Positions 1-64,000 of a stretch of DNA of 64,000 bases are shown here, piece by piece. Within the stretch, counting starts at the first letter, position 1. Every line of letters starts with the position of its first letter. A model generated the notes under the pieces. That model was not told where the DNA came from and searched no databases. It saw only the letters and a list, made by a program, of their open reading frames with translations. The translations under genes were made by a program, and so were the position numbers. This DNA comes from a bacterium (GTDB taxonomy: Bacteria > Chloroflexota > Dormibacteria > Dormibacterales > Dormibacteraceae), in NCBI GenBank assembly GCA_004299235.1, contig SCQL01000028.1, positions 124,001 to 188,000 of the forward strand, read 5' to 3'.

Positions 1-2585
1 GACGCCAGGATCTTGCGCGCGGTGGCGACCACGTCGTCGGGATGCTTGGCATCGGTCGTGAGCACCGCGAACTCGTCGCCGCCGAGCCGGGCGATGGTGT
101 CGGTCGCCCGGAGGACGCCGCGGAACCGCGCGGTGACCTCCTGCAGGAGACTGTCGCCACGATCGTGGCCGAGCGCGTCGTTGATGTCCTTGAAACGATC
201 GAGGTCGAGCAGGAGAACGCCGAACATCTTCTGGTTGCGCCTCGCGGCGAGCAGGGCCTGGCGCAGACGGTCGCCGAACAGGCTTCGGTTGGGCAGGCCG
301 GTCAGCGCGTCGTGCAGCGCCTGGTACTCGAGCGCGTCGGTGTGGGCTTTGCGCTCCGAGATGTCACGCAGCGTGGCGATGAACAGGTGGCGTGAGCCGA
401 CCTGCATCGAGCTGACCACGAACTCGAGAGGGAACAGGCTCCCGTTCTTCCGCTTGCCCATGGTCTCGTGCGCGCCGCTGACCGGGATGTCGAGCTTGAG
501 GCGGCGTTCCAGGTAGTTGATGAAGGCGCTGCGATGAGTGGTGGCGATGAGGACGTCGGCCTGCTGTCCGACCAGCTCCTTCTCGGTGTGGCCGAACAGC
601 TTGACGACCGCCGGATTGACGGATTCGATCACGCCGGCCTGGTCGATGGTGACCAGACCGTCGGAAACGTTGTCCAGCACCGACCGTATCCGCTTCTCGC
701 TCTCCTGCAGCGCCACCTCGGCTCGCTTGCGCTCCACGAACTCGCCGACCTGCGAGCCGACGTCGTTCATCACCGCCGCCAGCCCCTCGTCCAGCTCGCG
801 GGGCGCCCACGTGTGGAGCGAGATCATGCCGACCACCCTCCGGCCGCTGCGGACCGGGAAGCCGACGATGCCTCGCAGCCCGGCCGCGACCGCGGCCACG
901 GAACGGGGGGAATCGTCCGCGGCGACGTCCGCCACGGCCATCGGAGCCCCCGTCTCCCACACCTTGCCGGCCAGCCCTTCGCCCCGCCGATACAGCGCCT
1001 CATGGGCGGTGGCCTCGTAGCTCGACGTGTCGCGGCCAGGTCGCTTCCAGGACGCGCCGAAGTGCATGGCCTCGCGCGCGGCATCCACCTCCCAGTACTC
1101 CGCCAGCTCCCAGTCGAGCGCCCGGCACAGCCCTTCCAGCACGCCCGGCGCCGCTACTTCCCAGCCAGGCGAGGTGACCAACGCCTGGGTGACGGCAAAA
1201 CGTGCCGCCTGCAGCACCTCGCTGCGCTTGCGGTCGCGCAGGTCGACCGCCACGGTCTGGAAGTAGTGCGGCGTGTTGTTCAGGTCGCGAACCAGGCGCG
1301 CGGTCACGTCCACCCAGACCGGCAGGCCGTCCTTGCGGGTGTAGCGCTGTTCGATGCGCGTCCCCTGCTCCTCGCCGGCGAGCATCCGCCGCATCGCATC
1401 CTGCATGGCGGCGACGTCTTCGGGATGGGTGATATCGAGGATGGAAAGGTGGCAGAGCTCGGCGTCTCCGTAGCCGACCAGCTCACAGAAGGCGAGATTG
1501 ACGGTCGTGATGCGGCCGTCCAGGGCGGAGAACGCCATGCCCGCTTGCGCCCGCTCGAAAAGCGTTCGGAACCGCCTTTCGCTCTCACGCTCCGCCTGCT
1601 CCGCGCGCCGGCGCTCGCTGACATCGCTCACCAGCGTGAGCAGGCGGTTGGAGGATTCGGTGGCCAGGCGGTGCACCGCCACGTCGACCTGGGCCCGGCG
1701 CCCGTCCTTGGCGATGAGCTCCGACTGGTAGCGGACGGGCGCGTCACGACCGGCCATCCGGGCGCTCAGGTGCGCGGTCAGGCTGGCGCGGAGCTCGGGA
1801 GGCGCCATCTCGACCAGGGTCGGCATCGCGGAGAGCTCCTCCTTCGAATACCCGGTGAGCTTGACATACGCCTCGTTGCCGGCGACGAATCTGCCCTCTT
1901 CCGTAACGACCAGCCCCGCACCCAGGTCGCTGATGGCGTCGAGGAGGGAGCTCTGGCGTTCGACGTGCACGCTGAGATCGCGCCCCACGGCTCGGCTGGT
2001 GAGGAAGGCGAGCAGCCCGAGTCCCACCAGGATGAGGGTCCAGATCACGATCGCGGCCGGCGAGACCGCAAGCGCGGTGACGGCGTACAACCACAGGGCT
2101 CCGAGGCCCACGATCGCAATGACGAAGACGTAGCCGAAATGGCGGGCGTGGAACCCGAGGTCGAAGTGGAGCAGGATGGTCGCGAAGCTGGCGGCGGCCA
2201 GAGGCGGGAGGTCGTTGCCCAGCCACCGGCCCGCCACCCCCAGCACGAGCACGGTGAGGGCCGCCGCACAGGCCATCACCGCCAGCTGGACCGGGACGTT
2301 GGTGGCCAGCCTCGAAGCCCGGATCCCAACCGCGACGATGCCGAAGACGACTCCGGCACCGATCAGGATGAACTCCTCCCGAAGCACGGCGGGGGGCAGG
2401 CCGGCCGCCCAGAGGCGGTATCCGACCGCAGCGATGATCGCCGCCGCGGCGATCCCGTTGATCACGGGGAGTCTCCAGGCCCGCGGAGGGAGCGGAATGC
2501 CCTGGGCTGGCCAGCCGTCCCCGGCCGCGCCGAACAGCGGGTCCAGCGTCCCGGACGGTCTCTGCTGGTTAGCCAACCCGATCAC
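1..2585 (-). CDS. Membrane PAS-PAS-GAF-PAS-GGDEF diguanylate cyclase (3' end cut by window)
   Basis: The protein should make cyclic di-GMP from two GTP in response to signals read by its sensor domains. About 861 residues are visible. After roughly 40 residues come about six hydrophobic segments (residues ~41-190), then a PAS domain, a second PAS/PAC domain, a GAF domain, a third PAS domain, and a GGDEF domain starting near residue 780. The GGDEF domain has DLDRFKDIND and RLGGDEFAVL, and a product-inhibition I-site RATD lies five residues before GGDEF. The C-terminus runs off the left edge, so a following EAL domain cannot be excluded. The start is uncertain. GTG at 2585 is the most upstream in this frame; GTG at 2465 has a better GGAG sequence but would begin inside the first membrane segment. 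Confidence 0.88.
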   Translation of the reverse strand, partial: MIGLANQQRPSGTLDPLFGAAGDGWPAQGIPLPPRAWRLPVINGIAAAAIIAAVGYRLWAAGLPPAVLREEFILIGAGVVFGIVAVGIRASRLATNVPVQLAVMACAAALTVLVLGVAGRWLGNDLPPLAAASFATILLHFDLGFHARHFGYVFVIAIVGLGALWLYAVTALAVSPAAIVIWTLILVGLGLLAFLTSRAVGRDLSVHVERQSSLLDAISDLGAGLVVTEEGRFVAGNEAYVKLTGYSKEELSAMPTLVEMAPPELRASLTAHLSARMAGRDAPVRYQSELIAKDGRRAQVDVAVHRLATESSNRLLTLVSDVSERRRAEQAERESERRFRTLFERAQAGMAFSALDGRITTVNLAFCELVGYGDAELCHLSILDITHPEDVAAMQDAMRRMLAGEEQGTRIEQRYTRKDGLPVWVDVTARLVRDLNNTPHYFQTVAVDLRDRKRSEVLQAARFAVTQALVTSPGWEVAAPGVLEGLCRALDWELAEYWEVDAAREAMHFGASWKRPGRDTSSYEATAHEALYRRGEGLAGKVWETGAPMAVADVAADDSPRSVAAVAAGLRGIVGFPVRSGRRVVGMISLHTWAPRELDEGLAAVMNDVGSQVGEFVERKRAEVALQESEKRIRSVLDNVSDGLVTIDQAGVIESVNPAVVKLFGHTEKELVGQQADVLIATTHRSAFINYLERRLKLDIPVSGAHETMGKRKNGSLFPLEFVVSSMQVGSRHLFIATLRDISERKAHTDALEYQALHDALTGLPNRSLFGDRLRQALLAARRNQKMFGVLLLDLDRFKDINDALGHDRGDSLLQEVTARFRGVLRATDTIARLGGDEFAVLTTDAKHPDDVVATARKILA

Positions 2586-2639
2586 GATAACGGTCGGGGC
2601 CGGGGTTCGGGGCGCTCCGCCCGGGCTACGGGAGCCGGG

Positions 2640-2942
2640 TTACTGGCTCGACTTGGCCTGGGGGCGCTGGGGGACCGAGCGTTTGAGAGGCGGCCGGCGG
2701 CCGGCGTGAAGCGGGTTCGGCTTCTTGTCCCCGCCGTCCTTGCCCTCCGCGCCCCGGCCGCGCCCGGTGGTGGCCGCGTGGAGCGTGCGGAGCTTGGCCA
2801 GGCGCTCTTTCTTGGCCGCCAGCGCCATCTTCAAGGCGTCCGACAGCTGCGTGTCGTTCATGGGGACCACCCGGAGCCGGGCCTCCAGCTCCAGGACCTC
2901 CACCTCAGCCCGCGTCAACTCGAGATCGATCGTTTTTGCCAC
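2640..2942 (-). CDS. Small hypothetical protein with helical N-terminus and basic tail
   Basis: I do not recognise this 100-residue protein. The N-terminal 55 residues are charged and strongly helical (repeated Leu/Glu/Lys/Arg), and the tail is Gly/Lys/Arg-rich and probably disordered. The GTG start at 2942 is preceded by GAAGGAAG six bases upstream. It lies just upstream of the diguanylate cyclase on the same strand. That gene starts within 60 bases of this stop, so the two may be co-transcribed. No enzymatic motif is visible. Confidence 0.6.
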   Translation of the reverse strand: MAKTIDLELTRAEVEVLELEARLRVVPMNDTQLSDALKMALAAKKERLAKLRTLHAATTGRGRGAEGKDGGDKKPNPLHAGRRPPLKRSVPQRPQAKSSQ

Positions 2943-2951
2943 GTCTTCCTT

Positions 2952-2980
2952 CTTATATAACGGTTCCAGACCACTGCCAA
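2952..2980 (-). promoter_or_regulatory. Predicted sigma-70-type promoter for the 2640-2942 gene
   Basis: On the minus strand TTGGCA (2980-2975) and TATAAG (2957-2952) are separated by exactly 17 bases. A start site about seven bases downstream would fall near 2945, only about three bases before the GTG start. The transcript would then be leaderless or nearly so, which conflicts with the Shine-Dalgarno-like GAAGGAAG lying further upstream. Confidence 0.35.
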
Positions 2981-3072
2981 ACCTAATAACTACCCCTATC
3001 CGCCCGAAGTTATGCCAACAGAGCTGCGTTTGGCCTGGCGAGTCAAGCGCCGGCGCCCGCTCGGGGCGCTTC

Positions 3073-4188
3073 TCAATCCAGAGAGACGGCGTCGCGGAGC
3101 TTTTCGAAGAAGCCCTTGGACACTTTTTCCGGCTTGCCGGTCAGCCCGCCGACCTTGCGCAGCAGGGCCTTCTGCTCGGCGCTCAGGTCCTTCGGGATGA
3201 CGACCTGGACGACCACGTACTGGTCGCCGCGCCGCCCCCCGCGCACGTCGGGCATGCCTCTGCCGGCAAGCCGGAACGACTGGCCGTGCTGGGTGCCCGG
3301 CGGGATGGCGATCTGGACCCCGCCCTCCAGGGTTGGGATCTCGATCCGGTCGCCAAGAGCGGCCTGCACCATGTTCATCCGCAACTCGTAAATCAGGTCA
3401 TGCTCGTGCCTCGCCAGGTGAGGGTGGGCCTTGACGCGCAGGACCACGTACAGGTCGCCGGGCGGGCCGCCGCGCAGCCCGGCCTCGCCCTCGCCGCTGA
3501 GCCGGATCTGCGACCCGGTGTCGACGCCCGCGGGAATCTTCACCGCGAGCCGGCGCGCCTTCTGGATGCGCCCCTGGCCGTGGCACTGCAGGCATGGGCT
3601 CTTGAGCAGCCGGCCCGCGCCGCCGCAGGTCGGGCAGGGGGCGGCGGTGACCACCGATCCGAAGATGGATTGAGCGGTGCGCCGGATCTGGCCCGAGCCC
3701 CGGCACCCTGGGCAGGTCTCCACTCCGGTGCCCGGCTCGGCGCCGCCGCCCGAGCATCGCTCGCAGGTGACGGGGCGGACGACGTCGATCTGCTTTTCGA
3801 CCCCGGTGAAGGCCTCCTCGAAAGTGATGGTCAGGTCGTAGCGGAGGTCGTCCCCGCGGTTGGACCGCTGGCGGCGGGACCGGCCGCCGCCGCCGAAGAA
3901 CGTGTCGAAGATGTCCGCGAACGGCATGTCGGAGAAGTCGACCGCCGGTCCGCCGCCTGGTTCCACCGCGGCGTGACCGAACATGTCGTAGGTCCGGCGG
4001 CGTCCCGGATCAGACAGTACGGAGTACGCCTCGCTCGCCTCCTTGAAACGGGAGGCCGCCGCCGGGTCGTCGGGGTTGCGGTCGGGATGCGAGTCCATGG
4101 CGATCTTGCGAAAAGCGCGCTTCAGGTCCTCGGGCGAAGCCTGGCGGCCGATGCCCAGGACCTCGTAATAGTCGCGCTTGACCGCCAC
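3073..4188 (-). CDS. dnaJ: Chaperone protein DnaJ
   Basis: This 371-residue DnaJ co-chaperone stimulates DnaK ATPase and delivers unfolded clients. The J domain (residues ~5-70) has the invariant HPD in SHPDRN. A short Gly/Phe linker follows, with a FADIFDTFF stretch. Four CxxCxGxG-type zinc motifs (CERCSGGG, CPGCRGSG, CPTCGGAG, CLQCHGQG) lie at about residues 135-205. The substrate-binding C-terminal domain is complete. The start is GTG, three bases after the grpE stop. It is the last gene of hrcA-grpE-dnaJ and should be under HrcA/CIRCE control. No dnaK lies in the window. Confidence 0.97.
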   Translation of the reverse strand: MAVKRDYYEVLGIGRQASPEDLKRAFRKIAMDSHPDRNPDDPAAASRFKEASEAYSVLSDPGRRRTYDMFGHAAVEPGGGPAVDFSDMPFADIFDTFFGGGGRSRRQRSNRGDDLRYDLTITFEEAFTGVEKQIDVVRPVTCERCSGGGAEPGTGVETCPGCRGSGQIRRTAQSIFGSVVTAAPCPTCGGAGRLLKSPCLQCHGQGRIQKARRLAVKIPAGVDTGSQIRLSGEGEAGLRGGPPGDLYVVLRVKAHPHLARHEHDLIYELRMNMVQAALGDRIEIPTLEGGVQIAIPPGTQHGQSFRLAGRGMPDVRGGRRGDQYVVVQVVIPKDLSAEQKALLRKVGGLTGKPEKVSKGFFEKLRDAVSLD

Positions 4189-4191
4189 CGG

Positions 4192-4761
4192 CTAGTGGAG
4201 GTCTGAGGCGGGAAGGGCCGGCGGGCGAGCCACTTTCACAAGCGCCGGCCGGACCACGCGGTCGCGGATGCGGTAGCCGCGGCGAAGCTCTGAAACCACC
4301 GTGTCCTCGGGGTGTTCCTCCGACTCCTCGTGCCCAATCGCCTCGTGGAACTTCGGGTCGAACGTCGCGCCGACGGCCTTGATCGGCTCCAGGCCGTGCG
4401 CCGCGAGCGCCTCCTCGAGCTTGCGCACGCTGAGCTCGAGGCCCTTGAGCCAGGCCTCGTCGACGCCTTCGGGCTGGTGGTCGAGCACGTTGTGCAGGTC
4501 GTCCAGTCCCGGCAGGAGCCGGCTGATCAGGTCGGCCGATGCGTGCTGGATCGTCTCGAGCTGCTCCTGGCGGGAGCGCCTCTTGTAGTTGTCGAAGTCC
4601 GCGGCCAATCGCAGGTGCCGATCTTTGGCCTCGGCGCCGGCCGCCTCCAGCTCGGCGATCTTGGCCTCCATCGCAGACAGGGCATGGGATTCGCCCGGTT
4701 CGGCGGTGGCCTTGCGCGGTTGGGTGTCGTGCGGGTCGTGGGGATGCTTTGGCGTGGTCAT
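4192..4761 (-). CDS. grpE: Nucleotide exchange factor GrpE
   Basis: This 189-residue protein releases ADP from DnaK. A disordered His/Pro/Glu-rich N-terminus precedes a coiled-coil stretch (residues ~28-60) and the family motif FDNYKRR. The C-terminal beta domain ends with the typical VRPALVKVA. The gene lies between hrcA (about 40 bases upstream) and dnaJ (three bases downstream), the common order in Gram-positive heat-shock operons. Confidence 0.96.
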   Translation of the reverse strand: MTTPKHPHDPHDTQPRKATAEPGESHALSAMEAKIAELEAAGAEAKDRHLRLAADFDNYKRRSRQEQLETIQHASADLISRLLPGLDDLHNVLDHQPEGVDEAWLKGLELSVRKLEEALAAHGLEPIKAVGATFDPKFHEAIGHEESEEHPEDTVVSELRRGYRIRDRVVRPALVKVARPPALPASDLH

Positions 4762-4802
4762 TGGAATCTAAATACCGCGAGCCACCGCCGGCTCAAACCC
4801 GA

Positions 4803-5819
4803 TCAAGTTCCGACCTCGGCCATCCGGTCGCTCGCGGTGCGCGCCACCGCCTGCAGCCGAGCCACTGTCTGGCTGTAAGCCATGCGAGTCGGACCGATCA
4901 CGCCCAGCACGCCCTTGAGCCGGTTGGACGGGCCGTAGGTCGTCAGCACCAGGGCGCAGCCCTGCAGCTGGCTGGAGGCATTCTCAGAGCCGATGACGAT
5001 CTGCAGGTCGGATTGCCCGATGAGCTGGCGGAGGAGCACGGTCAGATAGCGCGTCTCCTCCAGCACCTCGAGCACCTGCTGCAGCCGCGAGGACTCCGCG
5101 AACTCCGGCTGGCGCAGCAGGTTGCGGACACCGTCGTGGACGACAAGGCTCTCCGAGCCCTTCTCATCTTGGTCGAGCACGGCGACGATGCATCCCAGCA
5201 GCTCCTTCTCGAGACCGAGCACGGCTCCGTCGTAGCCGCTCCGGACCTCGTCGCCGCCCCGGCCGCCGAGCGTGCTGTTGAGACGGGCCGCCACCTTGGT
5301 CAGCTCGGCCTGCGTCGCCGCCCGCGTGACGTTGAACACCTGCTGGCGGAGCAGGTTGCCCTCCAGCAGGAGGATCAGGAGCACCTCCGTCGGCTCGAGC
5401 GACACGAGGTCGAGGTGCTTGATGCGCGCCTGCGATCCCTGCGGCGCGCTGGCCACGGACGCATTCTGCGTCACCGCGGCCACGGTCATCGCCACCTTCT
5501 CGACCATCCCCTGGACATCGGCCGGCGCGTGGCGCAGCTCTTCATCGATGAAGGAGCAGACATCGCCCGGGACCTGCTCGAGGTCCATCAGGAAGTCGAC
5601 GAAGTAGCGGTAGCCGGAATCGGTCGGTACGCGGCCCGCGGAGGTGTGGGGCTGGGTCAGGTAGCCGAGGTCCGCCAGCTCGGCCAGCTCGCTGCGGATC
5701 GTGGCCGGCGACAGGTTGACGAAATACCGGCTCTGGAGCGCCTGCGAGCCGACGGGCACGGCGCTCGTCGTGAACTCGTGCACCACCGCTCGGAGAATGG
5801 CTCGCTTCCTATTTTCCAT
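4803..5819 (-). CDS. hrcA: Heat-inducible transcription repressor HrcA
   Basis: This 338-residue repressor binds CIRCE operators and shuts off chaperone genes until GroEL becomes limiting. An N-terminal winged helix (residues ~1-75) includes LSPATIRSELAELADLGYL, followed by SAGRVPTDSGYRYFVD, a strong HrcA signature. The rest is the GAF-like inserted and dimerisation domains. The ATG is six bases downstream of a CIRCE element, so HrcA most likely represses its own operon. No good Shine-Dalgarno sequence separates the operator and start. Confidence 0.97.
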   Translation of the reverse strand: MENRKRAILRAVVHEFTTSAVPVGSQALQSRYFVNLSPATIRSELAELADLGYLTQPHTSAGRVPTDSGYRYFVDFLMDLEQVPGDVCSFIDEELRHAPADVQGMVEKVAMTVAAVTQNASVASAPQGSQARIKHLDLVSLEPTEVLLILLLEGNLLRQQVFNVTRAATQAELTKVAARLNSTLGGRGGDEVRSGYDGAVLGLEKELLGCIVAVLDQDEKGSESLVVHDGVRNLLRQPEFAESSRLQQVLEVLEETRYLTVLLRQLIGQSDLQIVIGSENASSQLQGCALVLTTYGPSNRLKGVLGVIGPTRMAYSQTVARLQAVARTASDRMAEVGT

Positions 5820-5825
5820 GGCTTT

Positions 5826-5852
5826 TCAGCACTCTCGATACCAGAGTGCTAA
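5826..5852 (-). promoter_or_regulatory. CIRCE operator for HrcA
   Basis: TCAGCACTC, nine spacer bases, then GAGTGCTAA: the consensus TTAGCACTC-N9-GAGTGCTAA with a single mismatch in the left arm (plus-strand reading). It ends next to the hemW stop and lies six bases upstream of the hrcA ATG, so it covers the region where the ribosome would bind. Confidence 0.96.
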
Positions 5853-7001
5853 TTACAGTACCGCGAGGGCGATCTGGTTGTGCAGGTCGAGGCCGCGGCG
5901 GGTCGGAACCACCCGGCCGTCGATCCGGTCGATCAGGCCCGCCGCCAAGAGCTGGGCGAGCTCCGGCTCGAAGCCTGCCGGCGGCGCCATCCCCTCCGCC
6001 GCGCGCAGGCCGAGCATGAGCGATTCGGCCGCCGCCTTGCGGGCCGGCAGCTCCTCCCCATCCGCCCTGGGTTCCGGGCTCGCCGCGATGTAGTCGCGAG
6101 GCCGGGCAACGTTCCACCATCGCCATGCGGTCGTGCCGTCGGTGGCGTAGGAGTGGGCGCCCGCGCCCGCGCCATAGACCGGCCGGCACCGCCAGTAGGC
6201 GTGGTTGTGGCGCGACTCGAACCCGGCTCGCGCCCAGTTGGATACCTCGTAACGCCGGAACCCCGCCCGCTCCAGCTCCACGCACGCGGCGTCGAGCTGG
6301 TCCCACTGCAGGTCCGGGTCGACGGCGGGAACTCGGCCTTCCGCCCGTCGCCGCCAGAGCAGCGTGCCCTCTTCAAAGGTCAGGCAGTAGGTCGAGACGT
6401 GGTCCGGTCCCAGGTCGAGGCCCCGCCGCAGCGTTTCCAGCCATCCCTCCAGGCTCTGAAACGGCACCGCGAAGATGAGGTCGATGCTGATGTCGGCGAC
6501 GCCCATCGATCGCGCCAGCCGGAAGGCGTGGGTCGCCTGCGCCGCGTCCGTCCTTCGCTCCAGCACGGCCAGCGCGCGCCCGTCGAAGCCCTGGACGCCG
6601 AGGCTGAGCCGGTTGACGCCGCCGGCGAGCCAGGCGGCGAGCTTCGGTTCGTCGGTGCTCGCCGGGTTGGCTTCGAGCGTCACCTCCGCATCCGTCGCGA
6701 CGTCGAAGGTGCGGTGAATGAACCCTAGGAGTCGGGCGGCCAGGTCCGGCGGCAGCAGGCTCGGGGTGCCGCCGCCCAGGTACACCGTTTGCAGCCGCTC
6801 GAACGGATGCCGTTCGCGAGCGGCGCTCAGCTCACGCTCGAGCGCCTCGACGTAGTCCGGCATGAGCCGGTCCATGCCCGCGTAGGCGTTGAAGTCGCAG
6901 TATCCGCACTTGTGCTTGCAGAACGGGATGTGCACGTAGAGGTGCCGGAAAGGGAGTCCACCACCCGGCATGCCCGGAGGAGGAGCGAGCTCGGCAGCCA
7001 C
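5853..7001 (-). CDS. hemW: Radical SAM HemW (HemN-like) heme chaperone
   Basis: This 382-residue protein belongs to the HemN/HemW radical SAM family. HemW proteins carry heme to respiratory proteins and are often annotated as oxygen-independent coproporphyrinogen III oxidase. The [4Fe-4S] motif CKHKCGYC (CxxxCxxC) lies near residue 28, followed by YLGGGTPSLL and the radical SAM barrel. The position next to hrcA-grpE-dnaJ and not far from lepA is typical of hemW and not of true hemN. The GTG start lies three bases after the stop of the upstream zinc-ribbon gene, so they are probably coupled. Confidence 0.92.
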   Translation of the reverse strand: MAAELAPPPGMPGGGLPFRHLYVHIPFCKHKCGYCDFNAYAGMDRLMPDYVEALERELSAARERHPFERLQTVYLGGGTPSLLPPDLAARLLGFIHRTFDVATDAEVTLEANPASTDEPKLAAWLAGGVNRLSLGVQGFDGRALAVLERRTDAAQATHAFRLARSMGVADISIDLIFAVPFQSLEGWLETLRRGLDLGPDHVSTYCLTFEEGTLLWRRRAEGRVPAVDPDLQWDQLDAACVELERAGFRRYEVSNWARAGFESRHNHAYWRCRPVYGAGAGAHSYATDGTTAWRWWNVARPRDYIAASPEPRADGEELPARKAAAESLMLGLRAAEGMAPPAGFEPELAQLLAAGLIDRIDGRVVPTRRGLDLHNQIALAVL

Positions 7002-7004
7002 CGC

Positions 7005-7328
7005 TCACACGCCCTTGATCGTGTAGCGCTGGCCCCGCGCGGTCTCGAGCTCCCGGCGCAGGAGGTCCGCGGCCTGCCCCTCGTTGGCGACGAGCTCTTT
7101 GATGCGCTGTGCCATGCGGTCTTCGACCCGCGCGATCTGGCGGCCGATCTGCGCCACATTGGCCTGCTGGCTGCGGTACCGCTCGCGCTTGCGCCACAGG
7201 CGCGCATGCTCGTCGCGAAGATCCGCCACCGACCTGCGGACAGAGCACTCCACGCACCACCCGTCGCGGGCTTCGGAGCTGGGGACCTGCTTGCCGCAGT
7301 CGCGGCAGAAAATGAGAATGCCGCTCAG
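7005..7328 (-). CDS. Small zinc-ribbon / coiled-coil protein
   Basis: This ~107-residue protein has an N-terminal zinc ribbon (CRDCG, then CVEC about 17 residues later) followed by a long charged helical region. The first ordinary start in frame, GTG at 7253, would cut the ribbon in half and keep only the second CxxC. An upstream in-frame TAA limits extension. Between that stop and the first Cys pair the only plausible starts are CTG at 7328 or the ATT codons shortly after it. The CTG overlaps the stop of the upstream gene as CTGA and has AGAGGTGG just before it. The function is unknown. It lies between ybaK-like and hemW in an apparent operon. Confidence 0.65.
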   Translation of the reverse strand: MSGILIFCRDCGKQVPSSEARDGWCVECSVRRSVADLRDEHARLWRKRERYRSQQANVAQIGRQIARVEDRMAQRIKELVANEGQAADLLRRELETARGQRYTIKGV

Positions 7329-7792
7329 GTGGCCACCTCTTTAGCCTTCAGATCCGCGACCACCGCCTGGCTCAGCTCACGCAGGCGCTCCGGCGCGATC
7401 TCGAACACCGAGTCGGGCCGGCCCGCCGCCGCCCAGACAACCCGGTGGCCGAGCAGGTCGCGATCCATGAACACCGGCACGTCGGTGGCGTGCCCAAAGG
7501 GCGGCACTCCGCCGATCGCATAACCCGTCGCCGAGCGCGCGGCCTCCGGAGCGGCCTTGGCCACCGGCTCGCCGGCAACCGCCGCGAGCCGGCGCTCGTC
7601 CAGCCGGTTGGCGCCGCTGACCAGGGCGACCACCGGCCTGCCGGCGGCGACGAAGACCAGTGACTTCACGATCTGCCCGACTTCGCAGCCGACCGCCGTC
7701 GCGGCGTCGACCGCCGTGCGCGTGCCTGCCGGGAACTCCCTGACGGCGACGCCGATGTCCGATGCGGCCAGCCAGGCCTCGAATCGCCTCAT
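7325..7792 (-). CDS. YbaK/ProX-type aminoacyl-tRNA deacylase (editing domain protein)
   Basis: This 155-residue protein matches the YbaK/EbsC family, which hydrolyses mischarged tRNAs such as Cys- or Ala-tRNA(Pro). Family features include a central VKSLVFVAAGRPVVALVSG segment and the GYAIGGVPPFGH loop followed by VFMDRDLL. The ATG start at 7792 follows a GGAA sequence. Its TGA overlaps the proposed CTG start of the zinc-ribbon gene. The exact tRNA substrate cannot be told from sequence. Confidence 0.88.
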   Translation of the reverse strand: MRRFEAWLAASDIGVAVREFPAGTRTAVDAATAVGCEVGQIVKSLVFVAAGRPVVALVSGANRLDERRLAAVAGEPVAKAAPEAARSATGYAIGGVPPFGHATDVPVFMDRDLLGHRVVWAAAGRPDSVFEIAPERLRELSQAVVADLKAKEVAT

Positions 7793-7809
7793 TGGATTCC
7801 AGGATAGGG

Positions 7810-7826
7810 GCCCATTGCAAATGGGC
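7810..7826. promoter_or_regulatory. Perfect inverted repeat between divergent genes
   Basis: GCCCATT-GCA-AATGGGC is a perfect 7-bp inverted repeat with a three-base centre. It lies in the 51-bp gap between the divergent starts of the YbaK-like gene (7792) and the epimerase gene (7844). It may be an operator, or a hairpin in the leader of either transcript. Confidence 0.3.
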
Positions 7827-7843
7827 GCGGCCGAGCCACACTC

Positions 7844-8815
7844 TTGTTCGAAGTGCCCACCGGGCCAGCACGAGTGGTCGTCACCGGGGCCGCCGGCTTC
7901 ATCGGCTCCCATCTGTCCGAGCGCCTGCTGGCTGACGGCCACCAGGTCGTCGGCGTCGACAGCTTCGCCGACTACTACGAGCGCGCCGGCAAGGAGCGGA
8001 ACCTCGAAGCGGTCCGCGCCCACCCCAACTTCACCTTCGAAGAGCTCGACCTGGTCGACGGGGGTGACCTCAGCCGGATCCTGAAGGGAGCCCGTGTCGT
8101 TTACCACCTCGCCGGGCAGCCCGGCGTGCGCCCGAGCTGGGGCGGCCAGTTCGACCGGTACGTCCGCGACAACATCCTCGCCACGCAGCGGCTGCTCGAA
8201 TTCCTCAAAGACCATCCCATCGACCGCCTGGTCTTCGCCGGCAGCTCGTCCGTGTATGGCGACGCCCAGAGGTTCCCGACCAGAGAATCCGCCGTCCCGC
8301 GGCCCGTTTCCCCATACGGCGTGACCAAGCTCGCCGCCGAGCACCTGACGCTCCTGTACACCAGGAACTTCGGCGTCCCGGCCGTGTCCGTGCGGTACTT
8401 CACCGTCTACGGGCCCCGCCAGCGGCCGGACATGGCCTTTTCCCGCTTCATGCGGGCCCTCGCCGACCGCGAGGCGATCGAGGTGTTCGGCGACGGCGAG
8501 CAGACGCGGGAGTTCACATACGTGTCGGACGCCGTCGAAGGGACGGTGAGGGCGGCGACCGCGGACGTCGTCGGCCAGGTGTTCAACCTCGGCGGCGGCA
8601 GCCGGGTCACCATCAACCGCGTGCTGGCCACGCTTGAAGACATCAGCCGCCTCAAGGTCCGGCGGCAGAACCTGCCGGCCGCTCCCGGCGACCCGCGCCA
8701 TACCGGCGCCTCGATCAACCTTGCCCGGCAGCGCCTGGGCTGGGAGCCGCGCGTCTCGCTGCGCGAAGGGCTGACCAGGCAGTGGCACTGGTTTCAGGAG
8801 ACGCGGGGCGGCTGA
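7844..8815 (+). CDS. NAD-dependent epimerase/dehydratase (extended SDR)
   Basis: This 323-residue extended SDR probably acts on a nucleotide sugar, as GalE or UDP-glucuronate epimerases do. It has the NAD-binding TGAAGFIGSHL near the N-terminus, the catalytic SS(V/A)YG-type serine region (AGSSSVYGD) and YGVTKLAAE (YxxxK). The start is TTG at 7844, with GTG at 7853 as an alternative. The substrate cannot be assigned. There is no sugar-pathway gene beside it; the next gene converges on it. Confidence 0.87.
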   Translation: MFEVPTGPARVVVTGAAGFIGSHLSERLLADGHQVVGVDSFADYYERAGKERNLEAVRAHPNFTFEELDLVDGGDLSRILKGARVVYHLAGQPGVRPSWGGQFDRYVRDNILATQRLLEFLKDHPIDRLVFAGSSSVYGDAQRFPTRESAVPRPVSPYGVTKLAAEHLTLLYTRNFGVPAVSVRYFTVYGPRQRPDMAFSRFMRALADREAIEVFGDGEQTREFTYVSDAVEGTVRAATADVVGQVFNLGGGSRVTINRVLATLEDISRLKVRRQNLPAAPGDPRHTGASINLARQRLGWEPRVSLREGLTRQWHWFQETRGG

Positions 8816-8849
8816 GGCCGCGCGGCACGCCGCCGCCGGAGCCTGGCGT

Positions 8850-9902
8850 CTAGCCGCCCAGCTTCAGCTCCCACGCCGGGGCGACCCGGGTCAGTGGCGA
8901 CTCGCAGGCGCGGGAGGCCGCCTCCACGTCAGACGTCGACCTGCAGACGAGCATCGCGCCCTGCTTGCCCGCTTTGAACAGGCTGAAGTACTGCCCGCTT
9001 CCGCCGTCATAGAACGTGGCGATGCCGTCGACGTCCAGGGCGGTGCTGCCCCGCAGCGCGTCGAGCCAATCGCTCGCGTCCTGCCTGGTGAGGAATGTGA
9101 ACACGCCGGCGCGGACCTCCATGTGCGTGTCGTTGTCGAGCGCGTAATCACCGAAGACGATGGTGTCGACGCCGCCGCCGTGGAACGAGTTCGCCAGGCT
9201 TTCGGGCGCCGCGTAGCCGAACATCACGACCACGGCTTCGATCGGGAGCCTGACCGCGCCCAGCAGCGTCAGGTCGGGACCGGCGGGCGGCAGCAGCGCC
9301 TGGTCGCTCCAGGGCAGCGGGCTGACACGGACCTTGCGCGAGAGCGCGTCCTTGAGGCGGGAGACCACCTTGGTCGCGATCTTGCCCAGCCGGGCGACCT
9401 TCGGGAACGCGTCCTTCAAGCCCAGGCTGATCGTGGTCACGACCTGCCCGACGCGGACGAACGTCGCCGTCACGAAGGGCGCCGCTCCCTGGGTCTGAGA
9501 GCCGTAGTAGAGGACCTGGTCCCCCACCTTGGGGCCGGACGCGGAGGTGCCGAAAGCCGCCTTCACGTTGCTCATCTGCGTGGTCGCGGCCGAGGTCGAG
9601 TCCCACAGCGTGAACTCGACGTCAAAGGTCTCCGCCGTACCGAGGTGGACGAACCGATGGATGACGTGGAATCGTTCCTGGAAGGGCATCGCGACGGAGT
9701 CCAGCGGCCGCACGCCAAAAGACGGCGGGCCCGGCCACCAGCTGCTGTCCCCCAGCAGCGACCTCACGTCGGCGACCGCCGGGCCGGCGGCGTACAGATC
9801 CATCAGCTGTGCTTCGCCGCCGCTGGAGGACCCTCGCGCGCAGGCGCTCGCGCCCAGCGCCAGCGCCGCGACCAGGGCCAGCGCACCGATCGTCCTAGTC
9901 AA
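8850..9902 (-). CDS. Hypothetical secreted lipoprotein
   Basis: This 350-residue protein has a signal peptide ending in a lipobox (LGASAC), so it should be lipid-anchored outside the membrane. The rest is a soluble domain in which I recognise no family. The only plausible start is TTG at 9902, which overlaps the last codons of lepA by 8 bp and implies translational coupling. Confidence 0.7.
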
Positions 9903-11700
9903 GCTTGAGCACCGCCATGAAGGCCTCTTGCGGGATCTCGATCGAACCCACCCGTTTCATCCGCCGCTTGCCTTCCTTCTGCTTCTCCAACAGCTTGCGC
10001 TTGCGGGTCACGTCGCCGCCATAGCATTTCGCCAGGACGTCCTTGCGCATCGCCGAGATCGTCTCGCGCGCGATCACCTTGCCCCCGATGGCCGCCTGTA
10101 GCGGCACCTCGTAGAGCTGGCGAGGGATGATCGACTTCAGTTTCTCCACGAGCTTGCGGCCCTGCGTCTGCGCCTTGCTGCGGTGCGCGATCAGTGAGAG
10201 CGCGTCCACCGCATCGCCCGCCACGAGCACGTCCAGCTTGACCAGGTCGCCCTCGCGAAATCCGAGCATCTCGTAGTCCATCGAGGCATAGCCCTTGGAG
10301 CGCGACTTCAACTGGTCGTAGAAGTCGTGGATGATCTCGCCGAGCGGAATCTCGTATTCGAGCACGACCCGGTCGCCCGGCCGGTGCTCGAGCTGCTTGA
10401 ACGCTCCGCGGCGTTCCTGGCAGAGCTCCATCATCGGCCCGACGTACGTCGACGGCACGATGATCGACAGCTTGACGAACGGCTCGGCGATGGATTCGAC
10501 CGTGGTCGGGTCCGGCAGCAGCGCCGGGTTGTCGACCACGATCAGCTCGCCGCGCTTGAGCTTCACCTCGTACTCCACGGTCGGCGCCGTTGTGATCAGG
10601 TCGAGCAGGAACTCGCGCTCGAGCCTCTCCTGCACGATCTCGAGGTGCAGCAGCCCGAGAAAGCCGCAGCGAAAGCCGAACCCGAGCGCCGCTGAGTTCT
10701 CCGGCTCGTACGAGAGCGCCGCGTCGTTGAGCTGCAGCTTCTCGAGCGCTTCCTTGAGGTCTGAGAACTGGTCGGAGTCGGTGGGAAAGAGACCGGCGAA
10801 CACCATCGGCTTGACCCGCCGGTAGCCGGGCAGCGGCGTCTTCGCGCCGCCTTCCGAGGCGGTGATCGTGTCGCCGACGCGGGCGTCGACGACGTTCTTG
10901 ATGGCGGCGGTCACATAGCCGACCTCGCCGGCGGTCAGCTTGTCGGCGGCGCGGGGCCGGGGCGCAAACCAGCCCACCTCGTCCACCTCGTGGACCTTGC
11001 CGGTGTTCATCATCCGGATCTTGGTGCCGGGGATGATCTCGCCGTCGACCACCCGCACGTACGTGATCACGCCGCGGTACACGTCGTAGTGCGAATCGAA
11101 GATGAGCGCGCGCAGGGGCGCCGACTGATCGCCGCGTGGTGGCGGCACCTTGGCGATCACGGCCTCCAGGATCTCTCTCGTACCGATGCCCTGCTTGGCC
11201 GACGCGAAGATGACCTGGTCGCGCGGGATGCCGGTGACGTCGGAGATCTCCTCGGCCACCATTTCCGGCTGCGCCGCGTCGAGGTCGATCTTGTTGACCA
11301 CCGGCACCAGCGTCAGGCCCGCCTCGACCGCCTGGTACAGGTTGGCCAGCGTCTGGGCTTCGATGCCCTGCGCGGCGTCGACCACCAGGATCGCGCCCTC
11401 GCAGGCGGCCAGCGAACGCGACACCTCGTACGCGAAGTCAACGTGTCCGGGGGTATCGATGAGGTTCAGCTCGTAGGTCTGACCGTCCCCCGCGGGATAG
11501 GTCATGCGGACCGCCTGCAGCTTGATGGTGATCCCGCGCTCGCGCTCCAGGTCCATCGTGTCGAGGACCTGGGCCTGCATGTCGCGCTGGCTGATCGACC
11601 CGGTGTACTCGAGGAGCCGGTCGGCGAGCGTGGACTTGCCGTGATCGATGTGAGCGATGATGCAGAAGTTGCGCACCCGCGCCTGGTTGACCGTGGACAC
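9895..11700 (-). CDS. lepA: Elongation factor 4 (LepA)
   Basis: This ~601-residue translational GTPase acts on stalled ribosomes and promotes back-translocation. The N-terminal G domain has [10 protein letters not shown] (G1), DTPGHVDF (G3) and NKIDL (G4). The C-terminal LepA-specific domain ends with an [17 protein letters not shown] basic stretch and a terminal [10 protein letters not shown] motif. GTG at 11700 is preferred because AGGA lies seven bases upstream. A TTG two codons earlier would sit on top of that AGGA. Confidence 0.96.
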
Positions 11701-11712
11701 GCTCAAATCCTA

Positions 11713-12039
11713 GTGGCGCTCGCCACCGGCCTCCTGCTGTGCCTGGTCGGGGTCGTGCTGCTGCTCAACGTGGGCGGCGCCGCAAATTTCGTCATCCATC
11801 GGGTGACCTCGCGCCCGTTGGGCGAGCTGGCGCCGGGCTTCGCCGCGTCGAGCGGAGGCTTCCGTGTGTACGCCACCTTGGTGCTGGCGATCGGGGTCTG
11901 CGTGAGTGGCGTGGGCATCGCTGACCGGTCGGCGGTGCTCGGAGCCGCGACACTGGCGATCGGCCTGGTGAGCTTCGCCGTGGCTTCGGTGATCGCCATC
12001 ATGGGTGAGATCACGACCTACCGCGCGCTGAAACGCTAA
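11713..12039 (+). CDS. Small membrane protein, three hydrophobic segments
   Basis: This 108-residue protein has three clear hydrophobic segments (residues ~1-25, ~52-70 and ~76-98) and a short basic C-terminal tail. I recognise no family. The GTG start lies only 12 bases from the divergent lepA start. The TAA overlaps the nadB stop on the other strand by two bases. The strong membrane-protein pattern, unlike a chance frame, is the main support. Confidence 0.55.
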   Translation: MALATGLLLCLVGVVLLLNVGGAANFVIHRVTSRPLGELAPGFAASSGGFRVYATLVLAIGVCVSGVGIADRSAVLGAATLAIGLVSFAVASVIAIMGEITTYRALKR

Positions 12040-13442
12040 ACCGCGAGCCGCGCGGGTTCGTCCTGCCTCTGGTGCGCGCCCAGGCTGGCCGGCCGCGCCA
12101 GCGCCGCGGCGCAGACCATCGAAGCCATCTCCGCCGCATCGGCGGCGACTTCGGACACAGCGCCCGACCGCAGCCCGGCCAGCGCGTCTTCGAGCCTCGC
12201 GCCCGTCCTGAGCACACCCGCCGCCGCATCGAGGACGCCGCCCACCTCCGCCACGGTCAGATCGCCGCGGCGCCACATGCGCGTCCGCTCGGCCGGCTCG
12301 GCCTCGACACGGGGAGCGCCCACCGCCGCGGTCGCGGCGCGGCGTCCGAAAGTCGCCGCCTCGAGCAGTGAATTGCTGGCGAGGCGGTTGGCGCCGTGCA
12401 CACCCGTGCGAGCACACTCGCCGGCGGCGTAAAGCCCGTCGATCGACGTACGGCCGTCCAGGTCGGTCACGATCCCGCCCATCGTGTAGTGGGCCGCCGG
12501 GCTGATCGGCACCGCCTGGCGCAGAGGATCGATGCCCACCCGCCGGCAGTTGCGCATGAAGTTGGGGAAGCTGCGCCGGAGCAGCCCAGGGTCCAGGTGC
12601 ACGGCCGAGATGTACGTGCCGCCCCGATGCTCCGCCAGCGCCCGCGCCACCTGGTCGCGGGGCAGCAGCTCGTTGACGAAGCGCTCACGGTGCTCGTCGA
12701 CCAGGTGCGCACCGGCGCCCCGGAGCGCCTCGGTGATGAGGAAGGGTTCGCAGACGGCGCCCGGCGCGCGCCCGGCGCCGTCGAACACCGTGGGGTGGAA
12801 CTGCACGAACTCGAGGTCGGCGATGCGTGCGCCCGCACGGGCCGCCTCCAGGATCCCCTTGCCGTTGATGATCCTGCTGTTGGTGGTCCGTCCGTAGAGC
12901 CCGGCGTAACCCCCGGTGGCCAGGACCGTGGCGCCCGCCGCCACCGTCAGCCCGCCGGCGAAAACCGCTCCACCGACGGTCCCATCTCCGAGCAGGGAGC
13001 GGAGGCGGCCGCGAAGTCGCGAGATGCCCGGCTCGCGCTCGATCGCGGAGCGCACGAAGGCCATCAGCGTGCTGCCGCTCTGGTCGCCGCCGAGATGCAG
13101 GACGCGGGGCAGCGAATGGGCCGCTTCGCGCGCCGCGCCGCCGTCGAAGCGCACGCCCAGCGATTCCAGCCACCTCACGGTCTCGGGGCCGGCGGTGGTG
13201 AGCATCGCCACCGCGTCCGGGTCGCACAGCGCACCCCCGGCCGCGAGCGTGTCCAGCGCGTGCAGGCGAGGCGAGTCCTCGGGCAGCACGGCGGCGGCGA
13301 TCCCGCCCTGCGCCCGATACGAGGAACCGTGCGCGGCGGAGACCAGCGTCACCGACGCGCCGGCGCGGGCGGCTTCGAGCGCGGCGGCGGAGCCGGCGAG
13401 CCCATCGCCGACGACCAGGATGTCGGCCAGGATCCGAGTCAC
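12036..13442 (-). CDS. nadB: L-aspartate oxidase
   Basis: This 468-residue flavoprotein oxidises L-aspartate to iminoaspartate, the first step of de novo NAD synthesis. The FAD-binding motif (VVGDGLAGSAAALEAA) lies at the N-terminus. YRAQGGIAAA and a C-terminal GVHGANRLASNSLLEAATFGRRA are NadB signatures. GTG at 13442 overlaps the nadA stop as GTGA. A longer frame upstream is only the shadow of nadA. It is the last gene of nrtR-nadC-nadA-nadB. Confidence 0.95.
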   Translation of the reverse strand: MTRILADILVVGDGLAGSAAALEAARAGASVTLVSAAHGSSYRAQGGIAAAVLPEDSPRLHALDTLAAGGALCDPDAVAMLTTAGPETVRWLESLGVRFDGGAAREAAHSLPRVLHLGGDQSGSTLMAFVRSAIEREPGISRLRGRLRSLLGDGTVGGAVFAGGLTVAAGATVLATGGYAGLYGRTTNSRIINGKGILEAARAGARIADLEFVQFHPTVFDGAGRAPGAVCEPFLITEALRGAGAHLVDEHRERFVNELLPRDQVARALAEHRGGTYISAVHLDPGLLRRSFPNFMRNCRRVGIDPLRQAVPISPAAHYTMGGIVTDLDGRTSIDGLYAAGECARTGVHGANRLASNSLLEAATFGRRAATAAVGAPRVEAEPAERTRMWRRGDLTVAEVGGVLDAAAGVLRTGARLEDALAGLRSGAVSEVAADAAEMASMVCAAALARPASLGAHQRQDEPARLAV

Positions 13443-14476
13443 AGCTCGACCATGCGCTGGATCGCCAGGCGGGCATTGCCGGCCACGTCGTCCGGCACCG
13501 TCACCTCGAACACGTCGTCCCGCAGCGCGGTCAGGAGCTTTTCGAGCGTGATCTTTTTCATGAAGCGGCAGATGGCACGCTCGCTCGCGGCAAAAAAGCG
13601 CGCCTGCGGCGCCTCTTTCGACAGGCGGTGCATGATGCCGAGCTCGGTCGCCACGACAAAGCTGCGCGACGGGTGCTGCCGCGCGTGCACGACCATGCCC
13701 TCGGTGCTGAGGATGTGCGTGCGCTCGGCGTCGATGTCGCCGTTGGCCTTGAAATACATGCACTGACTCGCGCAGCCGCACTCGGGATGCACGAGCAGAT
13801 CCGCGTCGCCATGCTCCTGACGAGCGCCGTCAATGTCCTGCGGCCGGATACCGGCGTGGACGTGGCACTCACCCGGCCAGACGTGCATGGTCCGCCCGGT
13901 CACCTTCTCCAGGTAGGTCCCGAGGAACATGTCGGGCAGGAACAGGATCTCCCGGTCCTCCGGGATGGCGCGGATCACGCGCTCCGCGTTGCCGGACGTG
14001 CAGCAGTAGTCGCTGAGCGCCTTCACCTCGGCGGTGGTGTTGACGTAGGAGACGACGACGGCGCCGGGGTGCTCGGCCTTCCACGCCGAGAGCTGGGCGG
14101 CGTTGATGGTCGCCGCCAGCGAGCAGCCGGCTTCGAGGTCGGGGATGAGGACGCGCTTCTGGGGGCTGAGGATCGCGGCCGTCTCGGCCATGAAATGGAC
14201 GCCGCAGAACACGATGACCTCGGCGCTGGTCGCGGCCGCCTGGCGGGAGAGGCCGAGCGAGTCGCCCACGTAATCGGCGACGTCCTGGACCTCGGGGACC
14301 TGGTAGTTGTGGGCGAGGATGACGGCGTTGCGCATGCGCGCGAGCTCGCGGATCTCCGCGGCCATGGCCTCGACGTCGCGCGGGAGGCGGCGCCGTCCGT
14401 AAGCGGCGGCGTCCGCTTCGAGCGATATCTCGGTTCCGGGCTCCCCCGGCGGGGTGCGCCACTGCTCTACCGCCAC
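13439..14476 (-). CDS. nadA: Quinolinate synthase
   Basis: This 345-residue [4Fe-4S] enzyme condenses iminoaspartate with dihydroxyacetone phosphate to give quinolinate. ILAHNYQVPEVQDVADYVGDSL near residue 55 is the family hallmark. Candidate cluster cysteines lie in FCGVHFMAET, in the CC of YCCTSGNA and in PECGC. The GTG start overlaps the end of nadC by 10 bp, and its TGA overlaps the nadB start, so the genes are translationally coupled. Confidence 0.96.
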   Translation of the reverse strand: MAVEQWRTPPGEPGTEISLEADAAAYGRRRLPRDVEAMAAEIRELARMRNAVILAHNYQVPEVQDVADYVGDSLGLSRQAAATSAEVIVFCGVHFMAETAAILSPQKRVLIPDLEAGCSLAATINAAQLSAWKAEHPGAVVVSYVNTTAEVKALSDYCCTSGNAERVIRAIPEDREILFLPDMFLGTYLEKVTGRTMHVWPGECHVHAGIRPQDIDGARQEHGDADLLVHPECGCASQCMYFKANGDIDAERTHILSTEGMVVHARQHPSRSFVVATELGIMHRLSKEAPQARFFAASERAICRFMKKITLEKLLTALRDDVFEVTVPDDVAGNARLAIQRMVEL

Positions 14477-15345
14477 GTCTTCGTCACCTCCAGGCTCAGG
14501 TCGAGCGCCGGCGCCGAATGGGTCAACGCGCCGACCGAGATCCGGTCGACCCCCGCCCTGGCGGCGGCCACCGCCCCTTCCAGCGTCATCCCGCCGGACG
14601 CTTCCAGGCGCGCGCGGCCCGCGGTGAGCTCGACCGCTCGGCGCATGAGCTCCGGCCCCATGTTGTCCAGCAGCACGATCTCGGCCCCGGCCGCGAGCGC
14701 CTCCTCCAGCTGATCGAGGGTTTCGACCTCAACTTCGATCGGCATGGATGGGTGCCCCGCGCGCGCCCGCCGGATCGCCGCGGTCACGCCGCCCGCGGCG
14801 GCGATGTGGTTGTCCTTGATGAGGATCGCGTCCCAGAGTCCGTCGCGGTGGTTGCGGCCGCCGCCCGCGCGCACGGCGGCGCGCTCGAGCAATCGCAGCC
14901 CCGGCGTGGTCTTGCGCGTGTCGAGCAGCGCGACCTTCGGATAGGCGGACAGCGCGTCGGCGTAGCGGCGGGTGAGCGTGGCAATCCCCGACAGCCGCTG
15001 GAGGAAGTTCAACGCGGTTCGCTCGGCGGTCAGAACCGAAGCCAGGGGCCCCGTGACGCGCGCCACCGCCTCACCCGGCTCGATGCGGGCGCCCTCGGCC
15101 GCAAGCGCGTGATAGTCGCACGGCGGGCGCATCAGCTCGAACACTCGCGCCGCCGCCTCGACGCCGCTCAGCACGCCGGGCTTGCGAGCCACGACCACCG
15201 CCTCGCCCTGGAGCTCGGGATCGATCACCGATTCGGTGGTGACATCCACTCCGCGCTCCCCGAGGTCCTCATCCAGCGCGATGCCGACCGCCTCGTCCAG
15301 GTCAGCGATCCGCCGCGCCCCGCGGTCAGGCTTCGATGAAACCAT
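14467..15345 (-). CDS. nadC: Nicotinate-nucleotide pyrophosphorylase (carboxylating)
   Basis: This 292-residue quinolinate phosphoribosyltransferase makes nicotinate mononucleotide from quinolinate and PRPP. The motifs LDTRKTTPGLRLLE, AVRAGGGRNHR and ILIKDNHI are diagnostic. The ATG overlaps the end of the NrtR-like gene by 20 bp. Together with nadA and nadB it forms a full de novo NAD operon. Confidence 0.96.
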   Translation of the reverse strand: MVSSKPDRGARRIADLDEAVGIALDEDLGERGVDVTTESVIDPELQGEAVVVARKPGVLSGVEAAARVFELMRPPCDYHALAAEGARIEPGEAVARVTGPLASVLTAERTALNFLQRLSGIATLTRRYADALSAYPKVALLDTRKTTPGLRLLERAAVRAGGGRNHRDGLWDAILIKDNHIAAAGGVTAAIRRARAGHPSMPIEVEVETLDQLEEALAAGAEIVLLDNMGPELMRRAVELTAGRARLEASGGMTLEGAVAAARAGVDRISVGALTHSAPALDLSLEVTKTWR

Positions 15346-16099
15346 CAGGCTCCTCGCGCAGGCCGAAAGCCTGCTGGGTGAAGCGAAACAGGTATGCGCG
15401 CTTGCCGCGGACGTTGCGCTCCTTGCCGGTGGGCTCGATCACGCTGCGGTCGACCACCTTGCGCCAGAAGTTGCCCCGATTGATCGACAGGCCGAGCACC
15501 GCCTCGTAGACGTGCTGCAGCTCCGAGATGGTGAATTCGGACGGCAGCAGCTGGAAGCCAACCGAGGAGTAACCGACCTTGCTGCGGAGGCGGCGGACGG
15601 CGTAGTCGACGATCTCGCGGTGATCGAAAGCCATCTGGACCGGAAGCCTCCGCACGGGGTGCCACTCCTGCTCGCCCTCGTCCTGGCGCCCGGCGCAGGC
15701 CTCCGCCAGGGCGGTCGGCACGATCGCGATGTAGGCGACGGCCAGCACGTCACCGCGAGGGTCGCGGCCGGGCACGACCACCTGGCCCGAGGCATCGGTC
15801 TGCTGCGGGCGGTGGAACGTCTTCAGCTGCTCGATCCATCCGCTGTCGAGCCCGGTGATCGCCTGGTGGAGCTTGCGCGCCTGGGCGTCCAGCGCTGTGC
15901 CGGGGCAGTGCAGACCGCCCGGCAGCGCCCAGAACCCCGGATATGGCGACTCCATCCGCTCGCGGAGCAGGACACTGAGCTCGCGGCCGGCCAGCGTGAA
16001 CACCGCCAGGTCGAGCGAGACCGGGCAGCTGGACTGCGCGAGCGCGCTCCGCGCCTGTAGGTCGGCCGCAGGCGTCCGCTGCACCATCCCGTGCCTCAT
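15326..16099 (-). CDS. nrtR: NrtR-type Nudix-related regulator of NAD synthesis
   Basis: NrtR proteins combine an inactive Nudix domain that senses ADP-ribose with a winged helix that represses NAD genes. In this 257-residue protein the Nudix-box glycines remain (GGLHCPG...TGL), but the catalytic glutamates are replaced. With G as position 1, E7 is T, E16 is L, E19 is A and E20 is I, so hydrolase activity is unlikely. The C-terminal ~100 residues contain LLPSEFTISELQHVYEAVLG and RGNFWRKVV, typical of the NrtR winged helix. The gene overlaps nadC by 20 bp, so it should control its own operon. I could not identify its operator. Confidence 0.88.
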   Translation of the reverse strand: MRHGMVQRTPAADLQARSALAQSSCPVSLDLAVFTLAGRELSVLLRERMESPYPGFWALPGGLHCPGTALDAQARKLHQAITGLDSGWIEQLKTFHRPQQTDASGQVVVPGRDPRGDVLAVAYIAIVPTALAEACAGRQDEGEQEWHPVRRLPVQMAFDHREIVDYAVRRLRSKVGYSSVGFQLLPSEFTISELQHVYEAVLGLSINRGNFWRKVVDRSVIEPTGKERNVRGKRAYLFRFTQQAFGLREEPDGFIEA

Positions 16100-16135
16100 C
16101 TTATCTCAGTCCGAAGCGACAGTCGAAGCGGTGGT

Positions 16136-16804
16136 CTACTCGCGGGCGGAGAGGGCGGTCGCCAGCGCGAACAGCGAGGCGGTATCCGCCCGCAGGTTTC
16201 GCGGCCCGAGTCCGGCCTTGACCCCGACCAGCGCCAGCTCGCGATCGGACCAGCCGCCCTCCGGGCCGACCAGGAGGGCCAGATCCTGAGGCGTCCTGAG
16301 GTCGGCCAGTCGCCGCGGCGCTCCACGGACCAGCATCACCGGGTGGGCGTGTGCCTTCAGCACCGCCTCGAGCGAGGACGGACCGGCCACGGCGGGGACT
16401 CGCAGCCGGCCGGCGAGCATCGCCGCCTCGCGGCAGATGGTCGACCAGCGCTCGGGCTTGGCGCCGCGAGCCACGCTGCGGTCGGCCTGGATCACGTGGA
16501 AGGCGAAGGCGCCGGCCTCGGTGCATCGCGACAGGACGAGCTCGAGTGCAGGCGCGGGCAGGTTGGCGATGGCGATCGTGATCCGGGCCGCGGGCTCAGG
16601 CTGGTGCGCGCGCTCGGAGACGACCACCCCTTCGACACGCTCGGACGAGACGATGTCGAGGCGTACGGTCAGCAGCAGGCCGGCGGGATCGACGACTTCG
16701 ATCTCCTCCCCGATTCGGGCGCGCAGAGAGCGCGCGAGGTGGCGGGCGTCGCCGCCGGCGATCACCGCGCGCTCGCCATCTCGGTGCGCAAAAAACGATG
16801 GCAA
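16136..16804 (-). CDS. rsmE: 16S rRNA (uracil-1498-N3)-methyltransferase RsmE
   Basis: This ~222-residue SPOUT methyltransferase methylates U1498 of 16S rRNA. The knotted SAM-binding region has LLVGPEGGWSDRE, and the C-terminal LGPRNLRADTASLFALA is also typical. TTG at 16804 is chosen because a strong purine-rich GGAGGGAGGGG lies a few bases upstream. A longer reading would run into the upstream glycosylase gene. The NrtR-like gene starts 36 bases after its stop. Confidence 0.93.
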   Translation of the reverse strand: MPSFFAHRDGERAVIAGGDARHLARSLRARIGEEIEVVDPAGLLLTVRLDIVSSERVEGVVVSERAHQPEPAARITIAIANLPAPALELVLSRCTEAGAFAFHVIQADRSVARGAKPERWSTICREAAMLAGRLRVPAVAGPSSLEAVLKAHAHPVMLVRGAPRRLADLRTPQDLALLVGPEGGWSDRELALVGVKAGLGPRNLRADTASLFALATALSARE

Positions 16805-16835
16805 CCTATTCCCCTCCCTCCATCGAGTGCCTAGC

Positions 16836-17438
16836 TCACCCGCTCGCGCGCGGCAGCGCAAGACTCGAATGGAGCTCGCGCAGCAGCGAGAGTGCGGACG
16901 TCAACCGGGCCCGATTCGCGGCCTCGTTCAGCCACCGGCTCTGACCCGACGGGTGGGGCAGGGGAACCATCACCGGGCGGTCGCCGAAACGCTGCCCGAC
17001 CCGATCTTCCAACCGGCCGGGGCCGAGAAATCGCACGATCGCCATCTGGCCGACGAGGATCAGGACCTTGGGCCTCAGCATGCGCAGCTCGGACTCGAGC
17101 CAGTGCGCGCAGTTGGCGACGGCGGCCGGCGGGGGCCTGAGATCGCCGGTGCCCGCGCGGTTGCGCCCGGGAAAGCAGCGCATGAGCGCGGTGATGTAGG
17201 TCAGACGCCTGAACTCCTCAGGGGTTTCGAAACCGGCTCGCACCATCCACCGGTCGAGCTCCTTGCCGGCGCGACCGGAGAACGGTCGCCGCGACTCTTT
17301 CTCCACCGGGCCGGGCGCCTGCCCGATCAAGAGGAACGGCGCGCCCCACTCGCCCTGGAATGTCGGACTCGCCTCGGGGATGATCCCGGCGTCGACGCAC
17401 ACGCGGCAATCGCGACAGGCGGCCTGGTGCGCCTGCAG
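16836..17438 (-). CDS. Uracil-DNA glycosylase, [4Fe-4S] family 4/5 type
   Basis: The enzyme removes uracil from DNA. Family motifs are IGQAPGPVEKESRRPFSGRAG and the C-terminal PLPHPSGQSRW. The family's iron-sulfur cluster uses four cysteines. Two are in MRCFPGRN and ANCAHWLE. The other pair (ACRDCRVC) lies just upstream of GTG at 17402, the first ordinary start codon. No ATG, GTG or TTG occurs upstream in this frame. Translation must therefore start at a rarer codon (CTG at 17438 or ATC at 17471) or else the cluster is incomplete. The start given is tentative. Confidence 0.85.
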   Translation of the reverse strand: MQAHQAACRDCRVCVDAGIIPEASPTFQGEWGAPFLLIGQAPGPVEKESRRPFSGRAGKELDRWMVRAGFETPEEFRRLTYITALMRCFPGRNRAGTGDLRPPPAAVANCAHWLESELRMLRPKVLILVGQMAIVRFLGPGRLEDRVGQRFGDRPVMVPLPHPSGQSRWLNEAANRARLTSALSLLRELHSSLALPRASG

Positions 17439-17473
17439 CGCGTCACGTCCGGCCCCTGCGGTGGCCGTGATGC

Positions 17474-18484
17474 TTACCGCACGCGGCCCAGCCGCGGGTT
17501 GGACGCCGCGCCAGGTATGCGGCCGCGCTTGGAGACCGGCTTGCCTTCGATCTCCTTGATGTCGGCGGTGAACGCGATCGGCGGGGCGGAGCTGATCGCC
17601 ATGCCGACGCCGTAGGAGTCGACGGGCGACCTGGCCGCCTCGAACTGGCGGATGCGTTCGGCATCAAGTCCTCCCGAGACGTAGATGCCGACATGCTCGT
17701 AGCCGGCCTGGTCGAGGCGTGCTCGGACTTCGTGCACGAGCTCGACGGTGACCTGGCCGCGCTCTTTCGGCGTGTCCAGCCGCACGCCTTTCAGCCGCTC
17801 TCCCAGCGCCGCCGCCACCCGCAGAGACTCTTCGGCCTCGTCCTTGAACGTGTCGACCAGGACGATGCGCAGCACGTCGTCCGGCATGTGGGCATCGAAC
17901 GCTCTCGCCGCCTTCACCGTGTCGCCGAAGAGGAGGATCATCGCGTGGGGCATGGTCCCGGACGGCGCCTTGAGGCCCGCCATCCCGGCGCCGAGCGGAG
18001 TGGCGCAGCCGGCGCAGCCGCCGACCACCGCCGCATACTCCATCACCGGTCCGATCAGCGGATGCACGTGACGCGCTCCGTAAGAGATCACCCGCTTGCC
18101 CTCCGCCGCCACGACGACCTCGCGCGCCGCGGTCGCCCATCCCGAGCAGCTCGAGAGCATCCCGAGGAGAGCGGTCTCGAAGACGCCGAAGCGCGAGTAC
18201 GGGGCGCGCACGCGCAGCACGGTTTCGCGCGCGTCCATCGATTCGCCCTCGGCCAGCGCCCACGCCTCGTCACCGTCCCGCAGCACAGCGCCGAGCAGAC
18301 TTGCCGCCTCGGCCGCGCCACACAGCACGCCGGCCCGGCTGGAGAAGAAATCCACCGTCACCACCGCGTCGACGCCGGCGGCGGCGAGGGTGTCGCGGGC
18401 GCGCTGGAAGTAGACGTCGGAGGCGGGCCCGGCGAAGTAGGCGACGAGCTGGGAGCTTGGGCTCTGGGCGGTGACCTGCTTCAT
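17474..18484 (-). CDS. pncB: Nicotinate phosphoribosyltransferase
   Basis: This 336-residue enzyme of NAD salvage makes nicotinate mononucleotide from nicotinate and PRPP. It has the compact form of the family. Seen in the sequence are VTVDFFSSRAGVLCGA, SYGARHVHPLIGPVMEY, the GTMPHAMILLFGDT segment and a phosphate-binding IYVSGGLD near the C-terminus. The ATG is at 18484, divergent from mrp 78 bases away. The nearby nadBAC set means both NAD routes are encoded within 6.5 kb. Confidence 0.9.
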   Translation of the reverse strand: MKQVTAQSPSSQLVAYFAGPASDVYFQRARDTLAAAGVDAVVTVDFFSSRAGVLCGAAEAASLLGAVLRDGDEAWALAEGESMDARETVLRVRAPYSRFGVFETALLGMLSSCSGWATAAREVVVAAEGKRVISYGARHVHPLIGPVMEYAAVVGGCAGCATPLGAGMAGLKAPSGTMPHAMILLFGDTVKAARAFDAHMPDDVLRIVLVDTFKDEAEESLRVAAALGERLKGVRLDTPKERGQVTVELVHEVRARLDQAGYEHVGIYVSGGLDAERIRQFEAARSPVDSYGVGMAISSAPPIAFTADIKEIEGKPVSKRGRIPGAASNPRLGRVR

Positions 18485-18562
18485 GAGCGTTGAAATTAGC
18501 AGGCGCGGAGCCAGGCGCCGAAGGCGAGGTCGGCTTGCGGCTCTCGGTAACATGCCTTGGCG

Positions 18563-19642
18563 ATGGCAGTCCCATCCTCCCAGCAGGTTCTCTCTGTCCT
18601 CGGGCACATCCAGGATCCCGACCTCGGCCGAGACGTGGTCAGCCTCGGCATGATCAAGGAGCTGGAGGTCAGCCCGCAGGGCAAGGTCAGCTTCACCTTC
18701 GAGCTCACCACGCCCGCGTGCCCGGTGCGCGACCGCTTCAAGACCCAGGCCCAGGACCTCGTGGGCGAGATTCCCGGCGTCACCGGAGTCGAGATCCGGA
18801 TGACGGCGAACGTCCGCCAGGCCTTCATGCGACCCAAGCCGTCCGAGGTGCTGCCCGGGGTCAAGCAGACCATCGCGGTCGCTTCGGGCAAGGGCGGCGT
18901 CGGCAAGTCGACCGTGGCCGTCAACCTGGCGGCGGCTCTGCGCCTGGCCGGAGCCGAGGTCGGGCTGCTCGACGCTGACATCTACGGGCCTTCGATCCCG
19001 GCGATGACCGGCTCCAAGAGCGTGCCGGAGCAGGTCAACGGCCGCCTCAAGCCCATCGAGGCCCACGGCCTGAAGCTGATGTCCTTCGGCCACATCTACC
19101 CCGGCGAGCAGCCCACCATCTATCGCGGCCCGATGGTCGGCAAGGCGATCGAGGCCATGATGGTGCAGGTCGACTGGGGTCGCCTCGACTACCTGGTCAT
19201 CGACCTTCCCCCCGGCACCGGCGATGCTTCATTGACTCTGGCGCAGGCGGTCCCGCTGACGGGCGTCGCCATCGTCTGCACGCCGCAGGACGTCGCCACA
19301 GACATCGCCATCAAGGCGCTCCAGATGTTCCGGAAGCTCAATGTGACCCCGCTCGGGCTGATCGAGAACATGAGCTGGTACACCTGCCCGAGCTGCGGTC
19401 ACCGCCACGAGATCTTCAGCCACGGCGGGGCCGAGTCGGCCGCCAGGCGCCTCGGGGTTCCGTTTCTCGGTGCCATCCCGCTGGAGGAGGGCATCCGCGA
19501 GGACGCGGACACGGGGACCCCGATCGTCATCTCGCGTCCTGATTCCCCCGGTGCGAAGGCATTCGTCGCCATCGCATCCCAGGTCGCCGCGCGCACGTCC
19601 ATCCAGTCGTACCGCCAGCTGCCGGTCATCAACGTCCACTAG
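18563..19642 (+). CDS. Mrp/ApbC P-loop ATPase, Fe-S cluster carrier
   Basis: This 359-residue protein should bind and transfer iron-sulfur clusters to apoproteins. It has an N-terminal DUF59/MIP18 domain (residues ~1-95, with CPVRDRF), then the deviant Walker A SGKGGVGKST, DADIYGPSIP, and a C-terminal CPSC pair that bridges the cluster in the dimer. ATG at 18563 is preferred over a TTG two codons earlier. Confidence 0.94.
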   Translation: MAVPSSQQVLSVLGHIQDPDLGRDVVSLGMIKELEVSPQGKVSFTFELTTPACPVRDRFKTQAQDLVGEIPGVTGVEIRMTANVRQAFMRPKPSEVLPGVKQTIAVASGKGGVGKSTVAVNLAAALRLAGAEVGLLDADIYGPSIPAMTGSKSVPEQVNGRLKPIEAHGLKLMSFGHIYPGEQPTIYRGPMVGKAIEAMMVQVDWGRLDYLVIDLPPGTGDASLTLAQAVPLTGVAIVCTPQDVATDIAIKALQMFRKLNVTPLGLIENMSWYTCPSCGHRHEIFSHGGAESAARRLGVPFLGAIPLEEGIREDADTGTPIVISRPDSPGAKAFVAIASQVAARTSIQSYRQLPVINVH

Positions 19643-19651
19643 GCAAGACAG

Positions 19652-19963
19652 CTGCAAGACCCAGATCCGTTTCCGCTCAGCGTCGATGTCGACCGCGAGC
19701 GCCAGGTCATGGACGTCTCGTGGGAGGACGGCCACCGCAGCTCCTTCTCCGGCGAACAGCTCAGGTGGGCGTGCCCCTGCGCCGAATGTCGCGGCGAAGG
19801 CGGCGGCCCAGGGCGCCTGGCCAGGGTTAAAAGCCTGGCTCCCGAGGAGCTCCGAGTCAAGGACGTGACTCTCGTCGGTCAGTACGCGCTCCAGATCGTA
19901 TTCGAAAGCGGGCACGCCACCGGCCTGTACACCTTCGCCCTCCTGCGCCGGCTGGGGTCCTGA
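19652..19963 (+). CDS. DUF971 (GBBH-like N-terminal domain) protein
   Basis: DUF971 is a small domain often found near Mrp and other Fe-S proteins, with no settled function. The core here is VSWEDGHRSSFSGEQLRWACPCAEC followed by a second strand region. The first ordinary start, ATG at 19709, would remove the first strand, which is still recognisable upstream (PLSVDVDRERQV). In the 22 codons between the mrp stop and that ATG the only plausible start is CTG at 19652. The gene follows mrp directly and is probably co-transcribed with it. Confidence 0.68.
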   Translation: MQDPDPFPLSVDVDRERQVMDVSWEDGHRSSFSGEQLRWACPCAECRGEGGGPGRLARVKSLAPEELRVKDVTLVGQYALQIVFESGHATGLYTFALLRRLGS

Positions 19964-19988
19964 CCCGGGAGCGCACTTCTGGGATAAT
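19960..19988 (+). promoter_or_regulatory. Possible promoter of the DUF3048 gene
   Basis: CTGACC (19960-19965) and GATAAT (19983-19988) are spaced 17 bases apart. The TTG start of the next gene is 12 bases beyond, so the transcript would be nearly leaderless. The -35 match is weak. Confidence 0.3.
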
Positions 19989-20000
19989 CCCGGCGGCCCG

Positions 20001-21593
20001 TTGTCGCCCTCCACGTCGCCACCACCGGTCGAGCCCACGTCTCCCCTGGCCGTATCACGCCGTCGAGCCAGGCATCGTGGTCGGATAGGGCACCGCGGTT
20101 GGATCGCGGCCGGCGCGGCCTTCGCCCTCCTGTTCACGGGCACGGGCGCATACCTCGCCTACACGAACACGTTGCCGACCACGGTCACGACCAACTTCAA
20201 GAACGGGCAGAAGGACCTTCCGATCCACGGCCCGCTGCTGTTCACGTTCAGCCGCCCGGTCGCGCTGCCCGTCCTGGAGGCGGCGCTTTCGATCACGCCG
20301 GCGACAGACGGCACCCTCACGGCGGTCTCCGGCCAGACGCAGTACTCGTGGTCTCCGACCAAGCCGCTCGCCGAGCTGACCACCTACAGGGTCGACCTGA
20401 AGGCGATGGTCGACGTCGGCCACCATCGGGTGAAGGCGGCCGAGTGGACCTTCTCCACGAACATCGTGCCCCGCCTCACCTCCGTGAGCGTGAACGGCGG
20501 GCCCCCGCTCGCGGACGGTTCGGAGATCGACCCCGGGTCGACCTTGACGCTCACCTTCAACGATGCGATGGAGCCGGTGACGATCAGGGTGACGGTCGAC
20601 AACCAGCAGGCGGAGCTGACGTGGGCCGCCGGCGACCGGAGCGCGACCCTGTCGCTGGCAGGCATGCCGTCGGGCCCCCTGGTGGTCCAGATGGGACCGG
20701 GCGGCCGGGACCAGACCCGTCACCTGGTAACCGGGACGTTCACCCTGAAGACGGGTCTCTACTACCACGATCGCGAGCCCACGACGCCATTGAAATACCC
20801 CGCCCTCATCCAGATCCCCAACGACGAGTTCGCGTGGGATCAGAACGGGCTGCAGGCGGCCGACGTCGTGTTCGAGTACCTGGCCGAGGGCGGCATCACC
20901 CGCCTCACCGCGATCTTCGAGAACGCCCCGGATCTGATCGGCCCGATGCGCTCGAGCCGCTTCATCTCGCTGAAGATCGCCCGTCACTACAAAGGCCTGC
21001 TGTTCCAATCAGGGGAGTCGCAGGCGACCCGCGCTCGGGCGCAAGCCGACCCGGTGCCGCAGTTCTTCGACACCGTCGGGTACCAGTTCCGCACGTCGGC
21101 GCGCTACGCCCCCGACAACCTGATGATCAAAGGACCGGCCGTCAATGGCGCCGAGCAGAACTATTTCTCCGGCCTCCCGGCCTACACCCTCCCCAAGGCC
21201 CGCCCCGTCCTCAGCGGCGGCGCCCCCGCCGCCACGATCAACGTCGACGAGCACTACTCGGTGTACCGGTACGACCCGCTCACGGGCACCTATCAAAAGT
21301 CCGAGCTGAGCCACCCTTACGCGGACGCCAGCCTGAGGCAGCCCCTGCGCATCGAGATGCTGATCGTCCTGCACACTCAGGAGCAGCTATTGGACGTGGG
21401 CGACGGTCACGGGGCTCACATCCACGACTTCAACCTCGACACGGGCGGCCGCGTCGAGATCGACTACAAGGGGATGCGGTACGCGGGATCGTGGAGCTCG
21501 ATCGACAGCCACGGACCGCTGACCTTCACCCTCGCCGGCGGCCAGCCGGTCAGCCTCCCGCCCGGCCTCGTCTGGATCGACGTCACCGGCTAG
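20001..21593 (+). CDS. Membrane-anchored DUF3048 protein with Ig-like repeats
   Basis: This 530-residue protein has one N-terminal membrane anchor (residues ~33-55) and should be mostly extracytoplasmic. Residues ~65-250 look like two Ig-like (Big_5) beta domains. The C-terminal ~280 residues match DUF3048, the domain of YerB-type lipoproteins (AADVVFEYLAEGGITRLTAI, IGPMRSSR, ending in PGLVWIDVTG). The role is unknown. The TTG start at 20001 fits the promoter spacing. The TAG stop is formed by the first three bases of the 223-bp repeat, so the original C-terminus may have been altered when the element inserted. Confidence 0.82.
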   Translation: MSPSTSPPPVEPTSPLAVSRRRARHRGRIGHRGWIAAGAAFALLFTGTGAYLAYTNTLPTTVTTNFKNGQKDLPIHGPLLFTFSRPVALPVLEAALSITPATDGTLTAVSGQTQYSWSPTKPLAELTTYRVDLKAMVDVGHHRVKAAEWTFSTNIVPRLTSVSVNGGPPLADGSEIDPGSTLTLTFNDAMEPVTIRVTVDNQQAELTWAAGDRSATLSLAGMPSGPLVVQMGPGGRDQTRHLVTGTFTLKTGLYYHDREPTTPLKYPALIQIPNDEFAWDQNGLQAADVVFEYLAEGGITRLTAIFENAPDLIGPMRSSRFISLKIARHYKGLLFQSGESQATRARAQADPVPQFFDTVGYQFRTSARYAPDNLMIKGPAVNGAEQNYFSGLPAYTLPKARPVLSGGAPAATINVDEHYSVYRYDPLTGTYQKSELSHPYADASLRQPLRIEMLIVLHTQEQLLDVGDGHGAHIHDFNLDTGGRVEIDYKGMRYAGSWSSIDSHGPLTFTLAGGQPVSLPPGLVWIDVTG

Positions 21594-21813
21594 TGCACTG
21601 TCCCGGAAATGCGTTGTGGGATCGCCACCAGAGTGGTCCAGATGCTAGGCGTCGGCGAGCACCGGAGCGAGTGCACCTGCCGTGCGTGAGCGAGGAGCGG
21701 AGCCGACAACGACGCAGATGGGCCGCTGTGGGGGATGAGTTTCGGCGCAGCCGAAATTGCACCGCCCCGCAGGGGCGCTGCAACCCGCAAGGTGTTTCTG
21801 GGTCGGTGCACTA
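21591..21813. mobile_element. MITE-like element, copy 1 (223 bp)
   Basis: The element is bounded by imperfect terminal inverted repeats of about 28 bp (TAGTGCACTGTCCCGGAAAT at the left, TAGTGCACCGACCCAGAAAC on the other strand at the right). It carries no transposase. Copy 2 at 31697-31919 is the same length and differs at six positions. TA at both ends fits a TA target duplication, as made by IS630/mariner transposases. Inside are hairpins TTTCGGC-GCA-GCCGAAA (21740-21756) and a long stem (21757-21783). It sits between convergent genes and supplies the stop codon of the DUF3048 gene. Confidence 0.85.
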
Positions 21814-21824
21814 AACGGCTGCGG

Positions 21825-22757
21825 TCAGGTCCGCGCGCCGTCCTTCAGCGCGGTCACGTACATGGATGCGGCGACCGCGGCCGTGGTGCCGTCACCGACG
21901 GCGGTCGCGATCTGCTTGGTCAGCTGCGCGCGCACATCGCCGACCGCCCAGATGCCCTCGACGGAGGTCTGCATGTCGCGACCGGTCAGGATGTAGCCCG
22001 CCTCGTCGTGATCGACGTGCACCTTGAGCAGCCCCGAGTTGGGCACGAAGCCGATGAAGACGAACACCCCGCCGACCGGCAGCTCCTTGCAATGCCCGTG
22101 CTGCTCGTAGTGAACGGTGCGCACCTTGTCGTCGCCGGCGATCTCCTTGACGGCGGCGTCGAAGATGAACTCGATCTTCGGGTTGGCGCGGGCGCGCTCG
22201 ACCAGGATCGGCTGCGCGCGCAGCTCGCTGCGCCGGTGGAGGATGTGGACCTTCGACGCGTACCGGGTGAGGAAGTCCCCCTCCTCGACGGCGGCGTCGC
22301 CGCCACCCACCACGGCCAGCTCCTGGCCCTTGAAGAACGCCCCGTCGCAGACCGCGCAGTAGCTGACGCCCCGGCCCCAGAACTCCTTCTCGCCAGGCAC
22401 CTTCAGGTACCGCGGCAATCCGCCCGCGGCCAGGATGAGGGCTCGGGTGCGAAGCTCCGCGCCGGACTCCAGCCGGATCACCTTCGTCGATCCCTCGACG
22501 TCGACCTCTTTGACCGGCTCGAAATCGCGGACCTCGACGTCGAACCTGCGGGCGTGGTCGCCCATCTTGGTGGCGAGCTCTGAGCCGAGGATGGATTCAA
22601 AGCCCGGGTAGTCCTCAATCAGCTCGGTGTTCAATAGCTGACCGCCTAGCGGCCCGCGGTCGACCAGCACCGTCTTCAGGTTCATCCGAGCCGTGTAGAG
22701 CGCGGCCGCCAGCCCGGCCGGGCCGCCTCCCACGATGACGACGTCGTAGTCAATCAC
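21825..22757 (-). CDS. trxB: Thioredoxin reductase
   Basis: This 310-residue flavoprotein uses NADPH to reduce thioredoxin. It has the FAD motif VVIVGGGPAGLAAALY, the redox-active CAVC, the NADPH motif VVGGGDAAVEEGDFL and the C-terminal GIWAVGDVR. The GTG start at 22757 has AAGGTGA six bases upstream. It lies 46 bases after the FixX-like ferredoxin gene on the same strand. An additional reducing target may be that ferredoxin, but this is only suggested by position. Confidence 0.95.
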   Translation of the reverse strand: MIDYDVVIVGGGPAGLAAALYTARMNLKTVLVDRGPLGGQLLNTELIEDYPGFESILGSELATKMGDHARRFDVEVRDFEPVKEVDVEGSTKVIRLESGAELRTRALILAAGGLPRYLKVPGEKEFWGRGVSYCAVCDGAFFKGQELAVVGGGDAAVEEGDFLTRYASKVHILHRRSELRAQPILVERARANPKIEFIFDAAVKEIAGDDKVRTVHYEQHGHCKELPVGGVFVFIGFVPNSGLLKVHVDHDEAGYILTGRDMQTSVEGIWAVGDVRAQLTKQIATAVGDGTTAAVAASMYVTALKDGART

Positions 22758-22803
22758 TGCATCACCTTGAATAGCGCTAGGAGCAGGACGTATTCCGAGA
22801 ACC

Positions 22804-23091
22804 CTAGCCGTGCTTGAACTGGGCGCCGTAGCCGCCCCGCGGGGAGCGGCAGGCGATGTTGTCAAACGGGCAACCGATCGAGCAGGCGCCGCATTCGATG
22901 CAGTTGCCAAAGCTCACCAGCGTCTTCTGCTGCTCCTGGTTCCACTCGTAGACGCCGGCCGGGCAGAAGTGGGTGCAGTACTTGCCTTCGCATTTCGTGC
23001 CGCAGACCTGCTGGTCGATGATCTCGATGTGGGGACGGCCGGTGTCCTCGTTGTACTTGACGGTGAAGAGCTTGTCGGTGAGCTTCTGCAT
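22804..23091 (-). CDS. FixX-like ferredoxin
   Basis: This 95-residue ferredoxin-like protein matches FixX, the small partner of ETF:quinone oxidoreductase-type complexes. Cysteines lie in VCGTKCEGKYCTHFCPAG and in the second group CIECGACSIGCPFDN. FixX is usually encoded in fixABCX, but no fixA, fixB or fixC gene lies nearby. The ATG at 23091 starts two bases after the stop of the M20 peptidase gene. Its electron partner is unknown. Confidence 0.85.
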   Translation of the reverse strand: MQKLTDKLFTVKYNEDTGRPHIEIIDQQVCGTKCEGKYCTHFCPAGVYEWNQEQQKTLVSFGNCIECGACSIGCPFDNIACRSPRGGYGAQFKHG

Positions 23092-23093
23092 GT

Positions 23094-24461
23094 CTAAGCG
23101 GCGCCGAATCTGTCCCAGACGCGGCACATCAACCGCACCGTGTTGATGTAGTCGGCGGCGTGAATGTTCTCGTTGGGGGCATGGATCCGGTTGTCAGGCC
23201 GGCCGACGCCGACCGGCAGCACGGTCGGGATGCCGAGGTCCGACACCACCGGGTGCATCGGCCCGGTCGCGGGCATGAACGGCCACAGGATCGGCTCGCC
23301 GTACAGCTCTCGAACGGATTCGATGACACTTCGCGCGACGGCCGAGCCCGGGTCGGAGCGCGCGGGCTTCTCGGCGTCGAACCAGACGATCTCGACCTGC
23401 TCGAAACCATGCGAATCGAGGTGCTGGCGAAGCTGCGTGACGACATCGGCCGGGTCCTGGTCGGGTATCAGCCGGAAGTCGAGCTTGGCCGTGGCTTCGG
23501 CCGGGAGCACGGTCTTGGAGCCGGGGCCCTGGTAACCGGTGGTCACGCCGGCGATGTTGCACGTCGGCGTGAACAGCATCTGCTCGATCACCTCGCTGGA
23601 GCCGGGATCGCGGACCAGGCGTTTGAAGCCGACCAGCTGCTTCCGCCTGTCCACCTCCGGATCGATCGTCGCCATCATCCTGCGGTCGGCCTCGGTCGGC
23701 TTGACGACCTTGTCGTAGAAGCCGTCGAGCCGGACGTTCATGTCCTGGTCGCGCAGACTGGCGAGCGCACCGATCAGGTACATCGCCGCCGACGGATAGA
23801 TGGACGCGAAGCCGGAGTGCTGGTCGAAGTCGAGCATCCTGACGCGCAGCTGCACGTACAGGAGGCCGCGGCAGCCGAACTGGAGCGTCGGTCTGCCCGC
23901 GTCGTCGAAGGAAGTGCCCGACTCCCAGAGGCAGCCGTCCGCGCCGAGCTTGGCCGAATGCTCGTGGGCGATCTTCTCGAACGTCTTGGATCCAATCTCC
24001 TCTTCGCCTTCGACCAGAAAGCGCAGCGTGACCGGAACGCCGCCCAGTCCCTTGAGGGTCTCGAGCGCGTGGATGCGCGCCATCACGTCGGCTTTGTCGT
24101 CGGCGACTCCACGCGCGACGATGCGGCCGTCCTTCTCGACCGGCTCGAACGGCGGCGAGTCCCACAGGTCGATCGGGTCCACCGGCTGGACGTCGTAATG
24201 CTGGTACAGGAGCAGCCTCCGTCTGCCCGCGCCGGGCACCTCCGCGTACAGAGCCGGCATCCCGCCCGCTTCCAGCGTCTCCACGCGATCCGTGAAACGA
24301 GCCAGGCGCTCCGCCAGCCAATCGCGAGCCGGCCTGACCGCGTCCTGACCGTGGTTGGAGATGCTTGGAAAGGCGCAGAGCTCCTTCAACTCCTCGACGA
24401 AGCGCCGCGAGTTCTTTTCGATGTACGCGTCGACCGCGCTGGTCGAGATCACAGCCCTCAT
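23094..24461 (-). CDS. M20-family metallopeptidase (dipeptidase)
   Basis: This 455-residue zinc peptidase has the M20 motifs HYDVQPVDPIDLWDSPPF and GVADDKADVMARI, with the catalytic glutamates in EGEEEIGS. The C-terminus carries the metal ligand His near the HAPNENIHAADYI motif. Substrates are probably dipeptides or N-acylated amino acids. It heads an apparent M20-fixX-trxB operon and is divergent from yyaL, 22 bases away. Confidence 0.92.
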   Translation of the reverse strand: MRAVISTSAVDAYIEKNSRRFVEELKELCAFPSISNHGQDAVRPARDWLAERLARFTDRVETLEAGGMPALYAEVPGAGRRRLLLYQHYDVQPVDPIDLWDSPPFEPVEKDGRIVARGVADDKADVMARIHALETLKGLGGVPVTLRFLVEGEEEIGSKTFEKIAHEHSAKLGADGCLWESGTSFDDAGRPTLQFGCRGLLYVQLRVRMLDFDQHSGFASIYPSAAMYLIGALASLRDQDMNVRLDGFYDKVVKPTEADRRMMATIDPEVDRRKQLVGFKRLVRDPGSSEVIEQMLFTPTCNIAGVTTGYQGPGSKTVLPAEATAKLDFRLIPDQDPADVVTQLRQHLDSHGFEQVEIVWFDAEKPARSDPGSAVARSVIESVRELYGEPILWPFMPATGPMHPVVSDLGIPTVLPVGVGRPDNRIHAPNENIHAADYINTVRLMCRVWDRFGAA

Positions 24462-24483
24462 TGTTTCACCCTAACCTTGTCGT

Positions 24484-26163
24484 ATGGGCGAACCCGCCAG
24501 CGAGTTCCACTTCTCACCGCGCCCCAACCGCGCCGCCGAGATCAACTGGCACCCGTGGTCGGAGGCCGCCTTTGACGAGGCGAAGCAGAGCGGGCGCCCG
24601 ATCCTGCTCTCCATCTCCGCGGTGTGGTGCCACTGGTGTCACGTCATGGACGAGACCACCTACTCGCATCCGGGGATCATCGACCTGATCAACCGCGAAT
24701 ACCTGCCCATCCGTGTCGACAACGACGTCCGCCCCGACATCAACCAGCGCTACAACATGGGCGGCTGGCCGTCGACGGCTTTTCTGACCGCGTCGGGCGA
24801 CATCCTCACGGGCGCGACCTACCTCCCGCCGGACCAGATGGCGGACGCCCTGACGCGGGTCGCGGGCTATTACCGGACCAGCCAGGCCGAGATCGCCAGC
24901 CGCGTCCTCGAAGCGCGCAAGCGCGCCGGCTCCGCGATGGCCCGCAGCGCGGGGGAGCTCGACGACGGCATCGTCGATTCGATCCTGGGTGCGGTGACCA
25001 GCGCGTACGACCCGGAGTACGGCGGTTTCGGCAACGCACCCAAGTTTCCGCAGACCGACGCCATCCTGCTCCTGCTGGAGCAGGCGCTGCTGCGCTCCAG
25101 GCCCGAGCTGCGCCAGATGGCCGTCCACACGCTGGAGCAGATGGCCGGCGGTGGCACGTACGACCACGTCGAAGGTGGCTTCTTTCGCTACTCGACGACA
25201 CAGGACTGGAGCGTGCCCCATTTCGAGAAGATGCTCGAGGATCACGCCGGTCTTGTCGGCGGGGTCGCGCTCGGCGGCATGGACGCCGTGCTCGACACCA
25301 CGACGGGCTACCTGGATCGGGTCCTCCGGGACGAGAAGACAGGACTGTACGGCGGCAGCCAGGACGCGGACGAGCACTACTACTCCATGAACGCGGAGGA
25401 GCGCGCGCAGCGGCCGGGGCCGTTCATCGACCGGCGCGTCTACGCGTCCTGGAACGCCGCCCTCGGCATCGCCTACCTCGACGCCGCATTGCGACGCCAA
25501 CGCCCTGCGTTGCGCGAGCACGCGACCAGGCTGCTCGAGCGGCTGTTCCGCGACGCCCATCGCGAGGGCGAGGGCATGGCGCACGCCGAGGGGATCGGCG
25601 GCCAGCTGGGCGACCAGGTCTGGGCGCTCTGGGCCGCCATCCGCGCCTATCAATCCGGTCTCGGCGACCGCTGGCTGCCGGCTGCGCTGGAACTGGCCGC
25701 GCATCTCGAAGAGCGATACGGCGACGCCGAGCTCGGGGGGTATTTCGACCACGCGGGCGGCGACCAGCTCGGCCGCCTCGGCGAGCGGATCAAGCCGCTG
25801 GCCGAGAACTCGGTGGCGGCGATGGCGCTGGTCGAGCTGGACGTTTTGAGCGGCGACCCCGCGGCGCCCTACGCGGCGCGTGCCCGCCGCGCGCTCGAGT
25901 CGGTCGCGGCGCTCCCCCGGCAGTACGGGCTCATGGCAGCGGCCTTTGCTCGGGCGCTCGACCGCACGCGGCATGCGGTCAAGGTGACGACGCGCAACGA
26001 GGAGCTGGCCCGGGCCGCGGTCCTCGCCCATCCGTACACCGTGATCGACCCCCATGGAGACGAGCGCGCCGTGGTGTGCGTGGGCACCATATGCTTGGCG
26101 CCGGTGTCCACCCCGGCCGCGGTTGTCGCCGCATTGCAAGAGGCCAGGGCGCACCTTGCCTAG
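24484..26163 (+). CDS. YyaL/DUF255 thioredoxin-domain protein
   Basis: This 559-residue protein has an N-terminal thioredoxin-like domain with the hallmark WCHWCHVMDETTYSHP, followed by an (alpha/alpha)6-barrel region (PHFEKML, GGSQDADEHYY). The family (bacterial YyaL, animal SPATA20) has no firmly known reaction. It is about 100 residues shorter than many relatives; the shortening lies in the middle, after HFEKMLEDHAG. Confidence 0.9.
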   Translation: MGEPASEFHFSPRPNRAAEINWHPWSEAAFDEAKQSGRPILLSISAVWCHWCHVMDETTYSHPGIIDLINREYLPIRVDNDVRPDINQRYNMGGWPSTAFLTASGDILTGATYLPPDQMADALTRVAGYYRTSQAEIASRVLEARKRAGSAMARSAGELDDGIVDSILGAVTSAYDPEYGGFGNAPKFPQTDAILLLLEQALLRSRPELRQMAVHTLEQMAGGGTYDHVEGGFFRYSTTQDWSVPHFEKMLEDHAGLVGGVALGGMDAVLDTTTGYLDRVLRDEKTGLYGGSQDADEHYYSMNAEERAQRPGPFIDRRVYASWNAALGIAYLDAALRRQRPALREHATRLLERLFRDAHREGEGMAHAEGIGGQLGDQVWALWAAIRAYQSGLGDRWLPAALELAAHLEERYGDAELGGYFDHAGGDQLGRLGERIKPLAENSVAAMALVELDVLSGDPAAPYAARARRALESVAALPRQYGLMAAAFARALDRTRHAVKVTTRNEELARAAVLAHPYTVIDPHGDERAVVCVGTICLAPVSTPAAVVAALQEARAHLA

Positions 26164-26196
26164 GGCGCGTGCCTGACGGCCAGCGGCGAGGCGCGT

Positions 26197-28290
26197 TTGA
26201 CTGAAAGCCGGCGCCACTTCGCGCGCCGCGTCAACCAAGCCCTCAACGACCCCGAACTGCAGCGAGCCCTCGTCCACGCGACGACCGGGCTGCGCGCCCG
26301 GCGCGACAAGGCCTTCGAAAGCTTCGACTTCGCCCAGGGCCGCGCCGACCTCAAACAACGACGCGCCGCCAACCTCGATCGCCTGCCTGAGCTGGTGGCG
26401 CAGTTCAAGGAGCGCCTCGAAGCCGTCGGCGGCAAGGTCCACTTCGCCAAGGACGCCGCCGAGGCCCGCGACATCATCGCCCAGATCTGTGGGCACGCCG
26501 CCAGCCGGACGGGACAGCCGGGCGGGCGCTCGCGGATGGTCGTGACCAAGGTGAAATCGATGGCCAGCGAAGAGATCGAGCTCAATCCGCACCTGGAAGC
26601 GCTCGGCATGGAGGTCGTCGAGACCGACCTCGGGGAGAGGATGGTGCAGCTGACGCACACGCGCCCCTCACATCTCATCGCGCCCGCCATTCACCTCACC
26701 AAAGAGGACGCGGCCTCGGTCTTCGGCACCGAGCCCACGGTCGAAGCCATCCAGCACCATGCGCGCGAGTCGCTGCGCCAGAAGTTCATCGAGGCCACGG
26801 TCGGCATCAGCGGCGCGAACATGGCGATCGCGGAGACGGGCACGATCGTGCTCGTCACCAACGAGGGCAACGCCGACCTCACGACCACGCTGCCGCCGGT
26901 GCACATCGCGCTCTTCGGGATCGACAAGGTGGTCGCGAGCCTGGACGACGCGGTGGCGATGCTGCGCATGCTGCCTCGCAGCGGAACCGGCCAGCTGATG
27001 ACCAGCTATGTCAACTGGATCACCGGGCCGTCGCGGTCAGCCGACATCGAGCAGTCATTGACGATCGGCGTCCACGGACCACGTGAGATGCACTGCGTGA
27101 TCCTCGACAACGGCCGCGAGAAGATGCGCGACGATCCGGTGTTCCGCGATGCTTTGACCTGCATTCGCTGTGGCGCGTGCTCCAATGCGTGCCCGCCGTT
27201 CATGGCCGTCAGCGGTCATCAGTTCGGGCACATCTACAACGGTCCGATCGGGCTCGTGCTCAGTCCGTTCCACCACGGACTCGACACCGCCGACCTTCCG
27301 AACACCCTCTGCACCCAATGCAACGCGTGTCAGGAAATCTGCCCTGTCGACATCCCCCTGCCTCGACAGATCCTCGAGCACCGGCGTGTGGGCCGGAAGT
27401 CGCTGCGCAAGCAGGCGCTGCTCGGCGTCTGGACGCGACCCGAGCTGGCCGACCGGCTGCTGCGCGCCGGCGCTCCCTTCAGCCGGCTCATACCGGGCAC
27501 GCCACGGCTCGCGCGGGTGCCTTACCGCGACCGCGTGACCCCCAGCGACGTCGACGGCGAACCACTGACCATCTTCGCCTCCTGCATGGTCGACCGGATG
27601 ATGCCCGAGGCGGCCGTCGCCCTCGATCGTATCGCGAGTGCGGCAGGCTTCAACGTTGGCTTTCCCAAGGACCAGTGGTGCTGCGGCCTCATCGCCGCCA
27701 ACGCCGGCGACTTCAAGGGCGGAGCCGCGCTGAACTCAGCCCTGGCTCGGAGTCTTGGAGATTCCAAGGGCCTGGTCGTGACACCGTCCGCCTCCTGCTT
27801 CGGCGCCTTCACCATCGACGCCCCCGACTGGGGCGCAGTGGTCCCCGACGACCTGCGCTCACGTTTCCGCGACTCGACTCGGTTCGCGCTTGAGCTGCTG
27901 ACCCGGGATCCGGGCCTTGTGCAGTCGGATCAGATGAGCCTGAAGGTCGCCTACCACGACTCCTGCCAGACCCTGCGACAGCTCGGCATGAAGAGCGAGC
28001 CGCGCCGCCTGCTCGAGCTCGCGGGGTACGAGGTCGTCGACCTCCCGGACATCGCGAACTGCTGCGGTTTCGGCGGGACGTTCAGCCTCGAATGGCCCGG
28101 CGTCGCCAGCCGCCTGGCACGCTGGAAGCTCGACGCCATCGCCAAGACCGGATGCACGGTCGTGGCTTCCGACAACCCGGGCTGCCTGATGCACATCGCC
28201 ACCGCCGCGCGCCGGCGCGGGATGGAGCTGCGCGTGGCCCACGTGCTGGAGCTGGTGGCCGAGCACCTGACTGATCGCAGCAGCCGCTAG
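26197..28290 (+). CDS. Fused LutB-LutA lactate-utilisation iron-sulfur protein
   Basis: This 697-residue protein joins two subunits of the LutABC L-lactate oxidation complex that are usually separate. Residues ~1-330 form the LutB LUD domain (TVGISGANMAIAETGTIVLV). Two [4Fe-4S] motifs follow (CIRCGACSNACPPF, CTQCNACQEICPVDI). The C-terminal half is LutA-like, with two CCG domains (CMVDRMMPEAAVALDRI...WCCG and CQTLRQLG...NCCGFGG). Electrons would pass from lactate or glycolate through the clusters. LutC is not seen nearby. The start is TTG at 26197. Confidence 0.92.
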   Translation: MTESRRHFARRVNQALNDPELQRALVHATTGLRARRDKAFESFDFAQGRADLKQRRAANLDRLPELVAQFKERLEAVGGKVHFAKDAAEARDIIAQICGHAASRTGQPGGRSRMVVTKVKSMASEEIELNPHLEALGMEVVETDLGERMVQLTHTRPSHLIAPAIHLTKEDAASVFGTEPTVEAIQHHARESLRQKFIEATVGISGANMAIAETGTIVLVTNEGNADLTTTLPPVHIALFGIDKVVASLDDAVAMLRMLPRSGTGQLMTSYVNWITGPSRSADIEQSLTIGVHGPREMHCVILDNGREKMRDDPVFRDALTCIRCGACSNACPPFMAVSGHQFGHIYNGPIGLVLSPFHHGLDTADLPNTLCTQCNACQEICPVDIPLPRQILEHRRVGRKSLRKQALLGVWTRPELADRLLRAGAPFSRLIPGTPRLARVPYRDRVTPSDVDGEPLTIFASCMVDRMMPEAAVALDRIASAAGFNVGFPKDQWCCGLIAANAGDFKGGAALNSALARSLGDSKGLVVTPSASCFGAFTIDAPDWGAVVPDDLRSRFRDSTRFALELLTRDPGLVQSDQMSLKVAYHDSCQTLRQLGMKSEPRRLLELAGYEVVDLPDIANCCGFGGTFSLEWPGVASRLARWKLDAIAKTGCTVVASDNPGCLMHIATAARRRGMELRVAHVLELVAEHLTDRSSR

Positions 28291-28302
28291 GCTTATGCCT
28301 TC

Positions 28303-29808
28303 GTGAGGATCAGCCTGGTCGCCACGCCCGCCGCGGAGATTGCGGTCGACGGCCTGGCCGTAGCCGTTGCCACCGGGCAGCGCCTTTCGGCGGCCGCCCT
28401 CGAGCTCGACCGCGCGATGGGCGGGGTGCTGTCCGAGATGCTGGCGAGCGCCGAGTTCAAGGGCCGCATCCACGAGGTCCTGCCGGTACCCACCCACGGG
28501 CGGATCGCGGCGCGCCGTGTGATCCTGTACGGCGTCGGCGCCGCCCACGACCTCGACGGGCAACGCCTTCGCTCGGCCCATCACGAACTGGTCCGCGCCG
28601 CGCGCACGTACGGCTACAGGCAGCTGGCGCTTGTGCGTTCCGAGCCTCTGCTGATGGACAGCCTGAAGGCCACGGTCGAAGGCTGTGTGATGGGCACCTT
28701 CGAGCGGCGCTCGCGCATGACCGGCGCGCAGCCCGAGCGGCGCGAGATCGAACAGCTGGTGCTGACCGGCTTCGGTCAGGGTCGTGAGCACGAGGTGGTG
28801 GCGGCGCAAGAGAACGGCGAGGCGACCAACCGCGCCCGCGAGTGGCAGAACGCCCCGCCCAACGAGCTGACCCCGGAGGCCCTGGCCCAGGAGGCGATGC
28901 GGATCGCCCAGCGCCACGGGCTCGAGGTCGAGGTGCTCGGCCCGGAGGAGCTGCGCACCGGTGGCTACAACCTCCTGCTCGGAGTCGCGTCAGGCTCGGC
29001 CAAGCCACCGCGCTTGATCCGGCTGCGCCACCGCGGCAACCAGCTGCACGTCCTCCCCGCCCAGGCGGGGAACGCCGTGCTCGCGCTCGTCGGCAAGGGC
29101 ATCACCTTCGACACAGGCGGCATCTCGCTCAAGAACCCGGAGCACATGAGCCAGATGAAGGCAGACATGGCGGGCGCGGCCGCGGTGCTCGCGGCGATCG
29201 ACGTGATCGCCTCGCGAAAACTGCCGCTCGACGTCATGGCGGTCGTCGCCGCGAGTGAGAACATGCCCGGGCCGGCCGCACAGAGGCCCGGTGACGTGCT
29301 GGTGAGCGCGGACGGAAAGACCGTGGAAATCCTCAACACCGATGCCGAGGGCCGCCTGGTCCTCGCGGACGCCCTGACGCACGCGTTGCGCAACGGCGCG
29401 ACCCACATCCTCGACCTGGCCACGCTGACCGGCGCCGCCACCGTCGCCATCGGCCACGGCGCCACCGCGGCGGTCAGCAACGACGACGTCTTCTGGAACC
29501 TGGTCGACCGGGCCTCGCATGAGGCCGGGGATCGCGTCTGGCGGCTGCCTGTCTACCCCGACTACCGGATCCTGCTTCGCAGCCAGATCGCCGACCTCCG
29601 CAACTCCGAGTACGGCGAGGCCGGGACCATACTGGGAGGCATGTTCATCGGTGAGTTCGCCGGCGGCAAGCCGTGGACGCATCTCGACATCGCGGCGTCG
29701 AGCTGGAACACGAACACCGAGCTGACGACGGTGCTTCGCGGCCCGAGCGGGGCCGGCACGCGGCTGTGCATCGAGCTCGCGGAACTCATGGCGGGCGCTG
29801 AGCGTTAA
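28303..29808 (+). CDS. pepA: Leucyl aminopeptidase (M17)
   Basis: This 501-residue cytosolic exopeptidase has the M17 motifs ITFDTGGISLK, MKADMAGAAAVLAA and NTDAEGRLVLADAL, which hold the two metal ions, and a C-terminal LDIAASSW. The GTG start lies 12 bases after the lutBA stop, so the genes are probably co-transcribed. Dxs follows after 10 bases. Confidence 0.94.
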   Translation: MRISLVATPAAEIAVDGLAVAVATGQRLSAAALELDRAMGGVLSEMLASAEFKGRIHEVLPVPTHGRIAARRVILYGVGAAHDLDGQRLRSAHHELVRAARTYGYRQLALVRSEPLLMDSLKATVEGCVMGTFERRSRMTGAQPERREIEQLVLTGFGQGREHEVVAAQENGEATNRAREWQNAPPNELTPEALAQEAMRIAQRHGLEVEVLGPEELRTGGYNLLLGVASGSAKPPRLIRLRHRGNQLHVLPAQAGNAVLALVGKGITFDTGGISLKNPEHMSQMKADMAGAAAVLAAIDVIASRKLPLDVMAVVAASENMPGPAAQRPGDVLVSADGKTVEILNTDAEGRLVLADALTHALRNGATHILDLATLTGAATVAIGHGATAAVSNDDVFWNLVDRASHEAGDRVWRLPVYPDYRILLRSQIADLRNSEYGEAGTILGGMFIGEFAGGKPWTHLDIAASSWNTNTELTTVLRGPSGAGTRLCIELAELMAGAER

Positions 29809-29818
29809 TCACAGACAG

Positions 29819-31699
29819 ATGGGCATCCTCGAGACCATCGGTTCGCCCGCAGACCTCCGAGCCCTCGATCAAGCGCGTCTGGCGGAGCTGGCTGATGAGG
29901 TGCGCGCCTTCCTGGTCGAGCAGACTTCGAAGACGGGCGGCCATCTGTCACCGAACCTGGGCGTGGTGGAGCTGACGTTTGCGCTGCACCGGGTGTTCGA
30001 CAGCCCCAAGGACGCGATCGTGTGGGACACCGGCCACCAGGCGTACGTCCACAAGATCGTCACCGGGCGGGCGAAGGACTTCGAGCGGCTCCGGCAGGCA
30101 GGTGGTCTCTCCGGGTACCCGTCGCGCCGGGAATCGGAGCACGACCTGGTCGAAAACAGCCACGCCTCGACCTCCCTCAGCTACGCGCTGGGCATCGCGG
30201 AGGCGCGGCTGCGAAAGCACATTGACGGCCGGGTGGTCGCGGTCATCGGCGACGGTGCGCTCACCGGTGGCATGGCATACGAGGCGCTCAACCAGATCGC
30301 GCACCTGCAGCCGTCGAACCTGATCATCGTCATCAACGACAACGGGCGCTCATATGCGCCGACCGTCGGCGGGCTGGCCCACCACCTGTCCTCGCTGCGC
30401 ATCGACCCTCGCTACGAGCGCGTCAAAGAGGAGATCTCGCGACTCTTGCGCGACCTTCCCCGGGTCGGTTCCACCGCCGACCAGGCCGCCTACCGTGTCA
30501 AGGAAGGCCTCAAACAGCTGCTCCAGCCCTCGACCATCTTCGAGACCCTCGGCATCAAGTACGCCGGATTGGTCGACGGCCACGACGAGCCGGCGCTTGA
30601 AGAGGTGCTCTCTCGCGCCAAGCGGCTGCGAGAGCCGGTGATCGTGCACGTGGTCACCGAGAAGGGGCACGGGTACGGGCCGGCGGTCGAGGACGAGATC
30701 GACAAGCTGCACGGGGTGGGCGCGTTCGACCCGCTGACCGGGCGGCCACGCCGGACCGAGCTCACCTATACCGACGTTTTCGGCGAGGCCCTGATGACCG
30801 CCGCCGCGCGGCGGCCGGAGGTGTGCGCGATCACCGCGGCGATGGGGTCATCGACAGGTCTTCTGAACTTCGCCAAAGAGTTTCCGGACCGGTTCTTCGA
30901 CGTCGGCATCTGCGAGCAGCACGCGGTCACGTTCGCGGCCGGGCTCGCGATGGCGGGCATGCACCCGGTCATCTGCATCTATTCGACCTTTCTCGCCCGC
31001 GCGTTCGACCAGACGCTCATGGACGTGGCGCTCCACAAGCTGCCCGTGGTCTTCGTCATCGACCGCGCCGGCGTCACCGGCCCCGATGGTTCGTCGCATC
31101 ACGGGATCTTCGACCTCTCCTATCTGCGGCTCATACCCAACTTGAAGATCGCCGCGCCGGCCGATGCCACCGAGCTGTGCGCGCTGCTCGAGACCGCGCT
31201 CAGCACCGACGGCCCGGTGGCCATCCGCTACCCCAAAGGCCCGGTGCCCTCGACCCCCGACCTGCCCGTCGAACCCCTCCCGGTCGGACGCTGGGAGGAG
31301 CTGCGCAAGGGATCGGACGCGGTCATCTTCGCGGTCGGGCGCATGGTCGAGGTGGCGGCGGAGGCGGCCGAGCGCCTGGAGATGCAGAACATCTCCTGCG
31401 GGGTGGTCAACGCACGCTGGGTGAAGCCGGTCGATCCCCGGCTCACCGAGTGGGCTCGCAGCCACCCGCTCGTGGTGACGGTGGAGGACAACGTCGGCAC
31501 GGGAGGCTTCGGCGGCGCGGTGCTCGAGGCGCTGGCGCCGCACGGGCTGGCGGGCCGGGTCCGGATGCTGGCCCTACCCGACCGATTCCTCCCCCAGGGC
31601 AAGGCGCCGGACATCCTGAAGGAGAACGGTCTCGACGCCGCCGGCATCGCCAGGGCCGTCTACGAGGCGGTCCAAGGACCGGTCCGGAAAGAGCGCTAG
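29819..31699 (+). CDS. dxs: 1-deoxy-D-xylulose-5-phosphate synthase
   Basis: This 626-residue thiamine-diphosphate enzyme makes DXP from pyruvate and glyceraldehyde 3-phosphate, starting MEP isoprenoid synthesis. Motifs are DTGHQAYVHKIVTGR, GDGALTGGMAYEALN, EKGHGYGPA and GICEQHAVTFAAGLA. The TAG stop is the first three bases of MITE copy 2. The last residues (VRKER) are therefore set by the insertion point, though the protein is of normal length. Confidence 0.96.
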   Translation: MGILETIGSPADLRALDQARLAELADEVRAFLVEQTSKTGGHLSPNLGVVELTFALHRVFDSPKDAIVWDTGHQAYVHKIVTGRAKDFERLRQAGGLSGYPSRRESEHDLVENSHASTSLSYALGIAEARLRKHIDGRVVAVIGDGALTGGMAYEALNQIAHLQPSNLIIVINDNGRSYAPTVGGLAHHLSSLRIDPRYERVKEEISRLLRDLPRVGSTADQAAYRVKEGLKQLLQPSTIFETLGIKYAGLVDGHDEPALEEVLSRAKRLREPVIVHVVTEKGHGYGPAVEDEIDKLHGVGAFDPLTGRPRRTELTYTDVFGEALMTAAARRPEVCAITAAMGSSTGLLNFAKEFPDRFFDVGICEQHAVTFAAGLAMAGMHPVICIYSTFLARAFDQTLMDVALHKLPVVFVIDRAGVTGPDGSSHHGIFDLSYLRLIPNLKIAAPADATELCALLETALSTDGPVAIRYPKGPVPSTPDLPVEPLPVGRWEELRKGSDAVIFAVGRMVEVAAEAAERLEMQNISCGVVNARWVKPVDPRLTEWARSHPLVVTVEDNVGTGGFGGAVLEALAPHGLAGRVRMLALPDRFLPQGKAPDILKENGLDAAGIARAVYEAVQGPVRKER

Positions 31700-31919
31700 T
31701 GCACTGTCCCGGAAATACGTTGTGGGATCGCCACCAGAGCGGTCCAGATGCTAGGCGTCGGCGAGCACCGGAGCGAGTGCACTTGCCGTGCGTGAGCGAG
31801 GAGCGGAGCCGACAACGACACAGATGGGCCGCTCTGGGGGATGAGTTTCGGCGCAGCCGAAATTGCACCGCCCCGCAGGGGCGCTGCAACCCGCAAGGTA
31901 TTTCTGGGTCGGTGCACTA
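31697..31919. mobile_element. MITE-like element, copy 2 (223 bp)
   Basis: The length and ends are the same as copy 1 at 21591-21813, with six substitutions (about 97% identity). Hairpins corresponding to those of copy 1 lie at 31846-31862 and 31863-31889. It sits between convergent dxs and the DUF2203 gene. The left TAG is the dxs stop and the right CTA is the stop of the DUF2203 gene on the minus strand, so one insertion supplies both. There are no coding frames of note inside. Confidence 0.85.
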
Positions 31920-32321
31920 GAGCCGCCTCCGGCCGGCGAAGCCTTCGCCGACGCGGTGCCAGTGCTCGACCCGCTCTTCTCCTAATTTCCAGCACAGCTC
32001 CACGAGCTCACCGTCGCGATAGGAAGGAAAATCGATCAGACCCTCGAGCGGGCCCTTGAGCTGGATGCCCAGCCCGTTGAGGCTGGCGACCGCCTTCAGC
32101 AGCTCGAGCTCGGCGCCCCCCACCGCATCGCGGGCCTGCTGGTGCCGATCGCGATCCTCGGCGCTGGCGGCGGCTCGCTTCGATTCGTACTCGGCGATGC
32201 GCGCCTGGTCCTCGAGCTCAGGCAGCAGCGCTGAGAGCTCCGCGATCTGGGCCACGATCCTGCGCACGCGAGGCAGTTCCTTGTTCGCCTCTTCGACCGT
32301 ATACGTGCGGAGCCTTTGCAC
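31917..32321 (-). CDS. DUF2203 family protein
   Basis: This 134-residue protein begins with TYTVEEANKELPRVRRIV, typical of DUF2203, and ends with the conserved GxxLKGPLEGLIDFPSYRDG...LCWKLGEERVEHWH. The middle is a long helix. The family has no known function. GTG is the start. The stop codon comes from the MITE end, so the final residues (AGRRRL) may not be ancestral. Confidence 0.8.
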   Translation of the reverse strand: MQRLRTYTVEEANKELPRVRRIVAQIAELSALLPELEDQARIAEYESKRAAASAEDRDRHQQARDAVGGAELELLKAVASLNGLGIQLKGPLEGLIDFPSYRDGELVELCWKLGEERVEHWHRVGEGFAGRRRL

Positions 32322-32381
32322 GGGTCAACGATAGCCCCAACGCCCGTGCGCGCGTCCACGCCAGGCTCCAGACTTCGTGAC

Positions 32382-32792
32382 ATGGAGACGGTCGGGATGC
32401 GGCGCCTTTTTGAGGACGCCCCGGTGGCCAGGTTGGCGACTGTCGACCCGAATGGACGGCCGCACATCGTGCCGGTCTGCTTTGCGCTCGAAGGCGACAT
32501 CCTTTACTTCGCGGTCGACGACAAGCCGAAGCGGACGGCGGACCTCAAGCGCCTGAGGAATATCGCCAGCAACCCCGCGGTGGCCCTGATCGCCGACCAC
32601 TACGAGGACGACTGGGCAAAGCTGTGGTGGGCGCGGATCGACGGCACGGCTCGCGTCGTCACCGACCCCGCGGAGGCAGAGCAGGCAATCGACCTGCTCG
32701 CCAGGCGCTACCGGCAGTACCGGCAGGCCCGTCCCGCGGGCCCGGTGGTCGCCGTGTCGATCGAGAGCCTCTCCGGTTGGTCGGGGTCATAG
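32382..32792 (+). CDS. PPOX-class (FMN/F420-binding) oxidoreductase
   Basis: This 136-residue split-barrel protein belongs to the pyridoxamine-phosphate-oxidase-like superfamily. It has ARLATVDPNGRPHIVPVCFAL, typical of the F420-dependent branch (Rv2061-like), and a mid-protein DDWAKLWWARIDGTARV. ATG at 32382 is preferred; the reading frame stays open upstream. Cofactor choice (FMN or F420) cannot be decided here. It converges on the secreted protein gene, two bases apart. Confidence 0.85.
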   Translation: METVGMRRLFEDAPVARLATVDPNGRPHIVPVCFALEGDILYFAVDDKPKRTADLKRLRNIASNPAVALIADHYEDDWAKLWWARIDGTARVVTDPAEAEQAIDLLARRYRQYRQARPAGPVVAVSIESLSGWSGS

Positions 32793-32794
32793 CC

Positions 32795-34063
32795 TCAGAT
32801 CTCGATGAGCTCCGGCTGGGCCTGCTCGACGGGGTACGTGAGCGGCTGCGCCGCCAGCATCACGGCCCCCAGCGGGTAGGGACCGAAGGACCGACCCCCG
32901 ACGATCGCCGTCCAGCTCACCGCGTACCGCACGGAGGCATGCACCAGATAGCCGGCCTGGCTGTGCGCCTCGTAGAGGTGCGTGACCGACGGCGGCTGCG
33001 GGTAGGCGGCGCCGAAGCCCGATGCGCCCTGGTAGTGCGCGGCGGCCCCATCACCGAAATCCCAATCCGCGGCGACTGGCGTCGCGGTCACGGCGTAGTC
33101 GACCCCTCGATAGGACTCGCCGACCGTGATCGCGGCCGGGGCCGGCGTCAGCCAGAGCCACGAGTCGAGGCCGACCAGGCCCGGCGCGACAGGGTTGGCC
33201 GCGACCGCGCTCTTCAGCGGAGCCCAGGCCGGCATCGGCGGCGGCGGCAGCGGCGCCGCGCAGGCCACCTGTTCGGCGGTGGCGTTCCCCACCCGATCCA
33301 CGGCCTGGACGTGAACGCAGGCCGTGTCCTGTGGGCCCATGCCCGTCAGCGTGAGCGTTCGCGGCGCGGCGGTCGACCCTGGCTGCAACCGGTGCGGCGC
33401 GCCGTTGAGGGTCAGCCACGACACGTAGTGATCCATCCCCGACACGAAGTAATCCTGGCCCACCCCATCGCCTCGGTCCGCGACCGGGTCCCACGTGAAC
33501 GCAACCGAGCCGGCGGCGACGCCGCTCACGTAGGGCTGTGGCGCAAACGGCGGCACGGCATCGACATAGATGTCGACGACGGGGTACCCGTACTGGTCGG
33601 CCATGAACGGCGGCGGCGAGACGCCGGCGTGACCGCCCAGGCCACACTGCCCGCCAAAGGTCCAGTTGTAGTACGCGATGTACTCCTTGACGTGGCCGTG
33701 GACGGCCCAGCCGTTGTCGGCAAAGTTCCAGTGGTAGTGATGCGGGTACGTCTCGTGAAGCAGGTTGATCCAACCTGACGAGTCCCCCGGACGGCCGCGG
33801 AAGTCGCCATAGAAGAAGCCGTACCAGTCGTCGTACCCGGGGTTGCGGTGGAAGCCGTAAAACGTGTCCTGCTCCGGGTTGGTACCGACGAGCGGGTCAT
33901 TGGTCTGGACGGTCGCCACCCACATGTCGGAGAACTTCGTGCACCAGCCGGGAGGATCGCCGTACTCGGGGCTGCCCCACGAGGACATCGCGACCGCATT
34001 GGCGGGATGAAGCGCGAGCCCGAACACGATGAGCAGGGCGGCAAGACGGCGCACGCGTGCCAA
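32795..34063 (-). CDS. Secreted beta-domain protein with PKD-like module
   Basis: This 422-residue protein has a signal peptide (basic start, then LAALLIVFGLALHPANAVA). The N-terminal ~150 residues are rich in aromatic residues, Gly and His, and I do not recognise them. A fibronectin/Ig-like domain lies in the middle, and the C-terminal part has a PKD-like WDFGDGAAAHYQGASG with VTHLYEAHSQAGYLV. TTG at 34063 is preceded by GGGAGGGGG. It is probably a cell-surface or extracellular protein; its ligand is unknown. Confidence 0.75.
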   Translation of the reverse strand: MARVRRLAALLIVFGLALHPANAVAMSSWGSPEYGDPPGWCTKFSDMWVATVQTNDPLVGTNPEQDTFYGFHRNPGYDDWYGFFYGDFRGRPGDSSGWINLLHETYPHHYHWNFADNGWAVHGHVKEYIAYYNWTFGGQCGLGGHAGVSPPPFMADQYGYPVVDIYVDAVPPFAPQPYVSGVAAGSVAFTWDPVADRGDGVGQDYFVSGMDHYVSWLTLNGAPHRLQPGSTAAPRTLTLTGMGPQDTACVHVQAVDRVGNATAEQVACAAPLPPPPMPAWAPLKSAVAANPVAPGLVGLDSWLWLTPAPAAITVGESYRGVDYAVTATPVAADWDFGDGAAAHYQGASGFGAAYPQPPSVTHLYEAHSQAGYLVHASVRYAVSWTAIVGGRSFGPYPLGAVMLAAQPLTYPVEQAQPELIEI

Positions 34064-34187
34064 CCTACCGGTCCCCCTCCCTGGTTGTGAATCCAGGCCG
34101 TTAAGGCGGTTCGAGGTTGGCGTCTTTCGGACTCGGAGATCGGGAAGATCCGCGATCGCCGCCCGCTGCGGCGCGTGGCCTGCAGGT

Positions 34188-34925
34188 TCAGGCGGAACCG
34201 CCCGCCGCCCGGCTGGCCAATCCTCCCGGACTCTCCTGAAAGGAGCTGTAACGCTGGGCCAGCTCTTCCAGTCTCGGTATGAGCAGCACGCCGCCCTGCC
34301 GGCGGACCTCACCATGGCGGGCCAGGCGGGAGAGGGCGCGGCTCACGTTCTCGCGACTCGCGCCAAGCATGTTGGCGACCTTCTCGTGGGTCAGACGAAT
34401 GGGTATGCGCACACCATCTGGTGAGAGCTCGCCGTATCGGTTCCCAAGCTCGACCAGCTTGCAAGCCACGCGGCCGGCAAGGTTCTGGAAGGCGGCGTCG
34501 GAGGCGTGCATGTCACGCGTCCGGATCCACCGCGAGTAGGCGGCCAGCACGCACATCATGAGCTCGGGCCTGGTGCGGAGCAGTCCGAGGACGGCCTGCC
34601 TCGGAGCCACCAGGCACTCGGATTCCCGTTCCGCGCTGGCGTCGAACAGACGGACGCGGTCCTGCTCAAAGAAGGGCAGCTGCCCCATGGTGTCGCCACG
34701 CACGAAGACCTCGAGCACGTACCGCTCTCCACCTGAGCCGAGCGACGACACGATCACCTCACCGCTGAGCACGACGTACATCCAGTCAGCCGGGTCTCCC
34801 GCGCGCCACAGGTACCGGCCCGGGTCGTAGCGCCGCCGCGAAAGCGACGGCAGAAGCGGCGCGAAGTCTTCGGGCGAGGACCCCCGGAACATGGAGCACC
34901 CGGACAGGATCGTCGCCTCGTCCAA
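34188..34925 (-). CDS. Crp/Fnr-family transcriptional regulator
   Basis: The protein is 245 residues long. The N-terminal cyclic-nucleotide-binding fold (residues ~1-120) has DWMYVVLSGEVIV and VRGDTMGQLPFF. The C-terminal winged helix has LTHEKVANMLGASRENVSRALSRL. The recognition helix keeps Arg, Glu and Arg in the order R-E-x-x-x-R used by E. coli CRP to read TGTGA. No cysteine cluster of the FNR type is seen. The effector is unknown. A CRP-like site lies about 760 bases away, in front of the TetR/ABC operon. The start is TTG. Confidence 0.9.
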   Translation of the reverse strand: MDEATILSGCSMFRGSSPEDFAPLLPSLSRRRYDPGRYLWRAGDPADWMYVVLSGEVIVSSLGSGGERYVLEVFVRGDTMGQLPFFEQDRVRLFDASAERESECLVAPRQAVLGLLRTRPELMMCVLAAYSRWIRTRDMHASDAAFQNLAGRVACKLVELGNRYGELSPDGVRIPIRLTHEKVANMLGASRENVSRALSRLARHGEVRRQGGVLLIPRLEELAQRYSSFQESPGGLASRAAGGSA

Positions 34926-35023
34926 GCGCCCATCTTAAACTCGGGGATCGGCGTTCGAGCCGCGTGCTGAGCCCGCGCAAGCAATTGGGCGCGGGCGTCG
35001 ATATGGCGCCCGCGCCGCCTTCG

Positions 35024-35620
35024 CTAGATCTGGACCAGCTGGATCGTGATGACGACGGGCTGCGGCAGCTCGAACGGGTTTGCCGCGCCGGGGTCGAGCG
35101 GCAGAAATGCCCCCGTCCGCTCGCCCGCCTGGACGTCCGCGACGGTGGTCAGCGGCCGGAAACCCGGGCCGGCGATGTAGCCAGGGCTGTACATGACCGC
35201 GATCGGGTGCCGCGTCGCCTGCCAGTCCTCCGCGTTGGTTCCGAGAGCGGATGCGGGCACCCCGTTGAGGACATGGTCGTGATAGACGAGCGGCAGCGGC
35301 AGGCCGGGGTGGAGGCACGGGTCGCACTGCGGGTGGTAGCCGCGCACGGCCAGCGGGCCCAGGTCCGTGAGGCCGAGCGGATTGATCGGGAAGACGACGA
35401 CGTAGAGCGGCTTCGCCGCGGCCAGCCCACCCGGGTTGGGCGACAGGTTGATGTGGTGGATGTTCATGCCGAACGTGACCCCGTCGGCGTAAACCGCGAC
35501 CTCGGTTGACGCGCCTGGAATCTGCCACCCACCCGCCTGAGCCATGGCACCGCCGGAAAGGCCCCCCGAGACGGCCAACACGGCCATCGCCGCCAGAGTC
35601 ACGACGATCACTTTTCTCAT
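35024..35620 (-). CDS. Hypothetical secreted protein
   Basis: This 198-residue protein has a clear signal peptide (MRKVIVVTLAAMAVLAVSGG...AMAQ). The mature part contains several His and two Cys (CDPC) and ends in a beta-rich stretch. I recognise no family. The ATG is well placed after GGAGAGAGCGA. The gene is divergent from the TetR gene, and the CRP-like site lies in the shared upstream region. Confidence 0.72.
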   Translation of the reverse strand: MRKVIVVTLAAMAVLAVSGGLSGGAMAQAGGWQIPGASTEVAVYADGVTFGMNIHHINLSPNPGGLAAAKPLYVVVFPINPLGLTDLGPLAVRGYHPQCDPCLHPGLPLPLVYHDHVLNGVPASALGTNAEDWQATRHPIAVMYSPGYIAGPGFRPLTTVADVQAGERTGAFLPLDPGAANPFELPQPVVITIQLVQI

Positions 35621-35686
35621 TCGCTCTCTCCTTGGTCCGCTTGGATGCGGCTCGCCAGGAGGCTATGGGCGCCGGCGGAGGCGGGC

Positions 35687-35702
35687 AGTGACGAATGTCA
35701 CA
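35687..35702. promoter_or_regulatory. CRP-type operator
   Basis: AGTGACGAATGTCACA matches the CRP consensus TGTGA-N6-TCACA with one mismatch. The inner GTGA-N6-TCAC is a perfect inverted repeat. The centre (35694.5) is about 68 bp upstream of the predicted TetR-gene start site, and 74 bp upstream of the divergent secreted-protein ATG. The Crp/Fnr protein encoded at 34188-34925 is the obvious candidate binder. Confidence 0.6.
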
Positions 35703-35727
35703 CGCGCGTCTCACGGCGTGGCGAAAC

Positions 35728-35756
35728 TTGACGCGACGCGACGTCTTGTCTAGTAT
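35728..35756 (+). promoter_or_regulatory. Strong sigma-70-type promoter of the TetR/ABC operon
   Basis: TTGACG (35728-35733) and TAGTAT (35751-35756) are separated by 17 bases. The ATG lies eight bases after the -10 box, so transcription should begin at or within a couple of bases of the start codon. The message would be leaderless. Confidence 0.65.
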
Positions 35757-35764
35757 CGTGTCAG

Positions 35765-36550
35765 ATGGCACCCCCAGCCCGAGAGCGCATCCTCGGCCCG
35801 GCCCGCGGCCTGCTCGCCAGGGGGGGGAAGCCGACGGTGGCGGAGTTCGCGGCCGCCGCCGGCGTATCGCGGGCAAGCTTTTACCGGGCGTTCGACTCGC
35901 GCGACGCCCTGCTCGAGGCGCTCGAGGTCCCGCCCGAGCCCGGAACCCGGGAGCGCATCCTCGGGGCGGCGCTCGTCATGGTCGGCGCCCACGGTCTGAC
36001 CGCCCTGTCGATGGACGACCTCGCGACGAGCGCCGACGTGTCGCGCGCCACCCTCTACCGCCTCTTCCCCGGCAAGCCCGCCCTGTTCACGAACCTCATC
36101 AGGGAGTACTCGCCGCTGGAACCGGTGAGCCGGTTGGTGACCGAACGACAGGACGAGCCGCCCGAGGTGCTGATGCCCGAGATCGCCCGCACCGTGTATC
36201 GCACCGTCTACGGCGGCGGCGAGAACCGTGTCGGCATGCTGCGCGCGCTGCTGTTCGAGGTCAGCTCGCTGACGGCGGACGCCGAGGAGTCGGTCCGCCT
36301 GGTCCTCGGCACGATCCTCGGCTCCCTCGGTACGTATGTCATGGCGCAGATGGAATCGAGGCGCCTGCGTCGCATGTCCCCGGTGCTGGCCCTGCAGTCG
36401 TTCATCGGGCCGGTCTTCTTCCACCTGCTGACCAAGCCGGTGATCGAGCGGGTGATGACGGTCGACGTCGACGGCGAGCAAGCCGTGACCCAGCTGGCCG
36501 AGGGCTGGCTGCGGGCGATGCAAGCAGAGGAGGGTGATTCGCATGAGTGA
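35765..36550 (+). CDS. TetR-family regulator with two tandem HTH domains
   Basis: The protein is 261 residues long. Residues ~5-52 (RERILGPARGLLARGG...GVSRASFYRAFDSRDALLEAL) and ~60-108 (RERILGAALVMVGAHG...DVSRATLYRLFPGKPALFTNL) are each a complete TetR-type DNA-binding domain, apparently from an internal duplication. One C-terminal ligand/dimer domain follows. TetR proteins normally carry a single HTH, so a dimer here would present four. It overlaps the ABC ATPase gene by 8 bp and probably controls the exporter. Confidence 0.9.
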   Translation: MAPPARERILGPARGLLARGGKPTVAEFAAAAGVSRASFYRAFDSRDALLEALEVPPEPGTRERILGAALVMVGAHGLTALSMDDLATSADVSRATLYRLFPGKPALFTNLIREYSPLEPVSRLVTERQDEPPEVLMPEIARTVYRTVYGGGENRVGMLRALLFEVSSLTADAEESVRLVLGTILGSLGTYVMAQMESRRLRRMSPVLALQSFIGPVFFHLLTKPVIERVMTVDVDGEQAVTQLAEGWLRAMQAEEGDSHE

Positions 36551-37259
36551 TTCGTACGCCGTCGACATCAGCGGGGTGGCCAAGAGCTTCGGCGCCATCA
36601 GGGCGCTGGACGGCGTCACGCTTCGCGTCAGGCAGGGCGAGATCTACGGCCTGCTCGGCCCCAACGGCGCCGGCAAGACGACGCTGATCCGCATGATCGT
36701 CGGACTGCTCGCGCCCGACGCGGGCACCGTCACCGTCCTCGGGCGGCGCGTCCCCAACCTGGACCTGCTCCGGCACGTCGGCTACATGACCCAGCAGGCC
36801 GCCCTCTACCCCGGCCTGTCCGTGGAGGAGAACGTCCGGTTCTTCGCCGCCATCAACAGCGCAGAGTCAGGCGTCAGGGAGGCGCTCGAGACGGTCGAGC
36901 TCTATCCACGCCGAGCCTCCGTCGTCGCCACCCTCAGCGGCGGCATGAGGCAGCGATGCTCGCTGGCGTGCGCGCTCGTCCACAAGCCGCAGCTGCTGCT
37001 CCTCGACGAGCCCACCGTCGGCGTCGATCCTCAGCTTCGAGTCCAGTTCTGGGAGGACTTCCGCAAGATGGCGGCTTCGGGCACGACGATCATCGTCTCG
37101 AGTCACGTCATGGACGAAGCCGAGCGCTGTCAGCGTCTCGGACTCATCCAGTACGGCAGGCTGCTGGCCGAGGGCAGTCCTCATGACATCCGCGCTCAAG
37201 CCGGGGCTCAAAGCCTCGAAGATGCCTTCCTCGCGCTCGCCGGAGACCCACGATCATGA
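36543..37259 (+). CDS. ABC exporter ATP-binding protein
   Basis: This 238-residue ATPase has Walker A GPNGAGKTT, a Q-loop in MTQQAAL, signature LSGGMRQRCSLACAL and Walker B LLLLDEPTVGVDP. It resembles the drug/antibiotic (DrrA/NatA) type that pairs with ABC-2 permeases. The ATG lies inside the end of the TetR gene, and its stop overlaps the permease start (ATGA). The substrate is unknown. Confidence 0.94.
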   Translation: MSDSYAVDISGVAKSFGAIRALDGVTLRVRQGEIYGLLGPNGAGKTTLIRMIVGLLAPDAGTVTVLGRRVPNLDLLRHVGYMTQQAALYPGLSVEENVRFFAAINSAESGVREALETVELYPRRASVVATLSGGMRQRCSLACALVHKPQLLLLDEPTVGVDPQLRVQFWEDFRKMAASGTTIIVSSHVMDEAERCQRLGLIQYGRLLAEGSPHDIRAQAGAQSLEDAFLALAGDPRS

Positions 37260-38356
37260 GCGCGCACCGCGTCGCCGCCCTCACCAAGCGGCTGCTGCAG
37301 CAGTTCCGCCGCGACCGCCGCACGCTGGCCCTCCTGTTCGTCGCGCCCATCGTCATTCTCGGTTTGCTCGGCTACCTCATCCGCGGCTCGACGTCCGCGC
37401 CGGCCGTCGGTATCGCCAACGAGGACCAGGGCCCGTTGGGCGGTGTCGTCGCGGCCTCCCTCGGCCGGTCCAGCGTCATCCGCGCCAGCACGATCCAGTC
37501 CGCGGAGGGCGAGGCCAGGCTCAAGGACGGGACTCTCGTCGCGTACATCGTCTTCCCGTCCGACTTCAGCCGGCAGGCGCAGGACGGCACGGTCGCGCCG
37601 CAGGTGCACCTCGAGGGCTCGCAGCCCTCGACCAGCGCCTCGGTGCTCCAGGCGCTGCAGCAGGCGATGACCTCGCTGGCGGCGCAGGCGCCCGGTCAGG
37701 GAGTGCACTTCCGACCTCAGGTCAACTATCTGTACGGCGGCTCCGGCCTCGACACGCTTGACTACTTCGGCGCCGCTTTCATCGGCCTGGTGGTTTTTTT
37801 TCTGGTCTTCGTCATCACCATCGTCTCCTTTCTCAACGAGCGCTCCCAGGGCACGCTGGAACGGTTGATGGCGAGCCCGCTGCGTCGGGGAGAGATCGTG
37901 CTCGGTTACATGCTCGGCTTCACGGTGCTGGCCCTGATTCAGTCAGCGGAGGTGCTGGTCTTCTCGCTCGCCGTGCTCAAGGTTCACAACCAGGGCAGCG
38001 TGCTGTTGATCTTCGGCGTCGAAGCCGTGATGGCGGTCGGCGCGGTCAACCTCGGCATCTTCTTGAGCATGTTCGCCCGATCCGAGTTCCAGGCGGTCCA
38101 ATTCATCCCGCTGGTGATCGTGCCGCAGTTCCTGCTCTCCGGCATCCTCTTCCCCGTCTCGACCGAGCCGAAGCCGCTCCAGGTCATCTCCGACGTGCTG
38201 CCTCTGACCTACGCGGTGAACGGGCTGCGCGACATCATGGTCAAGGGCGCCGACCTGAGCTGGCCGTCGCTCCAGCTCGACGCGGGCGTGGTCGCCGGGT
38301 TCGTGGTGCTGCTCATCGTCGCCGGGACCGCCACGCTCCGCAGGCGAGTGGCCTGA
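37256..38356 (+). CDS. ABC-2 type permease
   Basis: This 366-residue membrane protein has one N-terminal transmembrane helix (LALLFVAPIVILGLLGYLI), a large extracytoplasmic domain (~residues 45-165), then five more helices. This is the DrrB/YhgE-like ABC-2 layout. It forms the exporter with the preceding ATPase. Start ATG overlaps the ATPase stop by 4 bp. Confidence 0.92.
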   Translation: MSAHRVAALTKRLLQQFRRDRRTLALLFVAPIVILGLLGYLIRGSTSAPAVGIANEDQGPLGGVVAASLGRSSVIRASTIQSAEGEARLKDGTLVAYIVFPSDFSRQAQDGTVAPQVHLEGSQPSTSASVLQALQQAMTSLAAQAPGQGVHFRPQVNYLYGGSGLDTLDYFGAAFIGLVVFFLVFVITIVSFLNERSQGTLERLMASPLRRGEIVLGYMLGFTVLALIQSAEVLVFSLAVLKVHNQGSVLLIFGVEAVMAVGAVNLGIFLSMFARSEFQAVQFIPLVIVPQFLLSGILFPVSTEPKPLQVISDVLPLTYAVNGLRDIMVKGADLSWPSLQLDAGVVAGFVVLLIVAGTATLRRRVA

Positions 38357-38374
38357 AGCCCGTACGCTGAACGG

Positions 38375-38677
38375 GTGCTGCTGGTTTGTACGCGCCGCTG
38401 CGGAGGCCGGCTTTACCGCGCCCTTTTCGCCGAGGTCGAGCTCGACCCGAGCGGCGGCTACCAGGACCACAGGATCACGCAGCCCGGCTACATCTGCCTC
38501 AACTGCGGGTCACCCGCCGTCGACCTGAGCGTGGTGCCGGCCGAGATGGCGGCCGAAGCCGAGGCAGAGGCGACCCCGATCATGACAGACATCCTCTGCC
38601 CGGTCTGCGAAACGCTGGTCCAGGTCGACACGGGCATGGAGTGCCCGAACTGCGGCGCGCCGCTGGAGGTCGCCTGA
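38375..38677 (+). CDS. Small protein with zinc-ribbon cysteines
   Basis: This 100-residue protein has cysteines at the N-terminus (LVCTRRCGG), a CLNCG pair, and a C-terminal CPVC...CPNCGAPLEV ribbon. It probably binds one or two zinc ions. The start is GTG, 18 bases after the permease stop, so it could be in the same operon. I do not recognise a specific family. Confidence 0.68.
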   Translation: MLLVCTRRCGGRLYRALFAEVELDPSGGYQDHRITQPGYICLNCGSPAVDLSVVPAEMAAEAEAEATPIMTDILCPVCETLVQVDTGMECPNCGAPLEVA

Positions 38678-38684
38678 CCCGGCG

Positions 38685-39935
38685 CTAGGTCAGTGAGGCG
38701 GTCCCGGCCAGGATGCCGAGCATCCACCGCGCCGCGGCCGCATCGCGCTGCCGGACCGCCGCCCGCAGCGCCCTCACCGCGCGCGGGCTGTCGAGATCGT
38801 CGGCCAGCGCCGCCGTGAACTCTCGCACGAGCCCCTTCCCCGCCCCCGCCGGCGGCCGGAACGCTGGGCCCGCCCCCACCACCACCGCGGAACGAGGTTC
38901 GCCCGCCCCCCGAACCTCATCCGCCAAGAGCGCGCGCAGGCGCTCGACCAGCCGGGCGGCTCGCGCCAGACCCTGCCAGCTGAAATCCCAATCACGCTCG
39001 TAACGATGCGAGGCCAGATAGAGTCGCACCGCGGCCGCGGGCGCCCGCTGCAGCGCCTGGCTCACGTGCACCAGGTTGCCCAGCGACTTGCTCATCTTCC
39101 GGCCCTCGTACCGGACCATCCCAGTGTGCATCCAGGCGCGGGAGAAGGGAACCTTGCCGGTTAAGGACTCCGACTGCGCACGCTCGGACTCGTGGTGGCT
39201 GAACGCGAGGTCGCGACCTCCGCCGTGGATGTCGATCTGATCCCCCAGGTAGCGCATCGCCATGGCCGAGCACTCGATGTGCCAGCCGGGCCGTCCCGGC
39301 CCGAATTTCGATTCCCACGACGGTTCGTCCGCCCTTGAACGGCGCCACAGCGGAAAGTCGAGGGCGTCGCGTTTCGCGTTCAGGCCGACGGTGCCCAGGA
39401 GTCCCTCGTCGCGCAGCTTGCGCAGCATCGATCGCCGCGTGCGATGTGACAGCCCGCCGTAGCCGGGGTAGCGGCTGACGTCGAAGTACAGCGCGTCGGT
39501 GCAATAGGCATGCCCGGATTGTTCCAGCCGCGAAGCGGTGCCGAGGATGTGGCCGATCTCGTCCGAGACGCGCGGCATCACGTCGGGCGGGCGCCAACCG
39601 AGCGCGCCCATGTCCCGCATGTGCACCTTCACCTCGCGGTCGGCGAGGATCCGCCAATCGATGCCGTCACGGCGAGCCCGCTCGAAAAGCGGATCGTCGA
39701 TGTCGGTCACGTTCTGCGCGTACCGCACGCGAACGCCCTGGGATTCGACGAAGCGCACCAGGATGTCGAACGTGCAGAACGTGAAGGCATGACCCATGTG
39801 GCCGGAGTCATAGGGCGTCACCCCACAGACATACAGGGTGAGCTCCTTGCGGCCGGCCTTGGTTTGGGGCGCGAGGCGCACCTTGCCCTCCGTCAGCGTG
39901 TCGCGTACGCGGAGGCGGAAGGGGGCCTCAGGCAC
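38685..39935 (-). CDS. MshC-like cysteine ligase (cysteinyl-tRNA synthetase paralog)
   Basis: This 416-residue class I synthetase fold protein has a HIGH-type GHMGH, KMSKS, a zinc-site CGVTPYDSGH, and FSHHESERAQSES. Two features point to MshC (Cys:GlcN-Ins ligase of mycothiol synthesis) and away from CysRS. One is NVTDIDDPLFERARRDGIDW, where CysRS usually has TDVDDKII. The other is the short length, lacking most of the CysRS anticodon-binding tail. CysRS function cannot be excluded without comparison. GTG at 39935, downstream of metK by 26 bases. Confidence 0.8.
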   Translation of the reverse strand: MPEAPFRLRVRDTLTEGKVRLAPQTKAGRKELTLYVCGVTPYDSGHMGHAFTFCTFDILVRFVESQGVRVRYAQNVTDIDDPLFERARRDGIDWRILADREVKVHMRDMGALGWRPPDVMPRVSDEIGHILGTASRLEQSGHAYCTDALYFDVSRYPGYGGLSHRTRRSMLRKLRDEGLLGTVGLNAKRDALDFPLWRRSRADEPSWESKFGPGRPGWHIECSAMAMRYLGDQIDIHGGGRDLAFSHHESERAQSESLTGKVPFSRAWMHTGMVRYEGRKMSKSLGNLVHVSQALQRAPAAAVRLYLASHRYERDWDFSWQGLARAARLVERLRALLADEVRGAGEPRSAVVVGAGPAFRPPAGAGKGLVREFTAALADDLDSPRAVRALRAAVRQRDAAAARWMLGILAGTASLT

Positions 39936-39961
39936 GACAGCCGGAACCCAGGTCGATCGCG

Positions 39962-41203
39962 CTAACCGGCCGAGCGGGCCGTTACCGAGGCGTCGGCGCG
40001 CAGGGCTTCGACTTTGTTGGTCAGCTCCCAGGGCACGCCAAGGTCGTCCCGCCCGAAGTGGCCGTATGCGGCGGTCGGACGGTAGATGGGCCGGAGCAGG
40101 TCCATGTTCGCGATGATCGCACCCGGTCGCAGGTCGAAGTGACGCCGCACCAGCTGCAGCAGCTCGGTTTCGGACACCGTGCCCGTGCCGAAGGTCTCGA
40201 CCGCGATGGATGTCGGGTGCGCGCGGCCGATCGCGTACGAGACCTGGACCTCGCAGCGGTCGGCGAGGCCGGCTGCGACCAGGTTCTTGGCCACGTGCCG
40301 CGCGGCGTAGGCGGCCGAGCGGTCGACCTTGCTGGGATCCTTGCCGCTGAACGCGCCACCGCCGTGCCTGGCGACTCCGCCGTACGTGTCGACGATGATC
40401 TTGCGACCGGTCAGGCCCGCATCCGCGGCGGGGCCGCCGACCAGGAAGTGGCCGCTGGGGTTGACCATGATCTTGGTGCGGGCGTCGACGAGCAGCCCGT
40501 CGAGGACGGGATCGATGACCAGCGTGCGCACGCCGTCGCTGATGTCCTGCTGGCTGACTCCCGGAGTGTGGTGCGTGGAGACCACGATGGCTTCGATGCG
40601 CTTCGGGCGGCCGTGCTGGTACTCGATCGTGACCTGAGTCTTGCCGTCCGGCAGGAGAAAGGGCAGCGATCCGTCCTTGCGCTTGTGCGCCAGCCGGTGC
40701 GCCAGCCGGTGCGCGAGGGAGATGGTCAGCGGCATGAGCTCCGCCGTCTCGTTGCAGGCAAAGCCGATCATCATCCCCTGATCGCCAGCGCCCTGGAGCT
40801 CGAACGGGTCGTCGGCGAGCGTCCCTTCGCGTTCCTCGAGCGAGTGGTCGACGCCGGCGGCGATGTCCGGGGACTGTTCCTTCAGATAGACCTGGATGAG
40901 CGCGTGGTCGGCGTCGAAGCCGATCTCCTCGTCGTTGTAGCCAATACCGCGGATCGTTTCGCGGATCGTGCGCTGAATATCGAGCTCGGCGTGCGTGGTG
41001 ACCTCGCCGATGACCACGCAGAGTCCTTTGGTGATCGCGGTCTCGCATGCGACGCGTGCGTTGGGGTCCTGCCCCAGCATGCCGTCGAGCACTGAGTCGG
41101 AGACCTGGTCGCAGACCTTGTCGGGGTGGCCCTCAGTGACGGATTCGGAGGTCAGAAGGAACGATTGAGACGAGCTGAAGGAAGTTGTCACAACGGCAGC
41201 CAA
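39962..41203 (-). CDS. metK: S-adenosylmethionine synthase
   Basis: This 413-residue enzyme makes SAM from methionine and ATP. Signatures are [31 protein letters not shown] and [22 protein letters not shown] at 41203 is the longest start; GTG at 41191 is also possible. The 45 bases upstream are too short to hold a known SAM riboswitch. Confidence 0.96.
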
Positions 41204-41248
41204 TCATAACCGGGCAGGGTTTTTCGACCATCAAGGGCGCCCTGGCGC

Positions 41249-41512
41249 TCAGGCCCCGTTGTGCTGGCGCCGATCCTCTGGAAGTTGACCGAGAAGCTGG
41301 GCCTGCAGGGCGAAGATGTCGTCGAGGACGCGGTCGATGCGCCGGCCCTCGAGACGATGGTCCGCGATCACGCCGGCTTGCTCCAGGTGCCGGCGCAACA
41401 ACGTGCCGAGCGGCCCGTCGATGCGCGCTTTCCCCCGCATCTGGGCCTCTTCGAGCAGCTGCAGGCACCGGTCGAGCGCGAGCTGCCTCGTCCGGTGTTC
41501 CCTGATCTTCAT
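41249..41512 (-). CDS. Small helical hypothetical protein
   Basis: This 87-residue protein is predicted to be wholly helical, with no Pro-rich or membrane part. The ATG at 41512 has AGGA seven bases upstream. It lies between the Rieske gene (51 bases upstream) and metK on the same strand. I do not recognise a family. Confidence 0.5.
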   Translation of the reverse strand: MKIREHRTRQLALDRCLQLLEEAQMRGKARIDGPLGTLLRRHLEQAGVIADHRLEGRRIDRVLDDIFALQAQLLGQLPEDRRQHNGA

Positions 41513-41563
41513 CTCAGCGTCCTGCCCGGCAAGTCGGCATCTCCGTCGAACTTTCGGAGCCGG

Positions 41564-42220
41564 TCACTCTGCGGTGCCGAGGACTTCGACGCGCCCCGCC
41601 GCCGTGACCCGGACGCCGACCGTGTCGAGCGCGGGCAACGGGTAGGCGTAGGTGGATTGGCCGTTCGGGGTGAAAGACGCCGGATGGCAGGGGCAGTCGA
41701 GCAGCCCGGCGCCGCTATTCCATTGCAGCTCGCACGGAAGGTGCGAGCAGATCGAGGACACCGCGGTCACGGTGGCGCCGTGGCGGAAGAGGTACGCGCT
41801 CACTGCGCCCGCGCTCACCCGTTTGCCCTGGCCGTCAACGAGGTCCTCGAGCGCGGCCACGTCCACCCAGCGGGCGTTCATCGGGCTGATGGGCGCGCCT
41901 CCGGGGCGCTGCGGCGACGAGGTCCCCTCCATCGCCCGGCTGACCAGGCCGCCGGTGGCGGCGCCCACGGCCAGGCCGATACCCGCCACCAGCGCCGCGC
42001 GTCGCGTCAGCCACGCGTTGTGTGGCGCGGATCCGAGGCTCTGCGCCAGGCGCCTGCGGAAGGCCGGGCGCATGCGCTGCGGACCCTGGCGCGCCGCCGC
42101 CAGTCGGGCGGCCGCGGTGATCGCCGCCTTCTCCTCGGCGTCTCCCCCGCGCAGCTTCAACCGGCGGCCGTGCAGCAGATCGGAGACGATCTGGTCGACC
42201 CGGTTCTCAGCCTTAGTCAT
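41564..42220 (-). CDS. Tat-anchored Rieske [2Fe-2S] protein, possible anti-sigma factor
   Basis: The protein is 218 residues long. Residues ~1-70 are hydrophilic and probably cytosolic. A twin-arginine membrane anchor follows (TRRAALVAGIGLAVGAATGG), then a C-terminal Rieske domain with CSHLPC and CPCH (ligands Cys, His, Cys, His) outside the membrane. The ATG overlaps the ECF sigma-factor gene by 8 bp. That position is normally taken by an anti-sigma factor, and the cytosolic N-terminal domain could play that part. No HxxxCxxC zinc anti-sigma motif is present. An ordinary electron-transfer role remains possible. Confidence 0.85.
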   Translation of the reverse strand: MTKAENRVDQIVSDLLHGRRLKLRGGDAEEKAAITAAARLAAARQGPQRMRPAFRRRLAQSLGSAPHNAWLTRRAALVAGIGLAVGAATGGLVSRAMEGTSSPQRPGGAPISPMNARWVDVAALEDLVDGQGKRVSAGAVSAYLFRHGATVTAVSSICSHLPCELQWNSGAGLLDCPCHPASFTPNGQSTYAYPLPALDTVGVRVTAAGRVEVLGTAE

Positions 42221-42767
42221 GCAGCCGGACCTTGGCTGCCGCGCGCAGGGCGCGCAGCTGCATGACCTTGATCGCCCCGACGGTCGAACGCATCTCGGCG
42301 GCCACTTCCTTGAGTGAATACCCGTGCAGGAAACGCAGCTCCAGCACGCGCCGGTAGTTGTCGGGAAGCTGGGCCAGGATCCGCTGCACCGCCTCGACCC
42401 CGGCGTCGGCGGCGGGCACGACCGGCGCCGCGATCACCAGATCCTCGTGCAGCTCCGCTTCTGAAAGCCCTAGACGGGTGCTCCAGAACGCGCCGAGCAC
42501 CGAGCGCGCGGTGGCGAACAGATATCCCCGGATGGCGCTCGCCGGCGCCCCCTGCCGCAGCCGGGGGATCGCCTTCATGGCCACCTGCTGGGTCAGGTCT
42601 TCGGCGTCGGCACGGTTGCCGACTCGCGCGTGGATGAACGCATACACCAGCTCTAGCTCGTCGAGAGCGATGTCCGTGGCGAGCGACGCCGCCGGCAGCT
42701 GCAGCACGTCCCCTTGCCCCTCCGAGCCGGTCGCCGGCTCGTCCGGGGGGTCGCTCATCGCGGGCAT
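42213..42767 (-). CDS. ECF-type RNA polymerase sigma factor
   Basis: This 184-residue sigma-70 family protein has region 2 (YAFIHARVGNRADAEDLTQQV) and region 4 (LPDNYRRVLELRFLHGYSLKEVA...VGAIKVMQLRALR). It lacks regions 1 and 3, as usual for ECF factors. A start at 42758 is also possible. It overlaps the Rieske gene by 8 bp, which suggests that the two act together. Confidence 0.92.
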   Translation of the reverse strand: MPAMSDPPDEPATGSEGQGDVLQLPAASLATDIALDELELVYAFIHARVGNRADAEDLTQQVAMKAIPRLRQGAPASAIRGYLFATARSVLGAFWSTRLGLSEAELHEDLVIAAPVVPAADAGVEAVQRILAQLPDNYRRVLELRFLHGYSLKEVAAEMRSTVGAIKVMQLRALRAAAKVRLHD

Positions 42768-42820
42768 TACGGGTGCAGGTTACGTGAGCGCCCCGGCGAT
42801 TTCGCCCGCTTACAGCAGGC

Positions 42821-42840
42821 GGGCCGGGCGTGCCCGGCCC
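42821..42840. terminator. GC-rich hairpin, possible terminator
   Basis: GGGCCGGGC-GT-GCCCGGCCC is a perfect 9-bp stem with a two-base centre. It lies between the stop of the DUF4349 gene (42863) and the start of the sigma-factor gene. There is no following T tract, so it is not a classical intrinsic terminator. An operator role is also possible. Confidence 0.35.
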
Positions 42841-42862
42841 ACCGGTCAAGAATGGGTGGAAA

Positions 42863-43756
42863 TCAGGCGTGGCGCGGCAGCGGCAAGCGGCGGCGGCGCC
42901 AGAGGAGGTAGCCAAGCCCCAGCAGGATCACGATCGGGCCGAGCGCGCCCAGCCCGGCGACGACATAGTTGATCGTGCTGACGAAGTTGTGCGCGGCGTC
43001 ATTCAAGGCGGTGGCGAAGCCCCAGCTGTCGGACGGCGGCGCCTGGACCGGTGCCCCGGCCTCGGTCAAGTTGACGGTGACGGTGCTGAAGGCGGTGTTG
43101 CGGTCGAGGTACTGAATCTGGCCTTTGAGCTGCTCGATCTGGCCGGTGATCTGACCGATCTGGTTCTGCACGGTGATGATGTCCGAGATGGACTGAGCCC
43201 TCGCGAGCAGCGCCAGCATGGCGTTGCGCTGCGCTTCCTCATTGGCCAGGCGGGCCTGCAGGTCGACGTACTGGGCGCTGACGTCCTGGCCGCTGATGTG
43301 CTCGTTCTGGACCTTGCCGAGCGTCGAGAGCTGGTCGATGGTCTCGTCGAACTTGGCGGCGGGGACCATGAACGTGATGACCCCGGTGCGGATCTGGTCG
43401 TTTGTCACGGGGTTGACCTGGGCGTCGGTGCCGGCGATGAAGCCCTGCTCCTGCTCGACGAGGGCGCGCACCTGGGCCAGCTTGGCATCGAAGGTGCCCG
43501 ACTTCACGCTGATCGCGAGCTGCGCCTGGCGGATGACCTGGGGCCCCTGGAGCGTGGGCACGACGTCGGTGGTCGGTGGATTGGCGATGTCGGTGATCCC
43601 ACCGGGCTGCCCGTTGATCTTGGTCGGCGCTCCCTTGGAGCCGCCCGCCTGGTCGGGGCCGGAATACCTGGCCGCGCCGGAGGTGGCCGTGCCGCCGGCG
43701 CCGCCGCAGGCTGCCGCCGCCACCAGCATGGCAAGGATGACGAGGACTTTTTTCAT
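42863..43756 (-). CDS. DUF4349 lipoprotein
   Basis: This 297-residue protein has a lipoprotein signal (MKKVLVILAMLVAAAACGG). A DUF4349 domain follows (RQAQLAISVKSGTFDAKLAQV ... TGVITFMVPAAKFDETIDQL), then a coiled coil (~170-225) and a C-terminal transmembrane helix with a basic tail. It is thus anchored at both ends with the bulk outside. The ATG has AGGAGG seven bases upstream. The role is unknown. Confidence 0.88.
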   Translation of the reverse strand: MKKVLVILAMLVAAAACGGAGGTATSGAARYSGPDQAGGSKGAPTKINGQPGGITDIANPPTTDVVPTLQGPQVIRQAQLAISVKSGTFDAKLAQVRALVEQEQGFIAGTDAQVNPVTNDQIRTGVITFMVPAAKFDETIDQLSTLGKVQNEHISGQDVSAQYVDLQARLANEEAQRNAMLALLARAQSISDIITVQNQIGQITGQIEQLKGQIQYLDRNTAFSTVTVNLTEAGAPVQAPPSDSWGFATALNDAAHNFVSTINYVVAGLGALGPIVILLGLGYLLWRRRRLPLPRHA

Positions 43757-43843
43757 TCGACGGCCTCCTGACGAGAAATTCATACCGACACGGCGTGATG
43801 TGTGACCAAACGCCGCCGGGCCGTCCAGGTAACAATTGCGAGC

Positions 43844-45430
43844 GTGCTGCAGGTTAAGAACCTCGCCATCGACGTCGCCGCGCGCCGCGTCCTGACGGAT
43901 GCGAGCTTCACCGTGGCGCCCGGTGACAAGGTGGGATTGGTCGGACGCAACGGCGCGGGCAAGACGAGCCTGCTCAAGGTCCTGGCCGGCGAGGACGACC
44001 CAGCATTGGGATTGGTTCTGCGGCGCGGCACGCTCGGGTACGTGCCCCAGAACCCGCGGCCGCGCGCCGACGCGGCGCCGACCGCGCTTGCCCACATCCT
44101 GTCGGGACGCGGCCTCGACCAGGCCGCCGCGAAGCTTGCCGAGCATCACCACCGCCTGGAGTCAGATCCCTCGCTCGCCAATGTCGAGCTCTTTTCCGAG
44201 GCTGAGGAACGATACCGGCTCAATGGCGGCTATTCGAGCGAATCGGACGCCCGGCGCATCGCCACCGGCCTCGGCCTGAAACCCGACCGAGTGGACATGG
44301 CGCTCAGCGTGCTGTCCGGAGGTGAGCGGCGCCGCATCGAGCTGGCTCGCGTCCTCTTTGCCGACGCCGACCTGCTGCTCCTCGACGAGCCCACCAACCA
44401 CCTCGACAGCGACGCCAAGTCATGGCTCATGGACTTCCTGCGCGACAACCGCGGCGCGGTGATCGTAGTCAGCCACGACCTGATCCTCCTCGACGAGGCG
44501 ATCACACGTGTCCTGCACTTGGACTCGGGCCGGATGATCGAGTACCGCGGCACCTATTCGCAGTACCAGCAGGCGCGGCAACTCGAGGAGAAGCGCCTGA
44601 CATCTCTGGCGCACCGGCAGGAGGCCGAGATCAAGCGGCTGAGCCTGCTCGCCGAGGTCATGCGGCGGCAGACCGAAAAGCGAGCGCGAACCGCGAAGGC
44701 GATCTTCAAGCGCGTCGACCGCCTGAAGGCCGAAAGAGTCGTCGCGCCTCGGGGCGAGCGCAAGGTCAAGATGCGCTTCCCCGAGCCGCCACACAGCGGG
44801 CGCGTCGTCCTCACGGCCGAGAGCCTGGCCAAGAACTACGCCGGGCCGGTCGTCTTTCGCGACGTGACCTTCGAGGTCGAGCGCGGGCAGCGATTGCTGG
44901 TCATGGGCCTGAACGGCGCCGGCAAGACGAGCCTGCTGCGCATCCTGGCGGGCCAGAGCCAGCCCAACTCGGGCAGCTTCCGCCTCGGTCACGGCGTTTC
45001 TCTCGGGTACTACGCGCAGGAGCACGAGGGGATTCGCGCGGGCGTGCCGGTGCTGGCCCACATGCGCCAGCAGTCGGATGCCGAAGAGCCGCTTCTGCGC
45101 GCGCTGCTCGGCACGTTCAGCCTCACCGGCGACATCGCCCGCCAGGACGCGGGCACGCTCTCCGGCGGCGAGAAGACAAAGCTGGCGCTGGCGCAGCTGG
45201 TGGCCGGACGGCACAACCTGCTCCTGCTCGACGAGCCGACCAACAACCTCGACCCGCCTTCGCGCGCCGGCGTCGCCCGCGCGCTGGCGGCGTGGCCGGG
45301 AACCATGGTCATCGTCAGCCACGACCCGGAGTTCGTCGAGGCGCTGCGACCTGGCCGCGTGCTGTTCATGCCCGAGGGTCGCGTCGACTACTGGGAGGAG
45401 GATCTCCTCGACGTCGTCTCTATGGCCTGA
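43844..45430 (+). CDS. ABC-F family ATPase
   Basis: This 528-residue soluble protein has two ABC ATPase domains, GRNGAGKTS...LSGGERRRIELAR...DEPTNHLD and GLNGAGKTS...LSGGEKTKLALAQ...DEPTNNLD. They are joined by the charged ABC-F linker (residues ~245-305). ABC-F proteins act on ribosomes, relieving stalls or giving antibiotic resistance. There are no membrane segments. GTG at 43844 is the natural start (VLQVKNLAIDV); the upstream open frame is not conserved-looking. Confidence 0.93.
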   Translation: MLQVKNLAIDVAARRVLTDASFTVAPGDKVGLVGRNGAGKTSLLKVLAGEDDPALGLVLRRGTLGYVPQNPRPRADAAPTALAHILSGRGLDQAAAKLAEHHHRLESDPSLANVELFSEAEERYRLNGGYSSESDARRIATGLGLKPDRVDMALSVLSGGERRRIELARVLFADADLLLLDEPTNHLDSDAKSWLMDFLRDNRGAVIVVSHDLILLDEAITRVLHLDSGRMIEYRGTYSQYQQARQLEEKRLTSLAHRQEAEIKRLSLLAEVMRRQTEKRARTAKAIFKRVDRLKAERVVAPRGERKVKMRFPEPPHSGRVVLTAESLAKNYAGPVVFRDVTFEVERGQRLLVMGLNGAGKTSLLRILAGQSQPNSGSFRLGHGVSLGYYAQEHEGIRAGVPVLAHMRQQSDAEEPLLRALLGTFSLTGDIARQDAGTLSGGEKTKLALAQLVAGRHNLLLLDEPTNNLDPPSRAGVARALAAWPGTMVIVSHDPEFVEALRPGRVLFMPEGRVDYWEEDLLDVVSMA

Positions 45431-45498
45431 CCGCGAAATGACCGGCAAGCGGAGCGCGGGCCGGGTGTGCGCGGGGCCGCGTGAGCCACAATAGCCGC

Positions 45499-45744
45499 AT
45501 GAGCGTTGAGGTGCGAGAGATCGTCATGCCCGACCTGCAGGGCGCCGAGGAGATCACGGTCGGCGCGTGGAGCAAGAAGGCAGGCGACCACGTGACCGAG
45601 GGCGAAACTCTCATGGAAGTGCACACGGACAAGGTCAACGCGGAGATCCCCTCGCCCGTGAGCGGTGTGGTCGAGGCGCTGCTGCTGGATGAGGGCGACG
45701 CGGTCAAGCCGGGCCAGCCGATCGCCAGGGTCACGCCCGAGTAG
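45499..45744 (+). CDS. Stand-alone lipoyl/biotinyl carrier domain
   Basis: This 81-residue protein is a single lipoyl domain of the dehydrogenase-E2 type (VREIVMPDLQG...). The attachment Lys is in HTDKVNAEIPSPVSG. No E2 catalytic core or other dehydrogenase subunit is encoded nearby, so it may be a free-standing carrier. A start 18 bases upstream is possible. Confidence 0.85.
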   Translation: MSVEVREIVMPDLQGAEEITVGAWSKKAGDHVTEGETLMEVHTDKVNAEIPSPVSGVVEALLLDEGDAVKPGQPIARVTPE

Positions 45745-45757
45745 CTCTTCCGTTCCG

Positions 45758-46387
45758 TCAGGCCGCCGGCGGCGGCAGCGAGCCCTTCGACTCATCCTCG
45801 CCAAGCCTGCGGCCGAACCACCAGGCCACGGCCACCAGGATCACCACTCCGATCGCGATCGGAACGCCGACCGGGGCGAGGTAGCGCGCGACCTGCTCGT
45901 AGTGCTGGCCCAACTTGTAGCCCGCGAAGGCGAGGGCGAGGTTCCACGGAATCGCGCCCACCAGCGTGCCGAGGACGAACCTGGCGTAACCGATTTTCGA
46001 GAGCCCCGCGGGAAACGAGATGTAGGTGCGCACGATGGGCATCAGGCGGCCGAAAAGCACCGCCCACAACCCGAACCGGCCGAAGAAGCGATTGGCCATG
46101 CGCAGGTGGCCCTTGCTCAGGCCCATCCAGCGGCCGGCCCGGCTCAGGATCACCCGCTCGCCATATCGTCGCGAGAGGTAGAAGGCGATCAGCGAGCCGG
46201 CGAGGTTGGCGAGACTCGACACCGCCACGACCAGAACAAAGGAGAGCTTGCCCTGCGACGCCAGCGCGCCCCCCAGCGGGACCACGATCTCGCTCGAGAT
46301 GGGAAGCCCGGCGCTCTCGCCCGCCATGGTGAGGAAGATGGCGAGGAGGCCATACGCCGCGACCAGATGCGTGAGGGTGCTGGTCAA
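45758..46387 (-). CDS. DedA-family membrane protein
   Basis: This 209-residue protein has about five hydrophobic segments and the DedA signatures ESAGLPISSEIVVPLGGALA and FGRLMPIVRTYISFPAG. Family members take part in lipid flipping (undecaprenyl phosphate or PE) and in membrane-potential balance. The TTG start at 46387 is weakly supported. It marks the end of the core-like part of the window. Confidence 0.9.
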   Translation of the reverse strand: MTSTLTHLVAAYGLLAIFLTMAGESAGLPISSEIVVPLGGALASQGKLSFVLVVAVSSLANLAGSLIAFYLSRRYGERVILSRAGRWMGLSKGHLRMANRFFGRFGLWAVLFGRLMPIVRTYISFPAGLSKIGYARFVLGTLVGAIPWNLALAFAGYKLGQHYEQVARYLAPVGVPIAIGVVILVAVAWWFGRRLGEDESKGSLPPPAA

Positions 46388-46667
46388 TTCGATTGGGCGC
46401 CGACCGGGAAGACGGGCCCGATGGGCGGGCCTTCAGCAGCGTTGGGGAGCGGCGCTCGATCGAGCCTCATGCAGAGGGATTATCGGGGTCGCGGCGTGAA
46501 GCCCGCTCCTCGCAGTAGCAAGGCTGGCCGCGTGCTCCCACAGCAGCCCGTCCACTTTGTCCGGTCGCTTCCTGATCCTGTGCCCCAGGACGCCTCCTCC
46601 CCGTGGTCCAGCCCCGGTAGGGGAACCGTGGGTCAGGCGGCCACCACCATCCCGACCCCTTTCTCCG
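46388..46667. other. Gene-free stretch at the core/island boundary
   Basis: About 280 bases without a supported gene. I see no tRNA, attachment site, transposase remnant or convincing terminator. Base composition and codon use change across it, from very GC-rich to more moderate. Confidence 0.5.
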
Positions 46668-48986
46668 CTATGAACACGCACTGCCGGAGATAACGGCAGC
46701 TTTGAGGTCGTCAAACATCGCCTGCGTGCCGAGAGAGGCAAGACCAACTTGTCCTGACGAATAGACTGGACCTGAGGCGCCGGTATCCGTGACGGCTGCA
46801 ATCTGGGTTGTATCGATACAAGCGGTGATCGCTGGTGAGGTGGCCCCAGACAATCGCATCTTGAGTCGATGCCAGGAATTTGAGGCGAACGGTATCTCGC
46901 AGCCTGCTGCGTAGCAGGACGCAAGGCTCACGTAGTCGAGGTAATCGGTGCCCAAGCTAGAACGTTTGACGCGCTTGCCCAGATCCCAATCGCCGGTGGT
47001 GGTATTGACGTCCAGCTCATATCCAGCAGGCATGACAAATTCGTTTGGGTTCCCCGCAGAGCGCTGATCACTAATCCGTCCGTAAAGCCTGACAATAGAA
47101 CCAGACTCGCCGTTGACCAAAACGCTCACGTCGTAATTGGTCCACGCAGGGCTGGAGGCCGTAGCCCCGGTGGGACCAGCATGGGTCCAGTAGTGGGGGT
47201 TATAGGCTGTGCCGCACTGGATAGAATCCGAGAATACTCCAGCACAGCCAAGCCACTGGATGGGCGGTGTGGTGACCACTTGCTCTAAACATTTACCGCC
47301 ACTGCCACCTGGATATGCGTTGCTTCCGCAGTTCGCCTTGACCTCGAAGGCACCCTCCTCGTCCTGCAACCAGCAGGGCTGAACCCCAGGGCTGTAATTC
47401 CCGGAACGGCTGCACGAACTGCTCAGGCTGCCGTCAAAGTTCTCAAAGTAGGGCAGGCCAAGCGCGGTGTCGGTGGGCGGAGTGGGTTCGCCCTTGTTGG
47501 GGTATGTAAGTGTTGTGAAGGAGTAGACAGAGCCCGGATTGACGGAGGTGTGGTAGCAGTTGTCGGCACCGAGCGGAATGTCCGTGGAGGGGCTGCCTTG
47601 GAGCGAGACCGACGAGTTTGACATGGCCATCCCGAGCGTTGCCGGCATCGCGAGTCCGCCAGTAGGACACATGACAATAGACTGGGAGGCCGTTGCATCG
47701 ATGGTTTCGACGATCGTGCTCCAGTTGGAACTGGCAGGATCTCTAAGGCTCCAATAACTCCCAAGGTTGTAGTTCGTCAGGCAGGTACTGGGCCCACTGC
47801 TGCCCAAATAACAGGTGCTGCCGTTGAGGTACTTCCAACCTGGTTCAGTGAATTGCGTGTACTGCGCCGTAACCCACATCGCTGGCTCAATGGTGTAGTT
47901 GCCCGACCAAGGCTTGAAGGTGAGGATGGGCCCCCAATCCGATGAGGCCATATTGTCGTAGTAGGCATCCACGAGGGGCACCACCAAAGTTGCGGTCATT
48001 GTGTCGCGCAAGTAGTGCTGGTTGAATAGCCTTGCAAGCTGGCCCGCGCCTGGCCAAACTCCGGGTGGCCAAACAGGTGGGCTGGTGACCCAATCTTCGC
48101 TCGCCCATTTGGGTTGGGGCACGGGCTGCGGCGGTGGGCTGTACTGGTAATGGACGCCAACGACGTCGACTGCGCTGGAAAAGCTGGGGTTGGAATTAAT
48201 GTCAGTGACGACCGGCGTCCACGCATTGTCGCAGCAGACCAGCTTCGGCACAGGGATGCCCGCCGCCTGGAGTTGGGTCACCAACAGATTCTTGTAGTTG
48301 ACAATCCAGGTGCTGCTCGAGTAGTCCACCTCGTTTTGTGCACCGATATAGTCGAGTGGAGTTCCGCTTATCGCTCCGTCGGCGTTGATCGCCGCACACC
48401 TGGCGAAATCGACCAGATACTGCTGTGTCTGGCTGGTCCAGAAAGTCGACCCCAAGTAGCCTGGTGCCGACCAGGCGAGCCCATAAAGCTTGATATGGGG
48501 ATTTCGCTTGCGGGCCTCGCGCGCCAACCACCACTCATAGCCACGCGTCAAGTGGCATGCGGCTTGCTGGGCCGCGAGCGTCCCGGACTGGAAGGCAGTC
48601 TGCAACGTGTTGAACTCAGCCTGCGAATGAAGAAAACTTGGCTCCGCTCCGACCGATGAGTTTGAGTCCCCCCCAATCTCGATCTTCAGCTGCTGCAGGG
48701 CGGCACCATAAATACCTGAGGTGCAGTAACCGGATACAGGGACGTTCGCCGGATCGGGACTACAGAAAAGTACATCCAGGATCTGCCCCTGCTGTGTTGC
48801 CGGGTAGTCAAGCAATAGCCGCGATTCGCCACCGGCGCTTATGTACCCAATCCCGTCGAACGTTGTCTGGCTTGTGTCGTTTCCATTCACGGTAATCGTC
48901 TGCGATGCGGACGCTATCGGAATACCAGGCAACATGAAAGTGACGATGGCCAACAGCGACGCCACTGCAATTGATCTTGCCCGCAA
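46668..48986 (-). CDS. Secreted GH59-like glycosidase (galactocerebrosidase family)
   Basis: This 772-residue protein has a signal peptide (RARSIAVASLLAIVTFMLPG...ASAS). The catalytic barrel begins with TTFDGIGYISAGGESRLLLD and has KIEIGGDSNSS, as in GALC. The probable acid/base is the Glu of GAQNEVDY and the nucleophile the Glu of KWASEDW. A beta domain and a C-terminal lectin-like region (residues ~560-772) follow. GH59 enzymes remove beta-galactose from lipids or other glycosides. TTG at 48986 has GGGAGG at ideal distance. The promoter region holds the GntR-type motif at 49081. Confidence 0.83.
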   Translation of the reverse strand: MRARSIAVASLLAIVTFMLPGIPIASASQTITVNGNDTSQTTFDGIGYISAGGESRLLLDYPATQQGQILDVLFCSPDPANVPVSGYCTSGIYGAALQQLKIEIGGDSNSSVGAEPSFLHSQAEFNTLQTAFQSGTLAAQQAACHLTRGYEWWLAREARKRNPHIKLYGLAWSAPGYLGSTFWTSQTQQYLVDFARCAAINADGAISGTPLDYIGAQNEVDYSSSTWIVNYKNLLVTQLQAAGIPVPKLVCCDNAWTPVVTDINSNPSFSSAVDVVGVHYQYSPPPQPVPQPKWASEDWVTSPPVWPPGVWPGAGQLARLFNQHYLRDTMTATLVVPLVDAYYDNMASSDWGPILTFKPWSGNYTIEPAMWVTAQYTQFTEPGWKYLNGSTCYLGSSGPSTCLTNYNLGSYWSLRDPASSNWSTIVETIDATASQSIVMCPTGGLAMPATLGMAMSNSSVSLQGSPSTDIPLGADNCYHTSVNPGSVYSFTTLTYPNKGEPTPPTDTALGLPYFENFDGSLSSSCSRSGNYSPGVQPCWLQDEEGAFEVKANCGSNAYPGGSGGKCLEQVVTTPPIQWLGCAGVFSDSIQCGTAYNPHYWTHAGPTGATASSPAWTNYDVSVLVNGESGSIVRLYGRISDQRSAGNPNEFVMPAGYELDVNTTTGDWDLGKRVKRSSLGTDYLDYVSLASCYAAGCEIPFASNSWHRLKMRLSGATSPAITACIDTTQIAAVTDTGASGPVYSSGQVGLASLGTQAMFDDLKAAVISGSACS

Positions 48987-49080
48987 CTTCCGCCTCCCAA
49001 AAGCCGGAGATGTTGGCGACCCTCGACGCAGACAGTCGCCACCGGACAACGTGATCGCCAGCCTACTATGCTGACTGACG

Positions 49081-49092
49081 ATTGTCAACAGT
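49081..49092. promoter_or_regulatory. Putative GntR operator A, over the GH59 -35 box
   Basis: ATTGTCAACAGT. On the minus strand this includes TTGACA, a consensus -35 box. A weak -10 (TAGGCT) lies 17 bases beyond, toward the GH59 gene. A bound repressor would block this promoter. The rest of the 303-base gap (48987-49289) holds nothing else that I recognise. Confidence 0.6.
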
Positions 49093-49289
49093 CTGCCAGC
49101 CCTTGAGGCTGCAGACACCTTCCTCCTCCACCGTTTCCGGCTTCACCAGCAAGCCTGCGCGTAGTGCGTGAGGCGATCTCACAACGCGGCCCTGATCATT
49201 CGACGCCCGGGTTCGCACCGCACGCGCTTGATCTGCCGCTCTAGGACCTGAACCTGGCGTCGGAGCTCAGTCGTGGTTTGACAGTTAGG

Positions 49290-50120
49290 TCACGCGTCTT
49301 CGCGCGCCGGCTGGCGAGATAGCGACGCGTACCGCGCCAGCAGATCCTCGTGTGGTTGGAACACGCCCCCAGCGACGGACGTGCCTCCATCCACGGCGAT
49401 CGTCTGGCCTGTCAAGTACGAGGCCGAATCCGACAGAAGAAACGTGATGACCTTCCCGATCTCGTCAGGATCCGCGATCCGGCGCAGTGGAATGACTCCG
49501 GCCATGTCATGTTCGGTTGCAGCCGGATCAGGTGTTGCGTCCACGAAACGCTTGTGCATTTGGGTCCGGACCGAGCCCGGGGCGACTCCATTCGCACGAA
49601 TGCCGGCCGGGCCATACTCCACGGCAATGTACCTGGTGAGCGCGTCGATGCCGCCTTTAGCGATGTCGTAGGTCGCCCAGTCTGGATACCCACGGCGCCC
49701 ATGGACGGACGACACGTTAACAATGCTGCCGGCCGACCTTTGATCCATGAAGGTCCTGACGGCAACCTGCGACCCCCAAATGAATGCCAACAAATCGACC
49801 GCAAGTTGCGCCTCCAGCCCTGGAGGCTCCAGTTCATGCAGGGCTCCGAGCGCTTCGATCGCGGCATTGTTGACCCACCCATGCAATGGGGCGGCCTTCC
49901 GCGCATGAGTGGCCGCCTGGCTCAGCAGGTTTCGATCCTTCACGTCTCCAATAAGGACTCTTCCGCGGTCATTGAGCAGCGTCTCTGCCCGCCGTCCAAG
50001 AGCGGGCTCGCGCTCAATGCCGACCACGTAGTAGCCGGCCTGCAACAGACAGCGCAAGGTGGCTTCACCGATGCCCGCCCCACACCCGGTGACGACAACG
50101 CTCACATTTCTTGAGCTCAT
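49290..50120 (-). CDS. Short-chain dehydrogenase/reductase (SDR)
   Basis: This 276-residue classical SDR has TGCGAGIGEA (cofactor), NNAA, Ser in NVSSVHG and YDIAK (YxxxK). The residue after beta-2 (GIERE) suggests NAD rather than NADP. It ends the HpcH-hydroxyacid dehydrogenase-IolB-SDR operon. In an inositol-like pathway it could do the first oxidation, replacing IolG, but this is inference. ATG at 50120; a TTG at 50135 would overlap iolB. Confidence 0.92.
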   Translation of the reverse strand: MSSRNVSVVVTGCGAGIGEATLRCLLQAGYYVVGIEREPALGRRAETLLNDRGRVLIGDVKDRNLLSQAATHARKAAPLHGWVNNAAIEALGALHELEPPGLEAQLAVDLLAFIWGSQVAVRTFMDQRSAGSIVNVSSVHGRRGYPDWATYDIAKGGIDALTRYIAVEYGPAGIRANGVAPGSVRTQMHKRFVDATPDPAATEHDMAGVIPLRRIADPDEIGKVITFLLSDSASYLTGQTIAVDGGTSVAGGVFQPHEDLLARYASLSRQPAREDA

Positions 50121-50127
50121 CTTGGCC

Positions 50128-50925
50128 TCAATCAAGTTGCCAGCGGTGACGTGGATCGGTCGTGACCAACCACCGACGACGGGGGCCCGCCATAACGTTT
50201 AAGTAGTAGAGGTCGTAGCCGGGTGCAGCCGCCACTGGATGGTATCCCCGCGGTACGAGCACAACGTCCCCATCGCGGACACACAAGGTTGTATCTAAGG
50301 CCCGGTCCTCGGTATACACCTGCTGGAAGCCAAAGCCTTCCGGGTGCTTCGTTCGATGGTAGTAAGTCTCCTCCAGGTATGTCTCACGTGGCGGGTCGTC
50401 GGTGTCGTGTTTGTGGGGTGGATAGCTCGACCAATTGCCGCCTCGAGTAGTCACCTCCGTAACCAAGAGCGACTCAGCCGACCGATCTTCCATCAGGATG
50501 TCGCGAATCATCCTCTCCGTCCGGTCCGAACCGCGTCTCGATGTCCGGACGTCCTGCGCGCGGAGGAGTTGCGGCTCGACACCGCGCTTCGCTTCCGCCC
50601 AACAGAGAGCGATCTCGCACATGATGCTGGCCGATGTCAACTTGATATCTGATTTCGGAGGCGCATAGACCGCGTCGGGAGCACCCTCGAAAGGATTTGA
50701 GCGCGAACCCAAGGCGCCCCATCGGTTGCCATCACAAGTGACGTCGACCTGGCCCGACAGAATCACCACACAGAGTTCGCGATCGTTGGTGTTGGGAGTG
50801 ATCGCCTGTTGACGGTTGAGCCTGTAAACCTCGAAGCCAACGTGGGTCCAGCCGGCCGATTCCGGCGTGATGCTGACGACAAGACCATCCAGAGACGGCA
50901 CCGGAGCGCTTCGCCGTAGGAGCAT
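50128..50925 (-). CDS. iolB: 5-deoxy-glucuronate isomerase
   Basis: This 265-residue cupin enzyme converts 5-deoxy-glucuronate to 2-deoxy-5-keto-gluconate in myo-inositol breakdown. The metal-site motif SSYPPHKHDTDD...ETYLEETYYH and the C-terminal VPRGYHPV are diagnostic. ATG at 50925 gives the usual family length. The neighbours are an SDR downstream and a 2-hydroxyacid dehydrogenase upstream. Confidence 0.93.
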   Translation of the reverse strand: MLLRRSAPVPSLDGLVVSITPESAGWTHVGFEVYRLNRQQAITPNTNDRELCVVILSGQVDVTCDGNRWGALGSRSNPFEGAPDAVYAPPKSDIKLTSASIMCEIALCWAEAKRGVEPQLLRAQDVRTSRRGSDRTERMIRDILMEDRSAESLLVTEVTTRGGNWSSYPPHKHDTDDPPRETYLEETYYHRTKHPEGFGFQQVYTEDRALDTTLCVRDGDVVLVPRGYHPVAAAPGYDLYYLNVMAGPRRRWLVTTDPRHRWQLD

Positions 50926-50992
50926 GGATGCAGCCCTGCTTGTCACAGCGACCCCGGTCGCAGCTCGAGAGCGTGGATTTTGGGAGATATCG

Positions 50993-51988
50993 CTATACCA
51001 CCAGATTGAGCGGCGGATCGCCAGCTGCAAGGCGTTCCACGTTGGCAGCAACGAATTCAGCACGGCCGCGGGATGCCTCTTCGGTGGCGCCGGCGATATG
51101 GGGCGTCGCGATCACGTTTGGAAGGGTCAGTAGGCCTGACGACGGAACAGGAGGCTCATTGCTGAAGACATCGAGACCCGCTCCGGCAAGTTGACCATTG
51201 CGCAGGGCCTTCTCGAGGGCATGCTCATCAACCAATTCTCCGCGGGCAACATTGACAAGGAACGCGGATGCTTTCATCAGGCGCAAGCGGTGCTCATTTA
51301 TCGTGTGTCTGGTTTCTTCGTTCAGGGGCAGATGGAGAGAGACGAAGTCAGCACCATCGAGAAGAGCTTCGATCCTCTCTGGTCCGCCAGCTTCCACCAA
51401 ACAGAATTCCTCCACCGCCTGCCCCGTGATCGGAATCGCATCGATTGCTGAAGTCAGCATGCCGAACGAATTGGCGCGCTTTGCCAGCTCTCTGGCGCTG
51501 GCGCCAAAACCGAGCAACAGCAGCCTGCGCGTCCGGAGCTCCATGCCCGCAGGCCCGTAGTAGTCGCCAGAAGAGAATCGGAGCTCGGCCACGCGGAAGC
51601 GCCTAGCCAGCATGAGCATGAACATCACTGCCAACTCGGCCAGCCCGACCGCTGTGAAGGTCCCGGGGCAGTTGGCGATTGGGATTCTCTTGGAACGCCA
51701 GTAGACGAGATCAAAATGATCCGTTCCGGTTCCAAGTATTTGCCACAACCTAACCGAAGATGAGAGATCCGCCATCTCTCTGGTACCGGCTGAACCCCCA
51801 TGGTCGACAACGACATCCGCCGAGCCAAACTGCTCCCGAAGAGACGCGGTTGGATCGTAGATTGCGACATCGTGGCGATCACGCAACGCAGCCACTACAT
51901 CCTTGCCCCAGGGATCGAACAGACCCGGATAGATCGGGTGCGGGAGAAAAAGGACGCGCAATCGGCGGCTAGACCTCGATTGATTCAT
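50993..51988 (-). CDS. D-2-hydroxyacid dehydrogenase, first copy
   Basis: This 331-residue NAD-dependent enzyme has LLLLGFGASAREL (cofactor), the catalytic Arg in NVARGELVDE, Glu in FSNEPP and His in ATPHIAG. It probably interconverts a 2-keto and a 2-hydroxy acid. The ATG overlaps the HpcH aldolase gene by 20 bp. A second, divergent family member is encoded at 55309-56334. Confidence 0.91.
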   Translation of the reverse strand: MNQSRSSRRLRVLFLPHPIYPGLFDPWGKDVVAALRDRHDVAIYDPTASLREQFGSADVVVDHGGSAGTREMADLSSSVRLWQILGTGTDHFDLVYWRSKRIPIANCPGTFTAVGLAELAVMFMLMLARRFRVAELRFSSGDYYGPAGMELRTRRLLLLGFGASARELAKRANSFGMLTSAIDAIPITGQAVEEFCLVEAGGPERIEALLDGADFVSLHLPLNEETRHTINEHRLRLMKASAFLVNVARGELVDEHALEKALRNGQLAGAGLDVFSNEPPVPSSGLLTLPNVIATPHIAGATEEASRGRAEFVAANVERLAAGDPPLNLVV

Positions 51989-52769
51989 CGCTTCCCCGCC
52001 TGGCTGACTTCACGCCGGCGGCCGCTCGGAGGGCGCCTACGCTGGCGCGAGCGCCTTGCACAAGCAGCCCGATGTCCGAGGGGAGTGCAAGCATGTCGAA
52101 TCCGGCGGCGTGCCAACGCAGAACAGCCTCTGTGTCGCCTGCCGCAATGCCTGCGACGATCCCGTGTCTTCGACAGGCAAGCTGAATCGACATGACGAGG
52201 TCGAGCTGGGCGGAAGGCTCGGGACCGAAAGTACGTGCGAGGCCGCTGCTGAGAGCCAGGTCATTCGACCCGATGAAGGCAGCGTCAATCCCAGGGACCG
52301 TGAGGATGTCGTCGAGGCCGGCGACCGCCGCCGGGCTCTCGATCATCACGATGCATAGGACATCTCGGTTCGCGCTCCGAGGGCTGTACTCGTTGACGCC
52401 CAAGGAGGCTCGAACAGGCCCCCAACTCCGCGTACCGTCAGGCGGATAGCGGCAGGCCTGCACGATCCGAGCAGCTTCGTGAGCTGACTCGACGAGGGGC
52501 ACAATGACGCCGCTGGCCCCTGCGTCCAGGGCCCTCATGATGCCGGCCGGGTTCGAATCCGCTACCCGTACCAGCGCAGGCGTACCGGTGCCGGACAACC
52601 CCTGCAACATGGCGATCATCTGCTCCTGGCTGATCAACCCGTGTTGCAGATCTATGCCGATCCAGTCGTAGCCGCAACGACCCAGCAGCTCAGCGCTGAA
52701 CGCGCTCCCGATCGCGCACCAGCCACCCAGCGTCACCTGCCCAGGCTTCCAGAGCTCCCTTAGGATCAA
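51969..52769 (-). CDS. HpcH/HpaI-family aldolase
   Basis: This 266-residue class II aldolase makes or cleaves a C-C bond next to pyruvate or a related keto acid. It has YDWIGIDLQHGLI, the metal-site Glu in CIVMIESPAAV and Asp in FIGSNDLALS. TTG at 52769 has GGAGG at six bases. It is the first gene of the minus-strand operon and is divergent from the kinase gene. A degenerate second copy lies at 63080-63430. Confidence 0.92.
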   Translation of the reverse strand: MILRELWKPGQVTLGGWCAIGSAFSAELLGRCGYDWIGIDLQHGLISQEQMIAMLQGLSGTGTPALVRVADSNPAGIMRALDAGASGVIVPLVESAHEAARIVQACRYPPDGTRSWGPVRASLGVNEYSPRSANRDVLCIVMIESPAAVAGLDDILTVPGIDAAFIGSNDLALSSGLARTFGPEPSAQLDLVMSIQLACRRHGIVAGIAAGDTEAVLRWHAAGFDMLALPSDIGLLVQGARASVGALRAAAGVKSARRGSDESIEV

Positions 52770-52787
52770 CACCCACCTCCTCCGGCA

Positions 52788-52799
52788 ATTGTTAACAAA
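52788..52799. promoter_or_regulatory. Putative GntR operator B, between divergent operons
   Basis: ATTGTTAACAAA, with the perfect 10-bp palindrome TTGTTAACAA inside. It lies 19 bases upstream of the HpcH start on one side and just before the kinase promoter on the other. A weaker relative, GTTGGCAACAGA, follows at 52805-52816. Confidence 0.65.
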
Positions 52800-52805
52800 C
52801 GGCAG

Positions 52806-52834
52806 TTGGCAACAGACGGATACCATGGTATTCT
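52806..52834 (+). promoter_or_regulatory. Predicted promoter of the kinase-enolase-dehydrogenase operon
   Basis: TTGGCA (52806-52811), 17-base spacer, TATTCT (52829-52834). The -35 box lies within the weaker second copy of the operator motif. A 12-bp perfect palindrome (ATACCATGGTAT, 52820-52831) overlaps the spacer and -10 box. Confidence 0.55.
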
Positions 52835-52985
52835 TTCTGGGCGGCGCGAGGGGCCTCCAGATTCTCGCAACTGGCGGGCCCGACGTCATCTCGGCGTGCG
52901 GGACCAACACTTGCGTGGAGCTACTAACGAACATAACAGTGCCGTGCCTGATCGGGACTTGCAGCCGCTACAGGCGGGTGGGGCG

Positions 52986-54026
52986 GTGACGAGCCCGCGC
53001 GAGGCAGCCACCGTCGAGCTGACTCTCGCCAACGTCGGTGATTATTTGCGCGAGAGGAACCTTGTCGACGGTACGCAGGACGTCAAGTTGGAGTTGCTGG
53101 CGGGCGGCATCTCCAACACCGTAGTCATGGTGGTGCTCGCCACGGATTGCTTCGTGGTCAAGCAATCGTTGCCCAAACTAAGGGTTGACCAAGACTGGTT
53201 CTTCGACCGGAGGCGGATCTTCGTCGAGACGGACTGCATGGCCACCCTGGGGCACCTGCTGCCTCCCGGTTGCGTACCGAAGGTCAGGTTCTCCGACCGG
53301 GACAACTTCGTCCTCGGCATGAGTTGCGCGCCGGACGGGGGGAAGACGTGGAAACAGAGCCTGCTCGCGGGCACCGTGGACCTCGAGGCAGCTGATCGCG
53401 CGGGTAGGCTCCTGGGCCTACTCCATTGCAAGTCATATCAACGCCCAGATCTGCGTGACAGGTTTGGCGACCAGAACCTACTCATCCAAGGGCGTGTCGA
53501 TCCATACCATCGGGTCATAGCGAGCCTGTACCCCGATCTGGCGTCCACCATCAATGCCGAAATCGAGCGCATGCTCGGCACCCAAATCGTGCTTGTGCAC
53601 GGCGATTACAGCCCCAAGAACATCGTTGTCTACCCGAACTACGTCCTGGTTCTTGATTTCGAGGTCGCACACTACGGGGATCCGGCCTTCGATGTCGCTT
53701 TTTGCCTGACCCACCTGGTCCTGAAGGCAGCACATTTCGCGCGTCGGCACGTCGAGTATCTGGCATCAGCCCGGCGGTTCTGGGGTGCCTACAAGGACGC
53801 CGTGAAGGACACGATCCAAACGCCGCTCGAGGCGTCTGTCGTCGGCGAACTGGGTTGCCTGTTGTTGGCTCGAATTGATGGAAAGTCGAGAGCCGAGTAC
53901 ATCAACGACGACCCGACCAGGGACTTCGTCCGCAACATGGCTCGTGAAATCCTGCTGACTGCGTCCAAGGATCCCGACTCCGTGATCGATTGGCTGGGCA
54001 ACGAGATGAGGCAGCGTCTAAGTTGA
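52986..54026 (+). CDS. APH-fold small-molecule kinase
   Basis: This 346-residue protein has the aminoglycoside-phosphotransferase/choline-kinase fold. The catalytic loop is LVHGDYSPKN and the metal site DFEVAHYGDP. The nearest known pattern is methylthioribose kinase-like; the substrate is more likely a sugar acid than an antibiotic here. The start is GTG at 52986, after GGTGGGG, which leaves a leader of about 145 bases. Its stop overlaps the enolase-paralog start as TTGA, so the two are coupled. Confidence 0.85.
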   Translation: MTSPREAATVELTLANVGDYLRERNLVDGTQDVKLELLAGGISNTVVMVVLATDCFVVKQSLPKLRVDQDWFFDRRRIFVETDCMATLGHLLPPGCVPKVRFSDRDNFVLGMSCAPDGGKTWKQSLLAGTVDLEAADRAGRLLGLLHCKSYQRPDLRDRFGDQNLLIQGRVDPYHRVIASLYPDLASTINAEIERMLGTQIVLVHGDYSPKNIVVYPNYVLVLDFEVAHYGDPAFDVAFCLTHLVLKAAHFARRHVEYLASARRFWGAYKDAVKDTIQTPLEASVVGELGCLLLARIDGKSRAEYINDDPTRDFVRNMAREILLTASKDPDSVIDWLGNEMRQRLS

Positions 54027-55312
54027 ACTCCAGGATCTCCAGCATACAAGCGAGAGAGATACTCGACTCGCGAGGGCGCCCGACCATTGAAGTCATGGTC
54101 GGTGTGGATTCCGGTGCGTGGGGCATGGCCAGCGTCCCATCCGGAGCATCCGTCGGGCGTCACGAGGCAGTCGAGTTGCGGGATGGCGTCGGCAGCCGGT
54201 ATCGAGGTCTTGGTGTTCGCCAGGCCATCTCGAATGTCACAGACCTGATTGAGCCGGCCCTCCGGGGCCTCGATGCGAGCGACCAAGAAGCCGTTGACCA
54301 GCTGCTCGTCGACCTCGACGGCACTGCTGACAAGTCCCACCTGGGCGCCAATGCCACTCTCGGTGTCTCCCTCGCCGTGGCGCGGGTTGCCGCCGCGAGC
54401 CGAGGAATTCCCCTGTGGCGACACCTCCTTCGCGGAGGGAGTCCACTGCTGCCCCGGCCGATGGTGAACATCCTGAGTGGCGGCATGCACGCCGGGGGGA
54501 ACCTCGATCTCCAGGATTTTCTGATCGTTCCATCTGGCGCCGACACCTACGCTGAGGCTCTCCACACCTGCGTCCAAATCCACTGGGCGATGAAGGATTT
54601 GCTTCGGGAGCGCGGGCTGTCTACATTGCGAGCTGATGAAGGCGGCTTCGGCCCTGCCTTAAAGGGTCACGTCGAAGCCTTGGAGCTGATGGTGACGGCG
54701 GCCGAACGAGCCGGCTTCAAGCCGGGTCATGATGTTGGAATCGCGATCGATGTCGCTGCAAGCCATTTCTACGACGTCGAGAAGCACCGCTACGGCCTCG
54801 CCAGCGAGAAGAGATCGTTGACCCCGGCCGAGCTGGTGGGACTGTTGGAGGAATGGGTCGACAAATATCCAATCTGCTCGATTGAAGACGGATTGGCAGA
54901 GGATGATTGGGACGGCTGGAAAGTGCTCACGGACTCGCTGGCTAATCGCGTCCAACTGGTCGGCGACGATCTTTTCACCACCAATCCTCAGAGGCTGGGT
55001 CTCGGAATCGAGCGCGGCGTCGCCAATGCCGTTCTGGTCAAGATGAACCAGATCGGGACGCTGACTGAAACGCTGCGTGTTGTGGATATGGCCCAGAAGG
55101 CGGGCTACAGCACAATCGCGTCGGCCCGATCAGGAGAGACCGAAGATTCGATTCTGGCCGACATCACGGTGGCCAGCGGAATGGGACAGATCAAGATTGG
55201 CTCCGTCACGCAATCTGAGCGGCTTGCCAAGTACAACCAGTTGACCCGTATCGAGGACGAGCTAGGGGAAGAAGCCACGCTGGCTCCAACTCCCGCCTTA
55301 GGAGCTAGATGA
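54023..55312 (+). CDS. Enolase paralog with altered active site
   Basis: This 429-residue protein aligns with enolase throughout. It has DSRGRPTIEV, PSGASVGRHEA, DEGGFGP, metal ligands in AIDVAAS, SIEDGLAEDD and GDDLFTTNP, and the catalytic Lys in VKMNQIGTLTET. Two key residues differ. The His of SHRSGETED (yeast H373) is Ala (SARSGETED), and E168 is Asp (LQDF). It is therefore unlikely to be the glycolytic enzyme and may dehydrate another phosphorylated acid. TTG at 54023 overlaps the kinase stop, and its own stop overlaps the next ATG. Confidence 0.88.
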   Translation: MNSRISSIQAREILDSRGRPTIEVMVGVDSGAWGMASVPSGASVGRHEAVELRDGVGSRYRGLGVRQAISNVTDLIEPALRGLDASDQEAVDQLLVDLDGTADKSHLGANATLGVSLAVARVAAASRGIPLWRHLLRGGSPLLPRPMVNILSGGMHAGGNLDLQDFLIVPSGADTYAEALHTCVQIHWAMKDLLRERGLSTLRADEGGFGPALKGHVEALELMVTAAERAGFKPGHDVGIAIDVAASHFYDVEKHRYGLASEKRSLTPAELVGLLEEWVDKYPICSIEDGLAEDDWDGWKVLTDSLANRVQLVGDDLFTTNPQRLGLGIERGVANAVLVKMNQIGTLTETLRVVDMAQKAGYSTIASARSGETEDSILADITVASGMGQIKIGSVTQSERLAKYNQLTRIEDELGEEATLAPTPALGAR

Positions 55313-56334
55313 CGCAGAAGCGAGTCCTGGTCACCGACTACACATGGGATTCCACCGACCCCGAAGCAGCTGTTCTCGCCGAGGCGGGAGCCAAGCTTAT
55401 CGTCGCAAAAACCGGCGAGCCGGAAGAGCTCGAATCTCTCGTGAGCGATGCGGATGCCATTCTGACCTGCTTCAAACAGGTCCCCGCGCGTGTCCTGAGA
55501 GCAGGCCACCGCCTCCAGGTGGTCGGTCGCTACGGCATCGGAGTCGACAACATCGATGTGACCGCGGCCACCCAGCTGGGGATCATCGTCACCAACGTCC
55601 CTGCCTATTGCCTCGATGAGGTCGCCGAGCACGCCATTGCCCTGATATTGAGCTTGGCGCGCAATGTCCCGCGTTATGACAATGGAACCCGCGCTGGTAA
55701 GTGGGACCTGAAGGCGGGTCGCCCTCTCTACCGGGTCGCCGGTCGAACCCTCGGGATCGTCGGATTTGGCAAGATCGGTCAGACCCTGGCCACCAAAGCA
55801 ATCGGCTTAGGCTTGGCCATCCTCGCCTACGATCCTTTCATCGACGCCGCGGCGGCCCGAGCACATCACGCCGAGGCGTGCACTCTTGAAGATCTCCTGA
55901 AGAGGTCCGACTACATAAGCCTGCACACACCGCTGACCGATTCCACCAGACACCTCATCGACGAATCCAAGCTTCGCCTGATGAAGCCTTCCGCCTTTCT
56001 GGTCAACACCTCCAGAGGCGGGATCCTCGATCAGGATTCGCTGGTGAAGGCGCTCAGGGAGGGATGGATCGCTGGTGCGGGGCTCGACGTATTCGAGCGC
56101 GACAGGTTACCTGATGAACATCCCCTGTTGTCGTTGCCGAATCTCATCGCGACTCCGCATGTCGCCTTCTACTCCGAGGAATCCGTTCTCGAACTGGAGC
56201 GAAAGGCGGCTCGCAATGTTGCCAATGTTCTGAGCGGGCAGCTGCCAGAGTCGATCGTCAATCCGGCAGTCCTTCAACTTCCACGGTGGGCGCATCTCGG
56301 CCGGGGCCGAACGGAGTCAGCCAGGCAAGGCTAG
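55309..56334 (+). CDS. D-2-hydroxyacid dehydrogenase, second copy (SerA-like)
   Basis: This 341-residue NAD-dependent dehydrogenase resembles phosphoglycerate dehydrogenase without the regulatory domain. It has IVGFGKIGQTLA, RYGIGVDNIDV, Arg in NTSRGGILDQ, Glu (FERDRLPDEHPL) and His in ATPHVAF. ATG overlaps the enolase-paralog stop by 4 bp. It may reduce or oxidise a glycerate- or sugar-acid-like compound of the pathway. It converges on the GntR gene, with overlapping stops. Confidence 0.91.
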   Translation: MTQKRVLVTDYTWDSTDPEAAVLAEAGAKLIVAKTGEPEELESLVSDADAILTCFKQVPARVLRAGHRLQVVGRYGIGVDNIDVTAATQLGIIVTNVPAYCLDEVAEHAIALILSLARNVPRYDNGTRAGKWDLKAGRPLYRVAGRTLGIVGFGKIGQTLATKAIGLGLAILAYDPFIDAAAARAHHAEACTLEDLLKRSDYISLHTPLTDSTRHLIDESKLRLMKPSAFLVNTSRGGILDQDSLVKALREGWIAGAGLDVFERDRLPDEHPLLSLPNLIATPHVAFYSEESVLELERKAARNVANVLSGQLPESIVNPAVLQLPRWAHLGRGRTESARQG

Positions 56335-57017
56335 TGTTCGGCCCGGGTAAATCGCTCAGACTTGAATAGCGCTTTTATCACTTGCTTGAAATTGCGACTG
56401 AGGATGGCGCCCGCCCGGTCTGGGTTGCGCTCGATAAGAGCCTGCAGCACCTGCTGGTGATGGCCGCCCTCTCCCCTCACGAGAGCGATGTTCATCGACA
56501 TCGCAAGCCGGATCAGGAGAGCTATGGGCGACGCAAGCTGTTCCCAGGCGGCCAGCAGCCGACCGTTCCCAGCCGCCTTGCATATCGCCCTGTGGAACTC
56601 GAGATCGGCCCTGACTACTTCGGCCGTGTCGCCGGCGGCTATCGCCTTGTCGATCGCATCGAGGTGGACTTTAATAGCCTCAAGGGTTGCATCGTCGGCC
56701 TTTCTGCTCGCTTCCTTCAGCGCCAGCAACTCCAGGGCTTCCCTGACGCTGTAGACCTCCTCCAAATCCTGTTTGGTCATCGAGCCGACGACCGTTCCGC
56801 GGCGGGGGGCACTGATGATGATGCCCTCGCGCTCGAGTTCTCTTAACGCCTCGCGGATCGGCCCTCGGCTGGTCCCGAAACGGGTCGCCAGCTCAGTTTC
56901 AACCAGGCGCGATCCCGGCGGGAGCTCGCCCCCGATGATCTGGTTCCGTATTCGGTCAGCCACGACCTCCCAGAGGTCCGGCACCTCGACTCGCTCGACC
57001 TGCATTTGGGGAACCAT
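56331..57017 (-). CDS. GntR/FCD-family transcriptional regulator
   Basis: This 228-residue regulator has an N-terminal winged helix (IIGGELPPGSRLVETELATRFGTSRGPIREALREL) and a C-terminal FCD ligand domain (residues ~85-220) with Asp/His metal-site residues. FCD regulators sense organic or sugar acids. The operator-like ATTGTAAACAGT overlaps its own ATG. If TACAAT there is a -10 box, translation would instead start at the second ATG (57005). It is the likely controller of the four sites in this island. Confidence 0.92.
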   Translation of the reverse strand: MVPQMQVERVEVPDLWEVVADRIRNQIIGGELPPGSRLVETELATRFGTSRGPIREALRELEREGIIISAPRRGTVVGSMTKQDLEEVYSVREALELLALKEASRKADDATLEAIKVHLDAIDKAIAAGDTAEVVRADLEFHRAICKAAGNGRLLAAWEQLASPIALLIRLAMSMNIALVRGEGGHHQQVLQALIERNPDRAGAILSRNFKQVIKALFKSERFTRAEH

Positions 57018-57027
57018 TGTAAACAGT
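57016..57027. promoter_or_regulatory. Putative GntR operator C, at the regulator's own start
   Basis: ATTGTAAACAGT. Read on the minus strand it contains TACAAT, a 5/6 match to a -10 box, and runs into the first ATG of the regulator gene. Binding here would give autorepression. The rest of the 57028-57154 gap shows nothing clear. Confidence 0.6.
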
Positions 57028-57154
57028 CAGCGACCCCTCGCTTACCGACGTGGCCAGGTTCGGAACGAAGCATCCGGACCAATCGAGGTCGCCGAGCACT
57101 GAATTGCGAAGGCCGCAACCAGTGACTCGGCTCACCTCGAATGAGATTGGACTC

Positions 57155-58552
57155 CTACGCCGACTTCAACTGAGCGTCGATTGCCTGCTTGGCCCCGGTC
57201 ATCGCCGCCTGAACGGTGGCATTGCCAAGAACTGCCTTGGTCAGGGCGTCCTGGAGGGTCTGCTGGGTGAACGCGGACGCCTTTTTGCCATACCAGCGCG
57301 GGTAGGTCGTGGTATTCGTCGCGTCGCTGGGCAACGAGCTGATGCCCGGAATCCTCGCCAGGTTGATCAGAGCGATCTTCTTGGGCGTGCCGTCTGGGGA
57401 CGCGTTCACAATTGGCAGCGGGTCCCATGAGGGGATGGCGGCATACTGGAGGAACAGCGTCCTTACCTGGGTATCGATGCAGAAGCGGGTGCACCACTCA
57501 AGCGCCGCGTCCACGTTCTTGCCGGCCTTGCTCACCATAAGCTGATTGGCGCCTAATGCGTGAATCTTGCTCGTGATGTACGGCAGGTGGAAGTATTCCT
57601 GAGGGAACAGTGTCGACTCTGGATAGGTACTCGGCGTCGACCAGAAGATGGTCGAAACCGCCTTCTTGCCCCGATACGTCCCACCCGGAATCGCGCCCTC
57701 GGTTCCAGGGGTGGGCGCAACCTTGTGGACGCGCACCAGATCGACGATCTTCTGGGCTGCATCGATGGAGGGCGCTTCATCGACCTTCGATACGGTCTCG
57801 TTGTAGTTCCAGTCGTCGTCAAAAATGGAGCCACCGTTATCTCCCAGCAAGGCCCTGTAGATGGCGACCAGGCCATAGGGGCCCAAGTCGACTCCCCCGA
57901 GCGTTCCGAGGCCGTACTGCACCGTCTCTCCATTGACGACTTTGGTGCCGGCTTTGAGCCAGTTCACGAAGTCGTCCCACTTCCAGGTATCAAACCTGGA
58001 CGTTCCCCAGAGGGGTGCGTTGTCGAGCAAGCCGTCTGCGTCAGCGAGCGGCTTGTTCACGTGGACGATCAGGTCTTGCATCGTGAAGACCGAGAGACCG
58101 AGGGTCTGGCCGCTGAAGCCGACTTCCTTCTTTGGCGCGATGTTCCACTTCGCCATGTCGATACCGCTGTGGGCGAGGTAGTCGTCAAAGGGCTGTGCGA
58201 CGTGAGCCGGGAAGATGTCACCGTTGTTGTTTGAGTCCAGCAGGAAGATATCGGGCGCCGTACCGCTCGCGAGCTCGACGAGCAGCTTCTGTTCATACTG
58301 CGAGACGTCCACGCGCCGCTCGGTGATGCCGATGCCTATTTCTTGCTGGAGAACCGGGATGTAGTGGGTGTAGTTGTCACCCCACCAGTTGGAGAACGTG
58401 AGGGTGGCATTTTGCTTGGTGCTGATCGTGGACATGTTCGAACCCTGGGACGTCGAGCTCGCGCAGGCCGCGAGGAAGGCTCCCGCCGGCATCAAGGCCA
58501 TCATGGCTTGGAGGAACCGACGTCGGTCGGTGGTCTGACGTAGTAATGACAT
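57155..58552 (-). CDS. ABC sugar transporter, extracellular solute-binding lipoprotein
   Basis: This ~465-residue family 1 solute-binding protein has a twin-arginine-like start (DRRRFLQAMMALMPAG) and a lipobox (AFLAAC). The mature protein shows the usual pattern (TLTFSNWWGD, LLVELASGTAPDIFLLD). It delivers a sugar or sugar acid to the permeases encoded across the divergent gap. ATG at 58552; GTG one codon upstream has GGAG at eight bases and is also likely. Confidence 0.92.
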   Translation of the reverse strand: MSLLRQTTDRRRFLQAMMALMPAGAFLAACASSTSQGSNMSTISTKQNATLTFSNWWGDNYTHYIPVLQQEIGIGITERRVDVSQYEQKLLVELASGTAPDIFLLDSNNNGDIFPAHVAQPFDDYLAHSGIDMAKWNIAPKKEVGFSGQTLGLSVFTMQDLIVHVNKPLADADGLLDNAPLWGTSRFDTWKWDDFVNWLKAGTKVVNGETVQYGLGTLGGVDLGPYGLVAIYRALLGDNGGSIFDDDWNYNETVSKVDEAPSIDAAQKIVDLVRVHKVAPTPGTEGAIPGGTYRGKKAVSTIFWSTPSTYPESTLFPQEYFHLPYITSKIHALGANQLMVSKAGKNVDAALEWCTRFCIDTQVRTLFLQYAAIPSWDPLPIVNASPDGTPKKIALINLARIPGISSLPSDATNTTTYPRWYGKKASAFTQQTLQDALTKAVLGNATVQAAMTGAKQAIDAQLKSA

Positions 58553-58650
58553 CACTCTAAAATCTCCTTTTGGTCTTCGATTCGGTCTTCGATTCGGCTG
58601 TTTCTGTTTCGCGGGCTCGCATAGAACTGATCGCTCCATTCATCCTGAAT

Positions 58651-58836
58651 TCACAACGGACTCCCTATCCCGGGCCCGGCCGGGCGACTTGTCTCGAAAC
58701 AGCGCCCGGCAGCTCGATTGACGTCCGCGATCGTGAGCGCGGCGCTCTCTTCCGCGAGAAGCCTGCAGATCCCATAGGCGCCTCCGGTACCGAGAGCCGC
58801 CTGGCCGACAAGTCGCCCGGCATCTCGTGGCATCAC
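58651..58836 (-). pseudogene. SDR gene remnant
   Basis: A 61-codon frame reads GRLVGQAALGTGGAYGICRLL...ESAALTIADVNRAAGR, clearly the start of an SDR Rossmann fold. Part of the glycine motif (the usual GIGRA) is missing, and everything after the second strand is gone. It lies in the ~600-base gap between the binding protein and permease genes, which otherwise holds only the 59052 operator. Confidence 0.55.
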
Positions 58837-59051
58837 GATTGCGCCGATGAGCGCCCGCCACCGGCAGCTGTCAGGAACGTCTCAACGATCTTTCTCATTC
58901 GCTGGTGACCCAGTCGGTCGCCGGGAAGGGAACCGCCCATCTGATGCCTCTTTCTCCTACAGCCTTGGGGACGCCCGCTGCGGTTGACTCAGACGCCGGC
59001 TCCCCGACCTAACTCCACTCCCGTTCAGAGAGACTATCCGGTAAACGGGCG

Positions 59052-59063
59052 GTTGTCAACAGA
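59052..59063. promoter_or_regulatory. Putative GntR operator D, upstream of the permeases
   Basis: GTTGTCAACAGA, sharing TTGTCAACAG with operator A. It overlaps the -35 box of the predicted permease promoter. Confidence 0.6.
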
Positions 59064-59081
59064 TGACCGTTGGCATACCAT
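59053..59081 (+). promoter_or_regulatory. Predicted promoter of the permease genes
   Basis: TTGTCA (59053-59058), 17-base spacer, TACCAT (59076-59081). A start site near 59088 would exclude the ATG at 59063 as the permease start and favour ATG at 59171. Confidence 0.45.
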
Positions 59082-59170
59082 TGCGTGATGCCGGTTGGCC
59101 AAGGGAGGGCGACGAAGTCGCGTCGTTGGAGTCAGCGCCGGGCCCGTTGGGCCGGGAAAATGTTCGACTA

Positions 59171-60121
59171 ATGGAGACGGCACTGAGGGTAGGGGTCTCT
59201 AGGGCCAGGCCTGGGCGTCAGCGAACGTGGTGGTGGCGATCACCTCGGGCGCGAAGGCAAACCCTGGCGGCCTACGTCTTCCTGAGTCCGTGGATCACCG
59301 GCTTCCTCATCTTCATCGCATACCCGATCGGCGCCACGCTCTATTACTCACTGACGAAATATCCGATCCTCGGCGACATCAGCTGGGTTGGACTCAAGAA
59401 CTACTCGGTCCTGCTGCACGATGCCCTTTTCTGGCAATCACTCAAGGTCACGACGGCCTACAGCCTGATCGCGGTACCCGGCAGCATCGCCCTCGGTTAC
59501 GGGATCGCGCTGCTGCTCAACCAGAAGGTCCGCTGGGTCGGAGTCTGGCGGACCCTGTATTTCCTGCCGTCAATCGTTCCGGCAATCGCGACTGCTTATC
59601 TGTGGTCCTGGATCCTCAACCCAGACTACGGACTTGTCAACGCGGGCTTGTTCAGCCTTCACCTGCCTCGCCCCGAATGGTTTGGCTCGACAACCTGGGT
59701 GTTGCCAGCCTTCATTCTCATGACCCTGTGGGGCTCGGGTGGGAACCTGGTCCTGTATCTGGCGGCGCTACAGCAAGTTCCCACTGCGCTCTACGAAGCA
59801 GCTCACATTGATGGCGCCGGCGCCTGGAACCGATTCGTCCACATCACGGTTCCGATGACGTCTCCAGTCCTGCTCTTCACGTTTCTGACCGGGGTGATCG
59901 GTTCCTTTCAGATCTTCACCGCGGCCTACGTGATCACCCGAGGCGGCCCGGATAACGCATCGCTGTTTTACGTCGTCTACCTGTTCAGAACCGGCTGGCA
60001 ATACTTCCAAATGGGATATGCCTCAGCTCTTGCCTGGGTGCTGCTTGTGATGATGCTCGTACTCACCCTCATCACCTTGCGGGTGTCACGCCGGTTTGTT
60101 TATTACGACTACAGCGACTAG
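59171..60121 (+). CDS. ABC sugar transporter permease 1 (MalF/UgpA type)
   Basis: This ~316-residue membrane protein has six transmembrane helices and the EAA loop EAAHIDGAGAWNRFVHITVP, which contacts the ATPase. The N-terminal ~25 residues are Arg-rich and cytosolic. It pairs with the next gene. An earlier ATG (59063) exists but lies upstream of the predicted transcription start. Confidence 0.93.
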   Translation: METALRVGVSRARPGRQRTWWWRSPRARRQTLAAYVFLSPWITGFLIFIAYPIGATLYYSLTKYPILGDISWVGLKNYSVLLHDALFWQSLKVTTAYSLIAVPGSIALGYGIALLLNQKVRWVGVWRTLYFLPSIVPAIATAYLWSWILNPDYGLVNAGLFSLHLPRPEWFGSTTWVLPAFILMTLWGSGGNLVLYLAALQQVPTALYEAAHIDGAGAWNRFVHITVPMTSPVLLFTFLTGVIGSFQIFTAAYVITRGGPDNASLFYVVYLFRTGWQYFQMGYASALAWVLLVMMLVLTLITLRVSRRFVYYDYSD

Positions 60122-61043
60122 CAAGGAGGCGGAGATCAGCGCAACCCTCACTCGCGGCAAGCCTGGCTCGGGTCGGCGTCCGGCTCCCGGTCGCGTTGGC
60201 CGGCGCGCTCTCCTTTACTTGCTGATCGTCACTGGCGCGCTTCTGTTCTCGTTCCCATTTCTCTGGATGCTGTCAACCTCGTTGAAGTCGTCTCAGACCG
60301 TGTTCGACTTCCCACCGAGCATCATCCCCCCCACATTCCATTGGAACAACTACCCCGATGTTCTGAAGAGCTTTCCTTTCGCCCGCGGACTGACCAATAC
60401 GCTGAGCATCGTCGTCGGTGTGGAGATTGGTCGACTCTTGAGCGTGCCTCTAGCAGCCTACGCATTTGCACGCTTCCAGTTCCCGCTGCGGGGACCGCTG
60501 TTCATCGTCGTCTTGGCAACCATGATGATGCCCGTCCAGGCGCTGCTGATCCCTCAGTATTTGATCTTTCGCAACTTCGGATGGTTGGATACCTATCTGC
60601 CCTTGACCATGCCGTCGCTGTTCGCCGGTGGCAGTCTAGGTGCGTTTTCCGTCTTCCTGCTCCGCCAATTCTTCCTGTCAATACCGCGCGAATATTCGGA
60701 GGCGGCGGAGCTGGACGGCTGCGGCTTCCTGCGGAACTACTGGCACATTATTCTGCCCATGTCCAAACCAGCTCTGGCGGTCGTCGCGATCTTCACCTTC
60801 ATCCAGGAGTGGAATGATTTCTTCGGCCCTCTGATCTACCTTACCTCGTCAGATAAATTCACATTGGCCGTCAGCTTTCAGGCGTGGTCCCAAGTCCAGG
60901 CCAGCGGGCCCGGCTATACACCTCAGCCGTTCAACAACATCATGGCTGTGGCGGCATTGATCACGCTGGTCCCGATCGTCCTCTTTTTCTTGACCCAGCG
61001 CTTGTTCATCCGCGGCGTCGTCATGAGCGGTATGAAGGGTTGA
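60096..61043 (+). CDS. ABC sugar transporter permease 2 (MalG/UgpE type)
   Basis: This ~300-residue membrane protein has six helices and the EAA loop EAAELDGCGFLRNYWHIILP. The only ordinary start upstream of helix 1 is TTG at 60096, which overlaps permease 1 by 26 bp and lacks a good ribosome site. An ATC at 60135 is preceded by a perfect AAGGAGG at about five bases, and gives a natural N-terminus (ISATLTRGKPG...). The true start may be that ATC. Together with permease 1, MalK-like ATPase and the binding protein it makes a complete importer. Confidence 0.92.
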   Translation: MFITTTATSKEAEISATLTRGKPGSGRRPAPGRVGRRALLYLLIVTGALLFSFPFLWMLSTSLKSSQTVFDFPPSIIPPTFHWNNYPDVLKSFPFARGLTNTLSIVVGVEIGRLLSVPLAAYAFARFQFPLRGPLFIVVLATMMMPVQALLIPQYLIFRNFGWLDTYLPLTMPSLFAGGSLGAFSVFLLRQFFLSIPREYSEAAELDGCGFLRNYWHIILPMSKPALAVVAIFTFIQEWNDFFGPLIYLTSSDKFTLAVSFQAWSQVQASGPGYTPQPFNNIMAVAALITLVPIVLFFLTQRLFIRGVVMSGMKG

Positions 61044-61066
61044 GGTTTCTGGTCGGACCCCTCCGA

Positions 61067-62137
61067 CTAGAGATGTTCGAGGATTGCGGCCCCGGTCTCC
61101 GCTTCAAACAGGTGCAGATGCTGGCGATCGAAACCCAGCCTGACTTGATCGCCAACCGCGACCCTTAGCGTCGGCTCGACGCGAGCCGTAAGCGCGTCAG
61201 CGCCGCAGGTTCCGTGGATGTACTGATCGGCGCCCAGTACCTCGATGACCTCGACCTCGAGCTCGACTACGGCCCCGTCCTGGAGCGGGTGCTCGGTAAG
61301 CGCCTCCGGGCGGATGCCCAGGATGGCGCGAGTGGCCGGCACCGGGCGCGGCAAGTCAACCGAGAAACCACTTGCCCTGGCGTTCCTGCCGTCGCTGATG
61401 GTGACTGGAACGAAGTTCATCGCCGGGCTGCCTATGAAACCGGCGACGTACATGTTGGCTGGCGTGTCGTAAATTTCGCGCGGCGGTGCGCATTGCTGGA
61501 GCACGCCATCTCGCATCACCGCTATCCGGTCGCCCATGGTCATGGCCTCGACCTGATCGTGGGTGACATAGATGAATGTGGTTCCCAACCTACGGTGCTG
61601 CTTTTGCAGCTCAACGCGGGTCTGCACGCGAAGCTTGGCGTCCAAGTTTGACAGCGGCTCGTCGAGCAGGAACACCTGCGGGTCCCTCACGATGGCACGG
61701 CCCAACGCGACCCGCTGGCGTTGGCCGCCAGAAAGTTCGCGCGGCTTGCGCCTGAGCATCGGCTCGAGCTCGAGCATCCTGGCCGCTGCCTGCACACGCC
61801 GCTCGATCTCCAGTTTCTTGGTTCCGCGCATCTTCAGTCCGAAGGCCATGTTCTCGTAGACCGATTTGTGTGGGTAAAGGGCGTACGACTGAAAGACCAT
61901 CGCGATGTTCCGATCGCGTGGCGGCACATCCGTTATCTCGCGCTCGCCGAGCCTGATGCTTCCCTCGGTCGGGTCTTCGAACCCGGCCAGCATGCGTAGC
62001 GCTGTCGATTTGCCGCATCCGGAAGGACCAACCAGGACCATGAACTCGCCGTCTTTGACGTGGAGAGAGAAGTCTCGTACAGCGGCGGTATCGGTTCCGA
62101 ACCATTTGCTCACGTTTTCGTAGGTCACTGATGCCAT
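61067..62137 (-). CDS. ugpC: ABC sugar transporter ATPase (MalK/UgpC type)
   Basis: This 356-residue ATPase has Walker A GPSGCGKST, signature LSGGQRQRVALGR, Walker B VFLLDEPLSNLD and H-loop YVTHDQ. It also has the C-terminal OB-like regulatory domain (residues ~240-356) of carbohydrate importers. The ATG at 62137 has GAGGAG eight bases upstream. It is on the minus strand, head to head with nothing; the permeases converge on it. Such ATPases can serve several importers. Confidence 0.94.
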   Translation of the reverse strand: MASVTYENVSKWFGTDTAAVRDFSLHVKDGEFMVLVGPSGCGKSTALRMLAGFEDPTEGSIRLGEREITDVPPRDRNIAMVFQSYALYPHKSVYENMAFGLKMRGTKKLEIERRVQAAARMLELEPMLRRKPRELSGGQRQRVALGRAIVRDPQVFLLDEPLSNLDAKLRVQTRVELQKQHRRLGTTFIYVTHDQVEAMTMGDRIAVMRDGVLQQCAPPREIYDTPANMYVAGFIGSPAMNFVPVTISDGRNARASGFSVDLPRPVPATRAILGIRPEALTEHPLQDGAVVELEVEVIEVLGADQYIHGTCGADALTARVEPTLRVAVGDQVRLGFDRQHLHLFEAETGAAILEHL

Positions 62138-62198
62138 CTCACTCGCTCCTCTGGCAGCCCTAAGGCCGAACACAAATCGACGGCGATTCTGGGTCGGG

Positions 62199-63083
62199 TC
62201 ATTGACCGAAACCGAGATCACGGAGGTATCTGTAGGTGCGTGTTGCGATCGGCAATGGCTTGTCCGGTGCCGCCGGATACATGTCCTGCTCCACGATCCC
62301 AAAGCCGTCGTACTCAACCTCCTCAAGCACGTCCCGCAGAAGCGTGAAGTCAACCGCTCCTCTTGATGGTTCGACGAACACGTCCATGGCCACGGCTTCG
62401 GCGAAAGTCTTGTGCTCCTCCTCCACCAGCTTCTGAACTTCGCGGTCGACATTCTTCAGATGGAGGTACGGAATCCTTGCATGATGCCGGCGCAACAGCG
62501 CAATCGGGTCCCCGCCACGGTAGGCATGGTGTCCGATGTCCAGACACAAACCGATCCGCGGATCCGCCTCCAGCAGAAAGCGCTCGACTTGGCTCTCGTA
62601 TTCGATGTGGCTCTCGGCGTGCGGATGCAAAACCGGAGTCAGTCGGTGTTTCTCAGCCACGTCGGCGATCCGGGCCGTCGTATTCAACAGCTGAGTCCAC
62701 CCAGCGCCATCGAGATCAGCAGGCGCAAGGGCGCGGCCCGTCGCCAGATCGGAATACAGACCATCAATCAAAACGAGATACTTGCCGCCGACCCCTTCGA
62801 CCGCGGCACACGTTCGCTCGACTTCGGCGGCCCACTTCTGCCAAGCGTCTGATTGTTCGAATGGAAACATGACTAAGGATCCCGAGATGCGGAGCTGGCG
62901 GCGTTCAAGCTCCTTGCTGAGCACCGCATGGTCGGTAGGCAGATAACCGAATGGCCCCAGCTCGATCCACCGATATCCAACCGCCGACACCTCGTCGAGA
63001 AAGCGCTGCCAGGGCGTTTGTTTGGGATCGGCTGCAAACCACACGCCCCAGGAATCCGGTGCAGAGCCAAGGGTGACCTTCAT
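62199..63083 (-). CDS. IolE/IolI-like TIM-barrel enzyme (inosose dehydratase-like)
   Basis: This 294-residue AP-endonuclease-2-fold protein starts with GSAPDSWGVWFAADPKQTPW, typical of IolE (myo-inosose-2 dehydratase). Metal ligands are likely in LHPHAESHIEYE, CLDIGHHAYRGGDP and HLKNVD, ending with VEPSRGAVDF. In the inositol route IolE makes the dione that IolD hydrolyses, which fits its place next to iolD. IolI-type isomerase activity is possible. The ATG overlaps the preceding stop (ATGA). Confidence 0.87.
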   Translation of the reverse strand: MKVTLGSAPDSWGVWFAADPKQTPWQRFLDEVSAVGYRWIELGPFGYLPTDHAVLSKELERRQLRISGSLVMFPFEQSDAWQKWAAEVERTCAAVEGVGGKYLVLIDGLYSDLATGRALAPADLDGAGWTQLLNTTARIADVAEKHRLTPVLHPHAESHIEYESQVERFLLEADPRIGLCLDIGHHAYRGGDPIALLRRHHARIPYLHLKNVDREVQKLVEEEHKTFAEAVAMDVFVEPSRGAVDFTLLRDVLEEVEYDGFGIVEQDMYPAAPDKPLPIATRTYRYLRDLGFGQ

Positions 63084-63430
63084 GGTGCTTGGCGCCTGTG
63101 AACCGCAGGACGGTGTTGACCAGCCCCCCGATGGGCATCAAGGGAAAGACTTTGGCCGTAGAGCTGAGCGCCTTCAAACGCGGAGAGCCGCAGACGCGTA
63201 CCGGTAGTCGTCCGAGTTGAGAGCGCCGAACGGTGAGCGGCGGCGGCAACGATCTGCTCCAACAACGCGTCCTCGCCAGCGCTGCCGTGCTCGAGATCGA
63301 CGACCATGAATTCGCAACCAGCCATAGCACAAGCCTCGGCTGCGGTGGCCGAACCGAGGTTGAGGAAGGTGCCGATCAGGGGGTCACGATTCCGGAGGCG
63401 GTTCCGAAACTCGTGGTTCAACCGAACCAT
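63080..63430 (-). pseudogene. HpcH/HpaI aldolase gene remnant
   Basis: The first ~58 codons (DPLIGTFLNLGSATAAEAC, AGCEFMVVDLEHG, LLEQIVAAAAHR) are a normal HpcH/HpaI N-terminus. After this the frame changes to Arg/His-rich sequence with no family pattern, ending at codon 116 where ~250 are expected. The metal-site regions are missing. Its ATG overlaps the iolD end and its stop overlaps the IolE-like start, so the junctions of an operon gene remain although the middle is lost. Confidence 0.65.
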
Positions 63431-64000
63431 CTCTGATGGCGCAGGTCTGCCTCATATTCGTGTCGCTTCTCTGCCACCCAAGGCTGGCCAGAGACTTCGG
63501 CGGGCGCAACGTCCCACCAGACTCCCGAACCCGGAAGATTCTCGTGCGGTGCAGTCTGAACAACGATGACCGATGGACCAGGCGTCTCTCGCGCCCGCTC
63601 GAGAGCGTCCCGCAGCTCTTCCGGACTATTCGCATTCCATGCGGTGGCCCCAAGGCCATGGGCAATCTCTGCGAGGTCAAGCGTGAGGTACTCGCCCTCC
63701 AAGGCTCCAGTGCCCAGGGGTCCTACCCGACGCCGGAACTCGTTGGCGAAGTGCCGGCCCGTGCGCCACATCTGTAGCCGCCGGATTGCCTGGAACCCGT
63801 GGTTGTCGGATATGACGACGGTGACCTTGAAGCCTTCCTGGACCGCCGTGGCCAATTCGGTTGGCTGCATGAGAAACGTTCCGTCACCGATATACGCAAC
63901 GACCTCTCCAGCAGGCCCGGCCAGCCGGACGCCTAGCGAAGCCGGGATCTCGTAGCCCATGCAGGAATACCCGAACTCGAGGTGACAGCGCCGCTCGTCG
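63418..64000 (-). CDS. iolD: 3D-(3,5/4)-trihydroxycyclohexane-1,2-dione hydrolase, C-terminal part
   Basis: About 193 C-terminal residues of a thiamine-diphosphate enzyme are visible; the rest lies beyond the right edge. FGYSCMGYEIPASLGV, the ThDP-motif GDGTFLMQPTELATA...SDNHG and the C-terminal GVWWDVAPAEVS are typical of IolD, the ring-opening enzyme of myo-inositol breakdown. It is transcribed ahead of the aldolase remnant and the IolE-like gene. Confidence 0.92.
   Translation of the reverse strand, partial: DERRCHLEFGYSCMGYEIPASLGVRLAGPAGEVVAYIGDGTFLMQPTELATAVQEGFKVTVVISDNHGFQAIRRLQMWRTGRHFANEFRRRVGPLGTGALEGEYLTLDLAEIAHGLGATAWNANSPEELRDALERARETPGPSVIVVQTAPHENLPGSGVWWDVAPAEVSGQPWVAEKRHEYEADLRHQRWFG

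Follow-up and report, generated by a model that had tools for sequence, protein, structure and literature searches.

Anti-sigma factors are one of the main routes by which bacteria read conditions outside the cell, and the signal of most of them is unknown. The class I proteins (RseA, RsiW, RskA), each co-encoded with an ECF sigma factor, consist of a cytosolic N-terminal domain, one membrane span and a variable external sensor. The anti-sigma domain ASDI has four helices, three of them bundled on sigma4 and the fourth placed on sigma2, with an Hx3Cx2C motif in about half of its members, and from one anti-sigma group to another the external sensor domain differs (PMC7406223). Class III is represented by RsbN, which is anchored in the membrane and has a three-helix domain (PMC8103513, PMC7406223). 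Cytosolic anti-sigma factors that hold a [2Fe-2S] cluster have also been described: RsmA in Streptomyces, whose sigma binding depends on the cluster, and RshA in M. tuberculosis (PMC3427169).

The gene pair analysed here comes from a member of the Chloroflexota and lies in a window of 64 kb, by which we mean the whole stretch of 64,000 nucleotides under study. It joins the gene of an ECF sigma factor to that of a Rieske protein encoded directly downstream. We consider it likely that the Rieske protein is the anti-sigma factor of the sigma factor encoded upstream, anchored in the membrane and carrying its Rieske sensor outside; in this reading sigma binding, inhibition, cluster assembly and the redox response are all inferred. 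The resemblance to class I proteins lies in the co-encoded ECF sigma factor, the cytosolic N-terminal domain, the single span and the external sensor, whereas the N-terminus, unlike ASDI, has three predicted helices (at low confidence), no zinc motif and no Pfam match. An Fe-S cluster in an anti-sigma factor recalls RsmA and RshA. However, these proteins are cytosolic and built on HATPase_c or ZAS folds, RshA having Cys ligands, while the window protein would carry its cluster in an external, membrane-anchored Rieske domain with Cys2His2 ligands, apart from the candidate sigma-binding domain. The cluster site comes after the membrane span, and the protein is therefore not of the RsmA/RshA type. 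Finally, a Tat-type anchor, a Rieske domain and the same ligand motifs are found in QcrA and PetC, the Rieske subunits of bc1 and b6f complexes. The window protein differs from them by the lack of a nearby cytochrome b gene, by scores far below the equivalog cut-offs, by an extra conserved N-terminus of 72 residues and by a constant ECF sigma neighbour.

The literature that we searched holds no link between Rieske proteins and anti-sigma function and no external Rieske sensor; a prior mention is not excluded. The first-pass annotation of the window, made from the sequence alone, had suggested a new type of redox sensor. This holds for the external Rieske domain and not for the cluster as such, [2Fe-2S] anti-sigma factors being already known in RsmA and RshA. 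If true, the pair would be, to our knowledge, the first known case of a Rieske domain as a transcriptional sensor. Because the cofactor site of the sensor domain is chemically defined, the class of signal (redox or Fe-S damage outside the membrane) can be guessed, and a promoter element with its targets, COG4315 lipoproteins of unknown function, makes a reporter assay possible. A role would also be offered for proteins that would otherwise be annotated as subunits of a cytochrome complex or simply as Rieske proteins.

Anatomy of the gene pair

The features of the locus are as follows, with their evidence in parentheses; residue numbers are those of the Rieske protein.

42866-43756, minus strand: DUF4349 lipoprotein gene directly upstream, retained as a neighbour within the family, membership in the system uncertain (PF14257, E=2.9e-55)
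42768-42783, minus strand: operon-head element GTAAC-N7-CGTA, GTAACCTGCACCCGTA, likely promoter of the sigma operon (conservation, regulon test)
42213-42767, minus strand: ECF sigma factor with regions 2 and 4, 184 aa (translation, Pfam; probable start Met4 at 42758)
42213-42220, minus strand: sigma/Rieske gene overlap of 8 nt, suggesting translational coupling (overlaps of 4, 8, 11 or 14 nt in most of 108 distinct pairs)
41564-42220, minus strand: Rieske-domain membrane protein, candidate anti-sigma factor, 218 aa (translation, Pfam, loci of relatives)
42005-42220, minus strand: residues 1-72, conserved cytosolic three-helix domain, candidate anti-sigma domain (alignment A3, hhalign, sigma-like fusions, low-confidence helices)
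41930-42004, minus strand: residues 73-97, twin-arginine motif R73-R74 and single membrane anchor (R73/R74 conservation, TIGR01409 matches)
41567-41878, minus strand: residues 115-218, external Rieske [2Fe-2S] domain (Pfam, Foldseek, residue invariance)

The observed domain anatomy is that of an ECF sigma factor followed by a membrane-anchored Rieske protein. With 184 residues (fewer than about 200), the sigma protein has regions 2 (Sigma70_r2, PF04542, E=7e-6) and 4 (Sigma70_r4_2, PF08281, E=3e-11) without region 3 or 1.1, and scores 57.6 against a TIGR02937 cut-off of 42.9. Met4 (42758) is its probable start, since the first ATG comes immediately after the promoter-like element, which ends at 42768. 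In the Rieske protein, PF00355 matches residues 118-190 (E=1.1e-9). The 8-bp overlap noted in the first-pass annotation is confirmed by translation, and the N-terminus of some 70 residues, Tat-type anchor and four [2Fe-2S] ligands that it had recognized are borne out (about 72 residues, R73-R74, and C158, H160, C176 and H179). Its description of the locus was accurate, apart from the sigma start, more probably Met4, and the adjoining DUF4349 gene, which had gone unmentioned. On the 3' side of the pair, cysS-like and metK genes occupy 38685-41203 on the same (minus) strand; this adjacency is retained in about 28 family-level loci, probably as plain synteny.

A twin-arginine pair precedes a single hydrophobic segment, with R73 present in all 108 distinct pairs and R74 in 104, and the TIGR01409 TAT signal is matched in three of 33 relatives. 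From the position of this motif we infer a Tat-type anchor and an N-in/C-out topology. Subject to this inference, sequences and alignments fit the layout of a membrane-bound anti-sigma factor, that is, a cytosolic N-terminus, one span and an external domain.

The solved chain closest to the sigma factor (profile A2) is 6dxo_A, with E=4e-25, and its best NCBIfam fit by E-value is the BldN family TIGR02952. We take 6dxo to be the BldN-RsbN complex and 6dxo_A to be sigma-BldN. The membrane anchor and the three helices, predicted at low confidence, would be further points of likeness to the RsbN/sigma-BldN system of Streptomyces. No sequence match between RsbN and the N-terminal domain was obtained when the profile or consensus of the latter was compared with solved structures, and a Rieske domain is not known to us in RsbN. 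It is attractive to suppose that the N-terminal domain had an RsbN-like origin, but sequence does not show this.

Linkage to the sigma factor and the N-terminal domain

Homologues of the Rieske protein were sought in 101 relatives and were present in nearly all of them, many at full length. Conservation of the pair across genomes, which the first-pass annotation had proposed as a check, is met in every locus fetched (more than 100). At the family level, a sigma homologue was found directly upstream of the Rieske gene and on the same strand every time; the same arrangement is observed in 60 of 60 larger loci taken across the class (28-74% identity), and sigma is upstream in 40 of 40 loci that come mostly from other families of the phylum. 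Since the pair is kept in all of the more than 100 homologous loci examined in Chloroflexota, chance pairing is excluded. Most of the 108 distinct pairs overlap, commonly by 4 nt (51 pairs) and then by 8 nt (18 pairs). Absences are also shared. The sigma profile was run against 30 genomes, chosen mainly because no full-length Rieske homologue is present in them. Scores above 230 bits were observed only in G006, G012 and G028, which hold at least fragments of the Rieske gene, all others remaining below 93 bits. The survey covers Chloroflexota and not other phyla: a protein scan of genome contigs found one relative, and plasmids yielded no full-length relative of the Rieske protein.

Such linkage could reflect no more than general operon conservation, the sigma factor being controlled by another regulator or by the DUF4349 lipoprotein, whose gene adjoins the sigma gene upstream in the window. 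Yet in other families DUF4349 is missing from the neighbourhood while the Rieske gene is always present, and the N-terminus of the DUF4349 protein is a lipoprotein signal, leaving it without a cytosolic domain. We find this explanation very hard to credit.

In the anti-sigma reading the contact would be made by the N-terminal domain. This domain is conserved to phylum level, as had also been proposed for checking: profile A3, built from 44 sequences, detects the family down to 16% identity. Helices are predicted at residues 3-16, 28-42 and 52-63 (structure model, low confidence), and no Cys/His zinc motif is present in alignment A3. Pairwise distances between sigma factors correlate with those between N-termini at r=0.917 and with those between Rieske domains at r=0.885, the partial correlations being 0.63 and 0.43, respectively. 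The closer tracking of sigma distances by the N-terminus is expected if sigma touches this part of the protein. Modelling of the contact itself was uninformative: an AlphaFold prediction of sigma and Rieske protein as one chain (four-letter junction word, 3-row alignment) reached a mean pLDDT of 48.6.

The domain also occurs outside the Rieske protein. In L040 and L213 a gene immediately upstream of the pair encodes a degenerate sigma-like protein that ends in this domain and lacks both anchor and Rieske domain (A2 E=1e-26 and 1e-16; A3 E=1e-14 and 2e-12, respectively).

L213:1519-2250; L040, minus strand; also G029:C123:6222-6398: degenerate sigma-like fusions with the N-terminal domain

The fusion gene, preceded by the GTAAC-N7-CGTA element in L040 and L046, possibly encodes a decoy or a second regulator. 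Profile A3 also weakly matches proteins of 680-810 aa encoded directly 3' of another ECF sigma gene, and its comparison with the N-termini of this second family of ECF partners gives an hhalign probability of 94.8% (E=5e-8, 46 columns). In the loci concerned (L206-L211, e.g. G000:C19:122500-126800), these proteins adjoin or overlap the sigma gene and combine a related N-terminal domain with one membrane span and apparent Ig-like (Big_5-type) repeats; they are candidates for a second uncharacterised anti-sigma family in Chloroflexota.

Database evidence for an anti-sigma domain is limited to the NCBIfam "anti-sigma factor" model NF052375, which weakly matches seven of 33 members (best E=5e-5). 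Where its span was seen, the match extends over both the N-terminal domain and the anchor, and the membrane segment may account for part of it; neither the window protein nor isolated N-termini are matched. Pfam returned only chance matches and no anti-sigma domain on all N-termini, and no anti-sigma domain was found among solved structures searched with the N-terminal profile or consensus. One further weak N-terminal match, at G000:C28:71445, was rejected as a ribosomal protein (L10-like). In L054 and L058, the sigma gene and the full Rieske gene are separated by short copies of the N-terminal domain, either remnants or extras, with a frame of about 78 aa in L058.

The Rieske domain and its cluster site

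The external domain meets the criteria of a Rieske domain in its ligand motifs (C158-x-H160 and C176-x-x-H179), its disulfide pair (C163/C178) and its fold. The model of the protein alone has a mean pLDDT of 57.8, with most of the Rieske part at 71-82, and Foldseek relates it to solved Rieske domains (best E=2e-7). Conservation of the cluster site is observed throughout the family: C158, C163, C176, C178 and H179, together with W118 and G187, are invariant in the 108 distinct pairs. The exception is the first ligand His, residue 160, which is His in 99 and Asp in nine of the 108, and nothing else. The Asp160 forms belong to about five lineages (L009; L028-L030; L057, L060 and L073; L155; L158). 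The canonical Rieske cluster is thus not universal in the family, and some lineages possibly have a 2Cys-1His-1Asp cluster with Asp as a ligand. As judged from sequence, the pattern argues for a working cluster rather than decay, without proving it, and both cluster binding and redox activity are inferred.

A Rieske fold that no longer senses redox is to be weighed: the protein could still be an anti-sigma factor in which the fold serves as a scaffold or partner binder, the signal being of another kind, such as envelope stress or metal. The replacement of His160 by Asp in about five lineages, the lack of direct evidence for a redox input and the diversity of extracytoplasmic anti-sigma domains (PMC7406223) are all compatible with this. 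Five of six cluster-site residues, the disulfide Cys included, are nevertheless invariant in 108 pairs, the sole substitution is by a possible ligand, and the neighbouring or element-bearing genes encode cupredoxins, CHRD/SOD-like proteins, a second Rieske protein and DoxX. We judge a loss of sensing unlikely, without dismissing it. Redox sensing remains an inference from the invariant cluster site and from a regulon of extracytoplasmic redox-type proteins.

A part in a cytochrome complex was rejected, because no cytochrome b gene is present near the pair in 101 loci or anywhere in the 64-kb window. The first-pass annotation had likewise seen no such partner, and had named as grounds for refutation that relatives might carry the same Rieske protein beside cytochrome b genes; no such pairing was found. 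The protein scores 27.7 bits against an equivalog cut-off of 250 bits for bc1/b6f Rieske subunits, and the cytochrome-type Rieske protein of the window genome is encoded by a separate gene (L215), beside its own cytochrome b genes. The Rieske protein of the pair could instead be an electron-transfer protein, co-transcribed as a target of the sigma factor and not regulating it, with the long N-terminus as a mere extension of the Tat signal region. Rieske proteins generally carry electrons, this one is Tat-type and membrane-anchored, and in L040 and L213 the pair is followed by another Rieske gene, of cytochrome type. Against this stand the 101 of 101 loci without cytochrome b, the phylum-wide gene overlap and co-absence with sigma, and an N-terminal domain that shows sequence conservation and also occurs in fusions with sigma-like proteins that have no anchor or Rieske domain. 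A pure electron carrier is, in our estimate, improbable.

The GTAAC-N7-CGTA element and its dependence on the presence of the sigma factor

The form GTAACC-N7-GTA has a single match in the 64-kb window (42768-42783, minus strand). Among 92 loci of the whole phylum, 84 have GTAAC-N7/8-GTA between -700 and +60 of the sigma start; the total for the 92 loci, both strands counted (1.84 Mb), is 126 matches. Where a CHRD lipoprotein gene stands between the DUF4349 and sigma genes, the element precedes the CHRD gene instead. The other matches in these loci are mostly placed 17-90 nt before genes for COG4315 (PF03640) lipoproteins, cupredoxins, a CHRD protein and the sigma-domain fusions; one is also found 122 nt before the gene of a YceI-like protein.

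The link to the sigma factor was examined with the pattern GTAAC-N6..8-GTA on PF03640 genes from genomes with and without the sigma factor. The element precedes 15 of 21 such genes in the former and none of 18 in the latter (Fisher p=2.2e-6), against a background of six matches in 116 kb elsewhere in the sigma-containing set. The genes compared are not phylogenetically independent; within family f2 alone, the counts are four of five with sigma and none of seven without. In the window genome, the sole PF03640 gene, located on another contig, carries the element. As occurrence before PF03640 genes is observed to depend on the presence of sigma, GTAAC-N7-CGTA is very likely read by the sigma factor of the pair. 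The genome-wide count of the element is not above that of a reversed-pattern control; hence the element alone cannot predict targets, and the regulon should be small.

A search for canonical ECF promoters (AAC-N14..18-CGT) found nothing consistent, and GTAAC-N7-CGTA was recognized by inspection of the sequences. The distance from CGTA to the start codon can be as short as 9 nt. This is consistent with leaderless messages in which CGTA serves as the -10 element, and it would place GTAAC at about -24 to -20. The usual spacing in ECF promoters is about 16 bp. The 7-bp spacing found here is far from it, no other conserved block was seen among the loci, and how an ECF holoenzyme would read such an element is unexplained.

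With this element, the proposal of the first-pass annotation that the Rieske protein is an anti-sigma factor is supported by several lines of evidence: strict linkage and co-absence, a conserved N-terminal domain, sigma-like fusions, weak NF052375 matches and a sigma-dependent element and regulon. In the mechanism that we propose, the cytosolic three-helix domain would hold sigma at the membrane, while the Tat-exported Rieske domain would sense a change of its [2Fe-2S] cluster outside, either in redox state or by cluster loss to oxidants or metals. This change would free sigma by a conformational or proteolytic step, and free sigma would transcribe from GTAAC-N7-CGTA its own operon and COG4315 (PF03640) lipoprotein genes and, in relatives, genes for cupredoxin, CHRD and YceI-type secreted proteins. 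The parts of this scheme that are inferred are sigma binding and its inhibition, the assembly of the cluster, the stimulus, the direction of the response and the manner of release. We are evenly divided on the full picture: a phylum-wide system in which an external Rieske [2Fe-2S] anti-sigma factor reads the outside redox state and controls an ECF sigma factor, secreted COG4315 lipoproteins and copper-type electron-transfer proteins are expressed from an unusually compact GTAAC-N7-CGTA promoter, and some lineages use a 2Cys-1His-1Asp variant.

Some variation in the surroundings of the pair was also recorded. In many f1 relatives the element is preceded, at a distance of a few nt, by an inverted repeat that looks like a terminator, and in about 13 loci a CHRD/SOD-like lipoprotein gene is inserted before sigma. 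Redox-themed neighbours differ by family: a second, cytochrome-type Rieske gene and COG4315 lie downstream in L040 and L213, DoxX-like proteins are encoded in L054 and L058, and the L047 group has a divergent thioredoxin-reductase-like gene.
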